From Marivita lacus (GTDB lineage: Bacteria; Pseudomonadota; Alphaproteobacteria; Rhodobacterales; Rhodobacteraceae): a stretch of 64,000 nucleotides of DNA. How positions within the stretch are numbered: position 1 is the stretch's first letter; each line of letters opens with the position of its first letter. A program made the position numbers and the translations under genes. This document shows, one piece after another, positions 1 to 64,000 of this stretch. The stretch covers positions 1 to 64,000 of the forward strand of contig NZ_BMFC01000010.1 of NCBI RefSeq assembly GCF_014637725.1. Reading direction: 5' to 3'. The notes beneath the pieces are model-generated. The model saw only the letters and a program-made list of their open reading frames with translations. It was not told the DNA's origin and did no database searches.

Positions 1-523
1 TGCGGGCCGACAGCGCGTCGGGGGAAAAGCCCGCGAAGACGATGGAGTGGATGGCCCCGATGCGCGCGCAGGCCAGCATGGCATAGGCGGCCTCGGGGAT
101 CATCGGCATGTAGATCACCACGCGGTCACCGCGCCGCACGCCGAGCGTTTCCAGGATGTTGGCCATCCGGCAGACGCTGCGGTGCAGGTCGCGGTAGGTG
201 ATGTGCTTGGCCGGCTCATCGGGATCGTCCGGCTCGAAGATGATGGCCGTCTGGTCAGCCCGCGTCGCCAGATGCCGGTCGACACAGTTGGCGGCGACGT
301 TCAGCGTGCCATCGGCGTACCAGTTGATCTTGACCCGGCCAAGGGTGAAATCCACGTCCTTGATCTGCGTCGGTGCGGTCATCCAGTCCAGACGCTGCGC
401 CGCCTCCGCCCAGAACCCCTCCGGATCGGACACAGACCGCGCATACATCTCCTCGTACCGCGCCGCGTCGATATGGGCGGTCTTCGCCAGATCCTCGGAA
501 GGGGGATAGGTCGTGTCAGTCAT
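1..523 (-). CDS. acsA: Acetyl-CoA synthetase, N-terminal part (runs off window)
   Basis: This is the first ~174 residues of an AMP-forming acetyl-CoA synthetase; the rest lies left of base 1. The enzyme activates acetate with ATP and CoA in the cytoplasm. The N-terminal Acs signature is clear: [18 protein letters not shown], then [20 protein letters not shown], then [19 protein letters not shown] and the start of the AMP-binding fold. The ATG at 521-523 follows a GGAGGA-like ribosome site. Propionyl-CoA synthetase is less likely because these N-terminal motifs match Acs. The gene precedes an ABC importer and a regulator/kinase cluster of the sort that controls acetate use. Confidence 0.93.
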
Positions 524-549
524 GGGAGTCCTCCTCTTTGTTCAAAAGA

Positions 550-583
550 AAACCGCCCCGCCGGGAAATGGCAAGGGCGGTTT
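550..583 (-). terminator. Rho-independent terminator of the liv-type operon
   Basis: Inverted repeat AAACCGCCC (550-558) and GGGCGGTTT (575-583) gives a 9-bp stem with a 16-nt loop. Read on the minus strand it is followed by TTCTTTTG, so it fits a terminator about 27 nt after the livF-like stop and before acsA. Confidence 0.75.
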
Positions 584-609
584 CCATCGCAAAACGCAAA
601 AATACCGCT

Positions 610-1365
610 TCAGATCGCGAGGTATTCTGCCCGCAGCGTGGCGTTTTCCAGAACTTCTGCCGCCGAGCCATCGAATACGATGGAGCCGGTGTCGAGGATG
701 ATCGCGCGATCGGCCAGTTGCAGCGCGCGTACCGCGTTCTGTTCGACAATGATTGTCGTCATCCCCTGTTCCTTGATCACGCGGAGGGTCTTTTCGATCT
801 CGTCCACGATCACCGGCGCCAAGCCTTCGTAGGGTTCGTCCAGCAGCAGCACCTTGAGGTCGCGGGCCAGGGCCCGCGCGATCGACAGCATTTGCTGCTC
901 ACCTCCCGAAAGGGTCACGCCATCCTGATTGCGGCGTTCGCCCAGACGCGGGAACAGATCGTACAGACGTTCGATCGACCAGCCGATGGGCGGGGCGATC
1001 TGGGCCAGTTGCAGGTTCTCCTCGACGGTAAGGCCAGGGATGATCCGGCGGTCTTCGGGCACGAGTCCCAGACCGACCGTCGCCGCCTCGTAGGAGGTCA
1101 TCTTGTGCAAGGGCTGGTGGTCGAGCCAGATTTCACCGTGATTGACCTGCGGGTTATCCATGCGTGCGATGGAGCGGAGCGTCGTGGTCTTGCCCGCGCC
1201 GTTGCGCCCCAGAAGCGCGAGGATCTCGCCTTCGTGGACGTTGAAGGAGATGCCCTGCACGATATAGCTTTCGCCGTAATAGGAGTGCATGTCCCAGACG
1301 GAGAGGAAGGCAGGGGCTGTTTGCGCCTGATTGGCGTGTTTTGAAAAGTCGGGTTTGACGTTCAT
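610..1365 (-). CDS. livF: Branched-chain amino acid-type ABC importer, ATP-binding protein LivF
   Basis: A 251-residue ABC ATPase of the LivF family, one of two ATPases powering a HAAT-type importer at the inner membrane. Visible motifs are Walker A GRNGAGKT, signature LSGGEQQMLSIARAL and Walker B LLLDEPYEGLAP, which is typical of LivF. The start is taken at the ATG giving MNVKPDF; an open frame continues upstream but overlaps livG and lacks similarity. It is the last gene of a minus-strand operon (substrate-binding protein, livH, livM, livG, livF) ending at the hairpin at 550-583. The substrate cannot be told from sequence; proximity to acsA suggests an amino acid, amide or short organic acid. 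Confidence 0.9.
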   Translation of the reverse strand: MNVKPDFSKHANQAQTAPAFLSVWDMHSYYGESYIVQGISFNVHEGEILALLGRNGAGKTTTLRSIARMDNPQVNHGEIWLDHQPLHKMTSYEAATVGLGLVPEDRRIIPGLTVEENLQLAQIAPPIGWSIERLYDLFPRLGERRNQDGVTLSGGEQQMLSIARALARDLKVLLLDEPYEGLAPVIVDEIEKTLRVIKEQGMTTIIVEQNAVRALQLADRAIILDTGSIVFDGSAAEVLENATLRAEYLAI

Positions 1366-1417
1366 ATGTCTGTCCTCGCTGTGGGAGGGGCGGCAGGGAA
1401 ACCCCCGCCGAATGAAG

Positions 1418-2173
1418 TTACGCGGCTTCGCCGAGATAGGCTTCCTTGACCTTCGGATGCCCCTTGATGTTCTCTGGCGTATCCTCGACCAAGGGTGTGC
1501 CCTGCGCCAGAACGGTGATCCGCTCGGCCAGAGAGAACACCACGTGCATGTCATGCTCGATGATCGCGATCGTGATGTTGCGCTTTTCCTTGATCTCCTT
1601 GAGCAGGTCGATGGTGTTGTTCGTGTCCGCCCGCGCCATTCCCGCTGTCGGTTCGTCCAGCAGCAGCAGCTTGGGCTTCTGAACAAGACACATCGCCATT
1701 TCCAGACGCCGCTTGTCCCCGCGCGACATGGAGGCGGCATGCATGTGCCGCTTGTCGAGCATGTTGACTTCCTCCAGCATCTGCTCTGCCTGCTCGCGCA
1801 GTCCCGTCTCGCTGAACACCGACCGGATGCCGTGCAGGGCGAATGAGCCGTCCCGTTTTGCGAAGCAGGGGATCAGCATGTTTTCCATCACGGTCAGATC
1901 GCCGAAAATCTCGGGGGTCTGGAACACGCGGGAAATGCCCATCTGGTTGATTTCGAACGGGGTGCGACCCAGCACCGATTGCCCGTCGAACATGACCGAC
2001 CCGGTATCCGGGATCAGCTTGCCGACGAGGCAATTGAGGAGCGTGGACTTGCCCGCGCCATTGGGCCCGATGATCGCGTGGCAGGTGTTTTCCGCCACGC
2101 TGAGGTTCACGTTTCCAAGGGCCTGCAGGCCGCCGAACCGTTTGTTGACATCTTTGACTTCGAGAATTCCCAT
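1418..2173 (-). CDS. livG: Branched-chain amino acid-type ABC importer, ATP-binding protein LivG
   Basis: A 251-residue ABC ATPase of the LivG family and partner of the downstream livF product. Walker A is GPNGAGKSTLLNCL and Walker B LLLLDEPTAGM, with a switch histidine in IIEHDMHVVFSLAERI. The signature motif is unusual, MSRGDKRRLEMA in place of LSxGQxRRLE, but the C-loop Ser-x-Gly is kept, so activity is plausible. It sits 12 bases from livM and 52 bases from livF on the same strand. The length matches the family. Confidence 0.9.
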   Translation of the reverse strand: MGILEVKDVNKRFGGLQALGNVNLSVAENTCHAIIGPNGAGKSTLLNCLVGKLIPDTGSVMFDGQSVLGRTPFEINQMGISRVFQTPEIFGDLTVMENMLIPCFAKRDGSFALHGIRSVFSETGLREQAEQMLEEVNMLDKRHMHAASMSRGDKRRLEMAMCLVQKPKLLLLDEPTAGMARADTNNTIDLLKEIKEKRNITIAIIEHDMHVVFSLAERITVLAQGTPLVEDTPENIKGHPKVKEAYLGEAA

Positions 2174-2185
2174 CTGTCCGTCTCC

Positions 2186-3385
2186 TTATTCCGCAGGTTC
2201 GGTGGTTGCGTTCTTCGGGTCGTGCGCCTTCTTCTTGCGGCCAAACAGTCGGGACACGCGTTGCCCACCTTCGACAAGGCCACCCGGCAGGAAGATCACC
2301 ACCAGCATGAACACGATGCCCAGCGTCAGGTGCCAGCCCTTGCCGATGAACGGGTAGATCAGGGTGACGACCACATCCTCCAGCCCGTCGGGCAGGAAGG
2401 CGAACCAGGTGTGCAGGATGTCCGAGTTGATCTTGGAAATGATGTTTTCCATGTATTTGATCAGACCGGCGCCCAGAACCGGGCCGATCAGCGTGCCGAC
2501 ACCACCGAGAATGGTCATCAGGACCACTTCTCCCGATGCGGTCCAGAACATGCGTTCGGCACCGGCCAGCGGATCCATCGACGCCATCAGGCCACCGGCA
2601 AGACCGGCATACATGCCTGAGATCACGAAGGCCGCCAGCGTGTAGGGGCGCGAGTTCAGGCCGGTGTAGTTCAGGCGTTGCTGGTTCGACTTGATGGCTC
2701 GCAGCATCATGCCGAACGGCGAGCGGAAGATGCGGATCGACAGGTAGAACGAGCACAGCATGATGATCGCGGCAAAATAGTAGCCGACGTTGAAGGTGAA
2801 CAGCCAGTCGCCCACCGCCCATTGCGTGCTGGACCGCATCTCGAACCCGAACAGGGCCGGCACCGGAATGTTGCCTCCGGTGGTTGCCGCGCTCAGGATG
2901 CGCGGGTCGTTCAGCGCCAGTTGCAGGCCGGTTTCACCACCCGTGATCGGGGTCAGAACCGAGTAGGCCAGCGCAAAGGACATCTGCGCAAAGGCCAGTG
3001 TCAGGATCGAGAAGTAGATGCCTGATCGCCGCAGGCTGACATAGCCGATGATCAGGGCAAAGATGCCCGCGACAATGACAGCCAGGATGATGGCCGGGAT
3101 CACGTTCATGCTGAGCAGCTTGAACATCCAGACCGCGGCGTAGGACCCCACCCCGAGGAAGGCGGCGTGACCAAAGCTGAGATAGCCGGTCAGGCCGAAC
3201 AGGATGTTGAAGCCGATGGCGAAGATCCCGAAGATCACGAAGCGCTGCATCAGGTCGGGATAACCCGCGTTGAACTGCGCCATCGCCGAGCCCTCGGGGA
3301 AGGGGTTCAGGAAGAAGGGGGCAAAGGCCACCAGCACTGCCACGATCAGCAGGAGGGATGCGTCTTTTTTGTCCAGTCCGAACAT
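2186..3385 (-). CDS. livM: Branched-chain amino acid-type ABC importer, permease LivM
   Basis: A 399-residue inner-membrane permease of the LivM family with about 9-10 hydrophobic helices. The family motif appears as [21 protein letters not shown] near residue 65, and the EAA-like cytoplasmic loop appears as [14 protein letters not shown]. The C-terminus is Lys-rich and cytoplasmic. It is flanked by livH (3 bases upstream) and livG (12 bases downstream), indicating translational coupling. It forms the heterodimeric channel with LivH. Confidence 0.9.
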
Positions 3386-3388
3386 GGA

Positions 3389-4420
3389 TCAGTCCTCCAT
3401 CACGCCCTTGCGACCCATCAGGCCACGCGGACGCGTCAACAGAATTATGATGGCAACAAGGTAGATGATCACCTGGTTGATGCCGGGGATTATGGCGATG
3501 ACTTCGCGCATCGAGGCAAAGCTTTCCAGGATACCCAGAAGGAACCCGGCAAGCACCGCACCCGGCAGCGATCCCATGCCGCCGACAACCACCACCACGA
3601 AGCTCAGGACCAGAAAGTCCATGCCCATGTGGTAGTTGGGCGAATTGATCGGGGTGTACATCACACCTGCCAGACCCGCGACCGCCGCGGCCAGACCGAA
3701 CATGATGGTGAACCGCTTGTCGATGTTGATGCCCAGCAGACCCACAGTCTCGCGGTCGGCCATGCCAGCGCGCACCACCATACCGAAGGTGGTGAATTGC
3801 AGGAAGGCGAACACCGCACCGATGATGACCGCGGCAAAGGCAAAGTAGACTAGGCGCCAGTAGGGATAGATGATCTGTCCGGCCTCAAACCCGATCAGCG
3901 CGCCGAAATCGAACGATCCGATAAAGGCCGAAGGGGCCGGTGTCGGGATCGGGTTGGCACCGTAGTAGTACTTGATGATCTCTTGCAGCACGATGGCCAA
4001 ACCGAAGGTCACGAGGATCTGGTCGGCATGCGGGCGCTTGTAGAAGTGCTTGATCAGCCCGCGCTCCATGATCACGCCAATCGCGATCATCACCGGGATG
4101 GCGAACAGGATCGACAGCGGCACCGCCCAATCGATGATCCCCGCCCCAAGGCTTTCGCCGAAGATTTCGTAGATGTAAGGCACGTCCCGCATCTGGGGAT
4201 TGCCGAGAAAGTCGACGGATCCGGGAACCGCGACTTCGTGGCTCAGGCTGAGCAGGCGCGACAGCGTCACGGCGCAGAACGCCCCGATCATGAACAGAGC
4301 GCCATGCGCAAAGTTCACCACGCCAAGCGTGCCGAAGATGAGTGTCAGGCCCAACGCGATCAGCGCGTAGGCCGAGCCCTTGTCGAGCCCGTTGAGAATT
4401 TGCAGGATTATGGCGTCCAT
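3389..4420 (-). CDS. livH: Branched-chain amino acid-type ABC importer, permease LivH
   Basis: A 343-residue LivH-family inner-membrane permease. It begins MDAIILQILNGLDKGSAYAL and has the conserved GLTLIFGTLGVVNFAHGAL segment near residue 25. Later features are MVVRAGMADRETVGLLGIN, the cytoplasmic coupling loop, and VVVGGMGSLPGAVLAG. The start at 4418-4420 is preferred over an upstream in-frame ATG at 4474 because the family N-terminus begins here. It is separated from the upstream binding-protein gene by two hairpins (4460-4515), which may lower permease expression relative to the binding protein. Confidence 0.9.
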   Translation of the reverse strand: MDAIILQILNGLDKGSAYALIALGLTLIFGTLGVVNFAHGALFMIGAFCAVTLSRLLSLSHEVAVPGSVDFLGNPQMRDVPYIYEIFGESLGAGIIDWAVPLSILFAIPVMIAIGVIMERGLIKHFYKRPHADQILVTFGLAIVLQEIIKYYYGANPIPTPAPSAFIGSFDFGALIGFEAGQIIYPYWRLVYFAFAAVIIGAVFAFLQFTTFGMVVRAGMADRETVGLLGINIDKRFTIMFGLAAAVAGLAGVMYTPINSPNYHMGMDFLVLSFVVVVVGGMGSLPGAVLAGFLLGILESFASMREVIAIIPGINQVIIYLVAIIILLTRPRGLMGRKGVMED

Positions 4421-4459
4421 TGCCCCACCCTTTGCGGTCAGAAGTGTGGAAGTGCAGAC

Positions 4460-4480
4460 AGCCCGTAACAGCAACGGGCT
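4460..4480 (-). terminator. Hairpin between binding-protein and permease genes (distal)
   Basis: Stem AGCCCGT (4460-4466) and ACGGGCT (4474-4480), 7-nt loop. It is the second of two hairpins between the substrate-binding gene and livH. It has no clear U-tract on the minus strand, so it is more likely an RNA stabiliser or attenuator than a full terminator. Confidence 0.4.
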
Positions 4481-4491
4481 GGAGAAGAGAT

Positions 4492-4515
4492 GAGGTGGGC
4501 CGTGTGGCCCACCTC
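4492..4515 (-). terminator. Strong hairpin just after the substrate-binding protein gene
   Basis: Perfect 10-bp stem GAGGTGGGCC (4492-4501) and GGCCCACCTC (4506-4515) with loop GTGT, 13 bases after the binding-protein stop codon. It probably acts as an attenuator or 3'-end protector so that the binding protein is made in excess over the permease and ATPase subunits. Confidence 0.65.
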
Positions 4516-4528
4516 AAGAAACAAGGGC

Positions 4529-5908
4529 TTAAGCGCCGTTGTTGCAGGACCCCAGCGCGCCACCGGCGAACTGCGGGTGATCGGGCGCATAGGTGACTTG
4601 CTCGACAGGCGTAACCTCGACGATCTCCACGAGATCGAATTCGTTTTCGGGGTTTTCCTTGCCGCGCACCACGATGACGTCCTTGAAGCACTGATGGTCT
4701 TCGCCGCGATACAGCGTCGGACCATTGCCCATACCATCGAACGAGAAGCCTTCGAGCGCATCGACCACGGCGCAGGGGGCAAACGATCCCGCCCGCTCGA
4801 CCGCGTCCGCATAAAGCAGCGTCTGCACGTAGCAAGTATGCGCCGCCTGGGACGGCGGGAAGCCGTATTTGGTGCCGAAGGACTGCACGAAGGCGTTGGT
4901 GCCCGAATACTTCGCGCCGAGCTGGTTTTCGAGTTTCCAGTCCCAGTTCTGCGAACCGAGGATGCCCGCGATGTTCGAACCCGCGCCGCGTGCCATCAGC
5001 TCGGAGTAAAGCGGCACGACGATCTCGAATTTCTTGCCATTGACCATACGGTCGCGCAGGCCGAACTGCACCGCGTTGGTCAGCGAGTTCACCATGTTTC
5101 CGCCGTAATGGTTCAGAACCAGCACGTCTGCGTCGGATTGCAGAACCGGCGTGATGTAGGACGAGAAGTCGGTCTGTGTCAGCGGTGTCAGAACCGTGCC
5201 GACAGTTTCCCAGCCCATCGCTTCGGTAGAGGACCGGATCGCTTCTTCTGTGGTGTAGCCCCAGTTGTAGTCGGCGGTCAGGTGATAGGCCTTGCGGTCG
5301 GACCCGTATTGCGCCGCCAGGATCGGCGCGAGCGCCGCACCAGACATGTACGAGTTGAAGAAGTGGCGGAAACCATTGGCCCGCTTGTCCTTGCCGGTCG
5401 TGTCATTGGCATGGGTCAGGCCAGCCATGAAGATGACGCCCGCTTCCTGGCACAGGGCCTGGACAGCAACGGCCACACCCGAGGACGAACCACCGGTGAT
5501 CATGATCGCGCCGTCTTTTTCGATCATCGACTTGGCCGATGCGCGTGCGGCGTCGGATTTCGTCTGCGTGTCGCCGGTGACGAATTCGACCTTCTTGCCA
5601 AGAACGCCGCTGCCTTTCAGCACGGTGCCCGAGCCATCGGCATACTTGAAGGTTTCCAGCATGCCGTTGTCGGCACCGGTCCCGTTCAGATGGTCGACGG
5701 CAAGTTCGTACGCGCGCAGTTCGTCCGCGCCCTCGTCAGCGTAGGGGCCGGACTGGGGTACGTTGAAACCCAGGGTGACGGTCGCGCCTGACGGCGCGTT
5801 CGTGAAGCCACTGTCTTGTGCCGAGAGATAGGTGGGCAGAGCAAGGCCTGCGCCTGCCACAGCACCGGTCTTGAGCACGCCGCGACGTGTCAGGTTGCCT
5901 TTGGACAT
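4529..5908 (-). CDS. ABC importer periplasmic substrate-binding protein (LivJ/amide-binding type)
   Basis: A 459-residue periplasmic binding protein of the HAAT family (Peripla_BP_6 fold). The N-terminus has a twin-arginine signal, NLTRRGVLKTGAVAGAG, then a hydrophobic stretch and a likely cleavage near LSAQDS. The mature part begins TVTLGFNVPQSGPYADEGA, the usual ligand-site entry strand for this family, and includes GGSSSGVAVAVQALCQEAG. It is longer than classic LivJ (about 370 residues) and closer to urea/amide or carboxylate-binding members, so the ligand is uncertain. It heads the operon, is followed by a strong hairpin and then the permeases, and is divergent from the ScfR-type regulator at 6128. 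Confidence 0.85.
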   Translation of the reverse strand: MSKGNLTRRGVLKTGAVAGAGLALPTYLSAQDSGFTNAPSGATVTLGFNVPQSGPYADEGADELRAYELAVDHLNGTGADNGMLETFKYADGSGTVLKGSGVLGKKVEFVTGDTQTKSDAARASAKSMIEKDGAIMITGGSSSGVAVAVQALCQEAGVIFMAGLTHANDTTGKDKRANGFRHFFNSYMSGAALAPILAAQYGSDRKAYHLTADYNWGYTTEEAIRSSTEAMGWETVGTVLTPLTQTDFSSYITPVLQSDADVLVLNHYGGNMVNSLTNAVQFGLRDRMVNGKKFEIVVPLYSELMARGAGSNIAGILGSQNWDWKLENQLGAKYSGTNAFVQSFGTKYGFPPSQAAHTCYVQTLLYADAVERAGSFAPCAVVDALEGFSFDGMGNGPTLYRGEDHQCFKDVIVVRGKENPENEFDLVEIVEVTPVEQVTYAPDHPQFAGGALGSCNNGA

Positions 5909-6127
5909 ATAATCCTCCCAATGTCTTTATAGGGTTCGACGGGTTCCTCCACCCGCCAAGACCGCACATATGTGCAAATTGATTATCGGCTATGCATGGA
6001 AAACATAGCAATAAGCGCTTTGAGTTAAACGCTTTTTCTGTCAATAAATGAACAATGCAGTGCAGAAATCTGTAAATTAATTTTTTCGGCACTGCAGAAA
6101 CGGATTGATTCAGCACGGGAATTCCAG
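5909..6127. promoter_or_regulatory. Divergent promoter region, importer operon / ScfR-type regulator
   Basis: An AT-rich 219-bp gap with no plausible gene. It holds a perfect 12-bp palindrome GCACATATGTGC (5964-5975). It also holds an inverted repeat TGCAGTGC (6056-6063) / GCACTGCA (6089-6096) about 32-72 bases upstream of the regulator's ATG. The second pair is well placed for autoregulation by the ScfR-type protein or control by a partner. No experimental motif for this exact protein is known to me, so assignment to a regulator is inference. Confidence 0.4.
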
Positions 6128-7444
6128 ATGCCCCGCGACACACTGACAGGAAGCCGCATCCGCGAGCGCAGGGTCATGACCGGGCTCAAGCAGTCCGAAC
6201 TGGCAAAACGGGCCGATATTTCGCCTTCCTACCTCAATCTGATCGAACACAACCGCCGCAGAATCGGCGGGAAACTGCTGGTCGATATCGCCCATGCGCT
6301 GGGGGTCGAACCGGGTTCCCTGACCGAAGGGGCCGAGACCGCTCTGCTGGCCAATCTGCGCGAGGCCGCAACCAGTGCCGAGATGCCAGAGGCCGAACTG
6401 GCGCGGGTCGAGGAATTCGCAGGCCGGTTCCCGGGATGGGCCGGGCTTCTGGCCGACAGCCAGCGCAAGATCGAAACGCTGCAGCACAGCGTCGAGGCTC
6501 TGACCGACCGCCTGACCCATGACCCTCATCTTGCAGCATCGCTGCACGAGATGCTGTCCACCGTGACCGCGATCCGCTCGGCCGCGTCGATCCTTGCCGA
6601 ACCTGGCGTTATCGAACCGGAATGGCAGCGGCGCTTCAATCGCAACATCTACGAAGACAGCGCCCGCCTCGCCGACACCAGCCGCAGCCTTGCGCAATAT
6701 CTCGAGGAGTCGGACTCCGAAGCCTCCGAAACCAATGCGCCGCAGGATGAACTGGATGCGGTGTTCCAGAAGGTGGGGTTTCATCTGCCCGCTCTGGAAA
6801 CGCCGCAGGCCGATGTCGATACAGTGGCGGCAGATCTGGGGCAGGGGTTGTCGCAAGCCGCCAAGTGGCTCTTGCAGCGCACGTTGGTGCGCTATCGCAC
6901 CGATGCCCGACGGATGCCGCTGTCGGACTGCGCCGATGCGGTGGCCGCATCGGGCAGCGATCCGTTTGCGCTGGCCGCGCGGTTCGGTTGCGATCTGGCC
7001 AGTGCCATGCGCCGGCTTGCGCATCTGCCAGAGGACATTCTGCCCGATCCGGTCGGGCTGGCCATCTGCGACGGGTCCGGCGTGACGACCTTCCGCAAGC
7101 CGCTGCCGGAATTTCCCTTGCCGCGCCTTGGGGCGGGCTGTGCGCTCTGGCCGCTCTACCGGGCGCTGGCGCGGCCGATGATGGTGCATGTTGCCGTGAT
7201 GCAACAGTCGGCCCGTGCCGCCGCGCGACACCGGGGATTTGCCATTTCGCAACCCATCGGACAGGCTGTTGCAGGAGAGGATGTGCTGTTTGAAAGCCAC
7301 ATGCTGATCGTGCCCGAACCCAAGCGCGACACCTCGGAAACTGTCCGCCGGGTCGGGTTGACCTGCCGGATTTGCCCGCATCCCGATTGCGATGCGCGAC
7401 GCGAACCGTCGATCATGGTGGCCTCGGCCCCTAGGAAGCTTTGA
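6128..7444 (+). CDS. XRE-type short-chain-fatty-acyl regulator (ScfR, DUF2083)
   Basis: A 438-residue cytoplasmic regulator. Residues ~10-65 are an XRE helix-turn-helix (SRIRERRVMTGLKQSELAKR, then ISPSYLNLIEHNRR). The C-terminal ScfR/DUF2083 domain ends in the Cys motif LTCRICPHPDCDARREPS. Characterised relatives respond to acyl-CoA or short-chain-acid status and control acetate, propionate or glyoxylate-cycle genes. Between the domains, around residues 125-200, a helical stretch with HEMLSTVTAIRSAASIL resembles a kinase dimerisation helix. The gene faces away from the ABC importer and leads into the receiver and kinase genes. The likely targets are acsA and the flanking operons. Confidence 0.85.
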   Translation: MPRDTLTGSRIRERRVMTGLKQSELAKRADISPSYLNLIEHNRRRIGGKLLVDIAHALGVEPGSLTEGAETALLANLREAATSAEMPEAELARVEEFAGRFPGWAGLLADSQRKIETLQHSVEALTDRLTHDPHLAASLHEMLSTVTAIRSAASILAEPGVIEPEWQRRFNRNIYEDSARLADTSRSLAQYLEESDSEASETNAPQDELDAVFQKVGFHLPALETPQADVDTVAADLGQGLSQAAKWLLQRTLVRYRTDARRMPLSDCADAVAASGSDPFALAARFGCDLASAMRRLAHLPEDILPDPVGLAICDGSGVTTFRKPLPEFPLPRLGAGCALWPLYRALARPMMVHVAVMQQSARAAARHRGFAISQPIGQAVAGEDVLFESHMLIVPEPKRDTSETVRRVGLTCRICPHPDCDARREPSIMVASAPRKL

Positions 7445-7536
7445 CACACTGCCTGCACTTCGTAATAGTTCATCCACGCTGGCCCAAAATAACGGCAAAA
7501 AGCCGACCAGCACCTTGCGGCACGGGGGAGGCGCGC

Positions 7537-7905
7537 ATGTCCAAACAGGTTCTGTTGATCGAAGACGAACCCAATATCATCGAGGCAATCAGCTTTATCC
7601 TGTCGCGGGACGGTTGGAGCGTCAAAACCCATTCCAACGGGGCCGATGCCGTGGAAATGGTGAAAGAACGAAGACCCGACGTGCTGATCCTTGACGTGAT
7701 GCTGCCGGGGAAAAGCGGCTATGATATCCTGCGGGAATTGCGGGACGACCCGGACATCAACGGATTGCCGGTCCTGATGCTCACCGCGCGGGGTCAGACC
7801 AAGGATCGCGAGATCGCGGAACGTGCGGGCTGTGACGCATTCATGACCAAACCGTTTTCCAATGCGGATGTGCTCGAAACCGTGCGAGCCCTTGCCGCGA
7901 AATGA
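7537..7905 (+). CDS. Stand-alone response regulator receiver protein (CheY-like)
   Basis: A 122-residue single receiver domain with no output domain. The acidic pocket is E9/D10, the phospho-acceptor is D53 in DVLILDVMLP, and T83 and K105 (TKPF) are present, so it should be phosphorylatable. The ATG at 7537 follows GGGGGAGG; an in-frame extension to 7441 adds non-homologous sequence. It overlaps the next gene by four bases (7902-7905) and lies two genes before the symporter-kinase, so they are very likely partners. How the signal reaches DNA is open, because the protein has no helix-turn-helix. Confidence 0.88.
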   Translation: MSKQVLLIEDEPNIIEAISFILSRDGWSVKTHSNGADAVEMVKERRPDVLILDVMLPGKSGYDILRELRDDPDINGLPVLMLTARGQTKDREIAERAGCDAFMTKPFSNADVLETVRALAAK

Positions 7906-8183
7906 AACGCACGACGGACAGGCCCGGATCGCCAACCGTCTTTCACGAACGACGCACCTACCGCCGCCGACGCGTCATGGATGCCGCGCGGGTCGCCCCC
8001 GGGTTGGCCTTGATCCTGTGGGCGCTGCCGATGGTCTGGCCGCAGACCGGCGAAGGCACCGTCAGCAGCGCAACCGCACTGATCTACATCTTCGCGGTCT
8101 GGGCGGGGGTGATCCTGTTGACATGGGGGCTGTCGCGCCTGCTGGCCGATGAGGCGGACGAGCCGTCGGATGACGAGTCATGA
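7902..8183 (+). CDS. Small two-helix membrane protein between receiver and kinase
   Basis: A 93-residue protein of unknown function. The N-terminus is basic (HERRTYRRRRV). Two hydrophobic segments follow (about residues 30-50 and 58-80), and the tail is acidic (ADEADEPSDDES). It overlaps both neighbours by 4 bases (ATGA at each end), so translation is coupled. It may act with the symporter-like kinase as an accessory subunit, as small proteins do for SSS-type transporters such as the DUF4212/DUF485 partners, but no similarity to those is obvious. It was kept because of its tight operon fit and codon use. Confidence 0.7.
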   Translation: MKRTTDRPGSPTVFHERRTYRRRRVMDAARVAPGLALILWALPMVWPQTGEGTVSSATALIYIFAVWAGVILLTWGLSRLLADEADEPSDDES

Positions 8184-10867
8184 GCACGCTCAACCTGCTG
8201 GTCGCGGTCTGCACGGCCTACGTGTTCTTCCTGTTCTTCGTCGCCTTCGCGGCCGACCGGCTGGCCCTGCAGGGCAAGAGGGCATGGCTGCGGTCACCGC
8301 TGATCTACACGCTGTCGCTGTCGATCTACTGCACCGCCTGGACCTTCTACGGCGCAGTCGGATCGGCGGCGCGCAACGGGTTCGAATACCTGACGATCTA
8401 TCTCGGCCCGACGCTCGTCATGGTCAGCTGGTGGTGGCTGTTGCGCAAGCTCATCCGCATCGGGCGCACGCAGAAGATCACCTCCATCGCCGACCTGATC
8501 TCGTCGCGCTACGGCAAGTCCAGCCTGCTGGCGGCGGGTGTGACGATCCTCGCGGTGATCGGCACGACGCCCTATATCGCGCTGCAACTGCAATCCGTGA
8601 CCCTGTCCTTTTCGGTCTTTGCCGCGCAATCCGACGGGCTGGCGGCGCAGGATCAGGCGCAGGTGGCGCTGTGGCTGTCGCTGGGTCTGGCGCTGTTCAC
8701 GGTGTTGTTCGGCACCCGGAACCTTGACGCAAAGGAACGGCATGACGGCGTCGTCATGGCCATCGCGGTGGAGGCGGTGGTCAAGCTGGTCGCCCTTTTG
8801 TCAGTCGGCATCTTCGTCGTTTGGGGCGTGTCCGGTGGTCTGACCGAAGCGCTGCACCGGATCGACGCCTCTGAATTTGGCGAATGGCACACCGACCGCA
8901 GCCGCTGGGCAGGGCTGATCTTTCTGTCGGCGGCGGCGTTCCTGTGTCTGCCGCGCACCTTTCAGGTGCTGGTGGTCGAGAACGATGACGAAAGCCATCT
9001 GCGCACGGCCAGCTGGGCCTTTCCGCTCTATCTGTGCCTCATCAGCCTTTTCGTCGTACCCATCGCGGTGGTCGGGCTCGACATCATGCCGGAAGGGTCG
9101 AACCCGGATCTCTTCGTTCTGACGGTGCCGCTGGCGCTGGGCGAGAACGGGCTGGCGATGCTGTCCTTTCTTGGCGGGTTCAGTTCCGCCACATCAATGG
9201 TGATCGTGGCGGCGATTGCGCTGTCGACAATGGTGTCGAACCACATCGTCATGCCGATCTGGCTGCACTTGAGCCCAAGCGGGGCCAGCGTGTCGGGCGA
9301 TGTGCGCGCGGCGGTCTTGATGGCGCGGCGCATCTCCATCGTCGCGGTGGTCATGCTGGGCTATCTCTATTTCCGCATGTCGAGCGGTGGCGCGGCGCTG
9401 GCCTCGATCGGTCTGGTGGCCTTCTGCGGTCTGGCGCAGGTGCTGCCCGCGATGCTGGGCGGCATGTTCTGGCGCGGAGCCACACGGCTGGGCGCGTTTG
9501 CCGGGCTGACCGCCGGGTTCGTGATCTGGCTCTATACGCTCTATCTGCCCAGCTTTGGGGTGGGCACGATCCTGCCCATGTCGATCATCGACAACGGGCT
9601 GTTCGGTTGGGCCTGGCTGAAGCCCGACGCGCTTTTCGGCATCACCGGTCTGGACCAGCTCATGCACGCCCTGCTCTGGAGCATGCTGTTCAACGTCGTC
9701 TGCTTTGTCAGCGTGTCGCTGGTGACATTCCCCTCGCCGCTGGAACGGCTTCAGGCGGCGCAATTCGTCAACATTTTCGACCATTCCACCAGCGCCCGCA
9801 GCTGGTCGGGGGGTACGGCACAGACCGAAGACCTGATGGTCATGGCGCAGCGGATCCTGGGCGCCGGAGAAGCGCAGGCGCTGTTTCTGCGTCACGCAAG
9901 GCGGCAGGGCGCGCGCGGCAACCTGCCTGCGCCGACACCGGATTTCCTCGAAGCGCTGGAGCGCGAGCTGGGCAGTTCCGTGGGCGCTGCAACGGCGCAT
10001 GCGATGGTGGGGCAGATCACCGGGGGCATGGCGATCTCGGTCGAAGACCTGATGGCGGTGGCGGATGAAACCGCGCAGATGCTCGAATACTCGGCCCGGC
10101 TCAAGGAACAGTCTCAGGAGTTGAGCCGCACCGCACTGGAATTGCGCAACGCCAACCAGAAGCTGACGCGCCTTTCGATCCAGAAGGACGCGTTTCTGAG
10201 CCAGATCAGCCACGAGCTGCGCACGCCCATGACCTCGATCCGGGCGTTTTCGGAAATCCTGCGCGATACCGACCAGATGACGCCTGCAGAGCAGTCGCGC
10301 TATGCCTCCATCATCCATGACGAGGCGCAACGCCTGACGCGCCTTCTGGATGATCTTCTGGATCTGAGCGTGGTGGAAAACGGGCAGGTGAACCTCAACC
10401 TGCGCGACGGCACGCTGCGTGACGCGCTGGATCGTGCGGTGTCGTCGGCGGGCATCGGCGAAGACGGGGTGCTGTTGGACATCGACCGCGATCCGTCCAG
10501 GGAGGGGATCGTGCTGCACACCGATCTTGACCGGTTGAGCCAGGTGTTCATCAACCTGATCGCCAATGCGCGCAAATATTGCGATGCCAAGGCCCCCCGC
10601 CTTGTCATTCGCGTGATGCAGGAAGCCGACCGCGTGGTGATTGATTTTCAAGACAACGGGTCGGGAATTGCACCCGACGCGGTTGACATGATCTTCGAGA
10701 AATTCGCCCGGGTCAGCGACCAGAAGGCTGGTGGGGCCGGACTTGGCCTCGCGATCTGTCGGCAGGTGATGACGCGGCTGGGCGGGTCTGTCGATTACCT
10801 GCCCGCCGCACGCGGCGCGACTTTCCGCGTGGTTCTGCCCTATCGCACCGCGATGGCCGCGCAATAA
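8180..10867 (+). CDS. Na+/solute symporter-sensor histidine kinase hybrid (CrbS/CbrA-like)
   Basis: An 895-residue inner-membrane sensor kinase. The first ~530 residues are a sodium:solute symporter-like domain with about 13 hydrophobic segments. A HisKA domain follows with the phospho-acceptor H678 in SQISHELRTPMTS. The HATPase domain has the N box NLIANARKY (~793), DNGSGIAP and GGAGLGLAI. No receiver or PAS domain is seen. The architecture matches CrbS/CbrA kinases; CrbS controls acs in Vibrio and Pseudomonas. Together with the adjacent receiver, the ScfR regulator and nearby acsA, this points to acetate or short-chain-acid sensing. The start overlaps the small membrane protein by 4 bases. 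Confidence 0.9.
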   Translation: MSTLNLLVAVCTAYVFFLFFVAFAADRLALQGKRAWLRSPLIYTLSLSIYCTAWTFYGAVGSAARNGFEYLTIYLGPTLVMVSWWWLLRKLIRIGRTQKITSIADLISSRYGKSSLLAAGVTILAVIGTTPYIALQLQSVTLSFSVFAAQSDGLAAQDQAQVALWLSLGLALFTVLFGTRNLDAKERHDGVVMAIAVEAVVKLVALLSVGIFVVWGVSGGLTEALHRIDASEFGEWHTDRSRWAGLIFLSAAAFLCLPRTFQVLVVENDDESHLRTASWAFPLYLCLISLFVVPIAVVGLDIMPEGSNPDLFVLTVPLALGENGLAMLSFLGGFSSATSMVIVAAIALSTMVSNHIVMPIWLHLSPSGASVSGDVRAAVLMARRISIVAVVMLGYLYFRMSSGGAALASIGLVAFCGLAQVLPAMLGGMFWRGATRLGAFAGLTAGFVIWLYTLYLPSFGVGTILPMSIIDNGLFGWAWLKPDALFGITGLDQLMHALLWSMLFNVVCFVSVSLVTFPSPLERLQAAQFVNIFDHSTSARSWSGGTAQTEDLMVMAQRILGAGEAQALFLRHARRQGARGNLPAPTPDFLEALERELGSSVGAATAHAMVGQITGGMAISVEDLMAVADETAQMLEYSARLKEQSQELSRTALELRNANQKLTRLSIQKDAFLSQISHELRTPMTSIRAFSEILRDTDQMTPAEQSRYASIIHDEAQRLTRLLDDLLDLSVVENGQVNLNLRDGTLRDALDRAVSSAGIGEDGVLLDIDRDPSREGIVLHTDLDRLSQVFINLIANARKYCDAKAPRLVIRVMQEADRVVIDFQDNGSGIAPDAVDMIFEKFARVSDQKAGGAGLGLAICRQVMTRLGGSVDYLPAARGATFRVVLPYRTAMAAQ

Positions 10868-10951
10868 AGCGGTAAGGGCGATTTCGCTAAACCCTTGGTA
10901 ACCAATTCCGGCGATAACCGGACAAACGGCCAAGGGGGCAGCCGCGCAGAC

Positions 10952-11983
10952 ATGACCGAGGACGCGACAGAAACGGTATTGCAGCGCAAGGCACATGCGC
11001 AGCGCAGGGCGCTGGGCGGTGGCGCATGGTCACTGCCTCGCGCGCTGGGCCGGGCCTTGTCGATCGCGGCGGATGCGCTCTGGGGCCTGACGCTGGTGGC
11101 GCGGACAACCGACGATGAAACCCTGTCGGCGGAACGGGCGGCCAGTCGCATCGGGGGCGACCGGCTTCTGGTGATCCTCGAACATGACAGCGGGCCGCGT
11201 GGGTTGGTGGCGTTTGACCGGGAGATCCTGACGGGGCTGATCGACGTGCAGACGCTGGGACGGGTGACGCGGTTTCCCAGCGACGCCCGCGCCTACACGC
11301 CAACCGATGCCGCCATGACCGCCCCCCTTGTCGATGCGGCCTTGCCCCGCTTCGCGTCGATGCTGTCGGCCCAGCCGGACATGGCGCATCTGCAGAACTA
11401 CAGGTTCGGCGCGCTGGTCGAGGGTGCTCAGGCCGCCAGCCTTGCGCTCGACGCCGAAACCTATCACCTCACCGCGCTTGATGTGAGCCTTGCGCAGGAC
11501 ATGCGCAGCGGGCGCGTCCTGTTCCTGTTTCCCGAACCATCCCGCGCGACAGACACGGGCAAGGCGGCGCTGCCTGGCAGGCACGAGGCCGTGCTCAAAC
11601 TCGCCCCGGTCCGGATGCAGGCGGTTCTGGCGCGCATCCACATCTCGCTGGACCGCGCACAAGCCCTCCGTCCCGGTGACGTGCTCCCGATTTCATCGCG
11701 GGCGGCATCGTCGGCCTCGCTTGTTCTGTCGGGGGGCCATGTCGTCGCGCGCGGAAAGCTGGGGCAGATGAACGGCTTTCGGGCCATTCGCGTCGGGGCA
11801 GGGGACACCGCGCTGCACACACCGGATCAGCGCGCGGCACAGCCCGAACCGCCGCAATCGTCCACGGCACTGGTGCCTATCCCGTCCGGCAAATCGGCGT
11901 TTGACCATGGCGGATCGCTGGAGATGGCGTTGAGTGACATTTCTGCCAGTCTTCCGGTCGTCTCTGACGCGTTCGAACTTTAG
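10952..11983 (+). CDS. Orphan SpoA-domain protein (FliM/FliN C-ring family)
   Basis: A 343-residue protein whose C-terminal third carries a SpoA (FliMN_C) domain, roughly from LKLAPVRMQAVLARI to LGQMNGFRAIRV. SpoA domains build flagellar C-rings and type III secretion cytoplasmic rings. The N-terminal 190 residues are weakly conserved with no recognised motif. The ATG at 10952 follows AAGGGGG with a long spacing; an upstream in-frame ATG at 10895 is possible. No other flagellar gene is in this window. Its stop overlaps the convergent DUF442 gene by 4 bases. Motility-related function is likely from the family but unproven here. Confidence 0.65.
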   Translation: MTEDATETVLQRKAHAQRRALGGGAWSLPRALGRALSIAADALWGLTLVARTTDDETLSAERAASRIGGDRLLVILEHDSGPRGLVAFDREILTGLIDVQTLGRVTRFPSDARAYTPTDAAMTAPLVDAALPRFASMLSAQPDMAHLQNYRFGALVEGAQAASLALDAETYHLTALDVSLAQDMRSGRVLFLFPEPSRATDTGKAALPGRHEAVLKLAPVRMQAVLARIHISLDRAQALRPGDVLPISSRAASSASLVLSGGHVVARGKLGQMNGFRAIRVGAGDTALHTPDQRAAQPEPPQSSTALVPIPSGKSAFDHGGSLEMALSDISASLPVVSDAFEL

Positions 11984-12411
11984 CCCTGCGCCTCTGCGGC
12001 CGCTTCCAGCGTCGGACGCAGGCCCGACAGGTCATAGCCCGCCCGCGCCACAGCCCCGAGGATGTCATCCGCGCTTTGCTGACCCGCCTGGCCGAGCGCC
12101 CAGAGGATCGAACTGCGCGTGCCAGAGGCGCAATAGGCCAGAACCGGACCATCCGACGCGTCGACCAGCGCGGCCTGCTGCGCGATCCGGTCTGGTGTCA
12201 GGGTCTGATGCGTGATCGGCAACACCTCGAACCGCAGGCCTTGAGCCTCGATCGCGGCGCGTATCGTGTCGGCCTGGTGCGATGGCGGCACTTCGGCATC
12301 CGGGCGGTTGCAGATCACGGTGGTGATCCCCGCTGCCTTGATGGCTGCGGCGTCTTCGGGGTCGATTTGCGGGGACACGCTGTAGCGGTCGGTGATGGTG
12401 CGAATATCCAT
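11980..12411 (-). CDS. DUF442 / TIGR01244-family sulfur transferase or phosphatase-like protein
   Basis: A 143-residue protein of the DUF442 family, which has a Cys-phosphatase/rhodanese-like fold and is often fused to or next to persulfide dioxygenases (Blh in bigR operons). It begins MDIRTITDRYSVSPQI, and the catalytic loop is LAYCASGTRSS (HCxxGxR-like, with Tyr in place of His). It is the last gene of a four-gene minus-strand sulfide module with two YeeE/YedE halves and an ETHE1-like enzyme. The likely role is handling of persulfide sulfur; a protein phosphatase role cannot be excluded. An ATG two codons upstream (12417) is an alternative start. Confidence 0.82.
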   Translation of the reverse strand: MDIRTITDRYSVSPQIDPEDAAAIKAAGITTVICNRPDAEVPPSHQADTIRAAIEAQGLRFEVLPITHQTLTPDRIAQQAALVDASDGPVLAYCASGTRSSILWALGQAGQQSADDILGAVARAGYDLSGLRPTLEAAAEAQG

Positions 12412-12420
12412 GATCAAGAC

Positions 12421-12855
12421 CTACTGCGCGGTTGCGGGTCTGTCCAGCCACGCCCGCAGGCTTGGCATGGCGCTCATTCCGGCGACCATTGCGCCAAGGA
12501 AGACCAACCCCTCGATCCCGCCATAGCTGAGCGAGGCAATCGCAGGCCCGGGGCACAGCCCGACCAGCCCCCAGCCCATGCCGAAGAGCACAGAGCCCAC
12601 GACAAGGTTCTTGCCAAGGCGTGCTTCGGGACGCGGCGGCATGGCGTCGCCGGTCAGGGCAAAGCGGCGCTTTTCCGCGATGCGCCAGGCAATCGCCATC
12701 GGCAGAATCGCACCGCCCATGACAAAGGCCAGCGTCGGATCCCAATCGCCGAAGATGTCCAGCCAGCCCTGCACCTTGCGGGTGTCGGTCATGCCCGAAA
12801 TGAACAGCCCGGCACCGAACAGGCCGCCGGCCACGAAAGCGAACAGATTGCGCAT
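12421..12855 (-). CDS. YeeE/YedE-family half-transporter (PmpB/DUF6691-like)
   Basis: A 144-residue inner-membrane protein with about four hydrophobic helices. The N-terminus is FVAGGLFGAGLFISGMTD, and the sulfur-binding-type Cys motif GLCPGPAIASLSYG lies near residue 105. Together with the preceding gene it makes one complete YeeE/YedE-like channel for a sulfur compound, as PmpA and PmpB do in bigR operons. Its ATG overlaps the stop of the upstream half by one base, so the two are translated together. Confidence 0.85.
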   Translation of the reverse strand: MRNLFAFVAGGLFGAGLFISGMTDTRKVQGWLDIFGDWDPTLAFVMGGAILPMAIAWRIAEKRRFALTGDAMPPRPEARLGKNLVVGSVLFGMGWGLVGLCPGPAIASLSYGGIEGLVFLGAMVAGMSAMPSLRAWLDRPATAQ

Positions 12856-13280
12856 CAGATGATCCCCAGCAGGTGACGGAACAGCACGACGGTCAGACCG
12901 CCGGCGAGGATGTAGAACACGGTGGCAACCATGCCGCGCAGAGACATCCGTGAAATACCGCAGACCCCGTGCCCCGAGGTACAGCCATTGGCCAGCCGTG
13001 TGCCGATCCCGACAAGCAAGCCTGCCGCAACCAGCAGGGCAAAATTGCTCGTGGCATGGGTGTCCTTGGGGCCAAGGACGACCAGCAGCGCCACCGGGAT
13101 CAGCGTGAGCCCGGCGAGAAAGCTGAGGCGTTCCCACATCGTGTTGCGCCCGCTGCCATCGACCAGCCCGCCGATGATGCCGCTCGCACCCATGATGCGG
13201 CCATTGGCAAGCAGGTACACCGCGCCGCCAGTGCCGATCAGCATGCCGCCGACCAGTCCGTAAATCCAATCCGGGTTCAT
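12855..13280 (-). CDS. YeeE/YedE-family half-transporter (PmpA-like)
   Basis: A 141-residue inner-membrane protein with about four hydrophobic helices and the family motif NGCTSGHGVCGISRMSLRG near residue 95. The cysteines in that motif carry the sulfur compound in the thiosulfate transporter TsuA. It is the first of two half-proteins that together cover the length of a full YeeE. It sits four bases downstream of the metallohydrolase gene. It likely moves sulfide-derived or thiosulfate sulfur across the membrane in the same pathway. Confidence 0.87.
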   Translation of the reverse strand: MNPDWIYGLVGGMLIGTGGAVYLLANGRIMGASGIIGGLVDGSGRNTMWERLSFLAGLTLIPVALLVVLGPKDTHATSNFALLVAAGLLVGIGTRLANGCTSGHGVCGISRMSLRGMVATVFYILAGGLTVVLFRHLLGII

Positions 13281-13284
13281 GTTC

Positions 13285-14148
13285 TTACAATCCGTTCACT
13301 GGGACCTTGAGGAAGACCTTGCCGTCCTTGTCCGCGGGCGGCATTTGCCCGGCGCGCATGTTGACCTGCAGCGACGGGATAATGAGTTTGGGCATGGCCA
13401 GCGTGGCATCGCGCGCGTTGCGCATCTCGACAAAGCTGTCCTTGGTGGCACCGCCGCCGACATGCACGTTTCGTGCTTTCTGTTCGCCCACGGTGGTTTC
13501 CCAAGCATAGTCCTCGCGCCCCGGCGCCTTGTAATCGTGACCCACGAAAATGCGGGTGGCTTCGGGCAGGGCAAGGATTTTCTGCACCGAGTCGTACAGC
13601 ACCTCGGAGGATCCGCCGGGAAAGTCGCAGCGCGCAGTGCCGAAATCGGGCATGAAGAGCGTGTCGCCCACAAAGGCCGCGTCGCCGATCACGTAGGTCA
13701 GGCAGGCGGGCGTGTGCCCCGGCGTGTGCAGCACATCGGCGCGCATCTGGCCGATATGGAAACTGTCGCCTTCGTCGAACAGCTGGTCGAACTGGCTGCC
13801 ATCGCGCTGAAACTCGGTGCCTTCGTTGAACACCTTGCCGAACGTGTCCTGCACGACCTGTATGCGGTCGCCGATGCCCACCTTGCCGCCAAGCGCATCC
13901 TGCAGATAGGGTGCGGCGCTCAGGTGGTCGGCATGCACATGGGTCTCCAGCAGCCATTGAACCTCGAGGCCATTGGCCTTGACGAAATCAATGATCGCGT
14001 CGGCTGATTTGGTGTCGGTGCGACCCGAGGCGTAGTCGAAATCCAGCACGCTATCTACAATCGCGCAGGCGCTGCCCTCGGGGTCTTGCACCACGTAAGA
14101 GATCGTGTTGGTGGCGTCGTCGAAAAAACCAGTGACGTTGGGTGTCAT
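13285..14148 (-). CDS. ETHE1-like persulfide dioxygenase / MBL-fold hydrolase
   Basis: A 287-residue metallo-beta-lactamase-fold enzyme. The metal motif is THVHADH (~60), with further ligands in HTPGHTPA, FVGDTLFMPDFG and FVGHDY, the pattern of mononuclear-iron persulfide dioxygenases such as ETHE1 and Blh. The predicted reaction oxidises glutathione persulfide to sulfite in the cytoplasm. The start MTPNVTGFF at 14148 is preceded by GGAGGG; the open frame upstream is non-homologous. It leads the operon containing the YeeE halves and DUF442. No BigR repressor or sulfite exporter is present, unlike classic bigR operons. Confidence 0.88.
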   Translation of the reverse strand: MTPNVTGFFDDATNTISYVVQDPEGSACAIVDSVLDFDYASGRTDTKSADAIIDFVKANGLEVQWLLETHVHADHLSAAPYLQDALGGKVGIGDRIQVVQDTFGKVFNEGTEFQRDGSQFDQLFDEGDSFHIGQMRADVLHTPGHTPACLTYVIGDAAFVGDTLFMPDFGTARCDFPGGSSEVLYDSVQKILALPEATRIFVGHDYKAPGREDYAWETTVGEQKARNVHVGGGATKDSFVEMRNARDATLAMPKLIIPSLQVNMRAGQMPPADKDGKVFLKVPVNGL

Positions 14149-14256
14149 GTCGCGGCCCTCCTTGTCTTGCCAAACATATAAAGAAAGCTGAATACGTAGC
14201 AAGGGGGTGCCGCGAAAAAACGCATGGCACACGCAAGTTTTCGGCGGCAGCCGGTC

Positions 14257-15309
14257 CTAGGCCTGTGGGGCAACAGCGCCGCCAGACGGGTTGGACAGAT
14301 AAGCCAGCACATCGTTTTTGCCGATCACCCCGATCGCCGTGCCGCCATCGACCACCGCCAGGTCGGCGTCGCTGCTGACCAGAGTCGTCATCACCTCTTG
14401 CACCCGCGCATCCGCATCCACCGGCAGGGCGCCGTCAACGGGGGTGCCCACGCGCATCACGTCGCGGGCGCGCAACACACCCAAGGGGTTCATATGCTTG
14501 ACGAAATCAGCCACGTAATCGTTCGAGGGGTTGCGGAAGATCTCCTGTGGTGTCCCACATTGCACGATCCGGCCGCCTTCCATGATGGCGATGCGGTTGC
14601 CAATCTTGAACGCCTCGTCGAGATCGTGGCTCACGAAGATGATCGTTCGTTTCAGCCGTTGCTGCAACTCCAGCAACTCGTCCTGCAACTTTGTGCGAAT
14701 GAGCGGATCAAGCGCCGAGAACGGCTCGTCCATCAGCAGGATCGGCGCATCCGTGGCAAAGGCACGGGCCAGCCCGACCCGTTGCTGCATTCCGCCCGAC
14801 AGTTCGCCCACCTTGCGGTCGGCCCAATCGGTCAGCCCGACAAGGGCAAGCTGTTTTTCAACCTGTCCGTTGCGCTCGGCCTTTGACTGACCGCCAAGCT
14901 CAAGGCCCAGCCCCACGTTCTCGCGCACGGACCGCCAGGGCAACAGGCCGAATTGCTGGAACACCATCGCCACGTGCCGCAGCCGCAAGGTGCGCAGAAC
15001 CTCGGCGCTGGCATGCGTGACATCGACCATCCCGGTGCCGTCATGCACCCGCACACAGCCGCGCACGACCGGGTTCAGCCCGTTCACCGCCCGCAACAAG
15101 GTTGATTTGCCGGACCCGGAAAGCCCCATCAAAACGAGGATCTCGCCTTCGGCCACGGTCAGCGAACAATCATGCACGCCCAGAACCTGCCCGGTGTCGC
15201 GCTGGATCTGGCCTCGATCCTGTCCGCCATCCATCAGCGGCAGGGCGGCCTTGGGTTTGTCGCCGAACACGATGGACACATTGTCGAACTCTACGCGCGT
15301 GTTGCTCAT
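14257..15309 (-). CDS. choV: Choline/betaine ABC importer ATP-binding protein ChoV
   Basis: A 350-residue ATPase of the ProV/ChoV family. It has an N-terminal extension typical of ChoV, Walker A LMGLSGSGKSTLLRAVNGL near residue 60, signature ELSGGMQQRVGLARA and Walker B ILLMDEPFSALDPL. The C-terminal ~80 residues form a partial CBS module (VQEVMTTLVSSDADLAVVDG). It energises choline uptake with ChoW and ChoX at the inner membrane. It overlaps choW by four bases. The choXWV genes are divergent from betIBA, so imported choline is oxidised to glycine betaine. Confidence 0.93.
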   Translation of the reverse strand: MSNTRVEFDNVSIVFGDKPKAALPLMDGGQDRGQIQRDTGQVLGVHDCSLTVAEGEILVLMGLSGSGKSTLLRAVNGLNPVVRGCVRVHDGTGMVDVTHASAEVLRTLRLRHVAMVFQQFGLLPWRSVRENVGLGLELGGQSKAERNGQVEKQLALVGLTDWADRKVGELSGGMQQRVGLARAFATDAPILLMDEPFSALDPLIRTKLQDELLELQQRLKRTIIFVSHDLDEAFKIGNRIAIMEGGRIVQCGTPQEIFRNPSNDYVADFVKHMNPLGVLRARDVMRVGTPVDGALPVDADARVQEVMTTLVSSDADLAVVDGGTAIGVIGKNDVLAYLSNPSGGAVAPQA

Positions 15310-16142
15310 TTGCTCCGCTCCATCCGCAGCATCCGGTCAAGAATGATCGCCACCACGACGATCACAAACCCGCTTTCGAACCCGCGTGCGGTGTTCACTT
15401 GGTTGAGCGCGCGGACCACGGGCACGCCCAAACCGTCGGCCCCAACCAGCGCCGCGATCACCACCATCGACAGCGACAGCATGATCGTCTGGTTCAGCCC
15501 GGTCATGATCTGCGGCAGGGCCGAGGGCAGCTCGACCTTCCACAGCAATTGCGATTTCGTGGCCCCGAACGCTTCGGCCGCTTCGATCAGGTGCAGGGGG
15601 GTCGAACTGACTCCCAGATGGGTCAGCCGGATCGGCGCAGGCAGCACGAAGATCACCGTGGCGATCAACCCCGGCACCATGCCGATGCCGAAAAACACGA
15701 TCGCCGGAATAAGGTAGACGAAGGTTGGCAAGGTCTGCATGAGGTCCAGAACCGGCCGCATCCACGCGTAAAGCCTGGGCCGGTGCGCCACCGCGATGCC
15801 GATGGGCACACCGACGCCCATGCAGACCACGCAGGCCGACAGGACAAGCGTCAGGCTCTCGGTCGTTTCCTCCCAATAGCCCTGGTTGATGATGAACAAG
15901 AACCCCAGCACAACGAACAGTGCGACCTTCCAACTGCGTTGCAGGTACCAGGTCAGCGCCACGAACAGCCCCACGATCACCAGCGGATGCGGCGTTTGCA
16001 GCAGCCACAAAAAGCCGTCGATCATGGCTTCCAACGCATCTGCGACGCCATCGAAAAAGAACGCGCCATTGCGTTCGAGCCACGACATCGCTGTCCCGGC
16101 AACCTGTCCCACCGGGATCTTGTTCTCTGTCAACCAGTCCAT
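15306..16142 (-). CDS. choW: Choline ABC importer permease ChoW
   Basis: A 278-residue permease of the ProW/ChoW family with about six transmembrane segments and the EAA loop AAEAFGATKSQLLWKVELPSA, as in binding-protein-dependent permeases. The N-terminus is MDWLTENKIPVGQVAG. It forms the homodimeric channel for ChoX-delivered choline. The 53-base gap upstream to choX holds a hairpin with a U-tract (16168-16188), which should make choW and choV transcripts scarcer than choX. Confidence 0.93.
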   Translation of the reverse strand: MDWLTENKIPVGQVAGTAMSWLERNGAFFFDGVADALEAMIDGFLWLLQTPHPLVIVGLFVALTWYLQRSWKVALFVVLGFLFIINQGYWEETTESLTLVLSACVVCMGVGVPIGIAVAHRPRLYAWMRPVLDLMQTLPTFVYLIPAIVFFGIGMVPGLIATVIFVLPAPIRLTHLGVSSTPLHLIEAAEAFGATKSQLLWKVELPSALPQIMTGLNQTIMLSLSMVVIAALVGADGLGVPVVRALNQVNTARGFESGFVIVVVAIILDRMLRMERSK

Positions 16143-16167
16143 GAAAAGGTCCTGTGATCAAAAAGGA

Positions 16168-16188
16168 AGGGCGGCCTGATGCCGCCCT
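16168..16188 (-). terminator. Attenuator-like hairpin between choX and choW
   Basis: Perfect 8-bp stem AGGGCGGC (16168-16175) and GCCGCCCT (16181-16188), loop CTGAT. On the minus strand it is followed by TCCTTTTTG. It lies 7 bases after the choX stop and inside the choXWV operon, so partial termination is likely and would favour the binding protein. Confidence 0.72.
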
Positions 16189-16195
16189 GATCCGG

Positions 16196-17113
16196 TTACT
16201 GAAGCGCGGCCTTGACCGCCGCGACGGCATCGCCGCCATCCTTGGTGGTCACGCCGTCAAGCCATGCCACATAGGCGTCGGGGTTGGCCTGAAGCCAAGC
16301 GGTCGCAGCATCGCGCGCCTCGGTGCCGTCGTTCAGGATCGCGCCCATGATCTCGTTTTCCATGGCCAGCGTGAATTCGAGGTTGGTCAACAGCGTGCCG
16401 ACATTCGGGCAGGCTTCGACAAACCCGGCGGTGGTGTTGGTGTAGACCGTTGCACCGCCAAGGTTAGGGCCGAACCAGTCATCGCCGCCGGTCAGGTATG
16501 TCATGTCGAAATTCGCGTTCATCGGGTGCGGTTCCCAGCCAAGGAACACAACCGGTTCGCCACGCTCGTCTGCGCGCGCCACCTGTGCCAGCATCCCCTG
16601 TTCCGAGCTTTCGACCACGTCGAAGCCCTCAAGGTCGAACGCATTGGCAGCAATCATGTCGATGATCAGGCGGTTGCCGTCATTGCCCGGCTCGATCCCG
16701 TAGATTTCGCCGTCCAGCGCATCGCGCTGCGCGGCAATGGCCTCAAAGCTGGTGATGCCCAGATCGGCGCCGGCCTTGTTGGTGGCCAGCGTATATTTCG
16801 CGCCTTCGAGGTTCGCGCGCACCGTGTCGACCGTGCCCGCATCGCGGTAGGGGGCGATGTCGGCTTCCATCGTCGGCATCCAGTTTCCGAGGAACACGTC
16901 CACATCGCCGCCCGCCAGCGCGGTATAGGTCACCGGAACCGACAGCACCTTGATGTCGGTGTCATATCCCAGAGCATCCAGAACGACGGTGGTCGCCGCC
17001 GTGGTCGCGGTGATGTCGGTCCAGCCCACATCGGAAAAGACGATTGTTTCGCAATCGGCTGCGGCCGCACCTGCGGCACAGATCGCGAGGATGGAAAGTG
17101 AAGATTTCATCAT
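16196..17113 (-). CDS. choX: Periplasmic choline-binding protein ChoX
   Basis: A 305-residue periplasmic binding protein with a Sec signal peptide (SLSILAICAAGAAAA, cleavage around residue 20). The choline-binding signature SDVGWTDITATTAAT, then DVDVFLGNWMPTMEADIAPY, supplies the aromatic-box residues Trp and Tyr known from Sinorhizobium ChoX. The first ATG of a tandem pair (17113 and 17110) is chosen on the GGGAGA ribosome site. It is the first gene of choXWV, divergent from betI, with the operator at 17150-17169 between them. Confidence 0.94.
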   Translation of the reverse strand: MMKSSLSILAICAAGAAAADCETIVFSDVGWTDITATTAATTVVLDALGYDTDIKVLSVPVTYTALAGGDVDVFLGNWMPTMEADIAPYRDAGTVDTVRANLEGAKYTLATNKAGADLGITSFEAIAAQRDALDGEIYGIEPGNDGNRLIIDMIAANAFDLEGFDVVESSEQGMLAQVARADERGEPVVFLGWEPHPMNANFDMTYLTGGDDWFGPNLGGATVYTNTTAGFVEACPNVGTLLTNLEFTLAMENEIMGAILNDGTEARDAATAWLQANPDAYVAWLDGVTTKDGGDAVAAVKAALQ

Positions 17114-17149
17114 GTCTCAAGTCTCCCTGACAGAGGTCGTTTGTTTTTG

Positions 17150-17169
17150 TTGATTGACGAGTCAATTAA
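17150..17169. promoter_or_regulatory. Candidate BetI operator between choX and betI
   Basis: The 20-bp near-perfect palindrome TTGATTGACGAGTCAATTAA has half-sites ATTGAC and GTCAAT and is the only strong dyad in the choX-betI gap. BetI sites are of the form ATTGA-N-TCAAT, so this is the expected choline-responsive operator. It sits 37 bases before choX and 50 bases before the betI GTG, suitable for controlling both directions. Confidence 0.75.
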
Positions 17170-17219
17170 AAACGCCATACGGTCCCGTACGTCAAACACT
17201 TATTTCTTCGGGGTTGATC

Positions 17220-17816
17220 GTGCCGAAACTCGGGATGGAGCCTATACGCCGCGAGGCGCTGGTAAAAGCGACGATTGCCGAGATCGGTCAAACCGGGTCG
17301 CTCGACGTGACCGTGGCGCAGATCGCGCGGCGGGCGGGCATGTCGTCGGCGCTGGCGCACCACTATTTCGGCGGCAAGGATCAGATGTTTCTCGCCGCGA
17401 TGCGCCATACGCTCAGCCTTTACGGCGCCGAGGTGCGCGGCGCACTTGCCATGGCCAAGAGACCGCGCGAGCGAACCGAGGCGATTATCCGCGCGGGGTT
17501 CACCAACTCGAACTTCCGCCGCGAAGTCGTTGCATCATGGCTGAACTTCTATGTTCTTGCCCAGTCCGACGATCAGGCGCGGCGCCTTCTGGCGGTGTAT
17601 CAGCGCCGTTTGCATTCGAACCTCGTTTACAATCTTCGCCCCTTGATCGGGGGACAGGCGGTCGACGTCGCGCTGCGCATTGCGGGCCTCATCGACGGGC
17701 TTTATCTGCGCGAAGCCCTGAGCAGGGGCGCACCCTCAGGCGAGGGGGCCACGCTCAAGGTGCTGACGATGCTCGACCATGAACTCAGATTTGCCGACAG
17801 GGAGCCGAAATCATGA
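17220..17816 (+). CDS. betI: Choline-responsive TetR-family repressor BetI
   Basis: A 198-residue TetR-family repressor. A GTG start at 17220 is chosen because the protein then begins with the canonical BetI N-terminus [20 protein letters not shown]; an ATG at 17154 would add 22 unrelated residues and cover the operator. The helix-turn-helix is [20 protein letters not shown] followed by YFGGKDQM. Choline binding should release it from the dyad at 17150-17169. The stop overlaps the betB ATG by four bases. Confidence 0.93.
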
Positions 17817-19270
17817 GCTACGACACCCAGCCGAAAGCCAGCCATTTCATCGACGGTGCCTATGTCGAAGACACCGCTGGCGTGCCGATCCCGGTGATCT
17901 ATCCTGCCACCGGTGAACGGATCGCAACGGTCCATGCTGCGACCCCTGCGATTGTGGACAAGGCGCTTGCCGCCGCGCAGCGCGCGCAAAAGCAATGGGC
18001 CGCCATGTCCGGCACGGAACGCGGACGCATCCTGCGCCGTGCCGCCGACATCATGCGCGAGCGCAATCATGACCTGTCAATTCTCGAAACCCATGACACC
18101 GGCAAGCCGTACCAGGAGACCATCGCGGTCGATGCCACCAGCGGCGCGGATGCGCTGGAATATTTCGGCGGTCTCGCCGGCAGCCTGACCGGAGAACATA
18201 TCCAGCTGGGCGAGAACTGGGTCTATACCCGTCGCGAACCCTTGGGCGTCTGTGTCGGAATCGGCGCGTGGAACTACCCGACCCAGATCGCCTGCTGGAA
18301 AGGCGCGCCTGCTTTGGCCTGTGGCAATTCCATGGTCTTCAAACCATCCGAGACAACACCGCTTTGTGCCCTGAAAGTTGCCGAAATCCTGCACGAGGCG
18401 GGCTTGCCTGCCGGGGTTTACAACGTGGTGCAGGGTATGGGCGAGGTCGGTGCCTCGCTTGTCACCGATCCCCGGGTGGCAAAGGTGTCGCTCACCGGGT
18501 CAGTCCCGACCGGAAAGAAAGTCTACGCGGCAGCGGCAGCGCAGATGAAGCACGTCACGATGGAGTTGGGTGGAAAATCTCCGCTTCTGATCTTTGAAGA
18601 TGCCGATCTGGACAATGCTGTGGGTGGCGCCATCCTGGGTAATTTCTACTCCTCTGGTCAGGTGTGTTCGAACGGGACACGGGTATTTGTGCAGAAAGGG
18701 ATTAAGGAAAAGTTTCTTTCTCGCCTCGCTGAACGACTTTCAAACGCGGTGATTGGCGATCCGCTGGACGAGGCCACCAATTTCGGGCCGATGGTGTCCG
18801 AAAACCAGATGAAGATCGTTCTTGAGTATATCGAAAAAGGCAAGGCTGAAGGCGCGCGTCTGGTGGCGGGCGGCGCGCGTCTTGATCGGGATGGCTTCTA
18901 CCTGCAACCTACTGTTTTCGCAGACGTTACCGACGACATGACCATCGCGCGAGAAGAGATCTTCGGCCCCGTCATGGCGGTTCTTGATTTCGAGGATGAA
19001 GATGAAGCGATAACCCGCGCCAATGCCACCGAATTTGGCCTGTCCGCCGGTGTGTTTACCCGCGACCTGTCGCGCGCGCACCGCGTCATCGCGCAGCTCG
19101 AGGCAGGGTCGTGCTACATCAATTCCTACAATGACGCGCCTGTAGAAGCCCCGTTCGGCGGCACGAAAATGTCGGGTGTCGGGCGCGAAAACTCCAGGGA
19201 AGCCATCCATCACTACAGCGAATTGAAATCCGTCTTCGTTCGCATGGGCGATGTCGAGGCTCCGTACTAA
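17813..19270 (+). CDS. betB: Betaine aldehyde dehydrogenase
   Basis: A 485-residue NAD(P)-dependent aldehyde dehydrogenase that converts betaine aldehyde to glycine betaine. Catalytic residues are visible: E251 in [12 protein letters not shown] and nucleophile C285 in [14 protein letters not shown]. The Rossmann segment is [18 protein letters not shown], and the C-terminal [20 protein letters not shown] fits BetB. It is translationally coupled to betI and lies nine bases from betA, so betIBA is one operon. The length equals the family norm. Confidence 0.95.
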
Positions 19271-19279
19271 GGCACTGTT

Positions 19280-20938
19280 ATGAAAGCTGATTATGTCATA
19301 GTGGGCGCAGGCTCTGCGGGCTGCGCGATGGCCTATCGTTTGTCTGAGGCCGGGCGGTCGGTGATCGTCATCGAACATGGCGGCTCCGATGCGGGGCCGT
19401 TCATCCAGATGCCCGGTGCGCTCAGCTATCCGATGAACATGAAGCGCTATGACTGGGGGTTTCGCACCGAACCGGAACCACATCTGGGGGGGCGTCGGCT
19501 GGCCTGTCCGCGCGGCAAGGTGATCGGTGGGTCGTCGTCTATCAACGGCATGATCTACGTCCGTGGCCACGCGCGGGACTATGACCATTGGCGTGATCAG
19601 GGCGCCAGCGGTTGGGGGTACCCAGATGTTTTGCCGTATTTTCAGCGGCTTGAGAGCTGGCATTCCGGCGGGCACGGTGGCGATCCGGAGTGGCGGGGCG
19701 GCGACGGTCCGGTGCATGTGACGCGCGGAGCGCGTGCGAACCCGCTGACCCGCGCCTTTGTCGAGGCGGGGGCGCAGGCGGGTTACGGGGTGACCGGCGA
19801 CTACAACGGACACCGGCAGGAAGGGGTCGGGCCGTTCGACATGACAGTCTGGCAGGGAGAGCGCTGGTCTGCAGCCAAGGCCTATCTGCGCCCGGCACTC
19901 AAGCGTGAAAACTGCAATCTTGTCAGGGGGTTCGCGCGAAGAGTCGTGATCGAGGACGGATGCGCCAAAGGGGTTGAGATCGAACAAGGCGGCGACATCA
20001 AGGTGATCCGGGCGGATGTTGAAGTGATCCTTGCGGCATCGGCCATCAACTCACCGAAATTGCTCATGCTTTCCGGGATTGGGCCGGCAAGACACCTGCA
20101 GGACAACGGCATCGACGTGGTCGCGGATCGGCCCGGCGTGGGGCAAAATCTTCAGGATCACCTCGAGGTCTATGTGCAGGCGGCGGCGAGCCAGAAGGTG
20201 AGCCTGTTCAAGTACTGGAACCTGCTGGGCAAGGCCTATGTCGGCGCACGGTGGCTGTTCACGAAAACCGGGCCTGGAGCGTCTAACCAGTTTGAAAGTG
20301 CTGGATTTATTCGGTCAAAGGCGGGTGTCGAGTATCCTGATTTGCAGATCCATTTCCTGCCCATTGCCGTGCGGTATGATGGGAAGATTGCGGCTGAAGG
20401 GCACGGGTTTCAGGCGCATGTCGGGCCGATGCGGTCGCCGTCACGCGGGCAGATCACCTTGCGGTCGGGTGATCCGAAGGACGAGCCGAGGATTTTCTTC
20501 AATTATATGAGCCACTTGAAAGACTGGGCCGACTTTCGGCAAGGCATCCGGCTGGTGCGCGAGATCTTTGAGCAGGACGCGTTCAAACCCTATTTCAAAC
20601 ATGAAATCCAACCGGGAGAGACCGCGCAAAGTGATGAAATGCTTGACAATTTCATCCGCGAGCACGCCGAGAGCGCGTATCACCCCTGCGGCACCTGCAA
20701 GATGGGATCGAGGGAGGATCCGATGGCGGTTGTGGACCCGGAAACACGGGTAATTGGTGTGCAAAATCTGAGGGTTGCGGACAGTTCGATCTTTCCGCGC
20801 ATCACCAATGGCAACCTGAATGCGCCGTCGATTCTGGTAGGGGAAAAGGCGTCGGACCACATTCTGGGCAAGGCGCCGTTGGCGTCGGACAATCGGGAGC
20901 CGTGGATTCACCCCGACTGGACCACGTCGCAGCGTTGA
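19280..20938 (+). CDS. betA: Choline dehydrogenase
   Basis: A 552-residue FAD-dependent GMC oxidoreductase that oxidises choline to betaine aldehyde, coupled to the membrane respiratory chain. The N-terminal dinucleotide fold is [20 protein letters not shown], and the GMC signatures [20 protein letters not shown] and [16 protein letters not shown] are present. The C-terminal active-site region is [13 protein letters not shown], followed by [19 protein letters not shown]. It is the last gene of betIBA and is followed by a small perfect hairpin at 20940. Confidence 0.95.
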
Positions 20939-20939
20939 G

Positions 20940-20956
20940 CCGTACGGATCGTACGG
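20940..20956 (+). terminator. Hairpin directly after betA
   Basis: Perfect 7-bp stem CCGTACG (20940-20946) and CGTACGG (20950-20956) with loop GAT, two bases after the betA stop. There is no U-tract, so it may stabilise the 3' end or work with Rho rather than being an intrinsic terminator. Confidence 0.45.
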
Positions 20957-21230
20957 GGCATTCGTACAGGGCGCATTGGGAGTTCGGGCGCACCAATCCT
21001 TCTTTTAAATAGCATAAAAAATAAAGGTCATTCGATAAAGTAGAACGAAACCCGAAACGATTTCTTAATCCATTCCGGCTATTCATCTACGCAAGGCATC
21101 GTGCCCTCAACCTTATGGCCCAACGGGTTTGGGGAACGGTGCTTCGGGTCAGGATCGGGAGATTGGTGTTCAGAAGCTTCCCTGGCGGCAGCGGGGGTAT
21201 CGCGGCTACCTCCTGTAACCTTGCTCGAGG
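20957..21230. other. Intergenic gap betA - pqiA, AT-rich
   Basis: About 270 bases with no supported gene. The middle (about 20995-21075) is AT-rich and may hold the promoter of the pqi operon. Nothing else was recognised. Confidence 0.5.
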
Positions 21231-21248
21231 ATGGCGTATTACGGCGGG

Positions 21249-21872
21249 ATGACCGACTCACTGTCCGACTTGATCGCGTGTCCGAAATGCGATGCGCTCC
21301 ACCGCGTGCCAGACGTGGATATCGGGGCGCAGGCGCGCTGTGTGCGCTGCGGCACGGTGCTGATGGCACCCAAGGACGGGGCGATGACACGGATCGTGAT
21401 GCTGTCGGTCACGGCGCTGATCCTGATGGTGGCGGCAGTGTTCTTTCCGTTCCTGGAACTGAGCGTGCAGGGGCTGGGGCGCAAAAGCTCGGTCTTTGAC
21501 GCAGTGCTCGCGTTCTCGGACGGGTTGATGTTGCCGCTTTCGGTCGCGGTGGCGGCACTGATCGTGGTGCTGCCGGTGTTTCGCTTTGTCGCGCTGATCT
21601 ACGTGTTCGCGCCGATGGCCCTGGGATGGACGCCTGCGCCTCGGGCAAAAACGGTGTTCAAGCTCGCGGAATCCGTCCGGCCCTGGGCGATGGCCGAGAT
21701 TTTCATCATCGGCGTAGCGGTGGCCCTGGTCAAGGTGGCGGGGCTGGCACAGGTGACGCTGGGCCCGGCATTCTGGGCGTTCGTGGGATTGGTGATCATC
21801 ACCGTCCTCAAGGATAATTTCATGTGTCGGGTGACGGTATGGCAAACGCTGAACGCGCGCAGCCCGTCCTGA
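21249..21872 (+). CDS. PqiA-like membrane protein, first half
   Basis: A 207-residue inner-membrane protein matching the N-terminal half of paraquat-inducible protein A. It has an N-terminal zinc-ribbon-like pair CPKCDALHRVP and CVRCG, then four hydrophobic helices. In E. coli, PqiA is one ~417-residue protein with two such halves; here the halves are separate overlapping genes. PqiABC forms an envelope-spanning lipid-transport system. An ATG at 21231 would add six residues. Its end overlaps the next gene by 34 bases. Confidence 0.82.
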   Translation: MTDSLSDLIACPKCDALHRVPDVDIGAQARCVRCGTVLMAPKDGAMTRIVMLSVTALILMVAAVFFPFLELSVQGLGRKSSVFDAVLAFSDGLMLPLSVAVAALIVVLPVFRFVALIYVFAPMALGWTPAPRAKTVFKLAESVRPWAMAEIFIIGVAVALVKVAGLAQVTLGPAFWAFVGLVIITVLKDNFMCRVTVWQTLNARSPS

Positions 21873-22471
21873 CCGCCCGCAAGGCCGGTCTGGTGGGATG
21901 TGCCGAATGCGGTCACGTCCACCCGAAGGGAACGCCGACCTGTTCGGTCTGCGGCAGCGGTCTGGCCAGCCGCGACTCTGCCAGCCTGCAACGGGTCTGG
22001 GCGTGGCTGATCGCCGGGATGGTCATCTACATCCCGGCCAACGTCTATCCGATGCTGCGCACCACGACATTCGGGGCGACACAGGAAAGCACGATCGTCG
22101 GCGGCGTGATCGACCTCGTCGACCACGGGTCGATCGGTGTCGCTCTGATCGTTTTCGTGGCCTCTGTCATCATCCCGGTGAGCAAGTTTATCGCGATTGC
22201 GTATCTTGCCCTGCGGGTTCAACGTGGAAAACCGGGAACGTCGACCCATTTCCACCTGTATGAATTTGTGGAATTCATTGGACGTTGGTCGATGATCGAC
22301 GTGTTCGTCGTGGCGATCCTGTCTGCGCTTGTGCAGCTGAATTTCGTGGCGTCGATCAATCCCGGGATCGCCGCCGTGAGCTTTGCGCTTTCGGTTGCAT
22401 TCACCATGATTTCGGCAAATAGCTTTGACCCCAGGCTGATCTGGGACGCGCCTGAAGGAAACCCGGTTTGA
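21839..22471 (+). CDS. PqiA-like membrane protein, second half
   Basis: A 210-residue inner-membrane protein equivalent to the C-terminal half of PqiA. The zinc-ribbon-like motif is CAECGHVHPKGTPTCSVCG, followed by four helices and the conserved FVEFIGRWSMIDVFVVAIL, a hallmark of PqiA. The start MANAERAQP at 21839 lies inside the preceding gene; an in-frame start at 21824 is possible. It is the likely inner-membrane partner of the MCE protein that follows, whose TTG start overlaps its TGA. Confidence 0.87.
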   Translation: MANAERAQPVLTARKAGLVGCAECGHVHPKGTPTCSVCGSGLASRDSASLQRVWAWLIAGMVIYIPANVYPMLRTTTFGATQESTIVGGVIDLVDHGSIGVALIVFVASVIIPVSKFIAIAYLALRVQRGKPGTSTHFHLYEFVEFIGRWSMIDVFVVAILSALVQLNFVASINPGIAAVSFALSVAFTMISANSFDPRLIWDAPEGNPV

Positions 22472-24921
22472 GTGATCCGACCCCTGGCGACATGAAAGTC
22501 ACCCCGCGCAAGACGTCGATCTGGCGCAACCTGTCCTTCGTCTGGGTTGTGCCGTTTCTGGCGCTGGCGGTGTCTCTCGGGATCGCGTGGCAAAGCTTTG
22601 CGGATCGCGGCGCGTTGATCGAGGTGTCGTTCGAGAATGCGTCGGGTGTTGTCGCCGGGGAAACGACGGTGCGCTACCGTGAAGTTGTCGTGGGCACGGT
22701 GGAAGACGTACGCTTTACCGAGGATTTGAACCGGGTCGTCGTGGCGGTGCGTGTGGACAATGATGTCGCGCCCTATATCGACGCCGAGGCGATGTTCTGG
22801 GTGGTGCGGCCCGAGGTGTCGGCGCGCGGGATCAGCGGGCTGTCGACCGTGCTTTCGGGCGTTTATATCGAAGGCGCATGGGACAATGTGCCGGGCGATC
22901 CTGCGCAGAGTTTCGTCGGGTCGGACACGCCGCCGCTGAACCAGCCGGGGCGCCCGGGGCAGCGGATCACGCTGGCCACCGATGATGGCACGACGATTTC
23001 CTATGGATCGCCGGTGTTGTTCCGGGGGGTCGAGGTGGGTCGGCTGGAGACGCCGCGCCTGTCGGCGGATGGCCGGACCGTTCTGGTGGATGCGTTCATC
23101 GACGCGCCGCATGACTCGCGGCTGACCATGGCGACGCGGTTCTGGGACACATCGGGATTCGAGCTTTCGTTCGGGGCATCGGGATTTTCGGTGGATTTCG
23201 ACTCGCTTGCGTCATTGGTCACCGGGGGCGTGTCGTTCGACAATGTCTACGAAAACGGGGAGCCCTTGCCGCCCGGCTATGTCTTCACGCTTTACGACGA
23301 GGAGAGCGTCGCACGTCGCAACACCCTCGTGCGGGGCCCGTCGCAGGGCGTGCCGTTCACGATCCAGTTCTCTGAATCCGTGGAGGGGCTCGAGGCCGGC
23401 GATGACGTGACCTACCAGGGGCTGGAGGTCGGCGTGGTCACCGACATCCGGTCACGAATCTTGGAGACACAGTCGGGGCCTGAGCTTTTGCTGCTGGTCG
23501 GCGTGTCGATCGACCCGCAGCGCATGGGGCTTCCGACGGATGCGGGCGCCGAGGAAACGGTCGAATTCTTCCGGTTTGCGGTCGAGAGCGGGATGCGTGC
23601 GCGATTGGCCACGGAAAGCCTTTTGAGCAGCGATCTGCGGGTCGAACTGGTGGTGCTGGACGATGCGGTTCCGACAACGCTGCGCGAGGTCGAGGGTGAG
23701 CCGCCGCGTCTGCCGAGTGTTGAATCGAACCTGTCGGATTTCACCGCGACCGCGGAAGGCGTGCTGGAACGGATCAACGCGCTGCCCATCGAAGAGGTGA
23801 TGCAGCAGGCGATCAACCTGATGAACGCGGTCGAGCAATTGGCGCGCAACGAGGATTTGCAGCGCGTGCCCGGATCGACGGTGGCGCTGCTGGAGGACAC
23901 CCGCGCGCTGGTGGGCAACGAGGCGATCCAGGCGATTCCGGCGCAGATCGAGACGGCCGTGAACGACCTGACGGCGCTGGTGGCCGAGGTGCGTGAAGGC
24001 GGTGCGGTGGCCTCGCTCAACAGCGCGCTTGCCAGCCTTGACGAGGCGATGGTGGGAATCAACGAGGCGTCGAAAACGGCGCCGGCCCTGACGCGGAACC
24101 TTGCAAGATTGACCGAGGAAGACATCCCGGCGGTGCTCGCGGAATTGCAGGGGGTGGCGCAGACCGCGCAGGATCTGAAGCTGGACGAGCTGGTGGCGAG
24201 CGCCACGGCAACGCTCAACAGCGTCGATGCGCTGATCGCGCAGGAGGCGGTGCAGGGCATTCCTGCGGCGGTGACCGCGGCGATCGAGGACGTGCGGTCG
24301 ATCGTGGCGGAGGTGCGCGAGGAGGGTGCGGTCGAGGCGCTGGGATCGTCGCTGCGCAACCTCGACCGGGCGATGGCGGATATCAGCGTGGCCTCGCAGG
24401 ATGCGCCCGCGCTGACCGCGAACCTGCGTCAGATCACCGAGACCGACATTCCGGAGCTGCTGGCCGAGATCGAGTCAGTGGCGCGCACGGCGAAGGACCT
24501 GGAGTTGCAGGCGCTGGTCGACAGTGCGACCAGCACGCTCAACCGGGTCGATGCCTTGGTGGGGTCGGAAGAGACGCTGGAACTGCCGGGCACGCTGAAC
24601 GACGCACTGACCGAGATGCGGCTGGCGCTGGTCGAACTGCGCGAGGGTGGCGTGGTCGAGAACCTGAACGCGACTCTGCAATCGGCGTCGGATGCCGCCG
24701 GATCCGTGGCGGAGTCGGTGGAGGACCTGCCGCAGCTGACTGCCCGGCTGGAGCGGCTCGTGGCAGAGACGGAGACCGTGATCACGTCGTATGGCGCGCG
24801 GTCGGATTTCAATACGCAGACGCTGTCGGCGCTGCGCGATGTACAGAATGCGGCCAAGGCGATCTCGGAACTGGCGCGCGCGATCGAGCGCAGCCCGAAT
24901 TCGCTGATCTTCGGGCGCTGA
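22468..24921 (+). CDS. pqiB: PqiB-type MCE (MlaD) domain protein
   Basis: An 817-residue periplasmic protein anchored by one N-terminal helix (~25-42). Three MCE/MlaD domains follow at about residues 50-140, 168-260 and 290-390; these form stacked hexameric rings that carry lipids between membranes. The C-terminal half is a long helical region. It contains a ~107-residue repeat unit appearing three times (around 497, 606 and 713), each with a VAEVRE/VELREGG-type core, and should form the PqiB-like coiled-coil needle. The TTG start at 22468 couples it to the upstream gene; an ATG at 22492 is an alternative. Confidence 0.88.
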   Translation: MSDPTPGDMKVTPRKTSIWRNLSFVWVVPFLALAVSLGIAWQSFADRGALIEVSFENASGVVAGETTVRYREVVVGTVEDVRFTEDLNRVVVAVRVDNDVAPYIDAEAMFWVVRPEVSARGISGLSTVLSGVYIEGAWDNVPGDPAQSFVGSDTPPLNQPGRPGQRITLATDDGTTISYGSPVLFRGVEVGRLETPRLSADGRTVLVDAFIDAPHDSRLTMATRFWDTSGFELSFGASGFSVDFDSLASLVTGGVSFDNVYENGEPLPPGYVFTLYDEESVARRNTLVRGPSQGVPFTIQFSESVEGLEAGDDVTYQGLEVGVVTDIRSRILETQSGPELLLLVGVSIDPQRMGLPTDAGAEETVEFFRFAVESGMRARLATESLLSSDLRVELVVLDDAVPTTLREVEGEPPRLPSVESNLSDFTATAEGVLERINALPIEEVMQQAINLMNAVEQLARNEDLQRVPGSTVALLEDTRALVGNEAIQAIPAQIETAVNDLTALVAEVREGGAVASLNSALASLDEAMVGINEASKTAPALTRNLARLTEEDIPAVLAELQGVAQTAQDLKLDELVASATATLNSVDALIAQEAVQGIPAAVTAAIEDVRSIVAEVREEGAVEALGSSLRNLDRAMADISVASQDAPALTANLRQITETDIPELLAEIESVARTAKDLELQALVDSATSTLNRVDALVGSEETLELPGTLNDALTEMRLALVELREGGVVENLNATLQSASDAAGSVAESVEDLPQLTARLERLVAETETVITSYGARSDFNTQTLSALRDVQNAAKAISELARAIERSPNSLIFGR

Positions 24922-24936
24922 GGAAGGACAAGGACG

Positions 24937-25509
24937 ATGACGGGATTGAACTGGCGCGGCGCGGCTTTTGTAATGGCGTTGCCGCTTGCGGCCTGCAGCG
25001 GCACGGACAGCGCGCGCTACCTGATCGACGCGCCCGCAGTGGCGGATGCGCAAACGCGGGTGTCGGTGCAGACCGTCGAACTGCGCGACGTGTCCCTGCC
25101 CACCCATGCGTCCGGAACGTCGATTTTCCTGCGCGAGGCGGATGGCGGGTTGCGCCCCTTGGGCAACGCAGAATGGGCGGATGATCCCGAGCGCGCGGTC
25201 ACCGGCACGCTGGCGCAATTGCTGGACGCGCGCAGCAGCGCGACCGTGTCGGCAGAGCCCTGGCCCTTGCGGGATGGGCCGACCGCACGGCTGGATGTGC
25301 GCGTCGACAAGATGCTTGCCGAGGCGTCGGGTGTGTTCGACATCACCGGGCAGGTGGCGGTCAGCGCGGTTGACGGGCGCCCGCGCGAACGGGTCGAGCG
25401 GTTCGCCATTTCCGTGCCGATCACCGAAATGAGCGCCGCGGGTGTGACAGAGGCGCAGGGCCGCGCCTTGGTGGAACTGTCCGACGCGTTGATCGGGCTG
25501 TTGCGCTAG
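24937..25509 (+). CDS. pqiC: PqiC-type outer-membrane lipoprotein
   Basis: A 190-residue lipoprotein with the lipobox LPLAACSG (lipidated Cys near residue 21). The rest matches the ABC-type transport auxiliary/PqiC domain, with YLIDAP after the lipobox and a C-terminal ALVELSDALIGLL helix. PqiC docks the PqiB needle to the outer membrane. It follows pqiB by 15 bases and closes the pqi operon. Confidence 0.87.
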   Translation: MTGLNWRGAAFVMALPLAACSGTDSARYLIDAPAVADAQTRVSVQTVELRDVSLPTHASGTSIFLREADGGLRPLGNAEWADDPERAVTGTLAQLLDARSSATVSAEPWPLRDGPTARLDVRVDKMLAEASGVFDITGQVAVSAVDGRPRERVERFAISVPITEMSAAGVTEAQGRALVELSDALIGLLR

Positions 25510-25514
25510 CCCCT

Positions 25515-26570
25515 ATGCCCATCAGTCCGAACACGCTGCCCGACCTTCTGGATCACGGGTTCGATACCGTGATCGACGTGCGCAGCCCGGCGGAATATGC
25601 CGAGGACCACGTGCCGGGAGCGATCAACCTGCCGGTTCTCGACAACGAGGAACGCGCGCGGGTGGGCACGATCTACAAGCAGGTGAGCCCGTTCGATGCG
25701 CGCAAGCTGGGTGCGGCGCTCGTGTTTCGCAATGCCGCTAACCATATCGAAACCTCCTTGTCCCATCATGAGGGCGGGTGGCGGCCCCTGGTCTATTGCT
25801 GGCGCGGCGGGCAAAGGTCGGGGTCGTTTGCCTGGCTGCTCAAGGAGATCGGCTGGCGGTCTGATGTCATCTCGGGCGGGTACAAGACCTATCGGCGGTT
25901 GGTCGTTGACATGCTGCATGACCGTCCGTTGCCCCATCGGTTCGTGCAACTGGGCGGCTATACCGGCACGGCCAAGACGGAAGTGCTGCCGCTTCTGGCG
26001 GCGCGGGGTGTGCAGGTGATCGACCTCGAGGGGTTGGCGAACCATCGCGGCTCGCTTCTGGGCGCGATGGGGGAGCAGCCCTCGCAAAAGGCGTTTGAAA
26101 CGGCCGTGGCCGGGGTTTTGTGCCGTCTTGATCCCGCGCGGCCGGTTCTGGTGGAGGCTGAAAGCAGCAAGATCGGGCAGGTCCTTGTGCCGCCCTCGGT
26201 TTGGGAAGGGATGAAGGTCGCACCGTGGATCGAGGTGAGTGCCCCGTTGGAGGCGCGCACCGAGTATCTTGTGCGGGCCTATGGTGACATCCTGTCGGAC
26301 ACGGCGTCGCTTGAGGCCAAGCTGGCTCCGTTGAAGGCGCATCGCGGTGAGGCGTTGGTTGCCCGGTGGACTGGCCTGAGTGCGGCGGGCGACAAGCGGG
26401 CGTTGACGCGGTCCTTGATGGAGGATCACTACGATCCAGCCTATGCCAAGTCGATGAAGGCGATGTCGCCCAAGGTGATGGCCCGGGTCGAGACGGATGG
26501 TCTGTCGCCCGCGCATCTGGAGCGGGTGGCCGCTCAGATCGAGGCGGCGCTTCAGGTGATGGAGACCTGA
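25515..26570 (+). CDS. mnmH: tRNA 2-selenouridine synthase
   Basis: A 351-residue enzyme that replaces sulfur by selenium at the wobble uridine of certain tRNAs, via geranylated 2-thiouridine. The N-terminal rhodanese domain has DVRSPAEYAEDHVPGAINLP and the catalytic Cys in VYCWRGGQRSGS (~97). The C-terminal P-loop domain has GYTGTAKTEVL, where the usual Gly before Lys is Ala. It needs selenophosphate from SelD, encoded convergently next door; the two genes overlap by 19 bases at their 3' ends. Five bases separate it from pqiC, so it may be read through from the pqi operon. Confidence 0.92.
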   Translation: MPISPNTLPDLLDHGFDTVIDVRSPAEYAEDHVPGAINLPVLDNEERARVGTIYKQVSPFDARKLGAALVFRNAANHIETSLSHHEGGWRPLVYCWRGGQRSGSFAWLLKEIGWRSDVISGGYKTYRRLVVDMLHDRPLPHRFVQLGGYTGTAKTEVLPLLAARGVQVIDLEGLANHRGSLLGAMGEQPSQKAFETAVAGVLCRLDPARPVLVEAESSKIGQVLVPPSVWEGMKVAPWIEVSAPLEARTEYLVRAYGDILSDTASLEAKLAPLKAHRGEALVARWTGLSAAGDKRALTRSLMEDHYDPAYAKSMKAMSPKVMARVETDGLSPAHLERVAAQIEAALQVMET

Positions 26571-28720
26571 CCGACCGGGCCTGCGTGCAGATGGCCGATG
26601 ATGGCGGAGTGCGGATGTCCGTTCTGGCGGAGGGTCTTGACCAGGTGTTCCGCCGCGTCCGCGGGAACCGCCGCGAGAAGACCGCCGCCGGTTTGCGGAT
26701 CGAAGAGCAGACGCGTCTGCGGAGTATCGGGGATGTGCGAAAATCCGGCCCGATTGTTTGCATAAAGCGAAGAATGTTGGCCGCTTTCCGACAGGTCCAG
26801 CGCGCCGGGCAGCAGCGGGATCGCATCAAGGATCAGGCTGGCCGAGAGACCCGAGGCGGTGCAGATGTTCTGCGTGTGCCCGGCAATGCCGAAGCCGGTC
26901 AGGTCCGTCATCGCCTGCGCAGCATCGCGCAGGAGTCCGGCTGCGGTTTTCTGGCCGTGCTGCATCGCGTCCAGCGCGCCTGCCACATCTGCCCCGCGCG
27001 CCTTGCCCGACATGAGCGCTGCCATGATCACGCCGGTGCCGATGGGTTTGGTGAGGATCAGCGCGTTGCCCGGTTTGGCACCGTTCAGTGTGATGGGATC
27101 GCGGTCGCAAAGGCCGGTGACGGCCAGCCCGATGGTCAGTTCATCGCCCAGGGTGCTGTGGCCGCCGACGATATCCGCACCAGCATCCTGCAGGATGGTT
27201 TGGACGGCGGTCAGGATCTCGGTCAGGGTGCGTTGGGCAAGCGGGTCCGACAGGCGGGGCAGGGTGATCGACAGGGTCGCGGCCTGCGGATCGGCGCCCA
27301 TCGCCCAGATGTCGCCCAACGCATGATGGGTGGCGATGCGGGCCATGACCGCGGGATCGGACCAGAAGCTGCGCAGGTGATCGGTGGTGAAGACCTGCCG
27401 CGCGCCGCCCGTGTGCAGCAGTGCCGCATCGTCGCCGGGCAGGGGCGTGATGTCGGTGCGTTGTGCCGGTTTCAGCGTGGCGAGCGCGTTCGAGAGCGCA
27501 TCGCGGCCCAGTTTCGCGCCGCAGCCACCGCAAAGCGGCTTGGGGCCCATCGCCTGAGTGACGCCCTTGGCCCGCGGATAGGGCAGTGCGGGTGCAGGCA
27601 TCTTGGGCAAATCGTTGAATTGCCACATGAATTTGCGATCGATCCGGTCTTTCCAGTCCCAGACCCAGGGGCCGGTGAAGGTCAGGCCAAAGCGATCCCC
27701 GAGGGCGGATTTTTTTCCGAGCGAGATAAGCTTCAGGTAATCTTTTTGTGGGATGTAGGCTTTGAGCGGGCCACCGGAGAGAGAGGAGACGAGGTTATGG
27801 GTTAGCACAGGCGCCTGACGCACGGCATAGACGCCCGCCTTGGGCCGGGGGGCGTGGGTCATGTGCGCGCAATCGCCTACGGCAAAGAGGCGCGGATCGC
27901 TGGTTTGAAGATGGTCATTGACCGTGAGAAAGCCGTCTTGCGTTTTGAGGCCCGTGTCGGCAAGCCACGGGTAGGGCCGCGCGCCTGCAGCCCCGGTGAT
28001 GAAATCGGCCTTTATGGTTGTGCCGTCTTGCAGGTGGATCGTGTTGGCGCTCAGGTGTGTGATCGCGGTCTGTTCGTGCAAGGTGACGTTCTGCGCCGTC
28101 ATCGCTTTGCGCAGGGCATGTGCGCTTTTGGTGGGCAGGGCCGACAGGGCGGTGGCGTTGTCGATCAGATGGATCGTGGCGGGGCGGTTGCGTTTTTGCA
28201 GGGCGTGCGACATCGCCATGGCCAGTTCGACCCCGGCGACACCGCCGCCGATGATCGCGACGCTGGCCGGGCCGCCTCCATTGCGGAACGCGTCCCATTT
28301 CGCGGCAAAGGGGCCAAGCGGTTTGGCGGGCACTGCGTGGTCTGTGAAGCCGGGAAGCGCGGGCATGTCGGAGGTGATGCCGACATCGACCGAGCAAATG
28401 TCGAAACCCACGGGCGGGTGCGTGTCGATCTGGATCGTGCTGCTGTCCGGATCGATGCCGGTGGCGGACCCGATGATGAGGCGGGCATTCGCGGAATGCG
28501 CGAGGCGGACAAGGTCGATGTCCAGCTGATCGCGGCTGTAGTGTCCGGCGACAAAGCCGGGCAGCATGCCGGAATAGGGCGCGGTCGGGCCGGGGTTGAT
28601 GAGCGTCAGGCGCGCGCCGGGCAGCGGGTTCATCGCCCATTTGCGCAGCACCAGCGCGTGGGTGTGGCCGCCGCCGATCAGAACGAGGTCGCGGGTCAGG
28701 GGTAGCGGCATCTGGCGCAT
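26552..28720 (-). CDS. selD: Selenide, water dikinase fused to N-terminal FAD oxidoreductase
   Basis: A 722-residue bifunctional protein. Residues ~1-360 are an FAD/NAD(P) disulfide-reductase or NDH-2-like domain (VLIGGGHTHALVLRKW, SVAIIGGGVAGVELAMAMS, LFAVGDCAHM). Residues ~375-722 are selenophosphate synthetase, with the catalytic Cys/Lys loop in LCGGCGAKLGRD (Cys, not Sec), metal/ATP motifs such as LPGDDAA, and GGHSTLGDELTIG. It makes selenophosphate for MnmH. The start at 28720 follows AAGGACC. The reductase half may supply reduced selenide, an inference from the fusion. No selA or selB lies in the window, so 2-selenouridine is the likely end use. Confidence 0.93.
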   Translation of the reverse strand: MRQMPLPLTRDLVLIGGGHTHALVLRKWAMNPLPGARLTLINPGPTAPYSGMLPGFVAGHYSRDQLDIDLVRLAHSANARLIIGSATGIDPDSSTIQIDTHPPVGFDICSVDVGITSDMPALPGFTDHAVPAKPLGPFAAKWDAFRNGGGPASVAIIGGGVAGVELAMAMSHALQKRNRPATIHLIDNATALSALPTKSAHALRKAMTAQNVTLHEQTAITHLSANTIHLQDGTTIKADFITGAAGARPYPWLADTGLKTQDGFLTVNDHLQTSDPRLFAVGDCAHMTHAPRPKAGVYAVRQAPVLTHNLVSSLSGGPLKAYIPQKDYLKLISLGKKSALGDRFGLTFTGPWVWDWKDRIDRKFMWQFNDLPKMPAPALPYPRAKGVTQAMGPKPLCGGCGAKLGRDALSNALATLKPAQRTDITPLPGDDAALLHTGGARQVFTTDHLRSFWSDPAVMARIATHHALGDIWAMGADPQAATLSITLPRLSDPLAQRTLTEILTAVQTILQDAGADIVGGHSTLGDELTIGLAVTGLCDRDPITLNGAKPGNALILTKPIGTGVIMAALMSGKARGADVAGALDAMQHGQKTAAGLLRDAAQAMTDLTGFGIAGHTQNICTASGLSASLILDAIPLLPGALDLSESGQHSSLYANNRAGFSHIPDTPQTRLLFDPQTGGGLLAAVPADAAEHLVKTLRQNGHPHSAIIGHLHAGPVGQVSIT

Positions 28721-28788
28721 TGGGGTGGTCCTTTGGTGGTCGGACCGGGCTTAGCATGGTCGGGCGGGCGCGCCCATGCGGCGCGTGA

Positions 28789-29370
28789 TCAACTTTCGTA
28801 ACGTGTCTGTCCGCGCCGGTTGGCGTCGACAGGCAGGGTCGCGTGCAGGAGTTGGTGCGCGCGTTGCGGGCAGGCGGTGCGGGCCAGACATGGCACCCTG
28901 TGCCGATCTGGGCGATCAGGCTGGTGTCGTCCATGTTGAAGCGCTGGGCATAGCCGATCAGGTGCGCCTGGTCGATGTCGGAGCCGATGGCGACGACACG
29001 GCAGCGGTCCTGCAGGCGCGCGCCCAAGACGGACGGTCGGAGGTGCGAGAGACGGTGTAGAAGCGCCCGTCATCGGGCATTTTGACGAATTGCGGCAGCA
29101 GCGGGCTGGGTACCTGAAACGCGCCTTGGATGTCCCAGACGGCGCAGGCGCCGCCCTCTTCGGCCAGCGTGATGGTGGTGGCGTCGAAGCGTTTGGATAT
29201 GTTGCCGGCGCGGTCTACCCGCAGGAAGAAGAACGGGATGCCACTCATGGTCTGCGCGGCAATGCGGCGGAACTGGTCGACCATCGCGCGGTGCGTCTGG
29301 TGCCGGTGCAGGAATCGCTCGACCAGCGTGGGTGCATGATCGAGCGCGCCGCGCACTTCTGTCAGATCGG
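28789..29370 (-). pseudogene. Decayed ScfR/DUF2083 regulator (C-terminal part, two frameshifts)
   Basis: The minus strand encodes the C-terminal half of a second ScfR-type regulator spread over three reading frames. The first frame gives AAQTMSGIPFFFLRVDRAGN. The next gives RVVAIGSDIDQAHLIGYAQR and IGTGCHV. The third gives ARTACPQRAHQLLHATLP and the stop at 28789. These join in order to form the DUF2083 domain with its CxxCxxxxCxQRA tail. Frameshifts fall near 29030 and 28890. No helix-turn-helix is found upstream, so the DNA-binding half is gone and this is not only a pair of sequencing errors. It lies beside the acyl-CoA ligase gene it may once have regulated. Confidence 0.8.
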
Positions 29371-29380
29371 GTGGAACGGC

Positions 29381-29626
29381 ATGACGGGTGGGCCGGGAGG
29401 CGGTGCGTTCGCGGTCTGGCTGTCGCGGGTCATGCTGCTGTTGGCGGGTGGCGTGTTGATCCGGAGCCTTGGGCAGACGCAAAGTTCGGAGCAGGGAAAC
29501 GTCTTTGCCTATGTCGAAAGACCGCTCTCGGAGACATTTATTGCCATTGCAGCGCTTTTCTTTGTCCTCCCTTTGGTTAAGTATCTGCACAAGGGTGGTC
29601 CCCGGAGCGTCGCTCCGGCGGAATGA
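29381..29626 (+). CDS. Possible small two-helix membrane protein
   Basis: An 81-residue frame with two hydrophobic stretches (VWLSRVMLLLAGGVLI and FIAIAALFFVLPLVKYL) joined by a polar loop. Third codon positions are mostly G/C in the first half, as in real genes here. It ends 35 bases before the acyl-CoA ligase ATG on the same strand. No ribosome site is obvious and no family is recognised, so it may be chance. It partly opposes the upstream edge of the decayed regulator. Confidence 0.35.
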   Translation: MTGGPGGGAFAVWLSRVMLLLAGGVLIRSLGQTQSSEQGNVFAYVERPLSETFIAIAALFFVLPLVKYLHKGGPRSVAPAE

Positions 29627-29661
29627 ACTGAACAACACTGACTGAAGAAGGGGACAGGGCA

Positions 29662-31191
29662 ATGGCTACAAACGTCAAGTCACTGCTGGAGGGACACGCG
29701 TCGGATGCACAGGCATTGGGCGCACCGGGACGGGACTGGCTCAGCTATGGTGGGCTGCGGGATCTGTCGACCGAGGTGAGCGCGAGCTTGCGCGGCTTCG
29801 GCATCGGGGCAGCGGACCGGGTGGCCATCGTGCTGCCGAACGGTCCGGAAATGGCGGCGGCGTTTGTCACGATCGCGCAGGCGGCAACCACCGCCCCGCT
29901 GAACCCGGCCTACCGCGAGGATGAATACGCGTTCTATCTCGACGATCTGGGGGCCAAGGCGGTGGTGCTGGCGGAAGGCTATGACGGCCCCGCGCTGGCG
30001 GCTGCCAACACGCTTGGGCTTCTGGTGCTGCGCACCGTTGTGGCCGAGGGCGCGCCTGCGGGATCGTTCACCCTGATCGCTGATGGGGCGACGGGAGAGG
30101 CGTTGCCCGCCAGCGATCCGACGGACGACGACGTGGCGCTGATTCTGCACACGTCGGGGACCACGTCGCGGCCCAAGATCGTGCCGCTCTTGCAATCGAA
30201 CGTGGCCGCGTCGGCGCATAATATCGCCGCGTCGCTCAAGCTGTCGTCGGATGACCGCTGCCTGAACGTGATGCCGCTGTTCCACATCCATGGCCTGATT
30301 GCGGCGGTCTCCGCATCGCTGTCGGTGGGCGCGTCGATCTGGTGCGCGCCGGGCTTTGACGCGCTGCGGTTCTTTGGCTGGATGCGCGATGCGCAGCCGA
30401 CCTGGTACACCGCCGTGCCGACCATGCACCAGGCGATCCTGAGCCGGGCCGGGCGCAATGCGGATGTGATCACAGAGGTGCCCCTGCGGTTCCTGCGATC
30501 CTCGTCGGCATCGCTGCCCGCGCAGGTGATGGAAGCGCTGCGCGAGACCTTCAACGTCCCGGTGATCGAGGCCTACGGCATGACCGAAGCCGCGCACCAG
30601 ATGTGCTGCAACCCGTTCGACCGGCAGAAGCCGGGTGCGGTGGGCATCGCGGCAGGACCGGACGTGAAGATCGCGCATGAGACCGAGAACCACCTGATCG
30701 ACGGCACCGGCGAAGTTGTCATCTCCGGTCCCAACGTGACACCGGGCTACGAGAGCAACCCGGAGGCCAATGCCAAGAACTTCTTCGAGGCGGATGGCCA
30801 GCGCTGGTTCCGGACCGGCGATCAGGGCGCGTTCGACGAGGACGGGTTCCTGCATCTGACGGGACGATTGAAGGAGATCATCAATCGCGGCGGCGAGAAG
30901 GTCTCGCCGCTCGAGGTGGATGGCGTGCTTCTGGATCACCCGGCGATTGCGCAGGTGGTGACCTTTGCGGTGCCCCATCCCAAGCTGGGCGAGGAAGTGG
31001 CGGCTGCGGTGGTCCTGATCGAAGGGTCGGAAGTGACCGAGCGCGAGATCCGCGATTTCGCTGCCGCGCGGATGGCCGATTTCAAGGTGCCGCGCAAGGT
31101 GATCATCCTTGACGAGATCCCCAAAGGGGCGACCGGCAAGATGCAGCGGATCGGTCTGGCTGAAAAGCTGGGGCTGGTGGAGCCTGCGTAA
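29662..31191 (+). CDS. Acyl-CoA ligase (oxalate/dicarboxylate-CoA ligase-like)
   Basis: A 509-residue AMP-forming ligase of the ANL superfamily. P-loop motif LILHTSGTTSRPKIVPL near residue 165, VIEAYGMTEAAHQM, WFRTGDQGAFDEDGFLHLTG and the catalytic lysine in IPKGATGKMQRI are present. The overall pattern is close to oxalyl-CoA synthetase (Pcs60/AAE3 type), but the acid is uncertain. A strong GGGGACAG ribosome site precedes the ATG. It is followed by a hairpin and then a PanE-like gene, and sits next to the ScfR-type pseudogene, consistent with organic-acid catabolism. Confidence 0.87.
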   Translation: MATNVKSLLEGHASDAQALGAPGRDWLSYGGLRDLSTEVSASLRGFGIGAADRVAIVLPNGPEMAAAFVTIAQAATTAPLNPAYREDEYAFYLDDLGAKAVVLAEGYDGPALAAANTLGLLVLRTVVAEGAPAGSFTLIADGATGEALPASDPTDDDVALILHTSGTTSRPKIVPLLQSNVAASAHNIAASLKLSSDDRCLNVMPLFHIHGLIAAVSASLSVGASIWCAPGFDALRFFGWMRDAQPTWYTAVPTMHQAILSRAGRNADVITEVPLRFLRSSSASLPAQVMEALRETFNVPVIEAYGMTEAAHQMCCNPFDRQKPGAVGIAAGPDVKIAHETENHLIDGTGEVVISGPNVTPGYESNPEANAKNFFEADGQRWFRTGDQGAFDEDGFLHLTGRLKEIINRGGEKVSPLEVDGVLLDHPAIAQVVTFAVPHPKLGEEVAAAVVLIEGSEVTEREIRDFAAARMADFKVPRKVIILDEIPKGATGKMQRIGLAEKLGLVEPA

Positions 31192-31215
31192 ATGCACGCC
31201 GGGCGGGTGCCCATG

Positions 31216-31245
31216 ATCGACGGTGCCTTGGGTGGCACCGTCGAT
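31216..31245 (+). terminator. Hairpin terminator after the acyl-CoA ligase gene
   Basis: Perfect 12-bp stem ATCGACGGTGCC (31216-31227) and GGCACCGTCGAT (31234-31245), loop TTGGGT, 25 bases after the ligase stop. It is followed by TTCGAGTATTTGG, only weakly U-rich. It runs directly into the short repeated element at 31251. Confidence 0.65.
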
Positions 31246-31250
31246 TTCGA

Positions 31251-31277
31251 GTATTTGGAACAAGAAGAAGCAGGGGA
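31251..31277 (+). repeat. Short intergenic repeat, copy 1 (GTATTTGGAA type)
   Basis: GTATTTGGAACAAGAAGAAG plus CAGGGGA. It matches the copy at 34549-34575 with a few changes. Each copy lies downstream of a GC-rich hairpin and just before a gene start (panE here). Confidence 0.5.
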
Positions 31278-31314
31278 TGCGCGCTGACCGGGTCGGGCGC
31301 ATCGGGGAGACATC

Positions 31315-32295
31315 ATGAAAATCTGTGTATTCGGAGCGGGCGCCATCGGCGGCTATATGGGTGTGAAACTGGCGCAGGCGGGGGCGGATGTGAGCCTTGT
31401 CGCGCGCGGGCCGCATCTGGCGGCGATGAAATCCAACGGTTTGAAGCTGATCGAAGAGGGCGGCGAAGAGACCGTGGTTTCGGTGACCGCGTCTGACAAT
31501 CCAGCGGATCTGGGTGTGCAGGATTACATCATCGTCACGCTCAAGGCGCATTCGGTGCCGCCCATCGTGGACAAGATGGCGCCGCTGATCGGGCCGAACA
31601 CGACGATCGTGTCGGGCGTGAACGGCGTGCCGTGGTGGTATTTCCACAAGATCGGTGGCGCGCATGAAGGCACGCGGCTTGAGAGCGTGGACCCGGGCAA
31701 TGCGCAATGGGACGGGTTCGGGCCGGACCGGGTGCTGGGCTGCGTCGTCTATCCGGCGGCGGAGGTGATCGCGCCCGGTGTGGTCAAGCATATCGAGGGC
31801 AACCGCTTCTCTTTGGGCGAGCCAGACGGGTCGAAATCGGAGCGCGCCACGGCGCTGTCGCAGGCCTTGTCCTCGGCGGGGCTCAAGGCACCGGTTCGGC
31901 CGCGCTTGCGGGACGAGATCTGGGTGAAGCTGTGGGGGAACCTGTCGTTCAACCCGATCTCGGCGCTGACCCATGCGACGCTGGATGTGCTTTGTACCGA
32001 TCCCGGCACGCGGGCGGTGGCACGCGGCATGATGCTCGAGGCGCAGGAGATTGCCGAGGCGCTGGGCGTGAAGTTCCCCATCGACGTGGAGCGGCGGATC
32101 GACGGCGGTGCGGCCGTGGGCGCGCACCGGACGTCGATGTTGCAGGATCTGGATCAGGGCCGTCCGATGGAGATCGACGCGCTGGTCGGATCGGTGCAGG
32201 AGCTGGGCCGCGTGGTGAATGTGCCAACACCGACGATCGACACGGTGCTGGCGCTGGTGCAGCTTCGGGCGCGGACCGCCGGGCTTTATGCGTAG
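31315..32295 (+). CDS. panE: PanE/ApbA-family 2-ketoacid reductase
   Basis: A 326-residue NADPH-dependent reductase of the ketopantoate reductase family. The dinucleotide motif is [17 protein letters not shown] at the N-terminus. The conserved Lys region is [17 protein letters not shown], and a [11 protein letters not shown] motif near the C-terminus is typical of PanE. Because it lies in a catabolic neighbourhood (acyl-CoA ligase, dehydratase, SDR, TRAP), it may act on another 2-keto acid rather than in pantothenate synthesis. Its end overlaps the convergent RidA gene by 10 bases. Confidence 0.82.
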
Positions 32296-32627
32296 GCGGC
32301 GGTCACGATCACTTCGACCTTGAGCTCGGGGCGGGCCAGCTTGGCCTCCCCGCAGGCGCGGGCGGGGGCATGGCCTGCGGGCACCCAGGCATCCCAGACC
32401 GCGTTCATCTCGGCGAAATCGGCCATGTCTGCGACCCAGATGATCGCTTGCAGGATCTGGTCGCGCGACGACCCGGCCTGGTTTAGCAGCGCATCGACAC
32501 GGGCGAGGCAATCCTGCGTCTGTTCGGTCACGGTGTCGCCGCTGCCGACCTGACCGCAGAGATAGACGGTGCCGTTGTGTTTGACGATCTTGCTCATCCG
32601 CTGGGCGGTTTCCTGGCGTTCGATCAT
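32286..32627 (-). CDS. RidA/YjgF-family enamine deaminase
   Basis: A 113-residue RidA-family protein. Typical motifs are [35 protein letters not shown] and the C-terminal [11 protein letters not shown]. The key Arg in the usual [10 protein letters not shown] region is present ([20 protein letters not shown]). RidA proteins hydrolyse reactive enamine/imine intermediates. The start at 32627 follows AGGAGAGAC. It is transcribed opposite to the genes around it and shares the promoter region with the dehydratase at 32718. Confidence 0.88.
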
Positions 32628-32717
32628 GGGGTCTCTCCTGTTCAATGTTTGCGCTGACACTTGCTGTTGCCGCGCGGATTGTCCAGAACGCTTGGGACAG
32701 ATGAGGGGAGAGATCAG

Positions 32718-34499
32718 ATGTCCGACACGCGCGCGAACAAGCGGTTCCGGTCACAGGAATGGTTCGACAACCCGAACAATCCCGGCATGACCGCGCTTTA
32801 TCTTGAGCGCTATCAGAACCAGAGCTTCACCCAAGGGGAGTTGCAGGCGGAAAAGCCGATCATCGGGATTGCCAATACCGGGTCGGATCTGGCGCCCTGC
32901 AACAAGATCCACGTGTTCCTGATGGACCGGATCAAGGCGGGCATCCGCGATGGCGGGGGCATTCCGATGGAGTTTCCGGTGCATCCGATCCAGGAGACCG
33001 GCAAGCGGCCGACGGCGGCGCTGGACCGAAATCTGGCCTATCTGAGCCTTGTCGAGGTGCTGCACGGCTATCCCATCGACGGGGTGGTCCTGACCACGGG
33101 CTGTGACAAGACCACGCCGGCGCAGCTCATGGGGGCGGCGACGGTGGATATTCCGGCGATTGCGCTGAATGGCGGGCCGATGCTGGACGGGTGGTACAAG
33201 GGCAAGCGTGCGGGGTCCGGCACGGTGATCTGGGAAGGGCGGCGGCTGATGGCGCGCGGCGAGATCGGGTACGCCGAGTTCATGGAGCTCGCCTGTGCGT
33301 CCTCGCCGTCCTTGGGGCATTGCAACACGATGGGCACGGCGAGCACGATGAACGCCATGGCCGAGGCGCTGGGCATGTCCTTGCCGGGCAATGCCGCGAT
33401 CCCGGCGCCGTTCCGCGAACGCATGGCGATGGCCTATGAGACCGGCAAGCGCTGCGTGCAGATGGTGCTCGATGATCTGAAGCCGTCGGACATCCTGACC
33501 CGCGAGGCGTTCGAGAACGCGATTGTGGTCAACTCGGCCATTGGCGGATCGACCAACGCGCCGCCGCATCTGCAGGCGATCGCGCGGCATGCGGGGGTCG
33601 AGCTGGACGTGACCGATTGGGAGAAAATCGGGTTCGATGTGCCCTTGATGGTGAACATGCAGCCTGCGGGCGAATTCCTGGGCGAGAGTTTCTTTCGTGC
33701 GGGTGGGGTGCCCGCGGTGATGGGCGAATTGCTGAAAGCGCGCAAGTTGCACGAGGGGGTGATGACCGCGTCGGGGCAGACGCTTGGCGATGTTCTGGCG
33801 TCGTGGGAGAGCCTTGACCGGTTTGTGATCACCACCCATGACGAACCGCTGCGCGAGAAGGCGGGGTTCAAGGTGTTGTCGGGGAACCTCTTTGACTCGG
33901 CGCTGATGAAAACCTCGGTGATTTCGCCGGATTTCCGGGCGCGGTTCCTGTCGACGCCCGGCGCCGAGGGCGTGTTCGAGGCGCGGGCGATCGTCTTTGA
34001 AGGTCCGGAAGATTATCACGACCGGATCAACGATCCCGAGTTGGGGATCGACGAGGGGTGCATGCTGTTCATCCGCAACGTGGGCTGTGTCGGATATCCC
34101 GGTTCCGCCGAAGTGGTGAACATGCAGCCGCCCGATGCGCTGGTGAAAGCGGGGATCAACCATTTGCCCACCGTCGGCGATGGACGGCAATCGGGCACGT
34201 CGGAGAGCCCGTCGATCCTGAACGCGTCGCCCGAGGCTGTGGTTGGCGGCGGTCTGGCCTATCTGCGGACGGGTGACCGGGTGCGACTGGATCTGAATGC
34301 CTCGACCCTGAACGCGCTGGTGGAGGAGGCCGAATGGGAGGCGCGCAAGGCGGCGTGGGAGCCGCCCGAGATCGTCAACCAGACGCCCTGGCAGGAGATG
34401 TACCGCCAGCATGTCGGACAATTGGCCGATGGGGGCTGTCTGGAACTGGCGACGGCGTATCGGCGGATCGCCAAGGATTTGCCGCGCGACAATCATTGA
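32718..34499 (+). CDS. IlvD/Edd-family sugar-acid dehydratase
   Basis: A 593-residue Fe-S dehydratase of the pentonate/xylonate-arabonate branch of the IlvD/Edd family. Cluster cysteines appear in [27 protein letters not shown] and [18 protein letters not shown]. The active-site loop is [20 protein letters not shown]. It should convert an aldonate (for example arabinonate or xylonate) to a 2-keto-3-deoxy acid. The start follows GGGGAGAG. An SDR and a TRAP transporter lie downstream on the same strand, so a sugar-acid operon is likely. True IlvD (amino acid synthesis) is less likely because of the N-terminus and length. Confidence 0.87.
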
Positions 34500-34507
34500 G
34501 AGGGCCA

Positions 34508-34522
34508 GGGGGCTCTGCCCCC
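34508..34522 (+). terminator. GC hairpin between dehydratase and SDR genes
   Basis: Perfect stem GGGGGC (34508-34513) and GCCCCC (34517-34522), loop TCT, eight bases after the dehydratase stop. It precedes the short repeat at 34549. Confidence 0.45.
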
Positions 34523-34548
34523 GCCCGCCTGCGGCGGACTCCCCCGCG

Positions 34549-34575
34549 GTATTTGGAAACCAGAGAAGCACGGGA
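34549..34575 (+). repeat. Short intergenic repeat, copy 2 (GTATTTGGAA type)
   Basis: GTATTTGGAAACCAGAGAAG plus CACGGGA, similar to copy 1 at 31251-31277. It ends eight bases before the SDR start and supplies its ribosome site region. Confidence 0.5.
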
Positions 34576-34582
34576 CAGCGAC

Positions 34583-35314
34583 ATGACACAGAGCATCATC
34601 ATCACCGGGGCGGGCAGCGGGATCGGCAAGGCCTGCGCGGAGGCGTTTCTGGACGCGGGCTGGCGCGTCGGGCTGATCGGCCGCCGGGCGGCGCCGCTCG
34701 AGGAGATTGCGGCGGCGTCGGCAAACGCGCTGCCCCTCCCGTGCGATGTGACTGACGAGGCGCAGGTGGCGGCGGCCTTCGGCGTGGTGATGGAGCGCTG
34801 GGGGCGGCTGGATGCGCTGTTCAACAACGCCGGCGCGGGTGTGTTCGGCGCGACCATCGACGAGATCCCGCTGGAGGATTGGAAACGCTGCATCGACGTG
34901 AACCTGACGGGCAGTTTTCTCTGTGCGCAGGCGGCTTTTGCCCGGATGCGGGCACAGGACCCGCAGGGCGGGCGCATCATCAACAATGGCTCGGTGTCGG
35001 CGCATGTCCCGCGCTGGGGGTCGGCACCTTACACGGCGTCGAAACATGGCGTCACCGGGCTGACGCGGACGATCTCTCTGGACGGGCGGCCGTTCAACAT
35101 CGCCTGCGGTCAGATCGACATCGGCAATGCGGAAACCGAGATCGTGCACGGGTTGCGCAAGCAGGCCGAAGAGGCGGGCAAAGAGGTGGAGCCGGTCATG
35201 GATGTGGCGCATGTCGCGTCATCGGTGCTGCACATGGCCAGCCTGCCGCTTGATGCGAATGTGCAGTTCCTGACGGTGATGGCAAGCGCGATGCCCTATA
35301 TCGGGCGCGGCTAG
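34583..35314 (+). CDS. Short-chain dehydrogenase/reductase
   Basis: A 243-residue classical SDR. Cofactor motif [15 protein letters not shown] at the N-terminus, NNAG in the fourth strand, catalytic Ser in [10 protein letters not shown] and the YxxxK pair in YTASKHG are all present. It is predicted to oxidise or reduce a hydroxyl of a sugar-acid intermediate with NAD(P). The start at 34583 is the first ATG giving the SDR N-terminus; the frame is open further upstream but overlaps the dehydratase. It is 66 bases from the TRAP binding-protein gene. Confidence 0.88.
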
Positions 35315-35380
35315 AAACTCCTTGGATTCGGCAGGCGCTTTGTGCGTTTATGGCGGGATAAAATCAGGGAGGATTTTACC

Positions 35381-36415
35381 ATGATCAAGCGCGCCTTTCT
35401 CAAGCTCGCCGGAACCACGGCGCTGGCGGCAACGCTGGCCACGGGCGCTTTTGCGCAGGAGGTCACGCTGCGGATGCACCAGTTCCTGCCCGCGCAGGCC
35501 AATGTGCCCAAGAACGTGCTGGTCCCCTGGGCGGAGCGGGTGATGGAGGCCTCGGGAGGCCGGATCGAGATCCAGCATTTCCCGTCGATGCAGCTGGGCG
35601 GCACGCCGCCGCAGCTCATTGACCAGGCGATTGATGGCGTGGCCGATATCATCTGGACCGTGGCGGGTTATACGCCGGGGCGCTTCCCGCGCGCGGAGGT
35701 GTTCGAACTGCCGTTCCTGATGACCGATGCGGGCGACATGTCGGCCGCCTATTGGGAACTGGTCGAAGAACAGATGATGGATCAGGACTTTGCCGATTTC
35801 AAGGTTCTGGGCGTCTGGGTGCATGGCCCCGGCGTGATCCATTCCGCCGATCCGATCACTGCGCCGGAGGACCTGAACGGGGTCAAGCTGCGCGCGCCGA
35901 CGCGGGTGACCAACAAGCTGTTCACCAATCTGGGCGCGACCACGGTGGGGATGCCGGTTCCGGCTATTCCGGAGTCGCTGTCGAAAGGGGTCGTGGACGG
36001 TGCGGTGATCCCCTGGGAGGTGACGGGCGCGCTCAAGGTGGCCGAGCTGGTCGAGAACCACACCGAGTTCGACGGCAACGCGATCTACACCACGACCTTC
36101 ATCTTCGCGATGAACAAGGCGAAATACGACAGCCTGCCGGATGACCTCAAGGCGGTCATCGATTCGCAGTCGGGCGCGGCGTTCAGCCGGTTGGCGGGCA
36201 CCCAGATGCAGGCGGATGACGGGCCATCGCGCGATCTGGCGCTGGACATGGGCAACAACGTGATCACGATTTCCGAGGCGGATGCCGCACCGTGGCGCGT
36301 CGCGGCCGAAGCGACCACCGCCGAATGGATCGCCGAGATGGATGCCAGCGGCATTGATGGCGCGGCGCTGCTGTCGCGCGCGAATGCGCTTTTGGAAAAG
36401 CACAACACGCAGTAA
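35381..36415 (+). CDS. dctP: TRAP transporter solute-binding protein DctP
   Basis: A 344-residue periplasmic binding protein. The Sec signal is FLKLAGTTALAATLATGAFA with cleavage around residue 25. The mature N-terminus is QEVTLRMHQFLPAQANVPKN, and the DctP ligand-binding region includes GVKLRAPTRVTNKLFTNLGA with its conserved Arg that pairs with a carboxylate. The ATG follows CAGGGAGG. It brings an acidic substrate, likely the sugar or hydroxy acid used by the upstream enzymes, to the DctQ/DctM permease encoded next. Confidence 0.9.
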   Translation: MIKRAFLKLAGTTALAATLATGAFAQEVTLRMHQFLPAQANVPKNVLVPWAERVMEASGGRIEIQHFPSMQLGGTPPQLIDQAIDGVADIIWTVAGYTPGRFPRAEVFELPFLMTDAGDMSAAYWELVEEQMMDQDFADFKVLGVWVHGPGVIHSADPITAPEDLNGVKLRAPTRVTNKLFTNLGATTVGMPVPAIPESLSKGVVDGAVIPWEVTGALKVAELVENHTEFDGNAIYTTTFIFAMNKAKYDSLPDDLKAVIDSQSGAAFSRLAGTQMQADDGPSRDLALDMGNNVITISEADAAPWRVAAEATTAEWIAEMDASGIDGAALLSRANALLEKHNTQ

Positions 36416-36477
36416 AGCGTGGCGCGTCGTCCGGGTCATGATCCGGGCGGCGCGACCAGAGCAGGGGGCAGAGCGGC

Positions 36478-37062
36478 ATGACCACGGCGATTGAGCGCCT
36501 TGCGCGGGCGATGGCCATTCTTGGCGGTCTGGTCCTGACCGGGCTTGTGCTGCTGACCTGCGTGTCGGTTCTGGGCCGGGGGCTCAATTCCATCGGCCAT
36601 AGCGCGTGGCTGACCGGGCTGTCGCAAAACCTGGCCGACGGGCTGATCGCGTCGGGCGTGGGGCCGGTGACGGGCGATTTCGAACTGGTGGAGGCAGGCA
36701 TCGCCTTTGCGATCTTTGCCTTCCTGCCGATCTGTCAGCTTTATGCGGGTCATGCGACGGTGGATGTGTTCACGTCGCGCCTGTCGGATCGGGCCAATGC
36801 CTGGCTGGTGGCGTTCTGGGACGTGGTGCTGACGCTGGTGATCTGGCTGATCACGTGGCGGTTGTTCGCGGGGCTCACGGACAAGTTCGCCAATGGCGAG
36901 ACATCGTTCCTGCTGCAATTCCCGATCTGGTGGGCCTATGCGGCCAGTTTTGTGGCCGCGCTCGTGGCGTCGGTGACGGCGCTGTACTGCTCGGTCGGGC
37001 GGCTGGGCCAGGCCGCGACCGGGCGGTCGATCCTTCCGGTGCCGGGGGCTGATGCGGCATGA
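36478..37062 (+). CDS. dctQ: TRAP transporter small permease DctQ
   Basis: A 194-residue inner-membrane protein with four hydrophobic helices, at about residues 10-35, 72-90, 100-125 and 140-170. FLPICQLYAGHATVDVF is the conserved DctQ segment. It is somewhat longer than the ~160-residue norm owing to the loop before helix two. It overlaps the DctM gene by four bases (ATGA), so the two permease subunits are translated together. Confidence 0.88.
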   Translation: MTTAIERLARAMAILGGLVLTGLVLLTCVSVLGRGLNSIGHSAWLTGLSQNLADGLIASGVGPVTGDFELVEAGIAFAIFAFLPICQLYAGHATVDVFTSRLSDRANAWLVAFWDVVLTLVIWLITWRLFAGLTDKFANGETSFLLQFPIWWAYAASFVAALVASVTALYCSVGRLGQAATGRSILPVPGADAA

Positions 37063-38555
37063 GCATGCTCGAGCTGGGCATCTGGTCCTTTCCGGTCCTG
37101 TTGGTGCTGATCTTTCTGCGCGCGCCCATCGGGCTTGCGATGATGCTCTGTGGGATCGGCGGGCTGTGGCTGGCGCTGGGCAGCCCGGACGTGATCCTCG
37201 CGCGGTTGAAATCCGAGACCTATTCAACGTTTTCCAGCTATTCCCTGTCGATCATTCCGATCTTCCTGCTGATGGGCCAGTTCGCGACCCTGTCGGGCAT
37301 GTCGCAGGCGCTGTTCCGGGCGGCGGAATCCTGTCTGGGCCATCGCCGGGGTGGGGTTGCCATGGCGTCGGTGGGTGCCTGTGCGGGGTTCGGGGCGATC
37401 TGCGGGTCGTCCTTGGCCACCGCAGCGACGATGAGCCGGGTGGCGCTTCCCGAGTTGCGGCGCGCGGGCTATTCCGGTGGGTTTTCGACAGCGACCCTGG
37501 CGGCGGGCGGCACGCTGGGCATTCTTATTCCGCCATCGGTGATCCTTGTGATCTACGCGATCCTGACGGAGCAGAACATCGCCAAGCTGTTTCTGGCGGC
37601 GTTCATTCCGGGCGTTTTGGCCGCCATTGGCTACATGATCACGATTTCGCTGTACGTGCGGCGCTATCCCGAATCGGCGGGGCATCGTGACCCTGTGCCC
37701 CATGCCGAACGGGTGCGCGCGCTGATCGACGTGTGGCCGGTGCTTCTGGTCTTCGGGCTGGTCGTGGGCGGCATCTATCTTGGTTGGTTCACACCCACTG
37801 AGGGCGCGGCTGTGGGTGCAGCGGGCACCGGGTTGATCGCGTTGGTGTCGGGCAACCTGACTTGGTCCATGTTCAAGCAGAGCATCATCCAGACCGCCGT
37901 GAGCACGGCGATGATCTTTTTCATCGTGCTGGGGGCGGCGTTCTACAACGGGTTTCTGGCGCTGACGCAGGTGCCGCAGGAATTGTCGAACTGGGTGGTC
38001 GAGATGGGCCTCAGCCCGTTCATGGTGCTGTCGCTGATCCTGCTCTTCTACCTTGTGTTCGGCTGCCTGATGGACAGCCTGTCGATGATCCTGTTGACCA
38101 TCCCGATCTTTTTCCCGGTGATCTCGGTCATGGATTTCGGCTTTGTCGATCTGGCAGTGATGCAGGCGGATGCGGCGCGCGCCGTGCTGGCGGCGGGTAT
38201 TCCCGAGGGCATGACGCAAGACATGCTGGCGTCGATCGAGGCCGCGATTGCCAGCGGGATCGAGTTGACCCGCGACCAGATGCGCGCGCTGGACATTCGC
38301 GTGACGCAGGGCATGGCGAACCGGATCGAGGCGGAATGGGTGGCGATCTGGTTCGGCATCCTCGTGCTGATCGTGGTCGAGGTGGGGCTGATCACGCCGC
38401 CCGTGGGGATGAACCTGTTCATCATCAACTCGATGGATCGCAACACCCCGATGATGGAGACGTACAAGGCGGTGATCTGGTTCGTGGCCTCCGATCTGGT
38501 GCGCGTTGTTTTGCTGGTGCTTTTCCCGGCGATCACGTTGTTCTGGCTGTATTGA
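37059..38555 (+). CDS. dctM: TRAP transporter large permease DctM, with insertion
   Basis: A 498-residue inner-membrane permease of the DctM family (Na+-coupled carboxylate uptake). Core motifs are FGAICGSSLATAATMSRVALPE, PPSVILVIYAILTEQNI and the C-terminal GLITPPVGMNLFIIN. It is about 65 residues longer than usual. The extra part, around residues 362-427, is a soluble Ala/Glu-rich helical segment (VMQADAARAVLAAG to VTQGMANRIEAEW) placed between two membrane helices, and is rare in shorter DctM proteins. It ends the TRAP operon. Confidence 0.9.
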   Translation: MSMLELGIWSFPVLLVLIFLRAPIGLAMMLCGIGGLWLALGSPDVILARLKSETYSTFSSYSLSIIPIFLLMGQFATLSGMSQALFRAAESCLGHRRGGVAMASVGACAGFGAICGSSLATAATMSRVALPELRRAGYSGGFSTATLAAGGTLGILIPPSVILVIYAILTEQNIAKLFLAAFIPGVLAAIGYMITISLYVRRYPESAGHRDPVPHAERVRALIDVWPVLLVFGLVVGGIYLGWFTPTEGAAVGAAGTGLIALVSGNLTWSMFKQSIIQTAVSTAMIFFIVLGAAFYNGFLALTQVPQELSNWVVEMGLSPFMVLSLILLFYLVFGCLMDSLSMILLTIPIFFPVISVMDFGFVDLAVMQADAARAVLAAGIPEGMTQDMLASIEAAIASGIELTRDQMRALDIRVTQGMANRIEAEWVAIWFGILVLIVVEVGLITPPVGMNLFIINSMDRNTPMMETYKAVIWFVASDLVRVVLLVLFPAITLFWLY

Positions 38556-38604
38556 CGGGCACCGCACAGCGGGGTCTGTGCAAATGCACAAGATTTGGTC
38601 TGGA

Positions 38605-38623
38605 AAACTGAACCGATCAGTTT
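38605..38623. promoter_or_regulatory. Candidate TetR-type operator before the RND efflux genes
   Basis: Perfect inverted repeat AAACTGA (38605-38611) and TCAGTTT (38617-38623) with 5-base spacer. It lies 80 bases before the membrane-fusion protein start. The shape matches AcrR/TetR-family operators upstream of efflux pumps. No matching repressor gene is adjacent. Confidence 0.55.
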
Positions 38624-38702
38624 AGATTGCACGCATCAGGCGGGGGATTGTCTTTTGAAGGCGATTCCCCTGTCCGCCCGGAGCCAGTTGTGGAGTGTCG
38701 TG

Positions 38703-39734
38703 ATGCGCCGTCTTGTTGCAGTCTTTTTGGTGATGTTTGCCCCGGTGATGGTGGTTGCGCAGGACGTGCCGCTGGCCAAGATCATTGCGGTGCAATCGGC
38801 GGATGGCGACGTGACGCGGCAGTTTTTCGGCCATGTGGTGGCCAAGGAGACCGTGGGTCTTGCGTTCCAGGTGGGCGGCCAGATTGTCGAGTTGCCGTTG
38901 ATCGAGGGCGAACGGATCGCCGAAGGCACGGTGGTGGCGCAGCTTGACCTCGAGCCGTTCCAATTGGCGCTGGACCAGGCGCGGGTGCGCAAGGATCAGG
39001 CGGAACGCACTCTGGAACGCTTGCAGCGATTGCAGGGCAGTACGGTGAGCCAGGTGTCGGTGGACGATGCCGAAACGGCGTTGCAACTGGCGGAGATCGC
39101 GGTGCGCAATGCGACGCGCGAGTTGAAGAATGCCACGCTGTTGGCGCCCTTCGACGCTCTGGTCGCGTCGCGGAACGTGGCCAATTTCTCGACCATTTCG
39201 GCGGGCACATCGGTGGCGCGGTTGCACGACATGTCCGAATTGCGGATCGAGATCGAGGTGCCCGAGGTCTTGTTCCAGCGTGCCGGAACCGATCCGGATA
39301 TCGCGCTTTTGGCGCAGTTCCCCACCGACGAGACACGCTATCAGGTGACGCCGCGCGAATTCAACGCCGAGACATCACAGGTCGGCCAGACCTACCAGAT
39401 CACGCTGGGCATGGCTCCGCCCGAGGGTCAGACGATCCTGCCGGGGTCGTCGGTGACGGTCTACGCGACGCTGAACGGCGGGGCCGAGGTCATCGTGATT
39501 CCGGCCTCTGCGGTCAGCACGTCCAATGATGGCAGTCCGAACGTCATGGTCTTTACCCCTACCGGCGCGGACGAGGGCACGGTGGCGCACCGTTCGGTGA
39601 CGGTGGAGCCGACCAGTCGTGGCGACGTGCGGGTGACCGACGGGTTGGAGCGTGGCGAAGAGATCGTCGCCAGCGGCACCAGCCAGCTTGATGACGGGGA
39701 TCGCGTCAGGCGGTTCACCGGCTTCTCGAACTGA
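38703..39734 (+). CDS. RND efflux periplasmic adaptor (membrane fusion protein)
   Basis: A 343-residue adaptor of the HlyD/AcrA family with an N-terminal signal (MRRLVAVFLVMFAPVMVVAQ). Its barrel-sandwich part starts AKETVGLAFQVGGQIVELPL. The helical hairpin spans about residues 85-145, ending at ATLLAPFDALVASRNV. It links the RND pump to an outer-membrane channel. A GTG at 38700 is an alternative start. It is followed ten bases later by the RND pump gene; no outer-membrane TolC-like gene is adjacent. Confidence 0.9.
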   Translation: MRRLVAVFLVMFAPVMVVAQDVPLAKIIAVQSADGDVTRQFFGHVVAKETVGLAFQVGGQIVELPLIEGERIAEGTVVAQLDLEPFQLALDQARVRKDQAERTLERLQRLQGSTVSQVSVDDAETALQLAEIAVRNATRELKNATLLAPFDALVASRNVANFSTISAGTSVARLHDMSELRIEIEVPEVLFQRAGTDPDIALLAQFPTDETRYQVTPREFNAETSQVGQTYQITLGMAPPEGQTILPGSSVTVYATLNGGAEVIVIPASAVSTSNDGSPNVMVFTPTGADEGTVAHRSVTVEPTSRGDVRVTDGLERGEEIVASGTSQLDDGDRVRRFTGFSN

Positions 39735-39744
39735 GCCGCGCATC

Positions 39745-42700
39745 ATGAACATCGCAAAAGCGTCCATCGACCGCCCGATCCTCACATGGCTGATCATGCT
39801 GGCGGCCCTGCTGGGCGGCATCTGGGGGTTCTTCAGCCTTGGCCGGTTGGAAGACCCGGCCTTTACCATCAAGACCGCCGTGGTGGTCACCGAATATCCC
39901 GGTGCCAGCGCACAGCAGGTGGCGCGCGAAGTGTCCGAACCGCTGGAATCCGAGATCCAGAAGATGTCCGAGGTCAAGGAGGTCCGGTCGGTCAACCAGC
40001 CCGGCCTGTCGCGGATCACCGTCGACATGAAGGACCAGTATGATGGCGAGGAACTGCCCGAGATCTGGACCAAGCTGCGCAACCGTGTGACGGCGGCGCG
40101 GCTGCCCGGCGGGGTCGGGCGTCCCTTTGTCAATGACGGGTTCGGCGATGTCTACGGTATTTACTATGCCGTGACCGCGCCGGGATTTTCGGATGCCGAG
40201 ATCTACGAGCTGTCCACCTTCCTGCGGCGCGAATTGCTGACGGTGGAGGGCGTGGCGGATGTGGCGCTGTCTGGCGTGCCCGACGAGGTGATCTATGTCG
40301 AGCCGAGCCTTGTTCTGAGCACAAACCTCAACATCCCGCCCGCCGCGATCCAGAGCGCGCTGGCGAACGCCAATTCGGTTGTGGATGGCGGGTCCTTGCA
40401 GGACGTGGACGGGCGCACGCTCATTCAGGGGCCCGACGGCTATGACACGGTGCAGGAGATCGCTGGTCTGACCGTGGGGGTTGGCGGAGAGATCCTCAAC
40501 CTGTTCGATTTCGCCGAGGTGCGGCGCGCCCGCGAGGACACGCCGGACCTGATCATCCGCCACAACGGGGTTGAGGCGTTCACGCTCGGCATCGCGGGGA
40601 TCGGGTCGGAAAACATCGTCGATGTGGGCAAACGCGCCGATGCCAAGCTGGCGGAGCTGTCGTCGCAGATCCCCGTGGGGGTCGAGTTGCAGCCGATCTA
40701 CCAGCAGCACGTGGTGGTCGAGGAAGCGTCGAACGCGTTCCTGATCAACCTTGCCATGTCGGTCAGTATCGTGGTGATCGTGCTGGCGCTGTTCATGGGC
40801 TGGCGTGCGGCTGTCGTGGTGGGGGTGACGCTGCTGCTGACGGTCGTGGGCACGCTGTTCTTCATGGCGATCTTTTCCATTGAGATGGAGCGGATTTCCC
40901 TGGGCGCGTTGATCATCGCCATGGGAATGCTGGTGGACAACGCCATTGTCGTGGCCGAGGGTATGCAGATCGCCATGCGACGCGGCAAGGATTCACGCGC
41001 GGCGGCGGACGAGGCGGCAAGCAAGACACAGATCCCGCTGTTGGGGGCCACGGTGATCGGCATCATGGCCTTTGCCGGGATCGGGCTCAGCCCGGATGCG
41101 ACGGGGGAATTCCTGTTTTCGCTCTTTGCGGTGATCGGGATCTCGCTGCTGTTGTCGTGGGTGCTGGCGCTGACGGCAACGCCGCTTCTGGGGCATTACT
41201 TTTTCAAGCGCGGCACCGGGGGCGAAGACGACGCCTATGGCGGGGTCCTGTTCCGGATGTATGGCAGCATCCTGCGCGGTGCGTTGCGGGTGTGGTGGCT
41301 GGTGATTGTCGGTCTGGCGGCGATCACCGTGGTCTGTCTGATGCTGTTCGGGCAGATCAAGCAGCAGTTCTTTCCCGACAGCAACACGCCGCTGTTCTTT
41401 GTGCATTACAAGCTGGAGCAGGGCGCTTCGATCGAGGAAACCTCGCGCGATCTGGTGGTGTTCGAAGACTGGTTGGCCGGGCAGGAGGACGTGGTGTCCG
41501 CCACCGCCTTTGTCGGGCGCGGTGCGGACCGGTTCATGCTGACCTATCAGGCCGAGGATCCGAACCCGAGCTATGGGCACATCATCGTTCGGACAAACAC
41601 CATCGACGAGATCGCGCCGCTGATCGCCGAGTTGGAGGCGTTCGCCGCGCAGACCCTGCCGCAGGGCGAGTTCCGCGCCAAGCGTCTGGCCTTTGGCCCC
41701 GGTGGCGGTGATCCGATTCAGGTGCGGTTCTCGGGGTCGGACCCCGAGGTGCTGCGGAATCTGGCGGATGAGGCGATGCAACGGCTGATCGACGCGTCCG
41801 ACAATATCGTGGCTCCGCGCATCGACTGGCGGGAACAGGAACTCGTGCTCAAGCCCGTCTATGCCACCGACCGCGCGCAGGAGGCGGGGATCACCCGCGA
41901 TGAGATCACGACGATCCTGCGCTTTGCGACCACGGGCATCGACGCCGGGGTGTACCGCGAAGGCGACCGGCAGATTCCCATCGTGCTGCGCGCCGATCCG
42001 GAGGCGGACATGGCGCTGACCGATCACGTGGTCTATTCGCAGAACGCACAGGCCTTTGTGCCGCTGGAACAGGTCACGGACGGCCTGACCTTCGAGGCCC
42101 AGAACACGCTGCTGATGCGGCGCGACAGGCTGCTGACGATCACCGTGGGCGCGGATGTGGTCAAGGGGCTGACCGCTGCACAGGTTCAGGCCGAGGTGAC
42201 CGAGACCATCGAGGCGATGGATCTGCCCCGCGGCTACAAGATGGAATGGGGCGGGGAACTGGAAAGCTCGTCCGAAGCACAGGCCAGCCTCGGGCGGCAA
42301 TTGCCGATGAGCCTGATCATCATGGTGGTGATTTCCGTATTGCTGTTCAACGCGTTGCGGCAGCCGCTGATCATCTGGCTGCTGGTGCCGATGTCGGTCA
42401 ACGGGGTGAGCCTTACGCTGCTGGGCACGGGCTTTCCGTTCACGTTCACGGCGCTTCTGGGGCTTCTGTCGCTGTCGGGCATGCTGATCAAGAACGGGAT
42501 CGTCCTGGTCGAGGAGATTGACCTTGTTCGGGCCGAAAAGCCCGAACAGTCGCTGACCGAGTCGATCGTGGAGGCGTCCACGTCACGTCTGCGCCCGGTG
42601 GTTCTGGCAGCGGCGACGACGATCCTCGGGATGCTTCCGCTGATCTGGGACGCTTTCTTCCGGTCGATGGCGGTGACGATCATGGGCGGTCTCGCCTTTG

Positions 42701-42786
42701 CGTCGATCCTCACGCTGGTCGCGGCGCCTGTGTTCTACTACGCGTTCTTCAAACGGGAGGCCCGGCAGAACGCCGTGCCGGGATAA
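39745..42786 (+). CDS. RND-family efflux pump, inner-membrane permease
   Basis: A 1013-residue RND transporter with the usual 12 transmembrane helices and two large periplasmic loops. It begins MNIAKASIDRPILTWLIMLA. The helix-4 proton-relay motif reads GMLVDNAIVVAEGMQ; AcrB has two adjacent Asp here, while this protein keeps the first and has Asn second. The helix-10 lysine in SGMLIKNGIVLVEE is kept. Substrate is unknown; this sequence group is common in alphaproteobacteria. It is coupled with the upstream adaptor gene. Confidence 0.92.
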   Translation: MNIAKASIDRPILTWLIMLAALLGGIWGFFSLGRLEDPAFTIKTAVVVTEYPGASAQQVAREVSEPLESEIQKMSEVKEVRSVNQPGLSRITVDMKDQYDGEELPEIWTKLRNRVTAARLPGGVGRPFVNDGFGDVYGIYYAVTAPGFSDAEIYELSTFLRRELLTVEGVADVALSGVPDEVIYVEPSLVLSTNLNIPPAAIQSALANANSVVDGGSLQDVDGRTLIQGPDGYDTVQEIAGLTVGVGGEILNLFDFAEVRRAREDTPDLIIRHNGVEAFTLGIAGIGSENIVDVGKRADAKLAELSSQIPVGVELQPIYQQHVVVEEASNAFLINLAMSVSIVVIVLALFMGWRAAVVVGVTLLLTVVGTLFFMAIFSIEMERISLGALIIAMGMLVDNAIVVAEGMQIAMRRGKDSRAAADEAASKTQIPLLGATVIGIMAFAGIGLSPDATGEFLFSLFAVIGISLLLSWVLALTATPLLGHYFFKRGTGGEDDAYGGVLFRMYGSILRGALRVWWLVIVGLAAITVVCLMLFGQIKQQFFPDSNTPLFFVHYKLEQGASIEETSRDLVVFEDWLAGQEDVVSATAFVGRGADRFMLTYQAEDPNPSYGHIIVRTNTIDEIAPLIAELEAFAAQTLPQGEFRAKRLAFGPGGGDPIQVRFSGSDPEVLRNLADEAMQRLIDASDNIVAPRIDWREQELVLKPVYATDRAQEAGITRDEITTILRFATTGIDAGVYREGDRQIPIVLRADPEADMALTDHVVYSQNAQAFVPLEQVTDGLTFEAQNTLLMRRDRLLTITVGADVVKGLTAAQVQAEVTETIEAMDLPRGYKMEWGGELESSSEAQASLGRQLPMSLIIMVVISVLLFNALRQPLIIWLLVPMSVNGVSLTLLGTGFPFTFTALLGLLSLSGMLIKNGIVLVEEIDLVRAEKPEQSLTESIVEASTSRLRPVVLAAATTILGMLPLIWDAFFRSMAVTIMGGLAFASILTLVAAPVFYYAFFKREARQNAVPG

Positions 42787-42837
42787 AGGAGGTGGGCCGC
42801 TGGCCATGCCGGACCAGCAGATCGAAGAAACCGGCTG

Positions 42838-43032
42838 TCAGCTTTCCTCGGGGCACACCTGAGTGACCCCCGAACATGTGCGGGTCACATCGGCCTCTTC
42901 CGACGGGCCTGACGGGGGGAATTCGAGGATCGGCATGTTCGGGAACGCGGCGACTGGTGTGAGAAAGCCAGACAGGACCAAAGAGCCGACTGCGACCGAA
43001 AGGGCAAAACGAGCATTCAATTTGAAAAGCAT
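42838..43032 (-). CDS. Small secreted protein, unknown function
   Basis: A 64-residue frame with a convincing signal peptide (LNARFALSVAVGSLVLSGFL, cleavage after TPVAAF or nearby). A short Pro/Glu-rich mature part with two cysteines (TRTCSGVTQVCPEES) could form one disulfide. It may start nine codons further upstream (43059). No family is recognised. It lies alone between the RND genes and the tRNA-Thr-linked integrase remnant. Confidence 0.5.
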   Translation of the reverse strand: MLFKLNARFALSVAVGSLVLSGFLTPVAAFPNMPILEFPPSGPSEEADVTRTCSGVTQVCPEES

Positions 43033-43171
43033 GGGAAATTCCGAAGCGTTGAAAAGCATGGTCAGGATAACACAGCGACAAATGACTTACCTAAGGTAAA
43101 CGTCCTGTTGGATGGCTTCAAATTGCAGTTGCCTAATCTGGAGGCACGTCATCGGACGTCCTCGAGACCAC

Positions 43172-43423
43172 TCATTGCACCCCGTCGAAAGATCCTGCGG
43201 CGTCAGGGTCAGCGTCACGGGAACGCAACAGATACCAGTACTCGTCGAGCTGTTCAGCAGCTTTTCTTGCCCGCGCTTCAGCTACCTTAGGTGATTTGGT
43301 GCGCAGAGAATATGCGATCCGAGGGGAGGAATAGTGGTGCTTCAGCTCTTTCGGGATGCGTCGGCTGAAGTAGAAAACCCCGTCTTTGGTGAAAGTGAAC
43401 GGGCGTGAAATGGTCTCCGACAT
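43172..43423 (-). pseudogene. Truncated phage-type tyrosine integrase (N-terminal arm only)
   Basis: An 83-residue frame that reads like the first domain of a tyrosine integrase (DUF6538-like arm-binding part). It contains FTKDGVFYFSRRIPKELK, then AYSLRTKSPKVAEARARKAA, then stops. The whole core-binding and catalytic region (R..HxxR..Y) is missing. It starts 61 bases from the 3' end of tRNA-Thr on the same strand, the standard place for an integrase of a tRNA-inserted island. It is therefore a remnant of an integrated element that was later lost. Confidence 0.8.
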
Positions 43424-43484
43424 GGTCTACGGCTCCTAGCAGTGGCTAAAAGCTGGAGTGATACCAATGGGTTAACTGAAGAAA

Positions 43485-43560
43485 TGGTGCCCCCACACGG
43501 ACTCGAACCGCGGACCTACTGATTACAAATCAGTTGCTCTACCAGCTGAGCTATAGGGGC
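43485..43560 (-). tRNA. tRNA-Thr (UGU)
   Basis: A 76-nt cloverleaf on the minus strand with GCCCCTATAGCTCAGCTGGT at the 5' end, anticodon stem CTGAT/ATCAG with anticodon TGT, T-arm GGTTCGAGTCC, and an encoded CCA end. The acceptor stem GCCCC/GGGGC pairs. Its 3' end is a likely former attachment site, given the integrase remnant 61 bases downstream. Confidence 0.95.
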
Positions 43561-43706
43561 TCCGGAGGCGTGATTACTGAGTGTCGCGCGGCTGTGCAAG
43601 AGGCAATCTGGGGAAAATTTGCGAATTGCAACCGGCGCTCAAACACGGTTTCCATCGGCGGGAGCGGGCGTATACTGCAGCCAGACAGCGAGACCATTGA
43701 AAACAC

Positions 43707-44588
43707 ATGCAGCTTGTCCTTCACACGGGCCTTCACGAGACCGACAGCGACCGGCTGTTCAAGACATTGTTGCGCAACCGCGAGGCGCTGCGCGGTGAGG
43801 GGGTCGCGATTCCCGGACCAGGCAAGTACCGGCAGCTGATTTCGGAGATGCTGAACACGCTGGGGGATGCGCCGCCTGCGCCCGACACGCGGGAGATCCT
43901 GCTCGACAGCATCCTCGACGATGCGACGGGGCATGTTGACCGGTTGATCCTGTCGCATGAGCATCTGTTTTCGGTGCCAAAGATCGCATTCCAGGGGGGG
44001 GCGGTCTATCGCAAGGCGGAACAGCGCCTGCGGACCCTGCGCAATATTTTCATGCAGGATTCTTTCGAGGTCTTCATCGGGCTTCGCAATCCGGCGAGTT
44101 TTTTGCCGGCGCTTCTCAAGGCGACGCCGCATGGCGATATCGCGCAGCTTCTGCACGGGCTTGATCCGGCGCAGATCCGCTGGTCGGACCTGATCGCACG
44201 GATCACGGCGGCGCTGCCCGGTGTGCCGGTGACGGTGTGGTGTGACGAGGACAGTCCGCTGATCTGGGGCGAGCTGATCCGCGAATTCGCCGGGGTCGAA
44301 CCGACCTATCCGATCATCGGAGCCTATTCCCGCATGGCCGACATCACCTCGCAGGAGGGCATGACCCGGTTCCGCGCCTACCTGGCCGAAAAGCCTGAGC
44401 TGACCGAGGTGCAAATCCGACGCGTGATGGTGGCGTTTCTCGACAAATACGCCGATGCGTCGAAAGTGGATGACGTGTTCGATCTGCCCGGTTGGGATGC
44501 GCATCTGGTGCAGGATCTGACCGAGCAATACGAGGAAGACCTGTTCGATCTGGGCCGGATTCCCGGCGTCACGCTGATCGCGCCCTGA
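43707..44588 (+). CDS. Conserved hypothetical, sulfotransferase-like fold with degenerate P-loop
   Basis: A 293-residue protein. Its N-terminus, LVLHTGLHETDSDRLFKTLL followed by NREALRGEGVAIPGPGKYR, lines up with sulfotransferase N-termini of the form LHxGLHKTGTTxLQ..L..NR..L...GV.YP. However, the PAPS-binding loop KTGTT reads ETDSD, so PAPS binding looks lost. The rest is soluble and helical, with VFIGLRNPASFLPALLK and a C-terminal IPGVTLIAP. The gene is likely cytoplasmic, stands alone after tRNA-Thr on the opposite strand, and its function is unknown. Confidence 0.72.
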   Translation: MQLVLHTGLHETDSDRLFKTLLRNREALRGEGVAIPGPGKYRQLISEMLNTLGDAPPAPDTREILLDSILDDATGHVDRLILSHEHLFSVPKIAFQGGAVYRKAEQRLRTLRNIFMQDSFEVFIGLRNPASFLPALLKATPHGDIAQLLHGLDPAQIRWSDLIARITAALPGVPVTVWCDEDSPLIWGELIREFAGVEPTYPIIGAYSRMADITSQEGMTRFRAYLAEKPELTEVQIRRVMVAFLDKYADASKVDDVFDLPGWDAHLVQDLTEQYEEDLFDLGRIPGVTLIAP

Positions 44589-44674
44589 ACCGCGCGGGCA
44601 GGGCTGCACATTTGTGCCCAACTTAGGCCAAAGAGGTGGATTAACCGGGGGACGACGCAACCGGAGGGTCAGAC

Positions 44675-45151
44675 ATGGCTGAAACGGCACCGACACAAGA
44701 CGCAACCTTTGGCTGGATCGGCTTTGCCGTTGGCGCGGCAGCGCTTGTCTTGACGCTTGTCACCTTCTGGGCGGGGCCGTTTGCGCCGCAACAGGCTGCG
44801 GGCGTCACGCTGGGGGAGCTTGCGGCCGACATTGCCAAGGCAGCAGCGCGGTCGGTGGCGGGGCAGGAGCAACCTGCACCGGTCGCGGTGCCGTGGACCA
44901 TCGACAAATATCTGGAGATTGCTGTGGGTGTGCTGTCGGGGTTCGCCATCCTGATCGGCGTTGCCGCGTTTGTCCGGCACGAACAGAAGCGCGCCGCGAT
45001 GTCGGGCATTGCGCTGGGCGGCCTTGCGATGGCGGTGCAATTCTTTGCATGGACAATCGGGATGATTGTCGGCGGGGTGGTGCTCGTGGGCGTCTTGTAC
45101 GCCCTGCGCGACACGTTCGGGGGGGTGTTCGGCGGGCTGCTGGGCGACTGA
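44675..45151 (+). CDS. Small integral membrane protein, unknown function
   Basis: A 158-residue protein with three hydrophobic segments, around residues 13-33, 88-108 and 115-145. Between the first two is a loop with Pro/Gln stretch (VAGQEQPAPVAVPWTIDKYL), and the tail is Gly-rich (RDTFGGVFGGLLGD). A strong GGAGG ribosome site precedes the ATG. Codon use matches neighbouring genes. No family or catalytic motif is recognised. It ends just before the decayed region that follows. Confidence 0.7.
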   Translation: MAETAPTQDATFGWIGFAVGAAALVLTLVTFWAGPFAPQQAAGVTLGELAADIAKAAARSVAGQEQPAPVAVPWTIDKYLEIAVGVLSGFAILIGVAAFVRHEQKRAAMSGIALGGLAMAVQFFAWTIGMIVGGVVLVGVLYALRDTFGGVFGGLLGD

Positions 45152-45232
45152 GCGCGATCTGGCACCGCCGGACCCACGCCAGGCCCGGAATTGGAGTGGC
45201 GGCACACCTGAAGCGATGCGCCGCCGGGTCGC

Positions 45233-45279
45233 TCAGTTCATGCCGAGCGCTTCCTTGTACATCTCAAGAACCTCTGCTC
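45233..45279 (-). pseudogene. C-terminal fragment of a second gapR (DUF2312)
   Basis: On the minus strand this piece encodes AEVLEMYKEALGMN and a stop, nearly the same as the last residues of the intact GapR encoded at 54237 (AILEMYKEALGMS). Upstream of it on that strand the similarity ends abruptly. It is the tail of a duplicated or former gapR copy cut by rearrangement. Confidence 0.72.
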
Positions 45280-45435
45280 CATGTGATATTGAGGTTTGCC
45301 GCAGCCCACGCTACAAGCAAAAACAGATACTTAGAGAATTTGCCTGTTTGTTCAGTTGACGAAGCTTGTGAACGGCCTGCATTCGAACTCGAAGCAACGA
45401 GGGCTGTTGCCAAACAGCACAGGCGGGAAAAACCA

Positions 45436-45547
45436 AGTACACTGAGCCGCTACTGTAAGTCCCTCGCCCGTATCCTTCGGCATGAACCGGAGGCGCTTGG
45501 CCTCAAGCTCGATCCACAGGGCTGGGTGCGCGTCGATGACCCATTAC
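45436..45547 (+). pseudogene. N-terminal fragment of KptA/Tpt1-like RNA 2'-phosphotransferase
   Basis: This frame encodes LSRYCKSLARILRHEPEALG followed by LKLDPQGWVRVDDPLRA. That matches the first (winged-helix) domain of KptA proteins, whose hallmark is LRH.P...GL.LD..GWV.VD. The fragment is cut at 45548, where the end of an IS5-like element begins. The ADP-ribosyl-transfer domain is absent and no start codon is evident, so the gene is dead. Confidence 0.7.
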
Positions 45548-45928
45548 GGGCGTTGTTGCAAAAGTCTGACGACGGAGCGGTCACTTCGCGAATCCATGCG
45601 GTAAGACGCACTCCATGAGCAAACCATCTCCCGCCTGCTATCGTATGACGAACGGGCCCAGTTGCAACGCATCGCTGCGCAAGCGGGGGTCTCGGCTGAT
45701 TTGGTCGACAAGGACATGACCTGGCGCGCCGCGTGACGGCCGGCCCGGACATCCGCCGGCTTTTCCGATGCGGCCCTCCAGTTCTGCCTGTCAACCAAAG
45801 TGCTGTTCAACCCTCCCTTGCGACAGACCGCCGGGCGGGTGGCGAGCCTGCTGAAGCTGGCGGGGCTGGACTGGCCGGCTCCTGACTTGTCCACCCTGTG
45901 CCGCAGGCAAAAGACCCTGGCCATTCAG
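45548..45928 (+). mobile_element. Truncated IS5-family insertion sequence
   Basis: The left end GGGCGTTGTTGCAAAAG (45548) looks like an IS5-type terminal repeat. The transposase begins MSKPSPACYRMTN at 45615, continues after a frameshift as LVDKDMTWRA, then in a third frame as FSDAALQFCLSTKVLFNPPL, RQTAGRVASLLKLAGLDWPA and LCRRQKTLAIQ. Similarity ends near 45928, so more than half of the transposase, including most of the DDE domain, and the right end are missing. It is inactive. Confidence 0.8.
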
Positions 45929-45959
45929 ACGACCTTCTCAAATCGACTGATCCAACTGA

Positions 45960-46499
45960 TCAGTCCGGATGAATGTCGCGCGGGGTACAGCCTGCGTCGA
46001 GAACGACAGCCACCCAGTTGACCTCTGCGTCCAGGCCCCGTTCAGCGAGCCAGGCGTCCTGAAGCCGGTAAGCAGGCAGTTCCTGCGCTGCGGGACAATA
46101 CCAGTGATGCGTCGATTGACGGTGATGCACCAATTCGTGCAGCAGAACGCTCACGTCCTGTGCGGATCGGGCGTTCCACGGTTGGACCAACAGGATTTCC
46201 TGCCGCTCGGGATCATATAGGCCACGAAGGCGACCTCTCTGAAAGCTTGATGTCGTGCCTTGTCGCTCTGCTGCAACCCATTCGCTGACCACTCGGATGC
46301 GTGGGGATGTCTTCCGTCGCTGCCAGTCACTGTTGACGTCAAGCCAGTCGTCAAGCGTGTCCACCAGCGCGGACATGTTTGCAGCGGCGCGCCATTGTGG
46401 CGCAGGGTCGAACCGGATTTCGGTTTCTGCAGGCAGTTGTGATGGACAAAGAGCGACAAGGGCCGTGGCGAGCGCCACGGCAATGCGGATGCGGGGCAT
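45960..46499 (-). CDS. Secreted zincin-like protein (DUF6647-like, HELVHH motif)
   Basis: A 179-residue protein with a signal peptide (MPRIRIAVALATALVALCPS, cleavage near LPAETE). The mature part contains VLLHELVHHRQSTHHWYCPA, an HExxHH zinc-protease-like motif, followed by a YRLQDAWLAERG helix with a possible third ligand, and two cysteines. It is short for a full protease, so it may be a specialised peptidase or a non-catalytic relative. It borders the broken IS5 copy and is divergent from a LysR-type regulator. Confidence 0.75.
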   Translation of the reverse strand: MPRIRIAVALATALVALCPSQLPAETEIRFDPAPQWRAAANMSALVDTLDDWLDVNSDWQRRKTSPRIRVVSEWVAAERQGTTSSFQRGRLRGLYDPERQEILLVQPWNARSAQDVSVLLHELVHHRQSTHHWYCPAAQELPAYRLQDAWLAERGLDAEVNWVAVVLDAGCTPRDIHPD

Positions 46500-46611
46500 G
46501 GGACCCTCCGACGTTGGATTTTGAGATTTCGTGGTCCGATGTTACAATCCGAATGGATACGCGCCGAACGATCGCTTTTCAGCCTCGCATGAACTGAATT
46601 CAGGCAGAGAC

Positions 46612-47523
46612 ATGGGACGAAAGTTACCCCCCTTCGCAGCCGTCCGCGCTTTTGAAGCGGCAGCACGGCACATGTCGGTCAAGGCCGCGGCTGATGAGCT
46701 TTGCCTGACACCGTCGGCCGTCAGTCACCAGATCAAGGCACTTGAGGGGTTTCTCGACACCCAACTTTTCGAGCGCTTCGGAAATCGGCTGGCGTTGACA
46801 CTGACGGGCGAGGCTTATGCAGGCAAACTGACCCATCTTCTTGACAGCTTTCTGGACGAGACGGAGGCGATCCATGCAGCGCCGCGACGCCTGCGCGTCT
46901 TGTCTACTCCGGGCTTTGCCGCGCGTTGGCTTGTGCCGAGGCTTTCGCGGCTCGAATTCGCGCAGGACGTCCGGCTGCGCGTGTCGAACGGGGCACCTTC
47001 CCTGGATTTCGCAACGAACGACGCTGACGTGGTGATCCAGTGGGCCGACCAGCCGAGGCCGGGTCTTCTGGTCGAGCCGTTGATGGCGTCGACGCGCTAT
47101 CCGGTAATCTCGCCCGCGCTCAAGGCGCGCGAGAACGTGACACGTCCCGAGGACCTCTTGCGGCTGACGCTTTGCTACGATGAAACCGATGATGCGTGGC
47201 CGCAGTGGTTCGACGCGGTCGGCCTTGCCGGGGTGCAGCTGCCGCAAGGGCCGACTTTTCCGAATTGCGAGCTTTCGACGACGATGGTGGAGCAGGGACA
47301 GGGCGTGTCGCTCGCCTATGATGCGGTGGTTCGGGGCACGTTGGCGTCGGGCCGGCTGGAACGGCTCTTTGAGGCCGTGACCTTGCCGATGGCGATCTAT
47401 TCGGTGGCTTGCCTGGAGACCCGCTCCGACGAGCCGCGGATCACCGCATTTCGCCAGTGGCTCAGGGCCGAGGCGGAGATGGAGGGGGTGCTGCCCCAAA
47501 GATACCGGGCAGCGGCCGAATAA
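46612..47523 (+). CDS. LysR-family regulator (GcvA-like)
   Basis: A 303-residue LysR-type regulator. The N-terminal winged helix-turn-helix is LPPFAAVRAFEAAARHMSVK followed by AAADELCLTPSAVSHQIKAL. The effector domain has STPGFAARWLVPRLSRL, typical of the GcvA/AmpR-like branch. The start MGRKLPPF at 46612 is set by homology. The neighbouring gene on its left, encoding a secreted zincin, is divergent, so it may be a target. The effector is unknown. Confidence 0.85.
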   Translation: MGRKLPPFAAVRAFEAAARHMSVKAAADELCLTPSAVSHQIKALEGFLDTQLFERFGNRLALTLTGEAYAGKLTHLLDSFLDETEAIHAAPRRLRVLSTPGFAARWLVPRLSRLEFAQDVRLRVSNGAPSLDFATNDADVVIQWADQPRPGLLVEPLMASTRYPVISPALKARENVTRPEDLLRLTLCYDETDDAWPQWFDAVGLAGVQLPQGPTFPNCELSTTMVEQGQGVSLAYDAVVRGTLASGRLERLFEAVTLPMAIYSVACLETRSDEPRITAFRQWLRAEAEMEGVLPQRYRAAAE

Positions 47524-47697
47524 ATAAAGCTTCGACGCCGCACAAGGAAGTTCGGACCAGACCGCAAGGCGGCGGTCGTTGGAGTGTTTCGCGAAAAGCG
47601 CATAGCCAAAGGTTTGTCTGTCTTCCGAAAACAGCCGGCAGCACACCGACGAGATCGAAGCCCCGCCAGCACCCGCTGTGTGCCGGCGGGCAACATT

Positions 47698-47982
47698 TCA
47701 GTTGTTCGCGGTCAACGGATCGATGATCTGAGGGATCTCGGTGATCGACGAGACCGGAATGCCGCTGAGTTCGGAGTGTTTCTTCACGGCATCCTCGTCC
47801 TTGGCCAGGTAGACGCAGAACGACTTGTCGCCTGCCAGATAGCTGTGTTGCCATTGAATGTCCGGGCCAAGTGTTTCCAGCGCCTGGTTCGAGGCGCGGG
47901 CCGCACCGCAAAGTTCGGTCATCGAAAAGCTGCCGATCCCGGGAATGCTTCTTTCGATCATGAAGCGTTTCATCTGTGCCAT
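47698..47982 (-). CDS. DUF4242 protein (SCO4226-like)
   Basis: A 94-residue protein of the DUF4242 family (ferredoxin-like fold; a Streptomyces member, SCO4226, binds nickel). It has MKRFMIERSIPGIG at the start, IQWQHSYLAGDKSFCVYLAK in the middle, and HSELSGIPVSSITEI near the end. The ATG at 47982 has an ideal AGGAGGAACC ribosome site; an upstream ATG at 48012 is less likely. It is divergent from the LysR gene at 48120, so that regulator may control it. Confidence 0.85.
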   Translation of the reverse strand: MAQMKRFMIERSIPGIGSFSMTELCGAARASNQALETLGPDIQWQHSYLAGDKSFCVYLAKDEDAVKKHSELSGIPVSSITEIPQIIDPLTANN

Positions 47983-48119
47983 GTCTGGTTCCTCCTGTGA
48001 CTGACCCGTCAAGCTTGCGCGTCACATCGCGGATTCCCTAACGAGATTTTCTTTGCATCGGAAAACCTGACCTTCGCAAAACAGATGAATTTGATGCTGA
48101 CTTAAGGTAATCTTTAGCA

Positions 48120-49055
48120 ATGGCTGGAACCCAGCACCTCCGCGCCCTTCAGGCGCTTGAACTTGCGGTTCGTCACGGTTCGATCCGGCGTGCGGCCGAG
48201 GAATTGGCGATCACACCCGCAGCAGCCGGGCAACGCATTCGCGCGTTGGAGGATTATCTGGGAACTGACCTGTTGCTGCGCGGACGGTCAGGGCTGCATC
48301 CGACGCCCGCGCTCGAACATGCACTGCCAGACCTGCGCAGCGCCTTCGCCGCATTGGACCGGGTCAGCGAGACCCTGGATTTCCAGCGCATCTCTGAAAT
48401 CCACCTGGTCGCTGATCCCGACTGGACCGAACTCTGGCTGTTGCCACGCTTGCCTGCCTTCCGGGAAGCGCATCCCTACATCTGTTTTTGCATCAACGGA
48501 GAGGGCGATGTCCCGGTGCGACTCGGCGCTCCGGACATTCGCATAAGCCGTTCAGAGGATGCCAAGGGCGACATCCTGTTCCGTGATCTGCATGTCGCGA
48601 TCACGGGGCCCGACAATCTTCGCCGCTTGGGAGATTGGGATCGTGACTTTGAACTCGAAGGATTGCCGTTGTTGCATATCGATCCGGATCAGAAAGAGTC
48701 CTGCCTGCCGGGATGGCCGGAATGGGTCGCACAGCATGGAATGCGGCGCGAAGGTGCTGACCGGGGCGTCAACTACCGCCATCTGAGACAGGCTTTGGCA
48801 GCAGTGCGTGAAAACGTGGGGTTCCTCATCTGCGGGCTGTGCCTTGCCCGACAGGATATCGAAGCCGGCAACGTCGTTCTCGTGTATCCGGCTGACCGGC
48901 ACCTATCGGAGGTGGCACCCTTCAGGATGTTTCTACGCAACGAAACCCGGATGACGGCACAGGTGCGGCGGTTTGCAGACTGGTTGATGGAACAGGCGCG
49001 GGAATCACAGGAGTGGATTAGCAGAACAGCCGGCGCAAAGCCGAAGCAAGAGTGA
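48120..49055 (+). CDS. LysR-family regulator
   Basis: A 311-residue LysR-type regulator. The helix-turn-helix is LRALQALELAVRHGSIRRAA then EELAITPAAAGQRIRALEDY. The effector domain starts IHLVADPDWTELWLLPRL. The predicted HTH Ser of the usual SxVSxQI motif is replaced by AAAGQRI, an uncommon variant. It lies divergent from the DUF4242 gene and upstream of the convergent DUF1326/DUF2182 pair. Effector and targets are unknown. Confidence 0.83.
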   Translation: MAGTQHLRALQALELAVRHGSIRRAAEELAITPAAAGQRIRALEDYLGTDLLLRGRSGLHPTPALEHALPDLRSAFAALDRVSETLDFQRISEIHLVADPDWTELWLLPRLPAFREAHPYICFCINGEGDVPVRLGAPDIRISRSEDAKGDILFRDLHVAITGPDNLRRLGDWDRDFELEGLPLLHIDPDQKESCLPGWPEWVAQHGMRREGADRGVNYRHLRQALAAVRENVGFLICGLCLARQDIEAGNVVLVYPADRHLSEVAPFRMFLRNETRMTAQVRRFADWLMEQARESQEWISRTAGAKPKQE

Positions 49056-49123
49056 TGCGATCTCCAATTTCGTATCAAGGACTTCATGCTTGCTGACAGG
49101 CATTGCGTTTTTTGGATCGTTTC

Positions 49124-49930
49124 TCATGTTGGCAGGAGCACGGCAATGCCGGACAGGATCAGCATTCCGCCAGTGACGGCCACTGTCGCTTTCCCGAAGA
49201 CTGCCAATTTTTCTGCTGCAACAAGAAGTGCCAGCCCTGCAATCCAGTAGAGGTTCATCACACCACCCACGAAAAGCAGCAGCATGAGTGCCCAGCAGCA
49301 GCCAAGGCAGAAAACTCCGTGCCGCAGCCCCATTGACCAAGCGCCGCGAGCGCCGGGCTGCCAATGGTTTGACAGAAAGACCGCGGGAGCCTGACAGTGG
49401 CTCAGGCAGGCACGTTTGAGCGGTGTAAACTGGTAAAGCCCGGCAAGGATCAGGACGGCGCCGGCAAGCCAGCCACCCCGCAGGCTCATCATTCCGGGTG
49501 CAATCAGACCAAGCGGCTGCATCGCCCATTGCAGGGTGGCGGTGAGGGCAGAAAAGAACGCCCAAACCACCAGATAACCGGCGACGAAAGCCCATGTTGA
49601 CCGGAGTTCTTGTGGCGCCTCCGGCCTGCGCGTCAGGCTGTGGTGCAGCAGGATCGTCGGTGCGGCACTCGGCACCATCATGGCGATCATCATGATCCAC
49701 CACATCAGGAACATCAGCGCGGCATAGGGCAGCGTCCATGCCATTGCATGCCCCATCTCCATCGGTTGACCCGGCAGGCGTGCCATGCGCGTCATGTCGA
49801 GCGCGCTCATGTCCATGCCGATGCCCGCGACGGTGTAGATCACCGCCGCAAGCTCGATCATGGCGAGGCCACCCAGAAACAGCCACCGATCTTGCCGAAG
49901 TGCTGCAATCAGCCAGCCGCCGCCCTGCAT
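49124..49930 (-). CDS. DUF2182 membrane protein (putative metal-binding)
   Basis: A 268-residue inner-membrane protein with six or seven hydrophobic helices, extremely rich in Met and with His and Cys (MEMGHAMAW, LMFLMWWIMMIAMMVPSAAP, ACLSHCQAP, FCLGCCWALM). The family is described as predicted metal-binding integral membrane proteins. It overlaps the DUF1326 gene by one base, so the two are co-translated and probably function together. Substrate and direction of transport are unknown. Confidence 0.8.
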   Translation of the reverse strand: MQGGGWLIAALRQDRWLFLGGLAMIELAAVIYTVAGIGMDMSALDMTRMARLPGQPMEMGHAMAWTLPYAALMFLMWWIMMIAMMVPSAAPTILLHHSLTRRPEAPQELRSTWAFVAGYLVVWAFFSALTATLQWAMQPLGLIAPGMMSLRGGWLAGAVLILAGLYQFTPLKRACLSHCQAPAVFLSNHWQPGARGAWSMGLRHGVFCLGCCWALMLLLFVGGVMNLYWIAGLALLVAAEKLAVFGKATVAVTGGMLILSGIAVLLPT

Positions 49931-50574
49931 CAGGCCGCGCCTTCGATCACCCCGGCCTGGGACATGTGCAGGCGTGCAAAATGGGTGTGGGTGTCCACAA
50001 GGGGGTCGAAGGCGATCTCTCCTCCGGTCAATGTCGTGCGCCCGCTGGCGACTTCAGCCTCGCGGAACTCGAACCCATTGGGCAGCTTCAGGAGCGCACG
50101 GTGCGGTTCGCCGGTGACGATATTGGGAACGGGCTGCACATCGATGTCGGCGATGCCATCGATCCTGATCCGGCCGGTACGCGCATCCATGTCGAGTGTG
50201 AGGTCGATGGGCTTTCGCAGGGTAGGATACTTCGTCGGGCTCATCTTTGCATAGACGAACCACATCGTCTTCATCTCGTCGGTGTCCTGCCCGGTCATGA
50301 TCCGCTCCAGCGCGGCGGCCTGCGCCTCGGTCGCGGCGGTATCGATCACCAGTTGCATCTGGCCGTTGCCCTCGTGGATCGCGCCGGGCCAATGATAGAT
50401 CCCGGCTGCGCGCAGACCTGCCAGGCCGGTGTCTCCGTGATGGCCGCTCTCGATGTCAAAAACGATGGCCGCCTCGCAATTTCCGCGGTTCGGCAGGACA
50501 CCGAACTGACAGGGGCAGCCGAAATTGCAGTTGCAATTGGCCAGTTCCAGACCGTGAATTTCCCAAGGTGTCAT
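49930..50574 (-). CDS. DUF1326 protein with N-terminal Cys cluster
   Basis: A 214-residue soluble protein of the DUF1326 family. The N-terminal ELANCNCNFGCPCQFGVLPN gives four closely spaced cysteines, followed by GHHGDTGLAGLRAAGIYHWP with His residues. These look like metal ligands, though this is inference. No signal peptide is visible, so it is probably cytoplasmic. It is the upstream partner of the DUF2182 membrane gene, a pairing seen in many proteobacteria, and has a good AGGAGGAAC ribosome site. Confidence 0.83.
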   Translation of the reverse strand: MTPWEIHGLELANCNCNFGCPCQFGVLPNRGNCEAAIVFDIESGHHGDTGLAGLRAAGIYHWPGAIHEGNGQMQLVIDTAATEAQAAALERIMTGQDTDEMKTMWFVYAKMSPTKYPTLRKPIDLTLDMDARTGRIRIDGIADIDVQPVPNIVTGEPHRALLKLPNGFEFREAEVASGRTTLTGGEIAFDPLVDTHTHFARLHMSQAGVIEGAA

Positions 50575-50712
50575 CTCGTGTTCCTCCTAAATTTTGTGAT
50601 GTTGAAATGCTTCGTCGGTGTCGTCTTCTTTGCCCGCTTGACGCGGGTTGTTCATTGTTTTCAGCTCTGGAAAGAAGCCTGAAATCGATGCCGCAGGAAG
50701 TGTCCTGACAGT

Positions 50713-52809
50713 TCACAACAGCTCCCCCAGCATCGAGGCTGCGCGGGCGGCACCGTCCCGCGCGACCGGGTGCGGGATGCGGGGGTTGAGCAGTTCATCC
50801 TGCATCGCCTCGGCAATCCGCTCGGGGCTGCTCTCGGCATAACTCATGCGACGGCCAGCGTTGTAGCGGTCGAGCCGGGCGGCGACATGGAAGTTTTGTT
50901 CGAAGTGATTGCGCAGCGGAAAATAGAGGAACGGGGTGCCGGCGGCGGCCAGTTCCATGCAGGTGGTCAAGCCCCCCTGCACCAGTGCGAGGTCGCAGGC
51001 GGCCAGATGGCGGTCGAGGTCCGGCACGAAGGCGCGCGCCTCCACCCCCTCGGGCCAGTCGAAACCGGCGGGGTCGAGCCGGGGGCCGGTGACGACGATC
51101 ATGCGCAACTCGGGGATGCGGGCGCGGGCAAACGGATAAGCGGCCAGAATCCGCCGGATCAACTGCGCCCCGACGCCTGACCCGCCCACGGCGACAATGC
51201 AGGTCTTGCGGCCATCGTCATAGCCGAACTCGGCGCGCAGGTCGGCGCGCGCGCCAAAGTCGGCGGGGTGCGTGCCTATGATGTAGTCGGAAAACTCGTA
51301 GTGCCGAGGGACCCAGTCACGCATGTGCGGCAGGCCGTCGCCGAAGGTCAGATCGGCAATATCTTCCTTCCCACCCACGAAGATCGCACGGTCCCGCACC
51401 AGCGGGTTCCGTTCGACATGCCCGATCATTTCGGCATTGTAGTCTCTGGTCAGGAACGCCTCGCGCGGGCCGTTCCCGGCGAACGGCACCCAGCCTACGA
51501 AATCGGTGAACCAGGCGATCTGGCTGCGTTTGAGGTCGGGATGTTCGTGCCAGTAGTGATCGACGTCCCAGGCCTCGTCGGCGATCACGAGGTCGTAGCG
51601 GTCCGCTTCCAGAATATCCTGGAAGACCATGAAGTTCTTGATAAGGATTTCGTCCATGTTGCGGATCGCCTGAAAGGCGTTCAGGTCGTGCTCGCCGGCT
51701 TCAGCCTCGATATGCGCGGATTCATTGGCGAGCAGGCGGCTTGCCGGGTGCAGCGCTTCGTCATTTGCGGCAAGAAACGGCGTGACAGGGTCTTGCGCCA
51801 GCCAGTCTACCTGAAGATCAGGATGCAGTTTGCGCAACTCCCGCGTCACCGCCAGATCGCGACGGGCATGTCCCAGCCCGATAGGGGACGACATGTAAAG
51901 GGCGCGCTTCTGACGCCTTGGCCGCGGTTTCGGCGCGGGCGCGTAGGTTCCCAGGTGTCGGGCGAGAAAATCGCGCATCGTCACGTTGAACCACGCCGGA
52001 TACCTCGCGTGGACGGCATGCCCACCGCCGGAACGGATTTGCAATTCCCCTCCGGTGATTTGCGCAATGCGATATGAGCATTCGGGTGGTGTTATCGCGT
52101 CGGCATCACCGACCAGGATCAGGCTCGGGCACTGGACGCGGGCATACATCGCCTCGTCGATAAGGGCTGCGCCTTCTGCTCGACTGTCCAGTGTCATGGC
52201 AAGCATTTCGCCGTCGCCTTCAAGCGCCCAAGCCAGCGCGTCGTCCTGTTGCTTGGTCGAATGAAGCTCGTTGTGGACCTTGTCGAAAAAGAACCGCAGA
52301 AAATCGGCATAGTTGCGCCGCCAATGGCGGCGGTTGTATTTCTGCCAACCCTCGGGAGCCTCCACCTCGGCCTCCCAATGGGCGCCGCGTTCCGGGTAGG
52401 GCGGTACAATCGGTGCCCAGGCCCCCGTGGACACCACTGCATCGACCCGGTCTGGCCATAGGGCGGCCGCGGCGAAAGCCACCGCGCTGCCGAACGAAAA
52501 TCCGACCAGCGTCGCAGCATCTGTTCCCGTTGCATCCATGACCGCAGTGATATCTTCAATCACCGCATCGAAGCTGTAGGCGTCGGGCGCGTCGGGGCGA
52601 TCAGACTTGCCGTTGCCACGCGGATCAAACACGATCACGCGGAAATGTTCCGCAAAATAGGGGACCTGCGCCTTCCAGCAGCGCGAATGGATGATCGCCC
52701 AGGTCGGCACGAAAAGGATCGTGCGGTCGCCCTCGCCGTAGACCTCGTAATACAACCCGACCCCGTCGCGGTCGATCCGGCCTGTTTTTTGGGGCTGTGC
52801 CGCGCGCAT
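50713..52809 (-). CDS. Alpha/beta-hydrolase fused to a glycosyltransferase
   Basis: A 698-residue two-domain cytoplasmic protein. Residues ~1-285 are an alpha/beta hydrolase with nucleophile S105 in LVGFSFGSAV, an acid (D235 or D237) in LVGDADAITPP and the base H264 or H267 in GGGHAVHARYP. After an APAPKPRPRRQ linker (~290-300), residues ~302-698 are a GT-B glycosyltransferase like MurG/UDP-GT. It has YMSSPIGLGHARRDLAVTRE at the acceptor end and QGGLTTCMELAAAGTPFLYFP then NHFEQN in the donor site. The fusion suggests coupled ester/lactone cleavage and glycosylation of a small hydrophobic molecule, an inference. The TetR gene upstream is three bases away. Confidence 0.88.
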   Translation of the reverse strand: MRAAQPQKTGRIDRDGVGLYYEVYGEGDRTILFVPTWAIIHSRCWKAQVPYFAEHFRVIVFDPRGNGKSDRPDAPDAYSFDAVIEDITAVMDATGTDAATLVGFSFGSAVAFAAAALWPDRVDAVVSTGAWAPIVPPYPERGAHWEAEVEAPEGWQKYNRRHWRRNYADFLRFFFDKVHNELHSTKQQDDALAWALEGDGEMLAMTLDSRAEGAALIDEAMYARVQCPSLILVGDADAITPPECSYRIAQITGGELQIRSGGGHAVHARYPAWFNVTMRDFLARHLGTYAPAPKPRPRRQKRALYMSSPIGLGHARRDLAVTRELRKLHPDLQVDWLAQDPVTPFLAANDEALHPASRLLANESAHIEAEAGEHDLNAFQAIRNMDEILIKNFMVFQDILEADRYDLVIADEAWDVDHYWHEHPDLKRSQIAWFTDFVGWVPFAGNGPREAFLTRDYNAEMIGHVERNPLVRDRAIFVGGKEDIADLTFGDGLPHMRDWVPRHYEFSDYIIGTHPADFGARADLRAEFGYDDGRKTCIVAVGGSGVGAQLIRRILAAYPFARARIPELRMIVVTGPRLDPAGFDWPEGVEARAFVPDLDRHLAACDLALVQGGLTTCMELAAAGTPFLYFPLRNHFEQNFHVAARLDRYNAGRRMSYAESSPERIAEAMQDELLNPRIPHPVARDGAARAASMLGELL

Positions 52810-52812
52810 CTT

Positions 52813-53424
52813 TCAATCCTCCTGTTGAGTCTCCGCAAGGGCGATCAGGTCTCCAACGCGACGCAGGGCCGCACGCATGGGATGTTGGGCATCGTCAAAG
52901 CCCAGCAGGATGAGGGATTCAGACCCGATGAAGGCCGCGCCGATCAGAGTGGCGATTTCCTCGGCGCGGAAGGGGCCAAGCGAGCCAGTCTGCCGTTCCA
53001 CGTCGCGGACCAGTTCCAGGATCAGCCCCTGCCATTGCGCGATGGCGCGGCGCACGGCATCGCCGACCGCCGGGTTGGACCAGCCCACCGCCATCAACTC
53101 CTGCAACACGCGCACATAGCCAGAGGCCAGATCCTCCTCCAGATAGTCGCAGGCACGCGCCCATTTTTGCGAAACGCTAAGGTCGGTCCGGTGAAAGGTT
53201 TCGGCCTGACGCGCGATCAACGCATCGTTCATGTATTCGAAAAGGGCGAGGACCATCCCTTTCTTGGATCCGAAATGATAGCGGATCTGACTCATTTGCG
53301 TGCCGGCTTCAGTTGCAACCGCCCGGGTCGACAGTCCGGCGTATCCTTCCGCCATAAGAACACGCTTGGCTGCGTCCAATAAATCAACCTTCGGGTCTCG
53401 ACGATGTTGCACGACGGTTTGCAT
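52813..53424 (-). CDS. TetR-family transcriptional regulator
   Basis: A 203-residue TetR-type repressor. The helix-turn-helix is LLDAAKRVLMAEGYAGLSTR then AVATEAGTQMSQIRYHFGSK. The ligand-binding C-terminus resembles TetR_C-type domains. The start MQTVVQHRRDP at 53424 is chosen; the frame extends upstream over the palindrome at 53477 without homology. Its gene is directly upstream of, and co-transcribed with, the hydrolase-glycosyltransferase gene, so it probably represses both until a ligand, perhaps a substrate of the fusion enzyme, is present. Confidence 0.87.
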   Translation of the reverse strand: MQTVVQHRRDPKVDLLDAAKRVLMAEGYAGLSTRAVATEAGTQMSQIRYHFGSKKGMVLALFEYMNDALIARQAETFHRTDLSVSQKWARACDYLEEDLASGYVRVLQELMAVGWSNPAVGDAVRRAIAQWQGLILELVRDVERQTGSLGPFRAEEIATLIGAAFIGSESLILLGFDDAQHPMRAALRRVGDLIALAETQQED

Positions 53425-53476
53425 GAACAGTCTCTCGAAGCTGGCGCAGGCACCAAATTGGTGGACAATGATTCTA

Positions 53477-53492
53477 ATTCGTTCGAACGAAT
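53477..53492. promoter_or_regulatory. Perfect palindrome upstream of the TetR gene (candidate operator)
   Basis: The 16-bp sequence ATTCGTTCGAACGAAT is its own reverse complement and lies 53-68 bases before the TetR ATG. Length and placement match TetR-family operators, so autoregulation of the TetR/hydrolase-glycosyltransferase operon is likely. Confidence 0.7.
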
Positions 53493-53816
53493 GATACCAC
53501 AACATTGTAAATTTTCAAAGCCTGCTATCGCAGGGGTCGCGCTTGTCGGGAGTAGGGCCACGCATGCCTGGCACCCCCCTGACGGACTGAGCTGCAATAC
53601 TACGATTTGATTTGAAGATGCGATCGCTCACAGGACGCTCAACGTACCAGCGTTGACCGCCGGGATGCGAATTTTCCGGAACCCGGGGCTCAGAAGCAAC
53701 GCGCGACGCGCGTCTTCACCCCAGCACATGTCGGGCAATCTCGCGCAGGTGACGATCATATGAACAGTGAATGGTCGCTAAAAACGCCCTTGACCTTCGG
53801 CAAAGGCGTGTTGGCG
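53493..53816. other. Intergenic DNA, no feature recognised
   Basis: About 320 bases between the TetR palindrome and the inverted-repeat cluster. Short frames on both strands lack homology, ribosome sites and codon bias. Nothing convincing is seen. Confidence 0.5.
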
Positions 53817-54065
53817 CGATGGAAGATTTATTGAATGATATCAAGTATTTAATCTGTTCCATCGAATCATCCTTCAGTGTGCAAAACAAAGTTGTTTGCA
53901 CACTGAAGCATGGCACGGAAAATTACGGCTTGGCACACGCGATGGCACAAGACGAGACATTAGATAACTTATTGAAACATATATAAAAAATCAGGAAAAT
54001 CGTGTCATTGACATAGAGAAGGCGCGTCTGAAATCAAGAAAAATACAATAATAACAATTTGTTAT
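53817..54065. other. AT-rich region with consecutive inverted repeats (candidate structured RNA or foreign DNA)
   Basis: Repeat 1: CGATGGAA (53817-53824) / TTCCATCG (53857-53864), with inner TTGA/TCAA. Repeat 2: CTTCAGTGTGCAAA (53872-53885) / TTTGCACACTGAAG (53895-53908), which can extend by a bulged CAA/TTG. Repeat 3: ATAACAATTTGTTAT (54051-54065), perfect around its centre. The DNA is clearly more AT-rich than the flanks. A 71-codon plus frame (53771-53986) crosses it but shows no codon bias or homology. Function unknown. Confidence 0.5.
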
Positions 54066-54182
54066 CTGGTCAGTGCGCCTTTGGAGCTAGAAAGCACGGC
54101 TCACTGCCTCTTGTAACTTCTTAGCGCTGGATTGTTCGACTTTGACACCGTTTTTTCGTGGGTCTTCACAAAAGAAAATTCG

Positions 54183-54212
54183 GGCATCACAAGATGCCGG
54201 AATTATTTTTTT
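54183..54212 (-). terminator. Terminator after gapR, possibly bidirectional
   Basis: Stem GGCATC (54183-54188) / GATGCC (54193-54198) with loop ACAA. It is followed on the plus strand by AATTATTTTTTT and on the minus strand by AATTTTCTTTT. It lies 38 bases after the gapR stop, so it can end gapR transcription and also any plus-strand transcript from the structured gap. Confidence 0.65.
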
Positions 54213-54236
54213 ATATATCAGAATGTTAGGGTAAAT

Positions 54237-54497
54237 TCAGCTCATCCCCAGAGCCTCTTTGTACATCTCCAGAATCGCTTCTTCCTCGGCGATGTCATCG
54301 GGTTCGCGCTTGCGCAGCGCGATGACCTTGCGCATGACCTTGGTGTCGTAACCACGGCCCTTTGCTTCGGCCATGACCTCTTTCTGCTGCTCGGCGATGT
54401 CTTTCTTTTCCGCGTCCAGCCGTTCGATCCGTTCGATGAACTGGCGCAGCTCATCAGCGGTGACGCGGTAGTTGGCTTCGAGTGCGCTGTCGTCCAT
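54237..54497 (-). CDS. gapR: Nucleoid-associated protein GapR (DUF2312)
   Basis: An 86-residue DNA-binding protein of the GapR/DUF2312 family, found across alphaproteobacteria. In Caulobacter it binds AT-rich overtwisted DNA ahead of replication forks and stimulates gyrase. The helical core is VTADELRQFIERIERLDAEK then KDIAEQQKEVMAEAKGRGYD, then KVMRKVIALRKREPDDIAEE. The start MDDSALEANYR at 54497 fits the family; upstream frame is unrelated. It stands alone facing the AT-rich gap, and a broken copy of its 3' end lies at 45233. Confidence 0.95.
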   Translation of the reverse strand: MDDSALEANYRVTADELRQFIERIERLDAEKKDIAEQQKEVMAEAKGRGYDTKVMRKVIALRKREPDDIAEEEAILEMYKEALGMS

Positions 54498-54620
54498 GTT
54501 GGGTCTCCTGTCCGGTTTGTGCGTCGTCGTAGCGAGGGCGGCGCGTGCCTTCAAGGGCTTGTCAGAGGGCGGGGGATGAATTACCGCGCCCTTGGGCAAA
54601 GACCATCACGGGAGCACATC

Positions 54621-54836
54621 ATGGACATACTGATCTGGTCGGGCGCAGCCCTGTCCTTGGCGGGATTGTGCGGGCTGGTCTATTGCATCCTTCGGGTCAA
54701 CAAGTCGCGCAAGGCCGGATTGAGCGACGAGGCGCTGCGGGACGAGGTCAAAAAGGTGATGCCGATCAACCTCGGGTCGCTCTTCGTGTCGGTGCTGGGG
54801 CTGATGCTGGTGATCGTGGGGATCTTCCTCGGCTGA
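54621..54836 (+). CDS. Small membrane protein next to gapR
   Basis: A 71-residue protein with two transmembrane helices (ILIWSGAALSLAGLCGLVYC and LGSLFVSVLGLMLVIVGIFL) joined by a basic/acidic loop (VNKSRKAGLSDEALRDEVKK). A GGGAGCAC ribosome site precedes the ATG. It is divergent from gapR and ends two bases before the convergent FadB-like gene. No function is known. Confidence 0.75.
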   Translation: MDILIWSGAALSLAGLCGLVYCILRVNKSRKAGLSDEALRDEVKKVMPINLGSLFVSVLGLMLVIVGIFLG

Positions 54837-54838
54837 GC

Positions 54839-56812
54839 CTACAGATCGTCGAATGTCCGCCCGTATTTGATCAGTTCGGCAAAGACCGGATCCGGTGTCC
54901 AGAGATCGTGATCGGGGTGCTCCAGCGCGTGCATGGCGCGGGTGGTGCCTAGCAGACCGCCTTTGGCTGCTGCGTGCATCACGCCGCCGCGCCAGTTGGG
55001 GACGAGATGGGCAAAGACCGACAGCACGTCGATCTCGGCAGCGCGGGGCACAACGCCGTCGCGCAGCGCCTTGGCACCTTCGTTGGCCAGTGCGCCGATC
55101 ACCAGCCGTGCGACCTGAGCCGCGGGAAGAGTCGATTGCGGGGCGCGGCGTTCGTTGATCTTGTGTTCGATCTCGGCATCGCGCGTGGGGTCAGTGCCTG
55201 CGTGGTGGTAGAACCCGCGCCCGGTGGCCCGGCCTTGCCGCCCCAGTTGCAAGAGCAGCCCGGACCAGTTCTGCGCACCGTCGGCACGGGCATGGCGCGA
55301 GACCACGTCGAGACCGGCCATGTCGGCCAGTTCAAACGGCGGGTGGACCATGCCCCAGTCTCGCAGGGCGGTGTCGATGGTGTAGGGCGATTGCCCCAGA
55401 TCGACCAGCGCATCGGCCGCGCGCCAGAGCGTCTGGAGCAGCCGGTCGTGCAGCCCCGTGCCGGGGGTAGTCTGCACCACGGCCAGCTTGTTCAGCTTCC
55501 GGGCAAGGGCTAGGCCGAGGCGCCGGTGATCCTCTGTGGCCTCCGGGCCGAGGATCACCTCGACCAGCCGGGACGTGGCGGCGGGGGCCGCGAATTGCAG
55601 CGACAGGCGCGGATCGGCGTCGGGCAGGCAATGCGCCACGGTGATGCCCTCGGGCACCGGCGCGCCGCGTTGGCCCCGTGTTGCCCGCAGGACAATCTGC
55701 ACATCCTCCAGCACATCCGGCGCGTCGCCGTGGCGCAGGGTCTGAAGACCGCGCTGGGCGCGTTCGCTGTTCATCCGCCCGGTCTGGACCGCCTGTTGCA
55801 GCACGCTGCGTACATGGCCCACCGCATCGCGCTGCTGTGCCGGATCCTTGATGAACCACCGCACCGCCACTCCGGCTTCGATCGCTGCCAGCACGATCTG
55901 GCTGGCGATTGCGCTGCCGCCCAGAACGCCGATGGCCGAGATGTCGGGCAGGTCGTTGCGCCGTATCTGCGCGGTGACCTGTTGTTCGGCGTGAAAGAGG
56001 TGGGACAGCGCCTTGGATTGTTCAGTATCGGCGCAATCCTCGGCGGCGGCCGCTTCGAAGGCGAGCCCGGCGTCGATGGGCAGGAGGATGGCCGCCTCGA
56101 TCGCCGCAAGGATTTTGCGCGGCGCGATTTCGGGGGAGGCGTCGATGGCTGTGCGCATGCGGTGGATGGTGGCCTGATAGGCGCTGGCGTCGGCAAAGCC
56201 TGTGCGCAGATCGGCGGTGGGTCTGGGCCTGGCATCGGTGCTGCGCAGGTCGGTGACAAAGCGGTTGAGCGCGTCGTTGGGCGCGTCGTCAAAGAGCATG
56301 TCCGCCAGCGGGGCGAGTCTGGGCGCTGATACCGGCATGAGCGCGCCACCGATCAGCAGATCAAGCGCCACCTGGGCGCCGATCAGGCGGGGAAGGCGCT
56401 GCGTGGCTCCGGCGCTGGGGACAAGGCCAAGGCGCGCGTTGGGAAAGCCGATCCGGGTCAGGCGGTGGATCAGCCGGTAATGCGCTGCCAGCGCCAGCTC
56501 CACCCCAGCGCCGACCACGGCCCCGGTCAGGACGATGATCACGGGTTTGGGATAGTTCTCGATCCGGCGGCAGAGGTCCGTCAGCATGTTGTCGCGGTCG
56601 TCACCGCCGCCTCGGGGAACCGTGATGCCCGAGGGAAAGACATTGCTCTTGCCGCGCAGGACAATGATCTCAACCGCGTCGTCCTGGGCGAGTTGATCCA
56701 GCGCTGCGCCTATGGCGATCAGCATCGCAACGGTGAGCCGCGCCGATGGTCCGGCTGTCAGCGCGATCTGCGAAACGCCGTCGCTGACGGTTATGTCGGT
56801 CTCTGCGCCCAT
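54839..56812 (-). CDS. FadB/FadJ-like enoyl-CoA hydratase/hydroxyacyl-CoA dehydrogenase, degenerate
   Basis: A 657-residue protein with the fold order of FadB/FadJ: crotonase domain (~1-180), linker, Rossmann domain (~295-470), C-terminal dehydrogenase domains. Catalytic residues look lost. The second crotonase Glu, normally in GLPExKLG, is Asn125 in FPNARLGLVPSAGATQ, while Glu105 in GVELALA stays. The dehydrogenase His and Asn of GMHFFNPVHRM read SLQFAAPAATSR. The NAD motif is GVLGGSAIASQ. The start MGAETDITV at 56812 fits; an ATG at 56875 adds 21 residues. It may be a binding or regulatory relative, or have a changed activity. Confidence 0.8.
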   Translation of the reverse strand: MGAETDITVSDGVSQIALTAGPSARLTVAMLIAIGAALDQLAQDDAVEIIVLRGKSNVFPSGITVPRGGGDDRDNMLTDLCRRIENYPKPVIIVLTGAVVGAGVELALAAHYRLIHRLTRIGFPNARLGLVPSAGATQRLPRLIGAQVALDLLIGGALMPVSAPRLAPLADMLFDDAPNDALNRFVTDLRSTDARPRPTADLRTGFADASAYQATIHRMRTAIDASPEIAPRKILAAIEAAILLPIDAGLAFEAAAAEDCADTEQSKALSHLFHAEQQVTAQIRRNDLPDISAIGVLGGSAIASQIVLAAIEAGVAVRWFIKDPAQQRDAVGHVRSVLQQAVQTGRMNSERAQRGLQTLRHGDAPDVLEDVQIVLRATRGQRGAPVPEGITVAHCLPDADPRLSLQFAAPAATSRLVEVILGPEATEDHRRLGLALARKLNKLAVVQTTPGTGLHDRLLQTLWRAADALVDLGQSPYTIDTALRDWGMVHPPFELADMAGLDVVSRHARADGAQNWSGLLLQLGRQGRATGRGFYHHAGTDPTRDAEIEHKINERRAPQSTLPAAQVARLVIGALANEGAKALRDGVVPRAAEIDVLSVFAHLVPNWRGGVMHAAAKGGLLGTTRAMHALEHPDHDLWTPDPVFAELIKYGRTFDDL

Positions 56813-56902
56813 CTGCTGCTCCGATGGCCTCGGGTCGGCATGTCTGCCTGTTCTTTGCAGGGCATTAGAGGCCAAACGCGGCGATCTGGCAAGAATTCCG
56901 CG

Positions 56903-57889
56903 TCACATGCCGCGTTTGTGCATCATTCGCGCGACATCCAGCATGCGGGCGGAAAAGCCCCATTCGTTGTCGTACCAGCCGAAAATGCGGATCTGGTCAC
57001 CTGTTTCCAGCGTCTCGTTCGGCGCGATCACCAGCGATTCCGTGCGCGCCCGCAGATCCACAGACACGCAGGGGTCTTCGACCAGACCCAGCACCGGATT
57101 TTCGTCCGCCAGGCGGCGCAACGCGTTTGCGGCATCCTTGGGTGGCGTGGTCAGGCGCACGACAAGGTCCACCGCCGACACGCTGATGGCGGGCACGCGC
57201 ACGGCGGCCCCGGTGACGCGACCGGCCAGATCGGGCAGGACGCGGTCGATCAGCTTGGCAGCACTGGTGGTGGTGGGCACCATGCTGACGGCGCCCGCGC
57301 GGTTGCGGGCAAGGTCCGGCCCGCGCGGTGCGTCCACCATCGGCTGGCTGCCGGTGTAGCAATGGATCGTGGTCATGTGGCCCTGGATCAGTCCGTATCT
57401 CGCGTCCAGATCGCGCAGCAGCGGCGCCAGCGCGTTGGTGGTACAGGAGGCGTTGGACACGATGCGATGATCGTCGATCCGGTCTTCGTTGGCCCCCTTG
57501 ACGATGGTGATGTCGGCGATGTCGGAAGGACCCGAGATTAGGACTGCCCGCGCGCCTGCGGTCAGAGCGGTCTCGGCTGTGGCGCGGTCCTTGGTGGCAC
57601 CGGTGCAGTCGAGCAGCAGATCGACGCCGTCCAGCGGCAGCTCCGCCATCTTGACCCCGGTCAGCAGCGGAATAGACCGGCCCCCGGCATGCAGGCGTCC
57701 GTTTTCCAGCGTCACACCGCCGGGCAGAGGGCCGAACACGCTGTCATATTTGAACAGATACGCGCAGGTGTCCGGCTGGGCGAGGTCATTGACCGCCACC
57801 ACATCGATATCCGTATGGGCCGGATTGGTGAGGATCTGCCGCAGGATGACGCGGCCGATCCGCCCAAACCCGTGGATGACGATGCGCAT
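56903..57889 (-). CDS. gap: Glyceraldehyde-3-phosphate dehydrogenase
   Basis: A 328-residue type I GAPDH. The NAD fold begins MRIVIHGFGRIGRVILRQIL; the catalytic Cys is in SNASCTTNALAPLL (~149) and the base His in TTIHCYTGSQPMVD. The C-terminus WYDNEWGFSARMLDVARMM is canonical. It oxidises glyceraldehyde-3-phosphate in central carbon metabolism. It is divergent from an IclR-type regulator and has no other glycolytic neighbour, so it may be a secondary, regulated isozyme; erythrose-4-phosphate dehydrogenase is less likely. Confidence 0.92.
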   Translation of the reverse strand: MRIVIHGFGRIGRVILRQILTNPAHTDIDVVAVNDLAQPDTCAYLFKYDSVFGPLPGGVTLENGRLHAGGRSIPLLTGVKMAELPLDGVDLLLDCTGATKDRATAETALTAGARAVLISGPSDIADITIVKGANEDRIDDHRIVSNASCTTNALAPLLRDLDARYGLIQGHMTTIHCYTGSQPMVDAPRGPDLARNRAGAVSMVPTTTSAAKLIDRVLPDLAGRVTGAAVRVPAISVSAVDLVVRLTTPPKDAANALRRLADENPVLGLVEDPCVSVDLRARTESLVIAPNETLETGDQIRIFGWYDNEWGFSARMLDVARMMHKRGM

Positions 57890-57951
57890 GAGACTGTCCT
57901 TTATCCGTTCACGCCAAACCTGAGCGTTATCGCTTGCATTTCAACTCTGAT

Positions 57952-57989
57952 TTTTTCACATTGTAAAAATGTTTTTTGTATCGAGACAA
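57952..57989. promoter_or_regulatory. Candidate IclR operator(s) in the gap / IclR divergent promoter
   Basis: TTTTCACATTGTAAAA (57953-57968) is a palindrome with one mismatch (TTTT-ACA-TGT-AAAA). A second dyad TTGT (57976-57979) / ACAA (57986-57989) follows. The pair is 20-60 bases before the IclR ATG and fits tandem binding by an IclR-type tetramer. Confidence 0.5.
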
Positions 57990-58009
57990 TAAAGGGCGCG
58001 GGAACAGCC

Positions 58010-58837
58010 ATGAACGCAGAGACGGGGCCAGAGCGGCGGGCACGGGGACGGCCTCGCTCATGGGGCGATACAACCGAGCAGAACAAGATCAAATCGCTTG
58101 ATCGCGCGCTCGTCATACTTGAACGGCTCAGCGAGTGGGGCGGAGCTACCCTGACCGATCTGTCCGAAGACCTCAAGCAATCGCCCGCGACGGTGTACCG
58201 GGTGCTGTCCACGTTCGAGGGGCGCGGCATGGTGGATTTCGATCCCGTGGCGCAGACCTGGCATATCGGTGCAGGGGCGTTTCACATCGGCTCGCGCTTC
58301 CTGCGGCGCACATCGCTGGTCGAACGCGCCCGGCCGTTCCTGCGGTCCTTGATGCAACAGACCGAAGAAACCGCCAACCTGGGCGTGTCGCGTGACGGGC
58401 TGGTTCTGTTCCTGAGCCAGGTCGAGACCCATCACAACATCCGCGCGTTTTTCCCGCCGGGCACCATGTCTCCGATGCACTCGTCGGGGATCGGCAAGGC
58501 GCTGTTGGCGCAGATGGACGACAAGGAAGTCGGGGCAATCATCCGCAAGCACAAGCTGACCGCCTTTACCGATCACACGCTGGTCACGCCCGAGGCGCTC
58601 GCCGCCGATCTGGAGGCGACCCGGACGCGGGGATATGCTTTTGATGCCGAAGAGAAAAACGACGGGATGCGCTGCATCGCGGCGGCCGTGTTCGACATGC
58701 ATGGCGAACCCATCGCGGGTGTGTCGATCTCGGGGCCGTCTGCGCGCATTCCAGATGACCGGATCGAGGGTCTGGGAGCCGCAGTGAGGGATACGGCGGC
58801 CAAACTGACCGCCGCCTTGGGGGGAGCGCCGCGTTAA
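58010..58837 (+). CDS. IclR-family transcriptional regulator (BhcR-like)
   Basis: A 275-residue IclR-type regulator. A Arg/Gly-rich N-tail (ERRARGRPRSWGD) precedes the winged helix (LDRALVILERLSEWGGATLT, DLSEDLKQSPATVYRVLSTF). The effector domain ends GYAFDAEEKNDGMRCIAAAV, typical of glyoxylate-type IclR members such as BhcR and AllR. It may sense a small organic acid. It is divergent from gap and its stop overlaps the convergent metF by four bases. Confidence 0.87.
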   Translation: MNAETGPERRARGRPRSWGDTTEQNKIKSLDRALVILERLSEWGGATLTDLSEDLKQSPATVYRVLSTFEGRGMVDFDPVAQTWHIGAGAFHIGSRFLRRTSLVERARPFLRSLMQQTEETANLGVSRDGLVLFLSQVETHHNIRAFFPPGTMSPMHSSGIGKALLAQMDDKEVGAIIRKHKLTAFTDHTLVTPEALAADLEATRTRGYAFDAEEKNDGMRCIAAAVFDMHGEPIAGVSISGPSARIPDDRIEGLGAAVRDTAAKLTAALGGAPR

Positions 58838-59700
58838 GCGACGTTCTTGAGCTTCAGCTTGGGCGTGACGCCAAGCGCATGGCACACGTCGCGCGTCAGT
58901 TCGGGGCGGTTGAGCGTGTAGAAATGCAGCGTATCGACCCCGCCGTCGATCAGGTCAGAGCAGAGCTCGGCGCAGATCGCGGTGGCGAGCAGGTCTTCGC
59001 GGCCGTCACGCTCGGCCTTTTCGAAGGCATCGACCACCCAGGACGGGATTTGTGTGCCGCATTTCTTTGCGAACCGCGCCGCACCTTTCCAGTTTTCGAT
59101 CGGCAGGATGCCCGGTGTGACCGGCTTGTCGATCCCGGCCTTTTCACAGGCATCGCGGAAGCGGAAGAACGTGTCGGCCTCGAAGAAGAACTGCGTCAGC
59201 GCTTCGGACGCGCCTGCATCGAACTTGCGTTTGAGGTAGGACACATCGGCCGTTGCATCCGCTGCCTCGGGATGGGTGTCGGGATAGGCACCGACGCGGA
59301 TGTTGAAATCGCCCGCCTCGCGCAGCCCTTCGATCAGGTCGACGCTTGACGCAAAACCATCCGCGTGGGGCACGAAGCCGTTCGATCCCTTGGGCGGATC
59401 ACCGCGCAGGGCCACGATGTCGGTCACGCCTGCAGCAGCGAAATCCTGTGCGATGGCAAGGGTTTCCGCGCGGGTGGCGTTCACGCAGGTCAGATGCGCC
59501 GCGACCGGCAGGCCGGAGGATTTGTGCAATGTCGCCACCGCCTCGCGGGTCAGGTCGCGGGTTGTGCCGCCTGCGCCGTAGGTCACCGACACGAAACGCG
59601 GCTGAAGCGGGGCAAGCACCTGAACGGTGTCCCACAGGCGGAACGAGGCCTCGAGCGACTGGGGCGGAAAGAATTCGAATGATACGGACGGAGTTGTCAT
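58834..59700 (-). CDS. metF: 5,10-methylenetetrahydrofolate reductase
   Basis: A 288-residue FAD-dependent TIM-barrel enzyme that makes 5-methyl-THF for methionine synthesis. Motifs: VSFEFFPPQS at the N-terminus with the catalytic Glu, FVSVTYGAGGTTRDLT, VALRGDPP and AHLTCVNATRAE. The ATG at 59700 is chosen since AAGGA lies eight bases upstream; the ATG six bases earlier is too close. It is divergent from the LysR gene metR, with a MetR-like site between them. Confidence 0.94.
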   Translation of the reverse strand: MTTPSVSFEFFPPQSLEASFRLWDTVQVLAPLQPRFVSVTYGAGGTTRDLTREAVATLHKSSGLPVAAHLTCVNATRAETLAIAQDFAAAGVTDIVALRGDPPKGSNGFVPHADGFASSVDLIEGLREAGDFNIRVGAYPDTHPEAADATADVSYLKRKFDAGASEALTQFFFEADTFFRFRDACEKAGIDKPVTPGILPIENWKGAARFAKKCGTQIPSWVVDAFEKAERDGREDLLATAICAELCSDLIDGGVDTLHFYTLNRPELTRDVCHALGVTPKLKLKNVA

Positions 59701-59749
59701 CGTCATGATCCTTGATGGCGTTGAACCTCTTGTCGCATGTGATGCATTG

Positions 59750-59762
59750 TGAGACAAACTCA
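59750..59762. promoter_or_regulatory. Candidate MetR box between metF and metR
   Basis: TGAGACAAACTCA has inverted half-sites TGAG/CTCA with a five-base spacer. It resembles the MetR consensus TGAA-N5-TTCA and lies 50 bases before metF and 34 before metR. Confidence 0.55.
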
Positions 59763-59795
59763 TAAATCTAATCTTCAACATGAGACCAGTTGATA

Positions 59796-60701
59796 ATGCA
59801 CATCGAGTTTCGTCACCTTCGGACCGTCAAGGCCATCCATGACTACGGCGGCGTGGCCAAGGCTGCGGATCAGTTGAACATCACGCAATCCGCGCTCAGC
59901 CACCAGATCAAGGCGCTGGAGGATCAGGCGGGGGTCGAGCTGTTTGTGCGGCGGTCAAAGCCGATGCGGCTGTCGGCGGCGGGGATGCGGCTCTTGCGGC
60001 TGGCCAATCAGGTGCTGCCGCAGGTCGAGGCGCTGGCGGCGGAATTCGAGGGGCTGCGCGGCGGATCGACCGGGCGGATGCACATCGCCATTGAATGCCA
60101 CGCCTGTTTCGAATGGCTTTTTCCGGTGCTGGAGGCATTCCGCAAGACATGGCCGGATGTGGACGTGGATATCCGTCCCGGTCTGGCCTTTGACGCGCTT
60201 CCCGCGCTGCAGAAGGAAGATGTGGATCTGGTCGTGTCGTCCGACCCCGAGGATATTCCCGGCGTCACTTTCACGGAGCTCTTTGATTACAATGCGGTTT
60301 TCGTCGCTTCTGCGGCGCATCCTCTGGCCGGAAAACCCTATGTGGATGCCGAGGATTTCCGGGGGCAGACGCTGATCACCTACCCGGTGGAACGGTCGCG
60401 GCTGGATGTGTTCAGCCAGTTGCTGATCCCGGCCAAGGTCGAGCCGGCTGCTGTCCGGCAGGTGGAACTGACGGCAGTGATCCTGCTTCTGGTCGCGTCC
60501 AACCGGGGCGTCTCGGTCCTGCCCGACTGGGTGGTGCGCGAGGTCAAGTACAGTTCGGACTACGTGACCCGACCGTTGACCGCGTCAGGCGTGACGCGAC
60601 GGCTTTATGCCGCCACGCGCACAGTGGACACAGAGAAGCCTTTCGTTGCCGAATTGATCCGGCTGGCGCGGCAAGAGGCGCAGCGGCTGCAATCGGCCTG
60701 A
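59796..60701 (+). CDS. metR: LysR-family regulator of methionine synthesis
   Basis: A 301-residue LysR-type activator. The helix-turn-helix is IEFRHLRTVKAIHDYGGVAK then AADQLNITQSALSHQIKALE. The effector domain begins MHIAIECHACFEWLFPVLE, the hallmark of MetR, which senses homocysteine. ATG at 59796 is preferred over a TTG two codons upstream. Divergence from metF and the dyad at 59750 support the assignment. Its 3' end is four bases from the convergent cold-shock gene. Confidence 0.92.
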   Translation: MHIEFRHLRTVKAIHDYGGVAKAADQLNITQSALSHQIKALEDQAGVELFVRRSKPMRLSAAGMRLLRLANQVLPQVEALAAEFEGLRGGSTGRMHIAIECHACFEWLFPVLEAFRKTWPDVDVDIRPGLAFDALPALQKEDVDLVVSSDPEDIPGVTFTELFDYNAVFVASAAHPLAGKPYVDAEDFRGQTLITYPVERSRLDVFSQLLIPAKVEPAAVRQVELTAVILLLVASNRGVSVLPDWVVREVKYSSDYVTRPLTASGVTRRLYAATRTVDTEKPFVAELIRLARQEAQRLQSA

Positions 60702-60705
60702 GCGG

Positions 60706-60912
60706 CTATTGAGCGGTGATGTTCGATGCCATCATCCGGCCATCGCGCCCTTCGGTCATGTCGAAACTGACCTTCTGGTTGTCGCTGAGGCTGTCCATCC
60801 CGGATTGCTGCACGGCAGAAATGTGAACGAACACATCCTTGCCGCCGTCTTCGGGGGAAATGAAACCATAACCCTTGGTGGCGTTGAACCATTTCACGGT
60901 ACCGTTCGGCAT
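60706..60912 (-). CDS. Cold-shock family RNA/DNA-binding protein
   Basis: A 68-residue single cold-shock domain. [20 protein letters not shown] contains RNP1 (KGYGFI), and [12 protein letters not shown] contains RNP2. It is an RNA chaperone that melts secondary structure; expression could be constitutive or cold-induced. An AAGGAGAC ribosome site precedes the ATG. It stands alone, convergent with metR. Confidence 0.95.
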
Positions 60913-61097
60913 GATCCCGTGTCTCCTTCTGTCGTCATGTATGGCCTCTGCGGGCCGCTTCAGGTGTGGCCGGGGGTGCGATCTGCAACACCCGTCCAGA
61001 CAATAAAAGATTGACCTTCCGAACCCAAAGACAAGTCTGTGGTGTATATTTTAGGGCGATGGCCGGGGACGCGGCACGCTGGCAAAGGAAAGACGAT

Positions 61098-61412
61098 ATG
61101 ATCCTCTATGGACTGAAAAACTGCGATACGTGCCGCAAGGCCTTGAAAGCGTTACCAAACGTTGAATTGGTGGATGTGTCGGTCACGCCGGTGCCGGATG
61201 CCGTGCTGGACCGCGCATTGGCGCAGTTTGGTGACAAAATCCTCAACACCAAGTCCACGACATGGCGCGGTCTGGATGCGGCAGAGCGGGAAAATGACCC
61301 CAAGGCGCTGCTGATCGCACATCCCAAGCTGATGAAACGCCCGCTGATCGCGGATGGTGAGGCGCTTTACCTGGGCTGGGGTGCGGATACGCAGGCAGCG
61401 CTGTCGGCCTAG
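61098..61412 (+). CDS. ArsC/Spx-family thioredoxin-fold protein
   Basis: A 104-residue protein of the ArsC-like Spx/YffB family. CxxC motif in LKNCDTCRKALK at residues ~7-18, LNTKSTTWRGLD in the middle and KLMKRPLIADGEALYLGW at the end fit YffB/Spx-type reductases. True arsenate reductase is less likely since the third catalytic pattern is not clear. Its stop overlaps the convergent ABC exporter gene by four bases. Confidence 0.87.
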   Translation: MILYGLKNCDTCRKALKALPNVELVDVSVTPVPDAVLDRALAQFGDKILNTKSTTWRGLDAAERENDPKALLIAHPKLMKRPLIADGEALYLGWGADTQAALSA

Positions 61413-63154
61413 TCGCGCATCTGCATCTGGTGCAGCGCGGCATAGGTGCCCGAACGCGCCAGCAATGCGTCATGGGTGCCCTCTTCGATCACGCGGCCCC
61501 GGTCCATCACGACGATCTTGTGGGCATCGCGAATGGTAGACAGGCGGTGCGCGATCACGAGCGTGGTGCGGCCCTTGGACAATTCTTCCAGCGCGGCCTG
61601 CACCTTGGCCTCGGACCCGGTGTCGAGCGCGGAGGTCGCCTCGTCCAGCAGCAGGATGGGCCGGTTGCGCAGCAGCGCGCGGGCAATCGCCACGCGTTGC
61701 CGCTGGCCCCCCGACAGGGCCGATCCGCGCGGGCCAACGGGTGTGTTCAGCCCGTCCGAAAGTTGAGGCAGGAAATCCGACACATGCGCCGCGTCGAGCG
61801 CGCGGTTCAGATCGGCTTTGGAGACATCGGCCTGACCGAGCAGGATGTTTTCCAGCACCGTGTCATCGAACAGCAGCGCCTCCTGCGACACGACGGAAAA
61901 GAGCCCGCGCAGATCGCCAAGCGCCATTTCCGTAACAGGCACGCCCCCTATGGCGACTTGTCCATGTGATGGATCAACAAGGCGGGTCAGGACGTTGAAA
62001 ATCGTGGATTTTCCCGCACCGGACGGCCCGACCAATGCCGTGGTCTGCCCAGCCTCGGCGGTAAAGCTGCACCCGTTCAAAATATCTGTATCACCGTAGG
62101 TTAGTGACACATTCTCAAGCACGATCCGAGGCACATCGGCGGGCGCGGGCTTTGGCTGTGCAGGGCTGCGCAGGGCGGGTTCGGTATCGAGGATCTGCCG
62201 GATGCGTTCGATCCCGGCAGCCGCCACCTGCCAGACGCCCGCGACGTTGCCCAGTCGCCGCAGCGGTTCGAAGGCCAGGCCAAGAGCGGTGAAGAAGGCC
62301 ATGAAATCGCCCACTGTTTTCTCGCCCGACAGGATTTCGTTGCCGCCGTAGAACAGCACTCCCATGAAGCCGAGACCGGCCATGATGTCGATCAGCCCCG
62401 GAATCGTCGCCTGACCCAGCGCGCTGCGGGTTTCAACGCTCACGCGTTCTTCGGTCAGCGTCCGATAGCGGTCGGATTGGTAGCGTTCGAGCGCGTTGAG
62501 CTTGACCGGAACGATGCCGTGGAATGCCTCGTTGAGGCGGACCGACAGTTTCGCGGCCACGTCACGGGCGCGGCGGGCTTCCTTGCGGACATAGCGTTGC
62601 AGGAACAGCGAGGGCGCAATCAGGATCGGCGCACCCAGAAGCGCGATGGCCGTCCAGCGCCAATCGACGGAAATCGCCACTGCGAACAGCGAGATCAGCG
62701 CGATCACGTCACGTCCAGCGCCCGTGATGATCGTGCGCCAGACCTTTGAAATCGCGTCCACATCGCCTTCGACGCGCTGCATCAGGTAGCCCGGAGAATG
62801 AGTCTGGTGATAGGCCGTGTCGAGCACCATCAGATGAGCCAGCAGATCCTGTCGGATATCGGCCACCGACAGTTGCGAAATGCGGGTCAGAAGCACTTTC
62901 TGCACAATGCTGGCCACGGCGCGGGTCACGAAAATGCCCAGAAACACCAGCCCGACCCAGACAATCGCGTCCGCATCGCCGCCGACGAACACATTGTCGA
63001 ACATCGGCTTCATCATGTAGGACAGCGCACCGAACATGCCGCCCTCGAGCGCCATGAAAACCATTGCCACGACCAGCAGCCGCCAGTGCTTGGCAAGATA
63101 ACCGCGCCAGACCCAGATCAGCAGGCCCCGCGGATTGACCGCGGCTTCGGTCAC
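61409..63154 (-). CDS. MsbA-like ABC exporter (permease-ATPase fusion)
   Basis: A 581-residue half-exporter. The N-terminal ~310 residues hold six membrane helices. The C-terminal ATPase has Walker A LVGPSGAGKSTIF, signature ALSGGQRQRVAIARAL, Walker B ILLLDEATSALD and H-loop IAHRLSTIRD. It likely works as a homodimer, exporting lipid or a hydrophobic compound, as MsbA does for lipid A. The following phosphatase gene on the same strand overlaps its start by four bases, suggesting a shared function. Confidence 0.9.
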   Translation of the reverse strand: MTEAAVNPRGLLIWVWRGYLAKHWRLLVVAMVFMALEGGMFGALSYMMKPMFDNVFVGGDADAIVWVGLVFLGIFVTRAVASIVQKVLLTRISQLSVADIRQDLLAHLMVLDTAYHQTHSPGYLMQRVEGDVDAISKVWRTIITGAGRDVIALISLFAVAISVDWRWTAIALLGAPILIAPSLFLQRYVRKEARRARDVAAKLSVRLNEAFHGIVPVKLNALERYQSDRYRTLTEERVSVETRSALGQATIPGLIDIMAGLGFMGVLFYGGNEILSGEKTVGDFMAFFTALGLAFEPLRRLGNVAGVWQVAAAGIERIRQILDTEPALRSPAQPKPAPADVPRIVLENVSLTYGDTDILNGCSFTAEAGQTTALVGPSGAGKSTIFNVLTRLVDPSHGQVAIGGVPVTEMALGDLRGLFSVVSQEALLFDDTVLENILLGQADVSKADLNRALDAAHVSDFLPQLSDGLNTPVGPRGSALSGGQRQRVAIARALLRNRPILLLDEATSALDTGSEAKVQAALEELSKGRTTLVIAHRLSTIRDAHKIVVMDRGRVIEEGTHDALLARSGTYAALHQMQMRD

Positions 63155-63867
63155 GTCACAAGCGCCGCGGGCAGGGTCAGCCTGTCGGCGGGTGTCTTGC
63201 CGTCAAACCCCGCCTGAATGGCGGTGGCGTCGTATTCGGTGCGGATCCAGTCCTCGAACCCGATGGGCTGGCGGGCATTGCGCGCGGCATAGACCGCGAG
63301 GATGTAGTCCTGCACGCCGGTCGCGGTGAAATCGAGATGGATGTATTTCAGCGACAATTGCTTGCGCGCCACTTCGACCGGCTGGTTCTCGAACACCATC
63401 AGGTAGAGAGCCGCGACGAAGCCGGCCCGATCCGCGCCGGATTTGCAATGGAAGACAAAGGGCTTTTCGGCCATTCGGAGCGTGTCGATCACGTGCTCGA
63501 TCTTCTTGCGGCTGACCGCGTTGCGCGCTTGCAGCTTGGCGTTCAGGAGCTGCAGGCCCAAGGCCTCGCAGGTTTCCACCTCGAAGAGGTAATGTGCGTA
63601 CTTGTCTTCACCGCGCAGGTTCACGACGGTCTTGATGCCCATCGCCTTGTATTTCTCGAACCGCGCATGGGTCGGCTGGTTCGATCGGTAGACGCCCGGT
63701 GCGATTTCAAAGAAATTGGTCCAGAAGGTGCGCAGGAACGCGTGGTCGAACACGTGGTAGTGAAAGGACGACCAGCGCCGCGCCTGCGGATCGGTGATGT
63801 CCTTGCCAAAGGACCGACGCAGCTTGCGTTCTGCATCTTCGATCTTTGTCCAAAGTCGTCCCAGCAT
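63151..63867 (-). CDS. Cys-dependent phosphatase, tyrosine/dual-specificity type
   Basis: A 238-residue protein with a P-loop of the HCx5R type, FVFHCKSGADRAGFVAAL (~140), and VYRSNQPTHARFEKYKAMGI upstream as in cyanobacterial/proteobacterial dual-specificity phosphatases and the DUF442-like group. The reactive Cys and Arg are both present. It may dephosphorylate protein or a lipid/sugar phosphate. It is upstream of and overlaps the MsbA-like exporter, so the two form an operon and a role in envelope lipid handling is plausible. No signal peptide is visible. Confidence 0.82.
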   Translation of the reverse strand: MLGRLWTKIEDAERKLRRSFGKDITDPQARRWSSFHYHVFDHAFLRTFWTNFFEIAPGVYRSNQPTHARFEKYKAMGIKTVVNLRGEDKYAHYLFEVETCEALGLQLLNAKLQARNAVSRKKIEHVIDTLRMAEKPFVFHCKSGADRAGFVAALYLMVFENQPVEVARKQLSLKYIHLDFTATGVQDYILAVYAARNARQPIGFEDWIRTEYDATAIQAGFDGKTPADRLTLPAALVT

Positions 63868-64000
63868 CCGGTCCCTTTCGCGTCAGGCGCGGATGTAGAG
63901 ACTGCAGGCCGCGGTGGCAAGCACCGTGGGTCATTGACGGTGCGGCTGGGCAGGCTAGAGTGCGCCGACCTGTCGGTTCGGCAGGCGTTCCCCATCCTGC
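63868..64000. other. Right-end intergenic segment
   Basis: 133 bases before the window ends. No gene, tRNA or clear terminator seen; it should hold the promoter of the phosphatase/exporter operon. Confidence 0.4.

Follow-up and report, generated by a model that had tools for sequence, protein, structure and literature searches.

Self-regulated TetR repressors of detoxification and efflux operons form a familiar class, in which the repressor gene stands first and a palindromic operator lies at its own promoter. GT1-type glycosyltransferases, which inactivate small molecules or glycosylate them broadly, use an N-terminal GxGH histidine and a C-terminal E..EQ motif. Aryl esterases and the BioH-, RutD- and PcaD-like enzymes represent the alpha/beta hydrolases, and the methanethiol S-methyltransferase MddA is known for the production of dimethylsulfide. 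The locus described here, in a 64-kb stretch of Marivita lacus contig NZ_BMFC01000010.1 (the window), has the layout of the TetR operons, but its TetR would govern a fused hydrolase-glycosyltransferase and, in homologues, apparently also methyltransferases, under an operator sequence common to Alphaproteobacteria and Actinomycetota. MddA, where present, is a partner of the unit and is distinct from the fusion. The features are as follows.

49124..49930, minus strand: PpoB2 (PF09948, 'Copper chaperone'; 218.3 bits), probable operon member
49930..50574, minus strand: DUF1326 protein (PF07040, 157 bits), probable operon member
50713..52809, minus strand: hydrolase-glycosyltransferase fusion, 698 amino acids (Pfam, AF2 model, conserved residues)
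52813..53424, minus strand: TetR-family repressor, 203 amino acids (PF00440, 42.8 bits)
53477..53492, no strand: TetR operator ATTCGTTCGAACGAAT, perfect 16-bp palindrome (palindrome scan and conservation across loci)
53491..53518, minus strand: predicted sigma-70-type promoter, TTGAAA, 16 bp, TATCAT (consensus scan)

Three bases (52810-52812) separate the end of the TetR gene (52813) from the ATG of the fusion at 52809, as stated in a preliminary description of this DNA, and the palindrome noted there before the TetR start lies 52 bp from it. The coordinates given there for the unit hold; its extent is probably greater, as two genes that probably belong to it had been overlooked. The DUF1326 and PpoB2 genes follow the fusion on the same strand, the last base of the former being the first of the latter, and the operon in the window is probably longer than the tetR-fusion pair and extends to them. 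The DUF1326 protein has a cysteine-rich N-terminus (CNCNFGCPCQF); its gene recurs beside the fusion unit in Rhodobacterales and actinobacterial loci, and both genes together recur next to the unit at other loci. RNA structure in the gap between the fusion and DUF1326 was no better than in shuffled sequences (z -0.74), and therefore no attenuator is claimed. The TetR start was taken as 53424; the mechanically chosen in-frame alternative, an ATG at 53505, would place the palindrome within the tetR gene.

The fusion comprises a hydrolase of about residues 1-288 and a GT-B domain at 301-698, and its AF2 model has a mean pLDDT of 91.4 and a pTM of 0.90. Residues 30-267 score 103.5 bits against Abhydrolase_1 (PF00561; gathering score 25.8). 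Ser105, Asp237 and His264, which from knowledge of the family we take to be the Ser-Asp-His triad, are identical in 67/67 fusion homologues. The preliminary description had left the acid and base open between Asp235 and Asp237 and between His264 and His267; Asp235 (45/67) and His267 (21/67) are variable positions and were rejected as alternatives. The same fold and triad occur in the aryl esterases and the BioH-, RutD- and PcaD-like hydrolases, from which the fusion differs in its C-terminal glycosyltransferase. No narrower assignment emerged: the fusion scores 79.8 bits against the model of the 3-oxoadipate enol-lactonase PcaD (TIGR02427; cut-off 255.85), 36.5 against the macrolide esterase EstT (NF041759; 450) and 26.5 against EstX (NF033124; 600); of 34 NCBIfam matches, the 25 listed all stay below their cut-offs. 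Both halves resemble known families at the level of the superfamily.

In the glycosyltransferase half, residues 538-680 score 43 bits against Glyco_tran_28_C (PF04101; gathering score 22). His314, Asp318, Asp411, Glu412, Glu619, Glu637 and Gln638 are identical in all 67 fusions, and all but Asp318, which is nearly so, are invariant in 54 glycosyltransferase domains, with actinobacterial and distant examples among them. The claim that one protein joins an intact hydrolase to a GT-B enzyme with its motifs is thereby borne out. The model of this half has the GT-B fold: in a structure search, it matched small-molecule transferases over the whole domain and most closely, namely 2iya (presumably OleI; Z 27.9), YojK (27.8) and UGT109A1 (27.6), with MurG almost as near (26.1). 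With the GT1-type transferases (2iya, OleD, YjiC/YojK, UGT109A1; Z 25-28) it shares the GxGH histidine and the E..EQ of the C-terminal donor region; it differs from them in its low identity, about 16-20%, and in being joined to a hydrolase. The score against the macrolide glycosyltransferase MGT (TIGR01426) is 31.8 bits, under the subfamily cut-off of 260.

The regulator matches TetR_N (PF00440) at residues 15-61 with 42.8 bits, above the threshold of 24. ATTCGTTCGAACGAAT is the only perfect palindrome of at least 16 bp in the window. Because about one such 16-bp palindrome is expected by chance per 64 kb (64000/4^8, an estimate), it is weak evidence by itself; it is counted as real on account of where it lies and, even more, of its conservation. 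The 4.77-Mb genome has a single copy of the 12-bp core, and the -10 element of the predicted promoter, with 10/12 consensus matches in the scan (mean of shuffles 0.2), adjoins the palindrome. In 98 of 113 loci a comparable TetR match is no more than 5 kb from the glycosyltransferase; the other 15 have none at this distance. Where the TetR is close, a site with at most one mismatch from TCGKTCGAMCGA stands before tetR or mddA in 77/86 loci, compared with 46/1960 controls; where it is distant, in 0/11 testable loci, the dividing TetR score of 240 having been set post hoc, after part of the loci had been seen. The site is absent from all 12 loci that score below 240, of which one (L051) is cut short and untestable. 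Among the nine close-TetR loci that lack such a site, five (L018, L033, L038, L063, L064) differ by two mismatches; a contig end truncates L060, and L064 as well; L078 begins so near a contig end that any gene before tetR is invisible; and the sites of L082 and L085 exist outside the stretch used for the count.

An unbiased scan of all 4096 palindromes of 12 bp ranked TCGTTCGAACGA first (28/78 upstream regions with at most one mismatch; control 1.0) and TCGGTCGACCGA second (20/78; control 0.6), and the form TCGGTCGATCGACCGA lies upstream of TetR in four actinobacterial loci (L136, L138, L142 and L150). The 16-mer TCGGTCGNTCGACCGA was present in 18/20 genomes searched, with 0 for a control pattern; all 22 matches that were fetched lie inside fusion-unit loci, and the remaining places listed share contigs with these matches, each no more than about 3.5 kb from one of them. 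The operator is limited to one locus per genome in these 18 of 20 genomes and in that of the window. A conserved palindrome before tetR or the first gene of the operon, the mark of a self-regulating TetR operon, is present, and it is well supported by conservation in two phyla that the palindrome behaves as a real TetR operator; at the level of sequence, a repression circuit is likewise well supported.

The neighbours of the unit fall into four partner classes, MddA, two other methyltransferases and DUF1326/PpoB2, which substitute for one another across loci. At least ten partner changes were counted over 71 labelled rows of a tree, the 42 rows without a partner being left out; the tree comes from a quick search, with 44/110 inner branches weak and several long, and was used for this count only. 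None of the four classes is found at 42/113 loci, or at 29/88 of those with 3 kb on both sides, which means that methylation does not belong to the unit in general. An MddA-type S-methyltransferase neighbours it in 35/113 loci, and all seven tested of these 35 score above the NF045656 cut-off. Most loci that lacked a site ahead of tetR had mddA upstream, and this led to the prediction of a site before mddA; tested, it was found in 25/28 operons led by mddA (control 11/700). Two loci with mddA downstream (L058, L073) have the operator before both genes, and four actinobacterial MddA loci have neither TetR nor operator. The preliminary description was right on the dedicated TetR and its palindrome, but missed both the methyltransferases behind the same operator as tetR-fusion and the wide spread of the family. 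Term searches of two papers (PMC5607357, PMC12904073) turned up no TetR regulator, hydrolase or glycosyltransferase. MT_F3 was rejected as a homologue of MddM1 on a comparison by size only (351-356 amino acids in three measured proteins, 210 reported).

We favour, with a probability of roughly 0.58, an inducible cassette of the 'hydrolyse-and-cap' type, under its own repressor, for the inactivation of a small molecule that may bear a thiol. The reading draws on the retained active sites, the conserved operator, the gene layout, the presence of MddA behind the same operator, the lasting adjacency of hydrolase and glycosyltransferase, the closeness of the glycosyltransferase model to small-molecule transferases and the patchy occurrence. 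In the scheme of repression, catalysis, reaction order and detoxifying purpose that we infer from sequence, a TetR dimer on the palindrome at the promoter would shut off its own operon (tetR and the fusion, in the window probably together with DUF1326 and PpoB2) until it is released by a ligand, which would be either the harmful compound or what is made from it. The hydrolase half would then cleave an ester, lactone or thioester and expose a nucleophilic group, onto which the other half would transfer the sugar of a nucleotide-sugar donor; where a related unit has a methyltransferase behind the same operator, that enzyme may cap the group instead or additionally. Detoxification by cleavage and then glycosylation, as first proposed, seems the best-fitting reading. 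DUF1326 and PpoB2, which have no obvious fit to a conjugation scheme, count against it, as do the resemblance of both halves at superfamily level only, the near match to MurG, the 42 loci with none of the partner classes, the 15 with no such TetR within 5 kb and the four actinobacterial MddA loci that have neither TetR nor operator.

It is unlikely that the unit is biosynthetic or housekeeping, the fusion making or remodelling an endogenous glycoconjugate (a glycolipid or secondary metabolite) under product feedback through TetR. The fold is compatible with such a role, since MurG comes only a little behind the best matches of the model (Z 26.1); the protein also matches the MJ1255/VC2487 and MurG models, both below cut-off, and the glycosyltransferase is better conserved than the hydrolase in 66/66 comparisons, as if the acceptor were fixed. 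However, the unit is patchy within one family (8/295 genomes), its partner genes change between loci, its operator keeps to a single locus per genome, and the 20 neighbours of partner-less loci that were scanned (of 143 flanking ORFs) included no polyketide or peptide synthase. Doubtful, too, is a regulon for reactive-sulfur or thiol stress, induced by H2S, methanethiol or a thiol compound, in which MddA would methylate this inducer, and the fusion would split thioesters and attach a sugar to the sulfur of the thiol. MddA stands behind the same operator and passes the NF045656 cut-off in all seven neighbours tested, and an OsmC-type gene in L136 and L150 carries its own operator copy; yet MddA is absent from the window's genome, the Rhodobacterales units mostly have DUF1326/PpoB2 beside them or no member of the four classes, and S-glycosylation is a purely conjectural activity. 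Quorum quenching, suggested earlier, with the hydrolase as an AHL lactonase and its product modified by the glycosyltransferase, is highly improbable and finds no specific support. In its favour, the AHL-degrading esterase Est816 (5egn) is the top solved-structure sequence match (E 1.5e-19) and is also in the fold list; but aryl and haloperoxidase-type esterases match about equally in both lists, carriers of the unit include Actinomycetota and a Deinococcus plasmid, from groups that are not known to use AHL signalling, and the methyltransferase partner would be left without a role.

Returning to the hydrolyse-and-cap cassette, the operator-linked fusion and methyltransferase suggest an inducible system in which a molecule is first opened, then capped. 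If so, bacteria would have, inside one polypeptide, a counterpart of phase I/phase II drug metabolism, and some of the genes for MddA, an enzyme that gives rise to dimethylsulfide, would be tied to a defined repressor and operator. As regulator, operator and enzyme travel together, the natural inducer should be findable by a simple reporter screen, and would indicate the substrate and why carriers switch on MddA. A bolder version, to which we give low odds, is an unnamed, horizontally spread defence regulon whose targets would be compounds that form thiols, such as thioester and dithiol antibiotics or reactive sulfur. Here the fusion would unmask and glycosylate the molecule, an exchangeable methyltransferase (MddA or an unrelated one) would methylate it, and one TetR-operator pair, shared by Alphaproteobacteria and Actinomycetota, would sense it; some bacterial MddA would then serve mainly to inactivate thiol xenobiotics.

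The database search proposed in the preliminary description found the family widespread and its neighbours recurrent. That description was to fall if the fusion proved a common, characterised enzyme; common it is, but no characterisation came to light in searches of open-licence full texts, whose listings showed no description of the fusion or its neighbours. The TetR-hydrolase-glycosyltransferase cassette is kept across several bacterial groups, in Alphaproteobacteria, Actinomycetota and on a Deinococcus plasmid, with a patchy occurrence of 8/295 family and 5/398 phylum genomes, the genome of the window itself and a relic being among the carriers in each case. An artefactual fusion is ruled out by 75/81 loci that read through in one continuous frame, and the two domains are still adjacent where they are split (L036, L077), reversed in order (L151) or deeply diverged (L160). 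Phage carriage was dropped, with no match in phage records at 1e-10 and, from PHROGs, two families of esterases/lipases and one of reductases, as was anti-phage defence, for which PADLOC gave only a weak TAP-like match. A contig of an Acidimicrobiales MAG (L044) groups among Alphaproteobacteria in the tree, and may have been transferred or mis-binned. The idea of a larger TetR regulon in the genome of the window was also rejected: allowing up to two mismatches to the 16-mer, the sole further site (C10:123645-123660, two mismatches) lies 10 bp before what is presumably a GntR-type regulator gene ahead of phosphonate (phn) genes, and is taken as that gene's own palindrome.

A preliminary description of the region claimed a hydrolase-glycosyltransferase (GT) fusion frame, a TetR gene three bases ahead of it and a perfect palindrome; all of these are present, and lie among the following features:

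46531-47523 and 48120-49055: two LysR genes flanking the SCO4226-like gene
47698-48012, minus strand: SCO4226-like nickel-responsive small protein (PF14026), between the LysR genes (Pfam)
49124-49930, minus strand: PpoB2 (PF09948, 'Copper chaperone' in Pfam), downstream of the fusion on the same strand
49930-50574, minus strand: DUF1326 (PF07040), Cys-rich (CNCNFGCPCQF), downstream of the fusion on the same strand (Pfam)
50713-52809, minus strand: hydrolase-GT fusion, 698 aa (ORF and Pfam)
52813-53424, minus strand: TetR gene (ORF and Pfam)
53477-53492, no strand: perfect palindrome ATTCGTTCGAACGAAT (palindrome search)

The sole perfect palindrome of at least 16 bp in the 64-kb window is ATTCGTTCGAACGAAT, and the -10 box of a predicted promoter abuts it. 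No significant RNA structure was found in the 138-base gap between the fusion and DUF1326.

The catalytic motifs of both halves are intact, as first described: S105, D237 and H264 of the hydrolase and H314, D318, D411, E412, E619, E637 and Q638 of the GT are invariant in all 67 aligned fusions, and across a broader collection of 54 GT domains the GT residues are again invariant, D318 nearly so. We take H314, by analogy with GT1 enzymes, to be the catalytic base and E637-Q638 to be sugar contacts. The GT half is the more conserved in 66 of 66 comparisons, with a median identity to the window protein of 70% versus 47% for the hydrolase half. The AF2 model of the whole fusion has a mean pLDDT of 91.4 and a pTM of 0.90, and the GT domain modelled alone reaches a pLDDT of 95.3. 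The 50 Foldseek rows listed for the whole model, classed by their titles, are alpha/beta-hydrolase-fold entries that include aryl esterases, an AHL-degrading esterase and C-C hydrolases, and the GT model alone resembles the macrolide GT 2iya, CalG1, YojK and UGT109A1, as well as MurG. None of the 25 NCBIfam matches listed, of 34, reached its cut-off.

A database search for the same fusion, as proposed at the outset, revealed relatives across Alphaproteobacteria, Actinomycetota and a Deinococcus plasmid. Within the window's family 8 of 295 genomes have a match, and within its phylum 5 of 398, the window's own genome and a relic being included in both counts; in the phylum of Actinomycetospora the figure is 32 of 396, some matches being partial. 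The relic (L157; G055:C1:1713903-1714229), in a genome of the window's family, is a decayed copy of the GT, of which about 108 C-terminal residues are left, 81% identical. A contig scan with an alignment of six fusions found 107 relatives; the best 80 of these, which were retained, are mostly alphaproteobacterial (Rhodobacterales, Bradyrhizobium, Reyranella and others), and include a betaproteobacterial, a SAR324 and an Acidimicrobiales MAG and Actinomycetospora. The Deinococcus plasmid carries TetR and the same fusion protein, which the annotation divides into two genes at an in-frame TAG. Phage records gave no match to the fusion at 1e-10.

The fusion is a single open frame in 75 of 81 loci (the 80 relatives and the plasmid); it is broken by a stop or frameshift in L090, L095 and L016, and the other three exceptions are L036, L048 and L077. 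L036 encodes the hydrolase and the GT as separate adjacent genes; L048, like the actinobacterial L150, has a free hydrolase before its fusion; and in L077 an out-of-frame remnant of a second hydrolase start stands between a free hydrolase and a free GT, pointing to a way in which a fusion can come apart again. The hydrolase is duplicated in tandem in L048, L077 and L150, and the whole fusion in L132. The order is reversed in L151, where the GT stop and hydrolase start codons overlap, and a separate alpha/beta hydrolase gene lies directly upstream of the distant GT of L160 (42% identity). Adjacency is therefore kept in split, reversed and distant forms; that the two stay coupled even when not joined covalently speaks for hydrolase and GT acting in one pathway.

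The candidate operator was analyzed by an unbiased search in which all 4096 possible 12-bp palindromes were scored, with at most one mismatch, in 78 TetR-upstream regions. The top-ranked was TCGTTCGAACGA (28 regions; control expectation 1.0), followed by TCGGTCGACCGA (20 regions; 0.6), and TCGKTCGAMCGA was found within one mismatch in 45 of the 78 regions versus 46 of 1560 control stretches. Regions lacking TCGKTCGAMCGA are mostly from loci with mddA (methanethiol S-methyltransferase) upstream, and the operator is therefore expected before mddA there. A site indeed precedes the leading mddA in 25 of 28 such loci with TetR, at one mismatch or fewer (control 11/700). With mddA downstream, the site lies before both genes in L058 and L073 and before tetR only in L034; the four MddA loci of actinobacteria in which TetR is absent have no site. 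An Actinomycetota form, TCGGTCGATCGACCGA, precedes TetR in L136, L138, L142 and L150. When both positions are pooled, a site is found in 77 of 86 loci whose TetR scores at least 240, a threshold chosen post hoc (71/80 and 6/6 in two groups; controls 46/1960), and in none of 12 loci below it, 11 of them assessable. The 16-mer TCGGTCGNTCGACCGA is present in 18 of 20 whole genomes, the reversed control pattern giving no match; all 22 retrieved matches are inside unit loci, and the other listed places lie no more than about 3.5 kb away, on the same contigs. The window's genome has the 12-bp core a single time. At the level of sequence, these patterns give good support to a circuit in which TetR would repress its own operon from a conserved operator. 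In five Bradyrhizobium loci (L049, L052, L054, L068, L096), the operator is present as copies that overlap with a 4-bp shift (TCGGTCGGTCGACCGA and similar) and come directly after TTGACT in the flanks listed, which suggests a repressor site inside the promoter, and perhaps two dimer sites that overlap.

Partner genes were counted in 113 loci, each with a distinct GT domain; TetR lies within 5 kb in 98 of them. MddA lies near the unit in 35, the methyltransferase classes MT_F3 (HTH_65 plus methyltransferase) in 16 and MT_F21 in four, and DUF1326 and/or PpoB2 in 16; none of the four classes is found in 42 (29 of 88 where 3 kb is present on both sides), and no locus has two at once. The partner class switches at least 10 times among the 71 labelled rows of a quick tree, and MddA, MT_F3 and PpoB2/DUF1326 adjoin the unit in both Alphaproteobacteria and actinobacterial genomes. 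The DUF1326-PpoB2 pair of the window (49124-50574) likewise recurs in both; a literature search for DUF2182 or DUF1326 found nothing. All seven MddA neighbours tested, of 35, pass the NF045656 cut-off. MddA is present in 20 of 32 unit-bearing genomes searched, the window's genome having none; in the five genomes with a single MddA (G1084, G1085, G1087, G1089, G1104) there is an MddA at the unit's locus, and in five Bradyrhizobium genomes with MT_F3-type units MddA is located elsewhere. In L136 and L150 a copy of the operator lies about 35 bp before the start of an OsmC-type gene; the two share 83% identity, and that of L150 matches Pfam OsmC.

From the families involved, the serine hydrolase would expose a group on the substrate that the GT1-like transferase would cap; the exchangeable methyltransferases, of which at least MddA lies under the same operator, may cap it as well. 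Of the two roles first proposed, detoxification and signal quenching, the former is favoured: an inducible detoxification fits better than quorum quenching or biosynthesis because regulation is self-contained, occurrence is patchy, partners are exchanged and the operator is locally confined. Thiols or reactive sulfur, to which the MddA and OsmC members point, are one possible substrate class. Term searches of PMC12904073 found no TetR, hydrolase or glycosyltransferase, and the sole 'tetr' match in PMC5607357 was tetracycline.

Among 20 of 143 listed flanking ORFs scanned in partner-less loci, a methyltransferase and a Lumazine_bd_2 protein were found in L028, Lumazine_bd_2 again in L138, MipA in L072 and L086, a metallo-beta-lactamase fold in L050 and L129, and a TIR-domain protein in L154, the others having no match or unrelated ones. 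The L154 gene (TIR_2, 85.7 bits; G313; 9096-10046) directly follows a distant fusion-family member on its downstream side. In the window's genome, ATTCATTCGAATGAAT lies 10 bp before what we take to be a GntR-like gene with phosphonate-type genes behind it (L189 3146-3161; G000:C10:123645-123660). Two symmetrical changes set this sequence apart from the TetR operator, and it probably belongs to the GntR-like regulator itself.
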